Positions 1-23,187 of a DNA stretch of 23,187 nt are shown here, piece by piece (the stretch's first letter is position 1; each line of letters opens with the position of its first letter). The notes beneath the pieces were generated by a model. It saw only the letters and a list, made by a program, of their open reading frames with translations. It searched no databases and had not been told where the DNA came from. Source of the DNA: a virus. The DNA lies in the IMG/VR virus record IMGVR_UViG_3300008116_001302, positions 1 to 23,187 of that record. One strand, given 5' to 3'. The translations under genes were made by a program, and so were the position numbers.

Positions 1-1
1 T

Positions 2-58
2 GAGAAGTTTGTGACTGTTCTTGCTATCTGCGAAAAATTTGGTAAGGCCATATCGTAA
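2..58 (+). CDS. 3' end of an unidentified protein (partial)
   Basis: An open frame enters from the left edge and ends at TAA 56-58, giving the C-terminal residues EKFVTVLAICEKFGKAIS. The following gene, gp55, is co-directional. Eighteen residues are too few to identify a family, so no function is assigned. It could equally be a chance open frame, but the composition (alternating hydrophobic and charged residues) and the AT-rich gap that follows look like a real gene end. Confidence 0.45.
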   Translation, partial: EKFVTVLAICEKFGKAIS

Positions 59-65
59 ATACCTC

Positions 66-95
66 TTGCTTTTATGTATTTATAGGCAATATAAT
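66..95 (+). promoter_or_regulatory. Candidate sigma70-type promoter for gp55
   Basis: A perfect -10 hexamer TATAAT lies at 90-95, and a weak -35 (TTGCTT, 66-71) lies 18 bases upstream. A Shine-Dalgarno AAGGA at 109-113 precedes the gp55 ATG at 124. This suits a gene made before late transcription starts, because gp55 itself is needed for late promoters. The -35 match is only partial. Confidence 0.4.
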
Positions 96-123
96 AGTAG
101 TATATTAAAAGGAATCCTTAACG

Positions 124-1005
124 ATGAGAAAGGTGAATTACTTAAACAACAAAGACATACTTAAAGAAATTGCAAAAAGTAAACTAACTTATTGCAGTTT
201 TACTGATGATTCAGTAAAAAGTTATGATATGATCGTCACAGGTGTAGACAAGATTACCAAGAAAAATATACAAGAAGCACGTAAACTGCGTGCAGAACGC
301 CTAGCTAAAGAACTACAAGAAGCTGATTTACTCAATGGTGTTAAGAAAAAGCTAGACGAATATCTGACTCCTGTCAAGGATATTCCACAGACAGACGTGG
401 TTTTCCGTGTGATGACCTGGGAACACATACCAATCGACGAAGCCAAACAGAAAAAAGCCGATGCTAAAGCTCAGGAAGAGTATGATGCTGACGAGGACAA
501 CTTTGAAACTGAGTATGATGAACCTGTGGTAGTTAAAGGTGCTACCAAATATACCAAGGTCAATTTTCCTCCGTTTCAACACTACAAGGTAGACGCAGAG
601 GGTGTGCCTATTTGTGTAGGTAAAAGCCACTGGAAAGGTGGAGTTGAAAAAGGTAAATTCTCAAAAGATCACGGCACTATGACTGCTAAACTAGCACACA
701 TGTTTATCAAACTATGTGAACGTTATGCTACAAGATCAAACTGGCGTGGTTACACCTACAATGATGAAATGCGTAGCCAAGCCCTACTACAGTTGAGCCA
801 AATTGGTCTACAGTTTGATGAGTCAAAAAGCCAAAATCCTTTTGCTTACTACACTGCGGCTATTACCAATAGTTTTACTCGCGTGCTGAACATTGAAAAA
901 CGTAATCAAAATATCCGTGATGACATCCTAGAGATGAACAACTATAATCCCAGTTACACTCGCCAAGGTGAATGGGGTAGTGGCGGTGGACATTACGAAG
1001 AATAA
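124..1005 (+). CDS. 55: T4 gp55-like late-transcription sigma factor
   Basis: This is a 293-aa protein whose C-terminal half carries the gp55/sigma region 2 signature: an aromatic, basic stretch around RYATRSNWRGYTYNDEM, then LLQLSQIGLQFDESKSQNPF and AYYTAAITNSFTRVLNIEKR. In T4, gp55 binds host RNA polymerase core and recognises the short TATAAATA late promoter, working with the sliding clamp. The N-terminal 150 residues are charged (KKxxDAKAQEEYDADED) and poorly conserved in the family; the protein is longer than T4 gp55 (185 aa). The start at 124 has AAGGA ten bases upstream. Matches to its expected target, TATAAATA and near variants, occur before several structural genes in this same window, supporting the assignment. 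Confidence 0.9.
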   Translation: MRKVNYLNNKDILKEIAKSKLTYCSFTDDSVKSYDMIVTGVDKITKKNIQEARKLRAERLAKELQEADLLNGVKKKLDEYLTPVKDIPQTDVVFRVMTWEHIPIDEAKQKKADAKAQEEYDADEDNFETEYDEPVVVKGATKYTKVNFPPFQHYKVDAEGVPICVGKSHWKGGVEKGKFSKDHGTMTAKLAHMFIKLCERYATRSNWRGYTYNDEMRSQALLQLSQIGLQFDESKSQNPFAYYTAAITNSFTRVLNIEKRNQNIRDDILEMNNYNPSYTRQGEWGSGGGHYEE

Positions 1006-1055
1006 TCGGCAATATTTGATTTGCTTTTTAACATTAACTCTCATATACTATAATC

Positions 1056-2072
1056 ATGGCTAATCTATTTAAAAAAGCAGCTGTTTGCACGGACATACAT
1101 TTTGGATTAAAGTCTAACAGTTCCACACACAATGACGATTGTGAAAATTTCATCAAATGGTTTATTAATACTGCCAAAGAGCAAGGTTGCGAAACCTGCT
1201 TCTTTACTGGTGACTGGCATAATAATCGAGCGGCGATTAATATCGTTACACTAAATTACAGTCTTAGAGCATTAGAAATGTTGAACGATGCCTTTGATGT
1301 AGTTTACTTTATTCCTGGCAATCACGATCTATACTATAGAGACAAGCGCGACATACAGTCAGTAGAATGGGCTAAACATTTACCTAATGTAAAAATCGTC
1401 AATGATTGGTTTAGTGAAGGTGATGTTGTCATCGCTCCGTGGCTGGTTGGTGACGATCACAAACGTGTAAAGAAATTACAAGGCAAATACTGCTTCGGAC
1501 ATTTTGAACTACCGCACTTCTACATGAATGCTATGGTAGCCATGCCTGATACTGGAGAAATACAAGCAGACGCTTTCCAAGGATTTGAGCGGGTGTTTAG
1601 TGGACACTTCCATAAGCGTCAAGAACGTAGCAACATCGTCTACTTAGGCAACTGTTTCCCACACAACTATGCGGATGCAGGAGATGACGCTCGTGGCATG
1701 ATGATTGTTGAGTGGGGCAAGGAACCAGAATATCACACTTGGCCGGACCAACCTCGCTATCGTGTGTATAACCTTAGTGATGTGCTCAAGACCCCAGAAA
1801 CTCTATTATTATCAAACATGCACTGTCGTGTCAATCTAGATATCGACATTACCTACGAAGAAGCCACATTTATCAAAGAAACATTTGTTGGTACATACAA
1901 TCTACGTGAGTTAACATTATTACCTGTGAAGAACATGGACATCGGTCAGGATATCGTATTAGGTAATATACAATTTGAAAGCATTGACAGTATAGTAACA
2001 AATAATCTCACAAACATCAACAGTGATCACTATGATCCAAACTTATTACTTGATATCTATAGACACTTATGA
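1056..2072 (+). CDS. 47: gp47-like recombination endonuclease subunit (SbcD/Mre11 family)
   Basis: This 338-aa protein has the calcineurin-like phosphoesterase motifs in order: D13-x-H15 (CTDIHFG), GDWHN at 52-56, GNHD at 88-91, H149 (FGHFE) and GHFH at 183-186. These residues bind the two metal ions of Mre11/SbcD nucleases. In T4, gp47 pairs with gp46 to process DNA ends for recombination-dependent replication. No clear Shine-Dalgarno precedes the ATG at 1056; a TATAAT directly abuts the start (1049-1054), so the real control is unclear. The stop overlaps the next start as ATGA. Its usual partner gp46 is displaced about 1 kb downstream by two inserted genes. Confidence 0.92.
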   Translation: MANLFKKAAVCTDIHFGLKSNSSTHNDDCENFIKWFINTAKEQGCETCFFTGDWHNNRAAINIVTLNYSLRALEMLNDAFDVVYFIPGNHDLYYRDKRDIQSVEWAKHLPNVKIVNDWFSEGDVVIAPWLVGDDHKRVKKLQGKYCFGHFELPHFYMNAMVAMPDTGEIQADAFQGFERVFSGHFHKRQERSNIVYLGNCFPHNYADAGDDARGMMIVEWGKEPEYHTWPDQPRYRVYNLSDVLKTPETLLLSNMHCRVNLDIDITYEEATFIKETFVGTYNLRELTLLPVKNMDIGQDIVLGNIQFESIDSIVTNNLTNINSDHYDPNLLLDIYRHL

Positions 2073-2401
2073 TCTTGAATTTACCAGCGTCTAAAATATC
2101 AGTTGATAATATTTTAATGCAACCCGCATATCTAAATTTAAAAATTTTACCCGCAGGTTATAAGAAATTAGCCACAGAATACGTGACTCAACATATTAAT
2201 TGGTTAATGTCAATCGATGATACTGATAATCTTGTTTCTGCCTGGAACGATGTGTTACAATTTATGAATAGCGAAGATCAAAGCCATTTGCTACGTGAGT
2301 TTTTTAAAATTAACGATCTTCAAGATCAACACAGAAATGAAAATTTTGAAACTGTGTTCCCTGAATATATAAATTTAAGGAAATATGTGGTCAATGGATA
2401 A
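2069..2401 (+). CDS. Unidentified 110-aa protein, translationally coupled to gp47
   Basis: The ATG at 2069 overlaps the gp47 stop (ATGA), and the 3' end overlaps the following methyltransferase by 17 bases, so the three genes look translationally coupled. The protein appears all-helical with no signal peptide or metal motif. Its C-terminal part (SHLLREFFKINDLQDQHRN, then ENFETVFPEYINL) resembles, from memory, the tail segment seen on some marine phage radical SAM proteins. If so, it may be a detached accessory domain that serves the radical SAM protein encoded after gp46. That link is inference only. The gene is more AT-rich than gp47 and gp46. Confidence 0.7.
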   Translation: MILNLPASKISVDNILMQPAYLNLKILPAGYKKLATEYVTQHINWLMSIDDTDNLVSAWNDVLQFMNSEDQSHLLREFFKINDLQDQHRNENFETVFPEYINLRKYVVNG

Positions 2402-3095
2402 ATTTAAAGATACGCTATTTTGGAAACATTATAAAGAATTTGACAGTATTATCGGTAATTCGTCGATGCGATCAACCGTTGATGCAGTAATTTATTGGAA
2501 ATTATTCCAAGAATATAATTTTTCAAATATTTTAGAAATTGGCGTTTATCAGGGCCTAACGACTGGGTTGATGTTAGAATCATCAGCTAACGTTAAATCC
2601 TATACTGGCATAGATATACAGTTGCGTCTCGATTTATTTAAAACCATTTGGAAAGATTACCTAGACCGTACTACTTTTTATCAACAATCAAGCCACAATT
2701 TTAATTTCAATGGGAAATATGATTTTATATTAATAGATGGCGATCATTCTTATAACGGCGCATTAACTGATTTAATCAATACCAAAGATCTGTTAAGTCC
2801 AACTGGGGTTTTAGCTATAGATGATTATAACATGCCTGAAGTTGCAGAAGCTATACAACAGTTTAAAACCCAAACATCTATGGTTCCATTTTTACAAGCA
2901 GAGCAAACAGAATTTTGGCATTATCCATCAGTTAATAGAGCAAATTTTTTAGATAATTTATTAGTAGATACTATTAATAATTTTATTTTCCTGTATAATA
3001 TAAATGATGGACAAATTTTAAAAGCTAAAACTCTTAATGTGTTTACTAACGAACTTGATTTCTTTGATCAAGTGATAAATTTTTACGATATCTAA
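2385..3095 (+). CDS. Class I SAM-dependent methyltransferase
   Basis: The 236-aa product has a Rossmann methyltransferase core: motif I ILEIGVYQGLTTG (residues 49-61, SAM glycine loop), an acidic end of strand 2 (GIDIQ, D77), and a DGDHSYNGALTDL stretch at 118-130 typical of the Methyltransf_24 group, followed by GVLAIDDY. Members of this group often methylate sugars or small molecules; the substrate here is unknown. AAGG at 2377-2380 sits four bases before ATG 2385, and a second in-frame ATG at 2394 is also possible. The gene is markedly AT-rich and stands between gp47 and gp46, which normally neighbour each other, so it looks like an acquired accessory gene. It ends one base before the gp46 start. 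Confidence 0.85.
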   Translation: MWSMDKFKDTLFWKHYKEFDSIIGNSSMRSTVDAVIYWKLFQEYNFSNILEIGVYQGLTTGLMLESSANVKSYTGIDIQLRLDLFKTIWKDYLDRTTFYQQSSHNFNFNGKYDFILIDGDHSYNGALTDLINTKDLLSPTGVLAIDDYNMPEVAEAIQQFKTQTSMVPFLQAEQTEFWHYPSVNRANFLDNLLVDTINNFIFLYNINDGQILKAKTLNVFTNELDFFDQVINFYDI

Positions 3096-3096
3096 T

Positions 3097-4869
3097 ATGT
3101 TCAAAATAAAATACCTCACAGTTAAAAACTTTATGAGCGTGGGCAATAGCACCCAGGCTGTGAACTTTGACCGCAAGGATCTAACACTTGTCTTGGGTGA
3201 AAATATTGACTTAGGTGGTGATGATACTGGTGCACGTAATGGCACAGGTAAGACCACTATCATTAATGCCCTAAGCTATGCCCTGTATGGACAGGCCTTG
3301 ACTAACATACGTAAAGATAATTTAGTTAACAAGACCAATCAAAAAGCTATGCTAGTCACTATTGACTTTGAGGTTAATGGGGTTGACTATAAGATTGAGC
3401 GTGGACGTAAACCTAATGTATTAAAATTCTACATAGGTGATCAAGAACAAGAAGCCAAAGACGATAACAGCCAAGGTGACAGCCGTGAAACGCAACAGGA
3501 AATTGAACGCCTGCTGGGTATGAGCCACGACATGTTCAAACACATCGTGGCATTGAATACCTATACTGAACCTTTTCTTGCACTGAAACCCAATGATCAA
3601 CGTACTATCATTGAACAACTGTTAGGTATTACCTTATTAAGTGAGAAAGCAGAAGCACTTAAAGAGCAGAGTAAGGCTACAAAGGACGCCATTCAACAGG
3701 AAGAGTTCAAGATCAAAGCAGTGCAAGATGCTAATAAAAAAATTGAAGAACAAGTCGAAAGCCTACAACGTCGTCAAATGCTTTGGTTGACCAAACACAA
3801 AGATGATGTAGCTAAATTACAGTCAGCATTAGATGAATTGCTTAAACTAGACATTGATGCTGAGATCGCCGCTCACAAAGAATTGTCAGCCTACGATCAA
3901 AAGCGCAGAGATATCGCAGACTTAAACAAAGCTATAGCACGTGCTGAGCAAGATCAAAGTAGAGAAGAAAAGACTATCACAAAATTAAAAGAAGAGATAG
4001 AAGATCTCAAAGCGCACAAGTGTTATGCTTGTGGACAGGATCTACATGACGAAAAACATGAAGAAGTCCTAGCTGGTAAAGAAACAGCTCTACAAGAAGC
4101 TGCACAACAATATCTAACTACCAATGGGCAATGGATAGAACTAACAGGTGCACTGAAAGAAATTGGCGAGCTGGATGTCCAACCAAAAGTCTATTATGAC
4201 AAAGAAGAAGATGCTATCCATCATCGTAGTTCATTAGCCAGTTTACAAACGCAGATCGAAACTAAATCTGTAGAAGAAGATCCTTATAAGGAACAGATTG
4301 AAGAAATGCGTCAGACAGCTTTAGCTGAATTTGACTACAGTGTTATGAATGAACTTGTTCGCGTCAAAGAACATCAAGAGTTCTTATACAAACTATTAAC
4401 CAACAAAGACAGTTACATACGTAAACGTATCATCGATCAAAACTTGAGCTACTTGAACGCTCGACTAAGCCAATATCTTGACCGTATTGGCTTACCCCAT
4501 ACTGTGGTGTTTATGAATGACCTCAGCGTCAACATCACTGAACTAGGCCGTGAACTAGACTTTGACAACTTGTCTCGTGGTGAGCGTAATAGACTTATAC
4601 TTTCACTGTCATGGGCATTCCGTGATGTGTGGGAAAGCCTGTATCAACCAATCAACTTATTGTTTATTGATGAATTGATTGATTCGGGCATGGATGCGTC
4701 AGGCGTAGAGAACGCTATGGCTATCCTTAAGAAGATGAGCCGTGATGCGCACAAATCAATTTGGCTCGTTTCTCATAGAGATGAACTGGGTGGTCGTGTA
4801 AATAATGTTTTAACCGTTGTTAAAGAAAACGGCTTTACTAGCTATAATACCGATGTTGAAATTAGCTGA
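3097..4869 (+). CDS. 46: gp46-like recombination endonuclease subunit (SbcC/Rad50 family)
   Basis: This 590-aa SMC-like ATPase has Walker A GARNGTGKTT at residues 45-54, long coiled coils either side of a zinc-hook CYAC (C309, C312), the ABC signature LSRGE at 492-496, Walker B LLFIDEL at 521-527, a D-loop (SGMD) and the switch histidine H560 (LVSHRDE). With gp47 it forms the phage Mre11-Rad50-type complex that resects DNA ends for recombination-dependent replication and host DNA breakdown. Length is close to T4 gp46 (560 aa). The start lies one base after the methyltransferase stop. The 3' end overlaps the radical SAM gene. Confidence 0.95.
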   Translation: MFKIKYLTVKNFMSVGNSTQAVNFDRKDLTLVLGENIDLGGDDTGARNGTGKTTIINALSYALYGQALTNIRKDNLVNKTNQKAMLVTIDFEVNGVDYKIERGRKPNVLKFYIGDQEQEAKDDNSQGDSRETQQEIERLLGMSHDMFKHIVALNTYTEPFLALKPNDQRTIIEQLLGITLLSEKAEALKEQSKATKDAIQQEEFKIKAVQDANKKIEEQVESLQRRQMLWLTKHKDDVAKLQSALDELLKLDIDAEIAAHKELSAYDQKRRDIADLNKAIARAEQDQSREEKTITKLKEEIEDLKAHKCYACGQDLHDEKHEEVLAGKETALQEAAQQYLTTNGQWIELTGALKEIGELDVQPKVYYDKEEDAIHHRSSLASLQTQIETKSVEEDPYKEQIEEMRQTALAEFDYSVMNELVRVKEHQEFLYKLLTNKDSYIRKRIIDQNLSYLNARLSQYLDRIGLPHTVVFMNDLSVNITELGRELDFDNLSRGERNRLILSLSWAFRDVWESLYQPINLLFIDELIDSGMDASGVENAMAILKKMSRDAHKSIWLVSHRDELGGRVNNVLTVVKENGFTSYNTDVEIS

Positions 4870-5755
4870 TCAAAATGTTCGTACACTACATATCGAACCC
4901 ACAGATGCCTGTAATGCGGCTTGTCCTCAGTGTTCTAGGGAAACTGATTTGACTTTCGATAAAACTAATCTGCACCATTTAACAGTAGAGCAGATAAAAA
5001 ATGTAGTTGATGAAGTTACTATCCGTGGTTTAGATAAGATGTACATGTGTGGGGATTATGGTGATCCTGCAGCTGGCAAACATACCTTGGACATATATCG
5101 ATATTTTAGATCTATTAATCCCACAATAATCCTAGGTATGAATACCAATGGTGGATTACGTAACAATGATTGGTGGAAAGAATTGGCAGAGATTATGTAT
5201 CAGCCCAAACAATATCCACAGGAATATGTAATATTCAGTATCGACGGATTATCTGACACTAACCACATCTATAGAATAAATGTTGATTGGAATAAAGTCA
5301 TGTCCAATGTCCGGGCGTTTATATCTGCAGGCGGTCGGGCCCATTGGGAAATGTTAGTATTCGATTATAATGAGCACCAAGTTGATCAAGCAGAAAGACT
5401 AGCAAAAAATATGGGATTTAAATGGTTCAGAGCTAAAGTCAGCAAGAGATTCGATACCCGTCCGGTAGACTTTTTACGTCCCCCAAAAACTTGGCGTGAT
5501 CCAGTAGTAAGCAAAGGTAATATCCATTGTCAGGCGTTGGGCGAACAAAGTCTTTATATATCAAGCAAGGGTATAATTCATCCATGCTGTTGGTTAGGAC
5601 ATTTACCATCAGCTACACTAGAAAAGTTTTCTGATGTAAGAGATTCATGGGATACTAACAATCCAATTCAAATATGTGCTGATAATTGTACTAAAAATGA
5701 AATAGGAACTAGTTTTACTAATCAATGGCAAAGATCAATAGAATTTCAAGATTAA
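4853..5755 (+). CDS. Radical SAM protein with SPASM/twitch-like C-terminal cysteines
   Basis: From the ATG at 4853 the product is 300 aa. Near its N-terminus it has the radical SAM motif C20-x3-C24-x2-C27 (CNAACPQC), which ligates a 4Fe-4S cluster. The C-terminal third has further cysteines (CQALGEQ, HPCCWLGH, CADNCTKN), consistent with a twitch/SPASM auxiliary cluster domain. Such enzymes modify peptides, nucleotides or sugars; the substrate is unknown. An upstream in-frame ATG at 4817 would add 12 residues lying wholly inside gp46, so 4853 is preferred; even so the gene overlaps gp46 by 17 bases. It may act with the methyltransferase and 110-aa protein on the other side of gp46, since both enzymes use S-adenosylmethionine, but this is inference. 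Confidence 0.87.
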   Translation: MLKLADQNVRTLHIEPTDACNAACPQCSRETDLTFDKTNLHHLTVEQIKNVVDEVTIRGLDKMYMCGDYGDPAAGKHTLDIYRYFRSINPTIILGMNTNGGLRNNDWWKELAEIMYQPKQYPQEYVIFSIDGLSDTNHIYRINVDWNKVMSNVRAFISAGGRAHWEMLVFDYNEHQVDQAERLAKNMGFKWFRAKVSKRFDTRPVDFLRPPKTWRDPVVSKGNIHCQALGEQSLYISSKGIIHPCCWLGHLPSATLEKFSDVRDSWDTNNPIQICADNCTKNEIGTSFTNQWQRSIEFQD

Positions 5756-5812
5756 GATAAAAAATTTTAATTTAAATATATACTTTAGTTAATCCAACAA
5801 GGAAAAATTAAA

Positions 5813-6007
5813 ATGGCAGGACCAACAGCAAGAGTTCACCCAAGTAAAAGGCATAATCATCCCTTACAATATAAAAGTGGTAAACCGAGATTACGTCCTT
5901 TAAATATTACACAATTAACAGCATTGATTGATAAAACACAACGTAAAAAAGATCGAGCAAAAATCTCAAGAGAAATCGCTCGTAAACAGGCAAGATTGGC
6001 AGTATAA
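5813..6007 (+). CDS. Small highly basic protein, function unknown
   Basis: A 64-aa product rich in Lys, Arg and His (starts MAGPTARVHPSKRHNHPLQY; helical basic C-terminus KKDRAKISREIARKQARLAV) with a clear Shine-Dalgarno AAGGA at 5799-5803, nine bases before the ATG. The charge suggests nucleic-acid or protein binding. It is followed 20 bases later by another small basic gene with the same type of ribosome site, so the two are probably co-expressed. I do not recognise a family. The AT-rich gap before it (5756-5812) includes TATACT at 5779-5784, a possible -10 element. Confidence 0.75.
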   Translation: MAGPTARVHPSKRHNHPLQYKSGKPRLRPLNITQLTALIDKTQRKKDRAKISREIARKQARLAV

Positions 6008-6027
6008 TTTTTAAAAAGGAAAATAAA

Positions 6028-6219
6028 ATGGCAACAACACATGAACAAATCGTAGCAGCATATGAAGCATATCTAGCAGAAAATGAAAAATTTGAAGGCA
6101 AGGGCGTAGGTGCGGCAGGCACACGTGCTCGCGGCGCATTAGGTGATTTAGGCAAGTTGTCAAAAGCTCGTCGTGCTGAAATCCAAGAGAAGAAAAATGC
6201 TGCCAAGGCTGCAAAATAA
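6028..6219 (+). CDS. Small Lys/Ala-rich protein, histone H1-like composition
   Basis: A 63-aa protein starting MATTHEQIVAAYEAYLAENE, followed by a GTRARGALGDLGKLSKARRA segment and a Lys/Ala tail (KKNAAKAAK). The composition resembles small nucleoid-type proteins. Similar short proteins (IVAAYE...TRARxALGDLxKLxKARRAEIQEKK) are, as I recall, common in marine T4-like phages, but I know no proven role. AAGGA at 6016-6020 gives good ribosome-site spacing. It ends nine bases before the GIY-YIG gene. Confidence 0.8.
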   Translation: MATTHEQIVAAYEAYLAENEKFEGKGVGAAGTRARGALGDLGKLSKARRAEIQEKKNAAKAAK

Positions 6220-6227
6220 ATAACACT

Positions 6228-6662
6228 ATGTCATATGAATATCCTTGGCGTTATAATGGAAACATTTTTGATTCTGAGGATATTCTCGACAACTATGGCT
6301 TTATCTACAGAATAACTAATATCACAAATGGCTACGATTATGTAGGCCGAAAATACTTTACTACAGTCAAAAAGAGACCACCTCTAAAAGGCAAGAAAAA
6401 CAAGCGCAGGGAAACAGTTGAAACTGATTGGAAAGAATACTGGGGCAGTAGTCCTAGATTACAAGCAGACATTGACACACTAGGCAAGGATAAGTTCACA
6501 CGCGAAATCATACACTTGTGTAAGACACGTGGCGAAACTAATTACATGGAAGCCTATTACCAATTTACTGAAGGCGTGCTGTTGAGAGAAGACAACTACA
6601 ACGGCATCATACAGATCAAACTAGGTAAAAATTCCGTTAAAGACGTAAAATTTACAAAATAG
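6228..6662 (+). CDS. GIY-YIG endonuclease, SegE-like
   Basis: The 144-aa protein has GFIYRIT (24-30) and YVGRKYF (38-44) separated as in GIY-YIG nucleases, Arg41 after the YVG, Glu108 (YMEAYYQ) and Asn123/Asn125 (DNYNG). These are the expected catalytic Arg, metal-binding Glu and Asn. In T4 such free-standing seg genes encode homing endonucleases; related copies in marine phages lie between core genes. There is no separate DNA-binding domain, only a basic stretch (KGKKNKRR, 54-61). The gene follows the 6028 gene closely and is immediately followed by the structured non-coding region. It ends in a run of Lys-rich residues. Confidence 0.82.
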   Translation: MSYEYPWRYNGNIFDSEDILDNYGFIYRITNITNGYDYVGRKYFTTVKKRPPLKGKKNKRRETVETDWKEYWGSSPRLQADIDTLGKDKFTREIIHLCKTRGETNYMEAYYQFTEGVLLREDNYNGIIQIKLGKNSVKDVKFTK

Positions 6663-6937
6663 CCACTATCGCAGTTTAATACTGTGTCATGAGGAGATCC
6701 AGCTCGCGTTATGGCCGCTGGTGGAACGCTTAGACAAGACTAAGCACATGACGGCACGGCAATCGATTAGGTGTAAAAACCAAATGATCTGGGCTCCGAA
6801 ACAAACCGACCCAGGAGCAAAACTACAGTTGGCTAACTACGGCTGTATGAGCTACCGCCAGAAAAATCTAGAGTAGGGGGTACCGGCTGACCGCCTCCGT
6901 GTTAATGAAAACAATCTCTTTTAGTTAGTGTGCCTCC

Positions 6938-7008
6938 GCACTCGGATAATGTGCTTGGTTGCAATTTGCCTCGGATAGGTAAATTGTGACTTGCATCTGG
7001 ATAATGCA
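6938..7008 (+). repeat. Three consecutive hairpins with YYGGATA loops
   Basis: Stem 1 is GCAC 6938-6941 / GTGC 6951-6954 with loop beginning TCGGATA (6942-6948). Stem 2 is nine pairs, 6962-6970 / 6978-6986 (one G-T), with loop TCGGATA (6971-6977). Stem 3 is TGCAT 6992-6996 / ATGCA 7004-7008 with loop CTGGATA (6997-7003). Stem sequences differ while loops agree, which is the pattern expected for repeated presentation of a binding site. GGA in a hairpin loop is the core of CsrA/RsmA binding sites; binding here is inference. Stem 1 competes with an alternative hairpin AGTGTG/CGCACT (6927-6942). Confidence 0.6.
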
Positions 7009-7065
7009 GCAAAAGCATACAGTAGTTCAACTTAAATCTAATGTTTATAAGGTAGAAAAGAAAAG

Positions 7066-7106
7066 GCTTTAGAGCGCAAGCGATAAAGCAGATGTCGTAG
7101 ACATCT
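7066..7106 (+). other. GNRA-capped stem and adjacent 7-bp hairpin
   Basis: GCTTTA 7066-7071 pairs with TAAAGC 7084-7089; inside it a GA/GA internal loop (7072-7073 / 7082-7083), then GC/GC, capped by the tetraloop GCAA (7076-7079). Directly following is AGATGTC 7090-7096 / GACATCT 7100-7106 with loop GTA. Tandem G-A plus a GNRA loop is a classic stable RNA fold and fixes the plus strand as the RNA. Confidence 0.6.
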
Positions 7107-7121
7107 TAAAACGGAACCAAT

Positions 7122-7158
7122 AAAAAAGCGTGAATAAATGAATACTCACGCTTTGTTT
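7122..7158 (-). terminator. Bidirectional hairpin terminator between convergent units
   Basis: A nine-pair stem AAAGCGTGA 7125-7133 / TCACGCTTT 7146-7154 has a 12-base loop. Read on the minus strand the stem is followed by a run of six T (complement of A 7122-7127), a good intrinsic terminator for the gp26 unit. Read on the plus strand it is followed by TTTGTTT, a weaker terminator for the non-coding RNA. Confidence 0.75.
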
Positions 7159-7173
7159 ACATCCAAAAAGAAC

Positions 7174-7398
7174 TTATTTGTTCTTCCAAATAGAATACAG
7201 TACCCATACTGCCACTAAACCAACAACACCTTCACCGCCTAGTGTTTTAACGATTGAAGTAACGTTACCAATAACGTCTACTGCTGGTAAGAAAGGTAAT
7301 GCTGCGCCTTTGAGTAACACTTCTAATACGATTAGTAGTGCTAATACACTTACTGCTGTGTCAGCGATTGCACCTGACCATTTCTCAAATAAAGGTAG
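7174..7398 (-). CDS. Small two-helix membrane protein frame lacking a normal start codon
   Basis: The minus-strand frame 7398 to 7174 (TAA at 7176-7174) encodes up to 74 residues with two hydrophobic segments: AVSVLALLIVLEVLLKGAAL after a polar start (EKWSGAIADT), and GVVGLVAVWVLYSIW near the C-terminus, ending KNK. It looks like a genuine small membrane protein, possibly holin-like, though that is not proven. It is bounded upstream by an in-frame stop (7401-7399), and no ATG, GTG or TTG occurs before the first helix; the first GTG (7320-7318) would remove helix 1. It lies 31 bases after the gp26 frameshift frame, with a late-promoter-like TATAAGTA between them (7426-7419). Possible explanations are a rare start codon, an indel, or decay. 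The opposite-strand frame here is its Ser/Thr/Pro-rich shadow. Confidence 0.5.
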   Translation of the reverse strand, partial: LPLFEKWSGAIADTAVSVLALLIVLEVLLKGAALPFLPAVDVIGNVTSIVKTLGGEGVVGLVAVWVLYSIWKNK

Positions 7399-7429
7399 TT
7401 AATGATTGTAAAAAAGAGATACTTATAGC

Positions 7430-7660
7430 CTAGAAGAAAGGCAGCTTGGTCTTTTCGGTGGTTTCTATGTTGTCTTTGATGATCTTGTTGATCAGTTCAC
7501 GATCGTTAAAGCTAAGTAGCATAGCATCTTCGTAGCTGATACTACCACGCATGTACCATGCCATCCTTAACGCATCATCTCTATAGGCTCTTACCTCTTT
7601 TTCGTAGCCTTCTATCAAGGCCGCGACTGCGTCGTTATCTAACGTTAAGAGCCTTAGGCG
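7430..7660 (-). CDS. -1 frame extension of gp26 (gp51-like assembly protein)
   Basis: This frame is open from within the gp26 end to TAG 7432-7430. After a shift at the slippery site it adds 76 residues to gp26, giving a 361-aa fusion. The conserved-looking core is ALRMAWYMRGSISYEDAMLL, then RELINKIIKDNIETTEKTKL and PFF at the end, which resembles the small proteins found next to gp26 in marine T4-likes, where T4 has gene 51 (hub assembly). Independent translation would need a TTG at 7618 without any Shine-Dalgarno; there is no ATG upstream of the conserved core. Read-in by frameshifting therefore explains its expression better. It is predicted helical, soluble and acidic/basic mixed, as expected for a chaperone part. 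The gp51 label is tentative. Confidence 0.65.
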   Translation of the reverse strand, partial: RLRLLTLDNDAVAALIEGYEKEVRAYRDDALRMAWYMRGSISYEDAMLLSFNDRELINKIIKDNIETTEKTKLPFF

Positions 7661-8514
7661 AAAAAACTCGCGTAGTCAAATGTTATATTTACTGGAAACT
7701 CTTTCTTGCACTCTTCAGTTAAGCAGTTGACATCTACAGGTTTGATTGCGGCCTTTTCGTTCAGTTCAGCTAGATAGCCCTGTACTTTCTTGATGATCCG
7801 GTTGTCCGCATTGTTGTAGAATTCAGTGATATGATCGGGATCTGTAACCAATTCACCCGAAGCAGTTTCTATTGATTTGGTGCTGTTGGCTAATAGGGCT
7901 ATGTTTAATTCTATGACTTTAGCTATGTGCAGATCGAATTTGGCTTTGGCTTCTTCGGGATTATCTTCTAGGCCAGCTAGGCTACGCATAATCTGTTGTT
8001 CTTCGAACGCGATCATGTTGGTCTTGTTCATGCTAAAGTATGGTTGCGGATGCACACGTATCTTAAGTCCGTCTACACTCAAAGGTATGGTATAGTCCGG
8101 TGGTGTGATGCTAGTCAGAGTCTTACCTAGATCTATCGCATACTCATTAGTCTGTGTGCAGTGCGGGCATTTAGCTGAAAAATCCATCTGATTACCATAA
8201 CTAGCAATACGTATAGCGATAAGTGCTGCATCTACATCTACGCTGGGCATGCTCCATGCATCTTTGATAGCTGGGCAACAGCTATGTATAACATCAACTA
8301 CTCCTTGTCCATTCAGCAAGGCATCTGGTGTTTTTAAGGTGATCTCATCTTTGGTAGTCATGCTCATCACGCCAATCTCACCGTTGGGTGGTAGATCTAT
8401 CGAACCCTGTGGCCAATACTGACCACCGCTAGGCAGTTTAAAATAGATGCTGGGCTGGCGGAAGTGCTTGGCTAGGGGATTAGCTGATGCGATTGCTGAT
8501 GTAGTTTGATCCAT
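7654..8514 (-). CDS. 26: gp26-like baseplate hub subunit / tail assembly protein
   Basis: This 286-aa protein matches the T4 gp26 (T4_baseplate) family: N-terminal PLAKHFRQPSIYFKLPSGGQ with YWPQGSIDL, the MTTKDEITLKTPDALLNGQG segment, then a split zinc-binding set CPHC (C116, C119) and C264-x4-C269 (CLTEEC). In T4, gp26 is required to make the baseplate hub, beside gene 51 and the tape measure gene 29. The start at 8514 has AGGAT about ten bases upstream. The gene runs opposite to the tape measure gene at 8563, sharing a compact divergent promoter region. Its last codons hold a -1 slippery heptamer leading to the downstream frame. Confidence 0.85.
   Translation of the reverse strand: MDQTTSAIASANPLAKHFRQPSIYFKLPSGGQYWPQGSIDLPPNGEIGVMSMTTKDEITLKTPDALLNGQGVVDVIHSCCPAIKDAWSMPSVDVDAALIAIRIASYGNQMDFSAKCPHCTQTNEYAIDLGKTLTSITPPDYTIPLSVDGLKIRVHPQPYFSMNKTNMIAFEEQQIMRSLAGLEDNPEEAKAKFDLHIAKVIELNIALLANSTKSIETASGELVTDPDHITEFYNNADNRIIKKVQGYLAELNEKAAIKPVDVNCLTEECKKEFPVNITFDYASFFA
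7660..7666 (-). promoter_or_regulatory. Programmed -1 frameshift site in gp26
   Basis: On the minus strand, the gp26 codons AGT TTT TTC GCC TAA contain T TTT TTC in the zero frame, an exact X XXY YYZ slippery heptamer. A -1 slip gives TTT TTT CGC CTA and continues in the frame of the downstream 62-aa ORF. Possible stimulators downstream are small hairpins CGTT-AGAT-AACG (7645-7634) and CGAC-GCA-GTCG (7634-7624), which overlap by one base. Expected products are 286 aa (normal) and 361 aa (shifted). Confidence 0.7.
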
Positions 8515-8526
8515 GGTTTGAAATCC

Positions 8527-8534
8527 TATAAATA
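8527..8534 (+). promoter_or_regulatory. T4-type late promoter TATAAATA (rightward, tape measure gene)
   Basis: An exact match to the T4 late promoter box TATAAATA lies 28-60 bases before the two possible tape measure starts. It would be read by gp55-containing polymerase. Confidence 0.7.
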
Positions 8535-8557
8535 ATAGAGTAGTACCGTATAATCTA

Positions 8558-8565
8558 TATTTATG
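8558..8565 (-). promoter_or_regulatory. Late promoter CATAAATA (leftward, gp26)
   Basis: On the minus strand CATAAATA, one mismatch from the late consensus, lies 43 bases before the gp26 start. It faces the rightward box at 8527-8534 head to head, so the two transcription units would start within a few bases of each other. Confidence 0.5.
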
Positions 8566-10665
8566 GTGCTAAAAACACAGGATAACAAAATCTCGATGGA
8601 TGAAGAAATAAGACGCGAGTTTGAAGAACAGCTCAAAGCCCTAGGTGAACGTTTTGGCATAACTAATCTCCAGTTGAAAAACTTTGGTGATGCAGCCAAG
8701 AAGGGTGCTGATGCCTTTAAGAAATCTATTGATGACCTAAACAAGGAAATCAAAAAAGGTCGTGCTGGATATGCTGATCAACTGCGTGCTCTTGAACAAT
8801 TAAACGATGCTATCGAAGAACTAGCAGATCAAGCGTTAGATTCGGCTGCTAAAGAGAAAAAAGCTCAACTAGAAGAACAACGACTGCAACTGATCAAAGA
8901 AGCCGCCACACAGCGTATCAAAGAAGCCGCCGAAAAGTTTGGTACAGAGCTGTCTACTAATGTTACCCAGACCACAGGTCGATTTGTAAAACAACTACAA
9001 GTAGGAGCCAGCGGTACAGAATTATCATCTGATCTGATGAACAGTGCTATAGAAGCTACTGCTAGTGGAGTTAGGCTTTTAGGCCAAAGTGTTTCGAGCT
9101 TTGGTATGAAATCAAAAACTCCTATACTAGCTGAAATAGCTAGTTTAGCAGGATCTGCACTTGAATTTCTAGGTGAATCTGGGGAAAAAGCATTTAAATT
9201 TGCTAATGAAGTTCTTAGCAAAGAATTAGTTAAAACTGAAAAAGCATTTAATGCTGTTAATGCCGCAGGTGCTGTATTTGCTACAGGCATGCAGGGCATG
9301 AGAGAAGCCAGCAGAGATTCTGGACTCACACTACAACAATTTAGTAATGTGATCAGCAAGCAGTCCGGGGACCTAGCATTTTCTGGAATGGGTGTAGCAG
9401 AAGGTGCACGTAAGGTTGGACAAGTAGGCAAGATATTTGATGCTAATGGTGGCTATATCCGCAGGCAATTACAACGTCTAGGTTTTGGATTTGAGGAGCA
9501 AGCAGAACTAACAGCTACAGTGATGGCTAATATCCGCCGGACTGGACAAAGTTTTGATACTGCTACCCTAGCAAGAGAAACACAGAAGTATGCAGAAAAT
9601 CTAAGATTGATATCTGCGCTAACTGGTGAAGATGCCAAAGCCAAAATACAGCAGGTTCAAGAACAAAATAACATCGCGGCCTTCCAAGCAGAACTAGCCA
9701 AGATGGGTCCAACGCAGGCTGCACAGATCGATGCGGCTATGGCTACTATGACTGAGCTTGAAAAGAAAGCTCTGCGTGATCGAGTGGTATTCCATGGGGC
9801 AGTGTTAAATGAAGAAGCGGCTATCATGGAGGCTACTAATAGTGAAAGTGCTGCTATGGGTAGAGAAATCTATCTGAAATTCCTACAAGGTGCATTAGAT
9901 ACTAGAAGCGTAGCAGAAATACAAGGTAGATATTCACAATCTACTATAGCTCAATTCCAAAATAATGCCGCAATGAACATAGCGGCTTTTGCCACAGGCG
10001 ATGCAAAAATAAATGCTATACAACAGGATAGATTGGCCGCGTTCCAAAGAGCACAAAAAATAGCCACAGGAACATTTGCATCAGTTGAAGATGAAATACA
10101 AGGTGCTAAAGTTCCAACAAATGAACTTACAGAAGGATTCATAACAGCCAGCACTGCTGCTCAGAAACTAGCAGTGGCTTTAGAAGATAAACTACTACCA
10201 TTGCTCAGCCAATATGCAGATGTAACAGGCACAATGCTCAAAGGCATACAGAAGATAGTTGAAAGCATTTATGGTAAATCTGCAGCGGCTGCCACTGGTA
10301 CTACAGCAACTGAAAACATGATGAGCATTGCCACTACAGGAAAAACTGCAACAGGTGAAAAAGTTGGATTCTTTGAGCAGTTTTTTAATACAGTTGGTGC
10401 GGCCGCAACTCCAGTTACACCGGTGATCCAAAAAGGCAAAGCCGCAGGGGGTATTAGTACTGGACCTGTTAGTGGGTATTCAGAAATCCTACATGGCACA
10501 GAAGCAGTGGTGCCCTTACCAGATAACCGTTCAATTCCAGTAAGTTTAGACAGCAGTAGTATCACTGCCGCAGTAAATCAACAAAGTGGTATTCTAGCCG
10601 AAATACTCAGAGCCATGCAGAACAACAACAGCATAGCATCACAAATTGCTATGAACACTGTTTAA
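8563..10665 (+). CDS. Probable tail tape measure protein
   Basis: A 700-aa protein with N-terminal coiled coil (about residues 12-130, Lys/Glu/Ala-rich), a hydrophobic alanine/glycine-rich middle (about 155-215), further long helices, and a C-terminal GGISTGPVSGYSEILHGTEA-VVPLP segment, of the kind (GG...GTEAVVPLP) found near the end of many tape measure proteins. Such proteins fill the tail tube and set its length; about 700 residues would fit a tail near 100 nm by the usual residue-per-length rule. It neighbours gp26 and its chaperone-like frameshift product, as tape measure genes commonly do. ATG 8563 has no ribosome site and overlaps the opposite late promoter; ATG 8596 (MDEEIRREF) with AGGA at 8579-8582 is an alternative. 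Large minus-strand frames inside it are shadows. Confidence 0.72.
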   Translation: MVLKTQDNKISMDEEIRREFEEQLKALGERFGITNLQLKNFGDAAKKGADAFKKSIDDLNKEIKKGRAGYADQLRALEQLNDAIEELADQALDSAAKEKKAQLEEQRLQLIKEAATQRIKEAAEKFGTELSTNVTQTTGRFVKQLQVGASGTELSSDLMNSAIEATASGVRLLGQSVSSFGMKSKTPILAEIASLAGSALEFLGESGEKAFKFANEVLSKELVKTEKAFNAVNAAGAVFATGMQGMREASRDSGLTLQQFSNVISKQSGDLAFSGMGVAEGARKVGQVGKIFDANGGYIRRQLQRLGFGFEEQAELTATVMANIRRTGQSFDTATLARETQKYAENLRLISALTGEDAKAKIQQVQEQNNIAAFQAELAKMGPTQAAQIDAAMATMTELEKKALRDRVVFHGAVLNEEAAIMEATNSESAAMGREIYLKFLQGALDTRSVAEIQGRYSQSTIAQFQNNAAMNIAAFATGDAKINAIQQDRLAAFQRAQKIATGTFASVEDEIQGAKVPTNELTEGFITASTAAQKLAVALEDKLLPLLSQYADVTGTMLKGIQKIVESIYGKSAAAATGTTATENMMSIATTGKTATGEKVGFFEQFFNTVGAAATPVTPVIQKGKAAGGISTGPVSGYSEILHGTEAVVPLPDNRSIPVSLDSSSITAAVNQQSGILAEILRAMQNNNSIASQIAMNTV

Positions 10666-10668
10666 GTC

Positions 10669-10676
10669 GATAAATA
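10669..10676 (+). promoter_or_regulatory. Late promoter GATAAATA before the portal gene
   Basis: GATAAATACTCT lies 24 bases before the gp20 ATG and 3 bases after the tape measure stop. It differs from the T4 late box at one base and shares the downstream CTCT with a similar site at 12412. Confidence 0.55.
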
Positions 10677-10700
10677 CTCTAAACAACAGAGATCCCCACT

Positions 10701-12404
10701 ATGCCAGGATGGAAAAAGTATTTCAAAGCCGCTAGTCCAACGACTGGTGGTCTCATGAGCCCATTGGGTAACACTAGTACCGCTGTAGATCCAGGATATC
10801 GTAACTTCGCCAGCAAGCTACCAGAAGTCTATATCGGACATCCAAATCGCACAGAACGCTACAATCAATATGAACAGATGGACATGGACAGTGAAATCAA
10901 TGCCGCCTTGGACATCATCGCCGATTTCTGCACACAGACCAATCATGAAAATGGCACAGGGTTTGATCTATTCTTCAAAGAAAAACCCACAGACAACGAA
11001 ATCAAGATACTTAAAGATCAACTGAATCAATGGTGTACACTGAACAAATTTAACAAACGCCTATTCAAACTAGTGCGTAATGTATTAAAGTATGGTGATC
11101 AGGTATTCTTGCGTGATCCTGAAACATTTGAGCTGTATTGGACAGAAATGCACAAGGTCGTCAAGGTTATTGTTAACGAAGCAGAAGGTAAAGAACCAGA
11201 ACAATATCTAATCAAAGATATCAACATTAATTTTAAAAATCTAACGGCTACGTCTATATCAGCCAGTGACACATTCATCAATCATCCACAAGTGGGCGGA
11301 CCTAGTGGTAGTTATGTTCAACCAAATACACCCTACAGCGGTGGTACACGTTTTAGCCACGCACAGAACGAAGCACCGATCGATGCAGAACACGTAGTAC
11401 ATCTTAGCCTAACAGAAGGTCTAGACATCAACTGGCCATTTGGTAATAGCATACTTGAAAGCGTGTTTAAGATATTCAAACAAAAAGAACTACTAGAAGA
11501 TGCTATCATCATCTATCGCATACAACGTGCTCCGGAACGTCGCGTGTTTAAGATTGACGTAGGTAACATGCCCAGCCATATGGCCATGGCTTTCGTTGAT
11601 CGTATCAAAAATGAAATCCATCAACGTCGTATTCCTACACAGACCGGTGGTGGACAGAACATGATGGATGCTACTTACAATCCATTATCGACTAACGAAG
11701 ACTATTTCTTCCCTGTAACAGCAGACGGTCGTGGATCCAGTGTTGATGTATTTCCAGGCGGACAGAATCTAGGTGAGATCACTGATTTACGTTTCTTTAC
11801 TAATAAACTATTCCGTGGCTTGCGTATCCCTAGCAGTTATTTGCCCACAGGTGATGATGAAAGCGAACGTGGCTATACTGATGGTCGCGCAACCACAGCA
11901 TTAATCCAAGAGTGGCGTTTCAATCAATATTGTAAAAGATTACAAAATTTGATCGTTGAAAAGCTGGATCAAGAGTTTAAGATGTTCATGCGCTGGAGAG
12001 GTATCAATATCGACGGTAGCGTGTTTGAACTACGCTTTAATGAACCACAAAACTTCGCCAAATATCGCCAAGCAGAAGTCGATGCAGTGCGCATCCAAAC
12101 ATTTACACAATTAGAACCTACACCTTATCTATCAAAACGTTTCTTGCTCAAACGCTATCTAGATCTCAGCGAAGAAGAAATGCAAGAAAACGAAGAAATG
12201 TGGAATGAAGAAAACGGAGAAGCTGATCAAACCACTGCCCCTGAAGCGGGACTTCGTGCAGTAGGAGTTACCACTGCTGGTCTACAACAAGATATAGATA
12301 ATCTAGCACCAATAGCACCCGCGCCCGGCGAAATACCCGCAGGCGTATCACCAGAAACAGCCGGAGCTGCACCAGAAGCACCTGGCGGCGGATTAGGTTT
12401 ATAG
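10701..12404 (+). CDS. 20: gp20-like portal vertex protein
   Basis: The 567-aa protein is a T4 gp20-type portal. Recognisable blocks are QYEQMDMDSEINAALDIIAD, WPFGNSILESVFKIFKQKEL, IYRIQRAPERRVFKIDVGNM, VFPGGQNLGEITDLRFF followed by TNKLFRGLRIPSSYL, and SERGYTDGRATTALIQEWRF. The portal forms a dodecameric ring at one capsid vertex, starts prohead assembly, and is the channel for DNA packaging and the tail-joining site. It is slightly longer than T4 gp20 (524 aa), with an extra acidic then Pro/Ala/Gly-rich C-terminal tail from about residue 490. It opens the conserved block 20-(67)-21-22-23. Only a weak GAGA precedes the ATG. Confidence 0.95.
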   Translation: MPGWKKYFKAASPTTGGLMSPLGNTSTAVDPGYRNFASKLPEVYIGHPNRTERYNQYEQMDMDSEINAALDIIADFCTQTNHENGTGFDLFFKEKPTDNEIKILKDQLNQWCTLNKFNKRLFKLVRNVLKYGDQVFLRDPETFELYWTEMHKVVKVIVNEAEGKEPEQYLIKDININFKNLTATSISASDTFINHPQVGGPSGSYVQPNTPYSGGTRFSHAQNEAPIDAEHVVHLSLTEGLDINWPFGNSILESVFKIFKQKELLEDAIIIYRIQRAPERRVFKIDVGNMPSHMAMAFVDRIKNEIHQRRIPTQTGGGQNMMDATYNPLSTNEDYFFPVTADGRGSSVDVFPGGQNLGEITDLRFFTNKLFRGLRIPSSYLPTGDDESERGYTDGRATTALIQEWRFNQYCKRLQNLIVEKLDQEFKMFMRWRGINIDGSVFELRFNEPQNFAKYRQAEVDAVRIQTFTQLEPTPYLSKRFLLKRYLDLSEEEMQENEEMWNEENGEADQTTAPEAGLRAVGVTTAGLQQDIDNLAPIAPAPGEIPAGVSPETAGAAPEAPGGGLGL

Positions 12405-12424
12405 GCAATTTGGTAAATACTCTT

Positions 12425-12649
12425 ATGAACATCTTAGAAATATTTGACACTAATCCCGCTGGTTATGCTACAGAAAAAGACGATAATTCTGTGCCTAAAC
12501 TCAGTGATCTACGCAAGACCAAATTAACTATAAAACAGTTAAATCGCCTACGCATCATGAATGATGTGCGTAAACTAGAACACGAACAAAAGCTAGATTC
12601 AGTGCGTAATCAGTACAAAGCACCAGCTGCAGAAGCACCAATGATGTAA
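12425..12649 (+). CDS. Small protein in the gp67/gp68 slot, function unknown
   Basis: From ATG 12425 the product is 74 aa (MNILEIFDTNPAGYATEKDD, then SVPKLSDLRKTKLTIKQLNR, a charged helix, and a Pro/Ala-rich end). A TTG at 12410 would add five residues but has no ribosome site. The position directly after gp20 is where T4 has the prohead core genes 67 and 68. The protein is mainly basic and helical, so a capsid core or virion role is plausible but unproven. GGTAAATA at 12412-12419 resembles the late box but is so close to the ATG that the transcript would be nearly leaderless. Confidence 0.78.
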   Translation: MNILEIFDTNPAGYATEKDDNSVPKLSDLRKTKLTIKQLNRLRIMNDVRKLEHEQKLDSVRNQYKAPAAEAPMM

Positions 12650-12696
12650 TTATCTGTCAAAACGATTCAAAAACATAGCATTTAACCCCCTTTTTC

Positions 12697-12704
12697 TATA
12701 AATT
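12697..12704 (+). promoter_or_regulatory. Candidate late promoter TATAAATT before the core protein gene
   Basis: Seven of eight bases match the T4 late box, in a 128-base AT-rich gap (12650-12777). A strong AAGGAG at 12765-12770 follows, seven bases before the ATG at 12778. Confidence 0.4.
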
Positions 12705-12777
12705 TTGTAAATATATAAACATAATACTGATCACTTGAGTATTAGTCCGGATTTAATATTTTTTAAGGAGTTCTTTC

Positions 12778-13596
12778 ATGAACAAATATGAACAATTGAT
12801 CGAGCACATTATCAATGATGAAACTGATAAAGCTCGTGAATTATTTCACACAATCGTTGTTGAGAAATCACGCGATATCTATGAGTCATTAATTGACGAA
12901 CAAGACCTAGCTGAAGTTGGTGGTAACGAAGTTGAAGATCTAGTAGACGAAGTAACTATCGATGAGCAAGGTATTAGCGAAGAAGAAGAAGGCGAAGAAG
13001 AAGAAGGCGAAGAAGGTTCAGAAGAACCAGCACTTGACGCTGAAGAAGAAACAGGCGGCGAAGAATCTTCAGAAGAAGAACTTGAAGATCGCGTAGTTGA
13101 TCTTGAAGATGCTCTAGACGAATTAAAAGCTGAATTTGATGCACTAATGGCAGGCGAAGAACACTCAGAAGAAATGCCAAGTGAAGAAAGCCCAGAAGAA
13201 TTTTATGAAGCTGAAGAAGAAGTAGTTGAAGAAGCTAAAGAAGAAGAAGTTGAAGAAACAGAAGAAGTAGACGAAGATGCTGAAATCGTTCGCGAATACG
13301 TTGAAAAAGCTCCAGCTCCTACAACTTCAGAAGAAGGCTCTGTAAACAAATCATCAACAGTAGCAGGTAAAAATGATATGGGCGGTTCTGCTGCTAATAT
13401 CGCTACTGGTAAAGCAGAACAAAATCCAGATGGTACAAGCCCAAAAGCTGCAGTAAAAGCTAAAGGTAACTTACCACACGCAGGTTCATACGAAAATGTT
13501 CCAGGCGCTAAAGCTGGTAATGCATTTGCTAAAAAAGAAACAGCAGTTAAAAAAGAAGAAGCTGGCGTTAATAAAACAACACCAGTAGCAAAATAA
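12778..13596 (+). CDS. Acidic prohead core protein, gp67-like
   Basis: The N-terminus YEQLIEHIINDETDKARELF is similar in pattern to T4 gp67 (LIEAIxxNDLxxARKLF), and is followed, as in gp67, by a very long Glu/Asp-rich region (about residues 60-180). T4 gp67 is an internal prohead core protein cleaved by gp21 into peptides that remain in the head. This version is 272 aa against 80 in T4 and adds a Lys/Ala/Gly-rich basic tail (GNLPHAGSYENVPGAKAG and KKETAVKKEEAGVNK) that could touch DNA or scaffold. The codons are dominated by GAA, which makes a low-complexity GAA-rich DNA stretch near 12975-13270; the Leu-rich minus-strand frame there is an artefact of that. Clear AAGGAG ribosome site. Confidence 0.75.
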   Translation: MNKYEQLIEHIINDETDKARELFHTIVVEKSRDIYESLIDEQDLAEVGGNEVEDLVDEVTIDEQGISEEEEGEEEEGEEGSEEPALDAEEETGGEESSEEELEDRVVDLEDALDELKAEFDALMAGEEHSEEMPSEESPEEFYEAEEEVVEEAKEEEVEETEEVDEDAEIVREYVEKAPAPTTSEEGSVNKSSTVAGKNDMGGSAANIATGKAEQNPDGTSPKAAVKAKGNLPHAGSYENVPGAKAGNAFAKKETAVKKEEAGVNKTTPVAK

Positions 13597-13612
13597 TTAG
13601 GAAACTATTATA

Positions 13613-14167
13613 ATGGCTTTATATCTTAAAGAGAACTTGACATTTGACGCAGCTCGTATGGAAGTTATTAACGAAAGTACAGCTGACGGCAAAGGTAAGA
13701 ATCTTTACATGAAAGGTATATTCATACAAGGTGGCGTCAAAAATCACAATGAACGTGTGTACCCAGTAAATGAGATTGAAAAAGCCGTTAGCACACTAAA
13801 TGAACAAATCAAGGGTGGCTACAGCGTTTTAGGCGAAGTAGATCACCCTGATGATTTGAAAATCAATTTAGATCGCGTTTCGACTATGTTGGAATCAGGA
13901 GTAAAACTTGGTGTTAGCTCTCGTGGTAGCGGTAACGTGAACGAAGCCGACGGCAAAGTAAGTGACTTTGAAATAGTCACAGTAGATGTAGTTGCGCAAC
14001 CAAGCGCACCTAACGCATATCCAACAGCGATTTACGAAGGACTGATGAATATGAAGGGTGGTAGCAAGGTATTCGAAATGGCACGTGAAGCCAGCGCAGA
14101 TCAAAAAGTACAGAAGTATTTGAAACAGGCTGTAACAAGTCTTATCAAAGATCTAAAAATTAAATAG
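13613..14167 (+). CDS. 21: gp21-like prohead core protease
   Basis: A 184-aa serine protease of the T4 gp21 / herpesvirus-protease-like fold. The key histidine lies in LGEVDHP (H78); the candidate nucleophile is in GVSSRGSG (S102/S103), and FEIVTVDVVAQPSAP follows at 119-133, as in the family. It degrades scaffold and trims capsid proteins after (I/L)-x-E motifs; the gp23 encoded downstream has such sites near its N-terminus (LLE, ILE, LME). Length is close to T4 gp21 (212 aa). AGGA at 13599-13602 precedes the start. It ends nine bases before gp22. Confidence 0.92.
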   Translation: MALYLKENLTFDAARMEVINESTADGKGKNLYMKGIFIQGGVKNHNERVYPVNEIEKAVSTLNEQIKGGYSVLGEVDHPDDLKINLDRVSTMLESGVKLGVSSRGSGNVNEADGKVSDFEIVTVDVVAQPSAPNAYPTAIYEGLMNMKGGSKVFEMAREASADQKVQKYLKQAVTSLIKDLKIK

Positions 14168-14176
14168 GAGATCACA

Positions 14177-15144
14177 ATGTTAGACGCTATCAAACCATTG
14201 TTGGATTCCGGCATCATTAACGAAGAAACCCAAACTGCACTAAACGAAGCTTGGGAATCTAAATTAACTGAAGCTCGTGAAACTATTCGCGCTGAATTGC
14301 GTGAAGAATTTGCGGGTCGCTACGAACACGACAAAAATGTAATGGTTGAAGCTCTAGACAAAATGGTTACTGAAAGTCTCACCGCTGAACTCAATGAGTT
14401 TGCCGAAGAGAAGAAAGCTCTTGCAGAAGATCGCGTGAAATTCAAAACTCACATGATTGAAAGCGCAGGTAAGTTTAATGACTTCCTAGTTACTAAACTT
14501 GCTGAAGAGATCAAAGAGTTACGTGCAGATCGCAAAACTCAAACTGAAGCAGTTGCTAAGTTAGAGAAATTTGTTATCCAAGCATTAGCTGAAGAGATCA
14601 AAGAGTTCGACCAAGACAAGAAAGCAGTTGTTGAAACTAAAGTTAAATTAGTAGCAGAAGCTAAAGAAAAATTAGCAGAACTACAAACAGCTTTTGAAGT
14701 GAATTCGCTGTTACACATTTAAGTGAAAACAAAGAATTTGCTAAACTTCAAGCTGTAATCGCAGAAAAAGATGCTATTATCGCTGAAAGTTCTAAAGCAA
14801 TCGCTGAAAAAGAAGCTTTAGTTGAAAGTAAGAATCGCGAAGTTAAAGTAATCACAGAATCAGTAGCTCGTAAAGAGAAAATGGCTGAATTACTTAAACC
14901 TCTAAATAAAGAGAAAGCAGACGTGATGTCTAGCTTGCTCGAAAGTGTGCAAACTGAACGTCTTCAGGCTGCATATGAAAAGTATCTACCAGCAGTTCTA
15001 AACAATGTCTCTGCGAAACCAAAAGCTGAAAAGCCGGTATTAGCTGAGTCACGTACAGAAGTGACAGGTGATAAATCTGCTAAAGACGACGACGGATCAC
15101 TCAACAATGTTGTAGAAATTCGCCGTTTAGCAGGGCTAAAATAG
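14177..15144 (+). CDS. 22: gp22-like prohead scaffold protein, interrupted by a frameshift
   Basis: The gene starts at ATG 14177 with GGAG upstream, but this frame stops at TAA 14720-14722 after 181 aa. The remaining scaffold-like sequence continues in the -1 frame from 14698 to TAG 15144 without a break in character: FAVTHLSENKEFAKLQAVIA then a long coiled coil and LEIRRLAGLK-like end. Adding one A to the GAAGT at 14696-14700 (GAAAGT) restores a 322-aa protein, reading AFE-S-EFAVTHL. Both parts are Glu/Lys/Ala coiled coil, as in T4 gp22, the main internal scaffold removed by gp21. There is no canonical slippery heptamer at the junction, so a one-base deletion in the sequence or the phage is likelier than programmed shifting. 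It lies between 21 and 23 as in T4. Confidence 0.85.
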
Positions 15145-15173
15145 TAGTAAATTTTTTTAAAGGAAAATAAGAA

Positions 15174-16349
15174 ATGACAACCCAACTATTAGAAGGCCGT
15201 TGGACAGAGACCAAAGACGCCCTGTTAGAAGGTCTACAAGGTTCTAAAAGAACTACAATGGCTGTAATTTTAGAAAACACTAAGAAGCACTTGATGGAAA
15301 CTGCAACTAGTGGTGGTACTAGCGCAAGCAACGTAGCTACACTAAATCGCGTTATTCTTCCAGTGATTCGTCGAGTAATGCCAACAGTTATCGCTAACGA
15401 AATCGTTGGCGTACAACCAATGACTGGCCCAGTAGCTCAAATCCACACACTACGTGTACGTTATGCTGACAGCAACAATGCAACAGGCACAGCGAACGAC
15501 GTAACAGCTGGTGATGAAGCTCTTAGCCCATTCAAAGTTGCTGTTGCATATTCTGGTGACACAACTGCAGGTTTAGCTGCTTCTACAAGCGCACTTGAAG
15601 GTACACCAGGTAACAGAATCAACGTTCAAATCTTGAAACAAGTTGTTGAAGCTAAAACACGTAAACTAAGTGCTCGTTGGACATTTGAGGCAGCTCAAGA
15701 TGCACAATCAATGCACGGTTTAGATGTTGAAGCTGAAATCATGGCAGCTTTAGCACAAGAAATCACTGTTGAAATTGATCAAGAGATCTTAGCATCTCTA
15801 CGTTCATTAGCTGGTAATACATACAACTATAACCAAGCTACAGTTTCAGGTACAGCTACATTCGTTGGTGACGAACATGCAGCTTTAGCGGTTACAATCA
15901 ACCGTGCAGCTAACTTGATCGCTCAACGTACACGTCGCGGTGCAGGTAACTGGGCAGTTGTAAGTCCAGCAGCTTTAACAGTACTACAATCTGCAACTAC
16001 TTCAGCTTTTGCTCGTAGTACAGAAGGTACTTTTGAAGCTCCAACAAACACTAAATTCGTAGGTACTTTAAACAGTGCTATGAGAATTTATGTTGACGGT
16101 TATGCTTCAGACACACAAGAAGTTCTAGTAGGTTACAAAGGTTCTAGCGAAGCTGATGCAGCTGCGTTCTATTGCCCATACGTACCACTAATGAGCTCTG
16201 GTGTTGTACTAGATCCATCAACATTTGAACCAGTAGTAGGCTTCATGACACGTTATGGTTATGTAGAGTTAAGCAACACAGCTTCATCTCTAGGTAACGC
16301 AGCTGACTACTTAGAAGAAGTTGGTGTAAGCAACCTATCATTCCAATAA
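15174..16349 (+). CDS. 23: gp23-like major capsid protein
   Basis: A 391-aa T4-type HK97-fold capsid protein. It matches gp23 in IVGVQPMTGPVAQIHTLRVR, VVEAKTRKLSARWTFEAAQD followed by AQSMHGLDVEAEI, LIAQRTRRGAGNWAVVSP, RIYVDGYASDTQEVLVGYKG and FYCPYVPL...FEPVVGFMTRYGY. T4 gp23 is 521 aa; the shorter length here suggests that the insertion domain is reduced or missing. The short N-terminal region contains gp21-type cleavage motifs, the best being LME at 40-42 just before TATSGGTSAS. A strong AAAGGAAA ribosome site precedes the ATG at 15174. A perfect 10-bp terminator follows. Confidence 0.96.
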   Translation: MTTQLLEGRWTETKDALLEGLQGSKRTTMAVILENTKKHLMETATSGGTSASNVATLNRVILPVIRRVMPTVIANEIVGVQPMTGPVAQIHTLRVRYADSNNATGTANDVTAGDEALSPFKVAVAYSGDTTAGLAASTSALEGTPGNRINVQILKQVVEAKTRKLSARWTFEAAQDAQSMHGLDVEAEIMAALAQEITVEIDQEILASLRSLAGNTYNYNQATVSGTATFVGDEHAALAVTINRAANLIAQRTRRGAGNWAVVSPAALTVLQSATTSAFARSTEGTFEAPTNTKFVGTLNSAMRIYVDGYASDTQEVLVGYKGSSEADAAAFYCPYVPLMSSGVVLDPSTFEPVVGFMTRYGYVELSNTASSLGNAADYLEEVGVSNLSFQ

Positions 16350-16374
16350 TATTTTATTATTAGGTTTGAAATTT

Positions 16375-16403
16375 CAAAAGCCCCTCAAATGGGGCTTTTG
16401 TTT
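16375..16403 (+). terminator. Strong intrinsic terminator after gp23
   Basis: CAAAAGCCCC 16375-16384 pairs perfectly with GGGGCTTTTG 16391-16400, loop TCAAAT, followed by TTT. It closes the capsid operon. Confidence 0.9.
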
Positions 16404-16423
16404 GACTATAATTTCTAAAAAAC

Positions 16424-16431
16424 AATAAATA
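16424..16431 (+). promoter_or_regulatory. Candidate late promoter AATAAATA
   Basis: AATAAATATACT follows the gp23 terminator and precedes the 16514 structural gene by 82 bases. One base differs from the T4 late box. Confidence 0.45.
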
Positions 16432-16450
16432 TACTTGTTCGCCCTTAATT

Positions 16451-16487
16451 GGAGGGGTTTATGCAGTCCCCACTGCGTATAGCCTAG
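16451..16487 (+). promoter_or_regulatory. Structured leader with an 8-codon ORF (MQSPLRIA)
   Basis: GGAGGGG 16451-16457 precedes ATG 16461, which reads eight codons to TAG 16485-16487. GGGG 16454-16457 can pair with CCCC 16468-16471, hiding both ribosome site and start. The true gene has its own AAGGAG at 16501-16506. This could be a leader peptide or only a folded leader. Confidence 0.35.
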
Positions 16488-16513
16488 AACGCTAACTTAT
16501 AAGGAGAAAACAA

Positions 16514-17233
16514 ATGGGACGTCCTATTAAATCGGTTTATTTCGGTGCACCAAAAGGCACAGGTGTAGGTGGTGAAGGCGTAATCTACGCTAATGTTTGG
16601 GTCGCAGGTACAGGTTATTACACAGCTAACGTTGGTGTGACTTTTAGCGCACCACAAATCGCAGGTGGTACAACAGCAACAGGTACAGTTACACTAAACG
16701 GTAGTGGCAATGTAACAGCAATCCTTGTTACTAGCGCAGGTTCTGGTTATACATCAACACCTACAGCATCAATCACTGGCGCTAACGCTAGTCCAGCAAG
16801 TGCTAATGTAACACTATTTGGCGGTACTGTTACTGCTGACGCTATTTTTGCTAACGCATGGGTAGCAGGTGCAAGTATCGGTAAAACAGCAGATATCGTT
16901 ACTCAAAGAAGTTCACGTCGTTACAGAGTCACAAACGCTGATGGTACTAGTGTATGTCGTTTAGTCCCAACTGGATTAAATGGAGTTAACAGTCCAACAG
17001 TTGCAGCAGTTATTTCTGCAGGCGGTCCAGTAGCTGAAGGTCAAATGACTATTATCGCTACAGACAGCGCAGGCGGTAAGTATCTAGTTGGTAAACTTGA
17101 GTCACGCACAGCATTAGTGTTTCCAGCTGCCATTGGCGGTTCAGCAGGTACACAATTTGCTGCTAACAGCCATGTTCGTTGGAATATTGATTCTGCAGTT
17201 CTTAATACCAGCGTAGTAATCGACAATAGATAA
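16514..17233 (+). CDS. Virion structural protein following gp23
   Basis: A 239-aa, beta-rich, Gly/Ala/Thr-rich protein starting MGRPIKSVYFG, a beginning typical of small structural proteins placed after gp23 in marine T4-like phages as I recall. It has a GSGYTSTPTASITG module (about residues 75-95) and then SSRRYRVTNADGTSVCRLVP and a VRWNIDSAVLN end. The motif I(Y/F)AN(V/A)WVAG occurs twice, at residues 24-32 and 111-119, bracketing the GSGY module, as if this module was inserted with duplication. A head decoration or tail-associated role is plausible but cannot be decided. Own candidate promoter and terminator flank it, so it is probably made in high amount. Ribosome site AAGGAG. Confidence 0.8.
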   Translation: MGRPIKSVYFGAPKGTGVGGEGVIYANVWVAGTGYYTANVGVTFSAPQIAGGTTATGTVTLNGSGNVTAILVTSAGSGYTSTPTASITGANASPASANVTLFGGTVTADAIFANAWVAGASIGKTADIVTQRSSRRYRVTNADGTSVCRLVPTGLNGVNSPTVAAVISAGGPVAEGQMTIIATDSAGGKYLVGKLESRTALVFPAAIGGSAGTQFAANSHVRWNIDSAVLNTSVVIDNR

Positions 17234-17246
17234 TATATTGTCTAGT

Positions 17247-17276
17247 AAAAATAGCGGCTCCGGCCGCTATTTTTTT
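17247..17276 (+). terminator. Intrinsic terminator with TCCG tetraloop
   Basis: ATAGCGGC 17251-17258 / GCCGCTAT 17263-17270 with loop TCCG (UNCG class), extended by four A-T pairs, followed by a T run to 17276. Confidence 0.92.
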
Positions 17277-17291
17277 GATTCTAACTTTGAA

Positions 17292-17299
17292 GATAAATA
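17292..17299 (+). promoter_or_regulatory. Late promoter GATAAATA before the 17321 gene
   Basis: GATAAATAATAA lies 21 bases before ATG 17321, directly after a terminator, matching the pattern of other late boxes in the window. Confidence 0.55.
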
Positions 17300-17320
17300 A
17301 TAAAAACGGAATAATTTACG

Positions 17321-17950
17321 ATGGCCGCAGTTAAGAAATTTAACAGTAATCTTTTAGTTCAATCTACAGGTATAAGTGCCAACATCACTTTAGATGCAGA
17401 AACAGTATATGTTGATGCTGTAGATGCTTATATTTCTGGTAACTTACATGTTGCTGGGGTTTATGATACCACCACCGTTACAAATACTAACATACAAGAC
17501 AAAGACATCGCTCTAAACGTAGGTGAAAGTGGTTGGGGGGTCGGCGGTAACGCTAGTCCAGGAACTAGTGGAATCATAATCGATCGCGGATTACAGGCAA
17601 ATGTATCACTGCGTTGGAATGAAACTTCTGATGTTTGGGAAATCACAACTGATGGAAGCACATATAGTAATATTATAACTTCAAGTACAGGATTATCAGC
17701 CGTAGTAGATGATACCAGTCCGCAACTAGGTGGCAATCTAGTAAATAACGGATACTTTTTAAAATTTGATGACGCGACAATATCGCCACCTAATGCATCA
17801 GGAACAACTATTTTTACTGTTGGAAGTTCGGTGTTTTATGCTGACACTGTAGGTAGTGCGGGTAGTGGTTTATATGTTGAACATCCAGCAGTAGCGGCAC
17901 AAGAACTTGTAACCAAAGCAAAGGCAATCGTTTTTGCGATAATTTTATAG
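17321..17950 (+). CDS. Fibre-type structural protein with a shared N-terminal module
   Basis: A 209-aa protein. Residues about 35-125 (ISGNLHVAGVYDTTTVTNTN, IALNVGES, SGIIIDRG, SLRWNETSDVWEITTD) form the module also seen twice in the large fibre gene at 20566 (GNLYVAG, NDPLIVLNN, DIGFIFERG, FYWDETSDEF). In marine T4-likes this module occurs in fibre and other virion proteins. The C-terminal part (TGLSAVVDDTSPQLGGNLVN onward, GSAGSGLYVEHPAVAAQELV) is typical of short trimeric fibre ends. It has no signal peptide. It heads a small operon with the 17960 and 18275 genes. The exact virion position is unknown. Confidence 0.72.
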   Translation: MAAVKKFNSNLLVQSTGISANITLDAETVYVDAVDAYISGNLHVAGVYDTTTVTNTNIQDKDIALNVGESGWGVGGNASPGTSGIIIDRGLQANVSLRWNETSDVWEITTDGSTYSNIITSSTGLSAVVDDTSPQLGGNLVNNGYFLKFDDATISPPNASGTTIFTVGSSVFYADTVGSAGSGLYVEHPAVAAQELVTKAKAIVFAIIL

Positions 17951-17959
17951 GATTGGAAA

Positions 17960-18274
17960 ATGGCAATAATTAACTCTTTATTAACCACTGGTGATGCAGC
18001 TAACGTATATGTTAGTACTGGTAGTAATGCAATCACAGCAATGTATCTCTGCAACGTAGACTCAACAGCTAGAACTTTTGATGTATATGTTTGCCCAAGC
18101 GGTACAATAGTTAATACAGTGAATACACGCATCTATTCGGGTATACAACTGCAAGCTGGTGATACTTATGTTATAGACAGTGAAAAGTTGATTTTAGGTG
18201 ATGGAGACATGTTAAAAGCCAATGCTAGCGGCTCTAACAGTATCTCAATGACAGTTAGCTATATAGGAATCTAA
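17960..18274 (+). CDS. Small beta-rich structural protein
   Basis: A 104-aa protein beginning MAIINSLLTTGDAANVYVST with alternating hydrophobic and polar residues throughout, suggesting a beta sandwich (YLCNVDSTARTFDVYVCPSG, QAGDTYVIDSEKLILGDGD, SISMTVSYIGI). Proteins of this pattern are common among virion components of marine T4-likes. It has AGGA/GGAAA before its start, lies nine bases after the 17321 gene and ends directly against ATG 18275, so the three genes are likely one transcript. Role unknown. Confidence 0.75.
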   Translation: MAIINSLLTTGDAANVYVSTGSNAITAMYLCNVDSTARTFDVYVCPSGTIVNTVNTRIYSGIQLQAGDTYVIDSEKLILGDGDMLKANASGSNSISMTVSYIGI

Positions 18275-18742
18275 ATGGGACGCTTTGCTAAAAACACAGT
18301 ATTTGATTCTGGTAGTTATGCTCTAGGATTGTCAGCTACTTCAACAAGCTTCAGACCAAATGTGGCAGGGTTTACTAGCCAAACTGCTTTAAGATATAGC
18401 ACATCAAGTGACAAACTTGAATATTATAGCCATTCAGGTAATGTGTGGCAAACAGTAGGGAATGTGGGATCAGGTACAGCTCGTATCACTAAAGATAGCT
18501 TTACTGGTAATGCACTTACAAGCGATTATGGACCATTATCCTTTAACTATAATACTGCGAATCCTACGCTTTATGCCGCTAATATCCTAGTACACGTTGG
18601 CACTGTTTATCAAATTCCTGGAACAAACTATGAATTTGCGGCAAATGCTATTTCGGGTACTGATATACATTTTGCTTCAAATCCCAGCGATGGGGCAGCT
18701 ATCACTATCATCCACGGACTTAATTCTACAATCTCCTCTTAA
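18275..18742 (+). CDS. Fibre-associated structural protein
   Basis: A 155-aa protein starting MGRFAKNTVFDSG. The middle ALRYSTSSDKLEYYSHSGNV-WQTVG is the short repeat-like YxxxxxKxExxxxGxWxxVG motif of phage fibre tips, and the C-terminal half (ILVHVGTVYQIPGTNYEFAA, AITIIHGLNST) resembles the INGTLQQPATAYTV...IEVRHI block in the next gene. It may therefore be a fibre or adaptor component. The start codon abuts the previous stop; AGGA is inside the preceding gene's end. A late promoter for the next gene follows it. Confidence 0.7.
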   Translation: MGRFAKNTVFDSGSYALGLSATSTSFRPNVAGFTSQTALRYSTSSDKLEYYSHSGNVWQTVGNVGSGTARITKDSFTGNALTSDYGPLSFNYNTANPTLYAANILVHVGTVYQIPGTNYEFAANAISGTDIHFASNPSDGAAITIIHGLNSTISS

Positions 18743-18749
18743 CTTTTCT

Positions 18750-18757
18750 GATAAATA
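18750..18757 (+). promoter_or_regulatory. Late promoter GATAAATA before the 18778 fibre gene
   Basis: GATAAATAGTAG lies seven bases after the previous stop and 20 bases before ATG 18778, with GGAAG as ribosome site between. Confidence 0.55.
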
Positions 18758-18777
18758 GTAGAAAGGTTGGAAGATAA

Positions 18778-20436
18778 ATGGCAATTAGTCGCGTTCCTGG
18801 ATTTTCTCTACTAGCAAACTTAGATCGTCAAGGTACAGATCTATACATCTCTAGTAATGGCCAAACTTTAACCTACTTCGATGTTAATAACTACCGCTTT
18901 GGTATTAACAATCCAAGTCCGCAGTACGAATTAGATATTCTGGGTAATGTCCAGATTGGTAGCGGACATTTATATACATCAGCAAATATAAGCTTTGACA
19001 TAGGTACAGCAACCAATTGGTGGAGAAATATCTATGTCAATACCATTACTAGCAATGGGCTAACCATATCAGGTAATTTAAATGCTACATATATCAGTGG
19101 CACACTAACTACATCAGCACAACCATATGTTACTAGTCTTGGTAACTTAATTAGCCTGACTGTTGATGGAAATATTACAGCCGGTAATGTAGACTCTACG
19201 TACCTTATTGGTACGATACTGACAGGTAGCCAACCTTATATAACAAATCTAGGTAATATCACAGTTTCAAACATCACTGTAATTGGTGGAGAATTTGATT
19301 TTGGTGGTGATGCATCATTTGGGAACTTACATGCTGATGCCCTATATCAAAATGATAATCTTGTATTGGATTCAACATCAACAATTAGTATCATGGGAGA
19401 TGCTACTGGTAGCGGTAATGCGTCTAATGTTGCTATTACACTAGTTAATAGTGGAGTAACAGCCGGAACCTATGGGTCCTCAGGTCAAATTCCTGTGCTA
19501 GGGGTTGATAGCAAAGGTCGTGTGATCACAGCATCTAATGTCGCAGCGGCCACTACAGGTAATCTAATATTTACTGATACAACAATATCTACACAAACAG
19601 CTAACGCAAATATTTTTTTAAGTACTAGTGGTACAGGTACGGTACAAATTACTGGAAATACTGCATTAGGTATACCGAGCGGAACAACAGCAGAACGTCC
19701 ATTAAATGCCACAGTTGGGTATATTAGATACAATACCGACACTGGAGGTTTAGAAACATTTGATGGAACTACTTGGGAAGCGGGATCTGCGGCATTAACA
19801 TCGCAGGTAATCAATGGCGACGGTATTAACAATCAGTTTAGTTTAAGTTCTAATGTCAGTCAAGCAACAGATTTAATCGTTAGTATTAATGGTACACTAC
19901 AACAACCGGCTACAGCATACACAGTTAACGGAACATTAATTACTTTTACTGAAACTCCAGCTACTGGTGATACGATCGAAGTCCGCCATATCGCTACTGG
20001 TATTTCTAGTATAGGATCGTTATCATTAGGGTCTAGTAATGTAGCTATTCCAGCACCTAACGGTGCAATCAATATTAATACCTCAGGAAATTTAGTTTTA
20101 CAAATAGGTACTACCGGTGCTGTTATTGGTACATATCCTTCTACGGTTATTCCTAGCAGCGGAGTAGCCACTAATGTTGACGTATTTTCGACAGCAATTT
20201 ATAGAACTGCAAAATATATATTTCAAGCAAATACCGGCTCAGCTTATGAAAGCAGCGAGATCCTAGTCACTCACGATGGAACTACCGCATATAGAACTGT
20301 TTACGCAGTAATCAGCACAGGTGGTAGCTTAGGTAATGTTTCGGCCACGATCAATGGTACAAACGTGTTAGTTCAGTATACCGCCGACAACAATAACACA
20401 AATGTACGTACATTAAAACAGTACTTGATCATCTAA
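18778..20436 (+). CDS. Tail fibre-like structural protein
   Basis: A 552-aa protein rich in Thr, Asn, Ser and Gly. The N-terminus (FSLLANLDRQGTDLYISSNG, then YELDILGNVQIG) is followed by repeats of the type GTLTTSAQPYVTSLGNLISL and GTILTGSQPYITNLGNITVS, then SGVTAGTYGSSGQIPVLGVD-SKGRVITASNV, GIPSGTTAERPLNATVGYIR-YNTDTGGLETFDGTTWEAG, and a block INGTLQQPATAYTVNGTLI-TFTE. All are familiar fibre modules of marine myoviruses, which form trimeric beta-helical shafts. The C-terminal 100 residues (TAIYRTAKYIFQANTGSAYE, LKQYLII) form a separate compact domain, perhaps the tip. Receptor binding is inferred, not shown. An A run after the stop may help 3' processing; no terminator hairpin was seen. Confidence 0.8.
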   Translation: MAISRVPGFSLLANLDRQGTDLYISSNGQTLTYFDVNNYRFGINNPSPQYELDILGNVQIGSGHLYTSANISFDIGTATNWWRNIYVNTITSNGLTISGNLNATYISGTLTTSAQPYVTSLGNLISLTVDGNITAGNVDSTYLIGTILTGSQPYITNLGNITVSNITVIGGEFDFGGDASFGNLHADALYQNDNLVLDSTSTISIMGDATGSGNASNVAITLVNSGVTAGTYGSSGQIPVLGVDSKGRVITASNVAAATTGNLIFTDTTISTQTANANIFLSTSGTGTVQITGNTALGIPSGTTAERPLNATVGYIRYNTDTGGLETFDGTTWEAGSAALTSQVINGDGINNQFSLSSNVSQATDLIVSINGTLQQPATAYTVNGTLITFTETPATGDTIEVRHIATGISSIGSLSLGSSNVAIPAPNGAININTSGNLVLQIGTTGAVIGTYPSTVIPSSGVATNVDVFSTAIYRTAKYIFQANTGSAYESSEILVTHDGTTAYRTVYAVISTGGSLGNVSATINGTNVLVQYTADNNNTNVRTLKQYLII

Positions 20437-20453
20437 AAAAAAAATCAAATTTG

Positions 20454-20461
20454 TATAAATA
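20454..20461 (+). promoter_or_regulatory. T4-type late promoter TATAAATA before the large fibre gene
   Basis: An exact late box followed by CTACT, 104 bases before ATG 20566. The long leader between holds a 17-codon ORF. Confidence 0.7.
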
Positions 20462-20478
20462 CTACTAACGAATACTCA

Positions 20479-20532
20479 ATGTACCTAGCTCTAGGGGATA
20501 TGGAACCGCAAGCTGTACAAGGATTACAGTAA
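20479..20532 (+). other. Leader region with a 17-codon ORF (MYLALGDMEPQAVQGLQ)
   Basis: ATG 20479 runs 17 codons to TAA 20530-20532 within the leader of the large fibre gene. It has no obvious ribosome site. CCTAG-CT-CTAGG (20484-20495) is a short palindrome in the same stretch. It may be a leader peptide, a folded leader, or chance. Confidence 0.25.
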
Positions 20533-20565
20533 TATTATAATATTTTTGCGGAGCCAGACTTTAAA

Positions 20566-23187
20566 ATGTCTAATTTAACCAGAATTAAGAATAACCAGAT
20601 CACAGACTCGACTATCTGGGCTAATGCTAAGATCGTTCCTGGATCTATCGTTGGGTCACTTTTCAGCAGTAACATAACAGTAACCAGTGACTTTGTTATC
20701 ACAGGTAACTTATATGTAGCTGGTGCAAGTACATACTTGACAGTTGCTAGTACTAACACGTTTGTCAATGACCCATTAATCGTATTAAACAACGCCTACT
20801 CAGCAGGTGCTATTTACGATATTGGTTTTATTTTTGAACGTGGTACTGATGACAATCAGGCATTCTACTGGGATGAAACATCAGACGAATTTAAATTAAT
20901 CGCCACATCTGAAGGCGGCAGCACATACGGTAATATCGGCACAGAAATATCCTACAGTAATTTCCGCTTAGGTAATTTATTCCTTAACAACTACTCTGCA
21001 ACACGTTCACTATTCGTGGGTGCTAGTGGTCTAGTAACCACAGATGCAGAATATACCTATGATGCTACAAACAATACATTAACAGTCGGACAATTCCTTA
21101 TCGTAGGTAACAGTGCTGTAACCATCCAAACAACAGGCACAGATCAAGATTTAAAACTCGCTCCGAGCGGTGCTGGTATAGTTGATTTTAATGGAACTAA
21201 TGCAACTAATCTAGCAGATCCAGTAAGTGGTTCTGATGCAGTAACATTAACCTATCTTAATAACCAACTAAGCAGTGCTGTTACAAATCTAATCGATGAT
21301 GATACAGAAGTTAGACTAATTGATGATGGTGTGAACGCAGGACAGATTAATGCCAACGTCGATGCTACTAGCGCATTGGTAATTAAAAGTAATAGTTTAA
21401 GCATATTTGGTACAGGTTACACAGGTTCTAGCCCAAAAGTATTCATTGACAGCGCAACCAGCAACGTTGCGATATCTAGCACGCTTTGGGTCAGTGATGT
21501 AGTAACACTAAATTCAACAGTCCCTGCATCCAGCTATACAACTGGTGCAGTAAAAGTTTCAGGCGGTGTTGGTATTGGCGGTAATTTATATGTTGGCGCA
21601 GGTATACAAGACACAATTATTGGTAACGTGACACCAAACGCAGGTTTCTTTACTAACTTAAATGCTACAGGAAATCTACAAGTTGCTACAGTTAATGCTA
21701 GCTTCTTATCAGCAAGTACAGCAGTAGTTGGTAATATCGCCGCAGTTACAATTGGTAACACAGGTGCAGTCGTTCAAGGGTTAACAGCACAATTTAGTGG
21801 TAATGTCATTGGTGGCCTAGCTCAATTTGCAGCTCTAAATGCCACACCAATTGGCAACGCCGCAGCCAGCACCGGCGCATTTACAACACTAACAGCTTCT
21901 AGTGTAAACTCATCTGGTAACGTATTAGGTGCGGCAGCTACATTTAGTAGCTCACAAATCAACGGTAATGAAAACGTAACTGGTTATCTAAATGTAACTG
22001 GTAATATTTTAGGATCAGCAGGTACGTTAAGTACTTTAGATCTAAACAGCACAACAAATGCTACAGATGCGACAGGTACGACTGGTGCACTGCAAGTCTC
22101 AGGTGGAGTTAGTATCGCTAAAGATGTTTGGATTGGTGGTAATCTCTTTGTTTCTAACATCTTTGGTGTCACTGAACAACTAATCGCAGTTGCAGACCCG
22201 TTACTATATCTAACAGCATCTAATACCTTCCCATATACTTATGACATTGGTTTCTTTAGCCATTTTACTGGCGGCGCTGCAAATATTGAAATACACACAG
22301 GGTTTGTACGAGATGCTTCAGATGGCTATTGGAAATTATTCAGCAATGTTGACACTCAACCAACATCAGTTATAACCTTCAATGGCACAGAAGATTACGA
22401 TGGATTAAAACTTGGTAATTTACAATTAACTGCTACAGGAACTGCGATCTCAGCAGCGGGATTTATCAATACCACTGCTAACATTTCTGGTGCAGTGGTC
22501 AACGCAGGCGCACTAAATGTAACAGGCACAACAACGTTAGCCGCAATTAACTCAACTGGCTTAATCAACACCACAGGTAATGTAAGTGCAGCCACGGTAA
22601 TCGCAGGTCAATTCAATACGACTGGTAATTTAGTAGCTAGTGAAGTCAGTACTGGTACATTAAATGCTACTGGTTTAATTAACACCACAGGCAATATATC
22701 AGCGGCAGTAGTTAATGGTGGTGCGATTAACTCGACTGGTTTAATCAATACCACAGGTAATGTATCAGCAGCCACAGTAATAGCAGGTCAATTCAATACA
22801 ACTGGCAATTTAGTAGCTAGCCAAGTCAGCACTGGTACATTAAATGCTACTGGTTTAATTAACACCACAGGTAATGTAAGTGCTGCAACTGTGATAGCAG
22901 GTCAATTCAATACAACTGGTAATTTAGTAGCAAGTGAAGTTAGCACTGGTACATTAAATGCTACTGGTTTAATCAATACACTTGGCAACGTAAGTGCTGC
23001 AACTGTGATAGCAGGTCAATTTAATACGACTGGTAACCTGGTAGCTAGCCAAGTCAGCACTGGTACATTAAATGCTACTGGTTTAATCAATACACTTGGC
23101 AACATTTCAGGTGCTAGAATTAACGCAGACACACTTGCGGCTACTGGTACAATCTGGGCTAACGCTTCAACTGACACAACATCTTTA
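20566..23187 (+). CDS. Large tail fibre-like protein (3' end beyond window)
   Basis: The frame from ATG 20566 stays open to the last base, 874 codons so far. The N-terminus (MSNLTRIKNNQITDSTIWAN) leads to a module VITGNLYVAG, FVNDPLIVLNN, DIGFIFERG, FYWDETSDEF at about residues 45-125; a second copy lies at about 519-620 (VWIGGNLFVSN, VADPLLYLTAS, DIGFFSHF, VRDASDGYWKL). Each of the two SGGV motifs (TTGAVKVSGGVGIGGNLYVG, TTGALQVSGGVSIAKDVWIG) introduces a new segment. From residue about 664 it consists of 38-residue tandem repeats. Composition (Thr, Asn, Ala, Gly, Val; no Cys seen) and repeats fit a long trimeric beta-helical fibre. GCGGAG at 20548-20553 is a possible ribosome site 12 bases upstream. 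Confidence 0.82.
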   Translation, partial: MSNLTRIKNNQITDSTIWANAKIVPGSIVGSLFSSNITVTSDFVITGNLYVAGASTYLTVASTNTFVNDPLIVLNNAYSAGAIYDIGFIFERGTDDNQAFYWDETSDEFKLIATSEGGSTYGNIGTEISYSNFRLGNLFLNNYSATRSLFVGASGLVTTDAEYTYDATNNTLTVGQFLIVGNSAVTIQTTGTDQDLKLAPSGAGIVDFNGTNATNLADPVSGSDAVTLTYLNNQLSSAVTNLIDDDTEVRLIDDGVNAGQINANVDATSALVIKSNSLSIFGTGYTGSSPKVFIDSATSNVAISSTLWVSDVVTLNSTVPASSYTTGAVKVSGGVGIGGNLYVGAGIQDTIIGNVTPNAGFFTNLNATGNLQVATVNASFLSASTAVVGNIAAVTIGNTGAVVQGLTAQFSGNVIGGLAQFAALNATPIGNAAASTGAFTTLTASSVNSSGNVLGAAATFSSSQINGNENVTGYLNVTGNILGSAGTLSTLDLNSTTNATDATGTTGALQVSGGVSIAKDVWIGGNLFVSNIFGVTEQLIAVADPLLYLTASNTFPYTYDIGFFSHFTGGAANIEIHTGFVRDASDGYWKLFSNVDTQPTSVITFNGTEDYDGLKLGNLQLTATGTAISAAGFINTTANISGAVVNAGALNVTGTTTLAAINSTGLINTTGNVSAATVIAGQFNTTGNLVASEVSTGTLNATGLINTTGNISAAVVNGGAINSTGLINTTGNVSAATVIAGQFNTTGNLVASQVSTGTLNATGLINTTGNVSAATVIAGQFNTTGNLVASEVSTGTLNATGLINTLGNVSAATVIAGQFNTTGNLVASQVSTGTLNATGLINTLGNISGARINADTLAATGTIWANASTDTTSL
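22555..23076 (+). repeat. 114-bp tandem repeats inside the large fibre gene
   Basis: Four full 114-bp (38-codon) units begin at 22555, 22735, 22849 and 22963, with one shortened 66-bp unit at 22669-22734 and a decayed unit from 23077. Each unit encodes TGLINTxGNVSAATVIAGQF then NTTGNLVASxVSTGTLNA, where x at the second place alternates Glu, Gln, Glu, Gln. Near-identity at the DNA level suggests recent expansion by recombination. Confidence 0.93.

Follow-up and report, generated by a model that had tools for sequence, protein, structure and literature searches.

What fills the roughly 460 bases that follow a SegE-like GIY-YIG endonuclease gene, close to the baseplate gene gp26, in this phage, and would it act as RNA? 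The window, by which we mean the whole 23,187-nucleotide stretch of viral DNA analysed, is a T4-like phage fragment in which gp46/47-type genes are followed by a radical SAM gene, the SegE-like gene and the region in question (positions 6663–7121); beyond it, the minus strand carries two small ORFs and gp26 (T4_baseplate), then a long ORF and a T4-type portal gene. Among the genes of this block, a small Hc1 histone-like protein (6028–6219, plus strand) is conserved within the syntenic block, and the radical SAM protein (4817–5755, plus strand), part of the phage core block, has divergent or different versions in relatives. A preliminary description, made from the letters alone, had proposed that the region is free of ORFs, is comparatively rich in G+C and is likely under selection for an RNA. 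Downstream of the segE stop codon (6662) we found no convincing reading frame: a small ORF at 6721–6876 (plus strand) is intact in 2 of 41 relatives and another at 6902–7030 (minus strand) in 5 of 41, and no protein-coding frame is conserved among the 41. The G+C fraction is 0.452, against 0.397 for the window.

Conservation and covariation both favour the proposed selection for an RNA. The sequence is kept at the same place in related phages, and single-sequence folding of the plus strand is moderately unusual relative to dinucleotide shuffles (z −2.65), with the minus strand folding no better than its shuffles (z −0.69). For 41 near relatives, a structure of 17 helices and 90 pairs that was drawn from the window proved 91.1% paired (being fitted by eye to the sequences on which it was tested, it is somewhat favoured), and pairing dropped to 35–44% when partners were slid by 1–3 columns. 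Both sides had changed in 43 of these pairs, with 355 cells carrying such changes against 108 after shuffling. A set of 50 diverse cores gave a similarly heavy signal: 39 pairs, including two pseudoknots, were 87% paired versus 41–51% when slid, the covariation score was 0.502 versus 0.179 shuffled, and strong covariation fell in the two pseudoknots and four helices. As far as sequence comparison can tell, the independent compensatory changes are numerous enough to leave little room for doubt about the structure, and we regard it as near certain that the ~440 bases at 6671–7106 on the plus strand are a real, intricately folded noncoding RNA.

Its layout comprises a 5′ domain, made up of P1 and a three-way junction (P2–P4), a core with two pseudoknots, and a 3′ hairpin domain. 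The core runs P5, P6, P7, then CCG-a ... P8-TA-b ... a′-CCG-b′ (PK-A), together with the P9 hairpin; the 3′ domain holds P10, P11, a GNRA-capped stem with tandem G-A pairs and a 7-bp hairpin. The features, in order, are as follows.

6228–6662, plus strand: SegE-like GIY-YIG endonuclease gene (PF19835, E 1.5e-36), the upstream neighbour, outside the RNA
6671–7106, plus strand: structured noncoding RNA, conserved extent in the alignment of 41 relatives
6671–6685, plus strand: P1 hairpin (6671–75/6681–85), 87.5% paired, innermost pair weak
6686–6752, plus strand: 5′ three-way junction, closed by P2 (6686–91/6747–52), with both-side changes in 5 of 6 P2 pairs
6699–6703/6717–21, plus strand: P3 in the 5′ junction, both-side changes in 5 of 5 pairs
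6728–33/6740–45, plus strand: P4 in the 5′ junction, both-side changes in 4 of 6 pairs
6770–6781, plus strand: P5, small hairpin (GGT/ACC), 96.7% paired in near relatives; in the diverse set it is weak (57%)
6789–6814, plus strand: P6 stem (6789–93/6810–14), holding the signature GGCTCTGTGAAAAAGATACAACC-type strand; 91.5% paired in 50 diverse cores, 4 of 5 pairs covarying
6825–6846, plus strand: P7 hairpin (6825–30/6841–46), whose loop carries PK-B; 90% paired, 6 of 6 pairs covarying in diverse cores
6833–6928, plus strand: PK-B pseudoknot, 7 bp, loop 6833–39 with 6922–28; 89.4% paired and 7 of 7 covarying in diverse cores, 100% paired in near relatives
6857–6891, plus strand: PK-A strand pair a/a′ (6857–61/6887–91), complementary 4-mers of many kinds among 88 unique sequences
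6870–6919, plus strand: P8 (6870–73/6916–19), in near-relative and diverse alignments; a TA spacer precedes PK-A b
6876–80/6894–98, plus strand: PK-A b/b′, invariant central G-U, crossing 6857–61/6887–91
6900–03/6910–13, plus strand: P9 hairpin, in near-relative and diverse alignments
6938–41/6951–54, plus strand: P10, weak, 75.5% paired
6962–70/6978–86, plus strand: P11 hairpin, 100% paired
7066–7089, plus strand: P13, stem with a GNRA cap and tandem G-A pairs; 40 sequences show six or more different complementary 5-mers
7090–7106, plus strand: P14, 7-bp hairpin AGATGTC/GACATCT, 97.2% paired and nearly invariant
7125–7154, strand not assigned: terminator-like hairpin between convergent units; 12 pairs scored on the minus strand, weak T tract in the plus direction

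The conserved strand that goes with P6 reads GGCTCTG..AAAAA..CAACC. The perfect 7-bp hairpin and the GNRA-capped stem singled out in the preliminary description are both present and conserved as P14 and P13, the latter in variants that include GCATT/AATGC, GCTTT/AAAGC, AACTT/AAGTT and GCGTT/AACGC. The H-type pseudoknot proposed there at 6790–6817 survives only in half: its CTGGG/CCCAG helix is supported, whereas the CTCC/GGAG helix, 68.9% paired versus 69.6% in shuffled columns, is at chance level and was rejected. The supported pseudoknots lie elsewhere, namely PK-A (6857–61/6887–91 crossing 6876–80/6894–98) and PK-B (6833–39/6922–28). PK-A a/a′ carries one C-A mismatch in the window itself, and a P12 pairing tried near 6993–7007 was 51.9% paired; neither P10 nor P12 is well supported. 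Mimicry of 16S rRNA by GGCTAACTAC was rejected because that loop covaries with 6922–28, and the idea that the 3′ end (...ACGGAACCA) is tRNA-like or part of a tmRNA was set aside, as neither ARAGORN nor Rfam supported it and the segment is not conserved. The hairpin at 7125–7154 is also visible in near relatives; no promoter for the window's own RNA stands out.

Related phages carry the RNA widely. A search with gp26 returned 30 viral contigs, about 20 of them with the RNA at the same place, and scans with the core pattern matched at least 119, 17 and at least 120 contigs; the core is present in more than 230 IMG/VR contigs of up to 328 kb. R1, a covariance model built from diverse environmental cores only, found a single copy per record in 17 environmental records (62–328 kb), all 17 with a T4-type gp26 (T4_baseplate) match close to the RNA and 16 of the 17 with a Portal_T4 match over the cut-off nearby. 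The model also matched relatives whose gp26 is only 38% identical; the window scores 135 bits, as a member of the R1 training set. In a set of 86 representatives, 76 of 84 upstream neighbours are co-directional and 55 of 82 downstream neighbours are opposed. The upstream gene varies by subgroup (SegE, PDDEXK_15, nucleoside phosphorylase and others), and since other phages have PDDEXK_15 or another gene there, the association with the GIY-YIG gene holds only locally; in some relatives segE and the RNA are separated by other genes or by long gaps. No conserved co-directional downstream gene was found that a riboswitch or 5′ leader could serve, the window's next genes lying on the minus strand, and by its genomic position the RNA does not fit the leader of one conserved gene.

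Comparison with known families placed the core outside all of them. When the window and some 40 related loci were run through cmscan, no Rfam 15 family, GOLLD, ROOL and OLE included, matched the RNA core, and the region itself, even with permissive filters, gave chance matches only; consistent with the earlier report of no resemblance to tmRNA, RNase P RNA or 6S RNA, no Rfam family matches it, and neither ARAGORN nor Rfam detects a tmRNA or tRNA there. Part of some members is already catalogued: Polynucleobacter-1 (RF01718) matches the 5′ domain of one relative at 38.7 bits, over its gathering threshold of 37 (L162:2580–2729), and a second at the same position below threshold (L281:2514–2655, 22.3 bits), both directly 5′ of the core. 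The model has no match in the window or nearly all other members, and its 141 nucleotides include neither the PK-A/PK-B core nor the 3′ domain. Polynucleobacter-1 was put forward in 2010 as an RNA of Burkholderiales and fresh water with a probable cis-regulatory role (PMC2864571); given these two 5′-domain matches, it may be a fragment of this larger phage RNA.

Closest in character, though not in sequence, are GOLLD, ROOL and an RNA of phage ICP1. Like the RNA described here, GOLLD (RF01998) is large, pseudoknotted and phage-encoded; it was first seen in lake metagenomes and forms an oligomeric cage (PMC12286853), but its family matched no member that we tested, and the RNA here is shorter. 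ROOL is likewise a large, ornate phage RNA that forms a cage (PMC12286853), but again there is no Rfam match, and its sequence and hosts are different. Both GOLLD and ROOL are frequently found near tRNA genes, whereas the RNA here is not and sits in no tRNA island: ARAGORN found no tRNA gene in the window and, among 43 related loci, just one, which lies several kilobases away (L157). The ICP1 RNA, between gp139 and gp140, is also without ORFs, about 800 nt long and the most abundant ICP1 transcript (PMC7567579), and was rejected as a homologue in the absence of an R1 match. Our search of the open-access literature, with subscription papers outside its scope, found no description of this RNA class. 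The core belongs to no curated RNA family and most likely represents a previously undescribed class, new alongside GOLLD and ROOL.

Environmental queries found no related match in the phage nucleotide database, and cultured homologues surfaced only through gp26/portal synteny. Among cultured phages, it is jumbo phages that have the closest gp26 proteins, and in GAP32, 121Q, CBB, XbC2, Munch and Kaldavass the gp26-side slot, unannotated except for small hypothetical ORFs in Kaldavass, holds conserved RNA-like sequence in which the PK-A/P8/PK-B order can be discerned by eye. A shared descriptor, written post hoc after GAP32 had been seen, recovered 117 of 147 unique environmental cores with one mismatch allowed in a, with 0 off-targets in 4.68 Mb; in its strict form it matched the slot in all six jumbo phages (five with PK-B), nowhere else in the fetched regions and in 0 of 1300 shuffles. 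Because the descriptor was post hoc, an independent reciprocal-model test was made. R1, in which no jumbo core was used, matched jumbo cores down to E 1.5e-5, and most matches of R2, a covariance model from jumbo sequences only, fell on environmental cores (best E 0.0012; window 22.2 bits, E 0.049). Both sets share an invariant G-U at the centre of PK-A b. By these comparisons, the environmental RNAs and those of RaK2-like jumbo phages (GAP32, 121Q, CBB, Munch, XbC2) qualify as homologues.

Most RaK2-like phages have 4–5 dispersed copies (161 places in 40 records). In GAP32 (NC_019401.1) five clusters of matches on a single strand lie at ~35, 99, 178, 262 and 341 kb, and 121Q (KM507819.1) has copies at ~90.3, 192.8, 247.5 and 326.6 kb that adjoin unrelated genes. 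The five copies of GAP32 and of XbC2 are spaced fairly regularly, ~64–84 kb apart on one strand, and 121Q, Munch and Kaldavass likewise have all their detected copies on a single strand; the copy beside gp26 keeps it though its neighbours run opposite. Outside Kaldavass, most scanned copies have the core, with different compensating helices. The slot copies have a TATAAT-type site ~350–380 nt upstream of the core and a T-run ~106 nt downstream, taken as the terminator, a span of ~455–490 nt. Promoter-like sites in 121Q occur at chance level (6 found, 5.6 expected), and it is the conserved position that marks this one as a putative promoter.

The exact core pattern was absent from GTDB genomes, and a shorter signature occurred in Terasakiella alone, where the cultured bacterium T. 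pusilla DSM 6293 has two divergent copies (L265:2805–2916; L278 near 4400) adjoining integrase- and resolvase-like genes. Run on a class-wide sample of 385 genomes, R1 matched Terasakiella and one weak case, a second alphaproteobacterial genome (E 5.8e-4 per genome), near chance expectation; the gene beside the weak match looks phage-derived. PA5oct-like phages hold an ORF-poor region in the same gp26 slot with a related strand, CTCTGGTAGAAAAAGATCAAC (Callisto, L287:14640–15620, fold z −6.40; PA5oct, NC_071039.1:75845–76825, annotated there with tiny hypothetical ORFs). It occurs in three places per genome, the slot and two further partial copies, and is likely homologous, although its R1 match of 5.2 bits (E 0.4) is not significant. 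Sinorhizobium phage Phosso has an unannotated gap of ~1 kb near gp26 (L290:8230–9243) that appears rich in inverted repeats and has no R1 match.

We favour, with moderate confidence, a stand-alone RNA of ~440 nt, belonging to an undescribed T4-like/jumbo-phage class, that is stable and acts in trans. It would be transcribed during infection, probably from its own promoter in the jumbo phages and possibly by read-through from segE in the window, and would end near the terminator hairpin. As a stable folded molecule acting in trans, it would most plausibly scaffold or bind a protein complex or ribosomes, or assemble with itself as GOLLD and ROOL do. The trans-acting role is suggested by exclusion and analogy, because cis roles fit poorly and precedents exist; no partner is tied to the RNA.

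A cis-acting element, whether a structured segE 3′ UTR or a complex attenuator or terminator that stabilises or regulates neighbouring genes, seems unlikely, although the window's RNA begins no more than 10 bases after the segE stop and runs up to a terminator-like hairpin, the downstream neighbour is co-directional in some phages (27 of 82), and Polynucleobacter-1, which matches one relative's 5′ domain, was judged probably cis-regulatory (PMC2864571). Against this, the upstream gene changes among SegE, PDDEXK_15 and nucleoside phosphorylase, other genes or long gaps intervene between segE and the RNA in some relatives, the 121Q paralogues adjoin unrelated genes, and two interlocked pseudoknots conserved this widely exceed what termination needs. 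The nearby endonucleases raise the thought that the RNA belongs to a mobile element, or to a nuclease system that is RNA-guided or intron-related, and spread with them: GIY-YIG, PDDEXK_15 and endonuclease VII genes are among its neighbours, two 121Q copies have HNH genes less than 2 kb away, the Terasakiella copies adjoin integrase-like genes, and jumbo phages carry several dispersed copies. We give this little credence, as no single nuclease family goes with the RNA, no Rfam intron family matches, no split gene flanks it, and environmental phages have one copy in a fixed syntenic place.

In T4, a transcript primes replication at an R-loop origin. A comparable part in DNA metabolism, as a replication primer or a mark for packaging, would explain the several copies in jumbo genomes and sits well with their one-strand arrangement, with the regular spacing in GAP32 and XbC2, and with the slot between gp46/47 recombination genes and structural genes. 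We nonetheless consider it very improbable: the conserved signal is RNA structure, needless for a primer, and copies in orthologous positions are not independent, which makes strand bias weak evidence. For the jumbo copies, replication or packaging remains an attractive reading that is weakly supported. Finally, that the region is a spacer folded by chance, as the moderate single-sequence score (z −2.65) might suggest, has a vanishingly small likelihood: covariation refutes it, and wide conservation and the reciprocal model matches also speak against it.

A wider picture can be offered, tentatively and as something we think possible rather than probable. One RNA class would be a standing component of the T4-like/jumbo supergroup, in one copy in phages of 100–330 kb and in 4–5 strand-biased copies in RaK2-like giants, and would serve large myoviruses in a way that has no counterpart among known phage RNAs; it might, for instance, organise replication or packaging, or build an RNA particle. 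RNAs of this kind, large, structured and with conserved pseudoknots, are rare, and GOLLD, ROOL and OLE, on study, formed unexpected RNA complexes. This one has been overlooked, or hidden under small hypothetical ORFs, in published phage genomes. As cultured phages carry it, some growing on E. coli K-12, its expression, structure and importance are directly testable, and the covariance models provide a marker for a large group of uncultivated T4-like phages.

Elsewhere in the window, the Rfam freshwater-2 RNA (RF02980) matches positions 16441–16516 (plus strand, 66 bits). The match lies past the presumed major capsid gene and directly upstream of an ORF at 16514. The last ORF (22300–23187, plus strand) contains a repeated motif, INTTGNVSAATVIAGQFNTTGNLVAS, and probably encodes a tail-fibre-like repeat protein.
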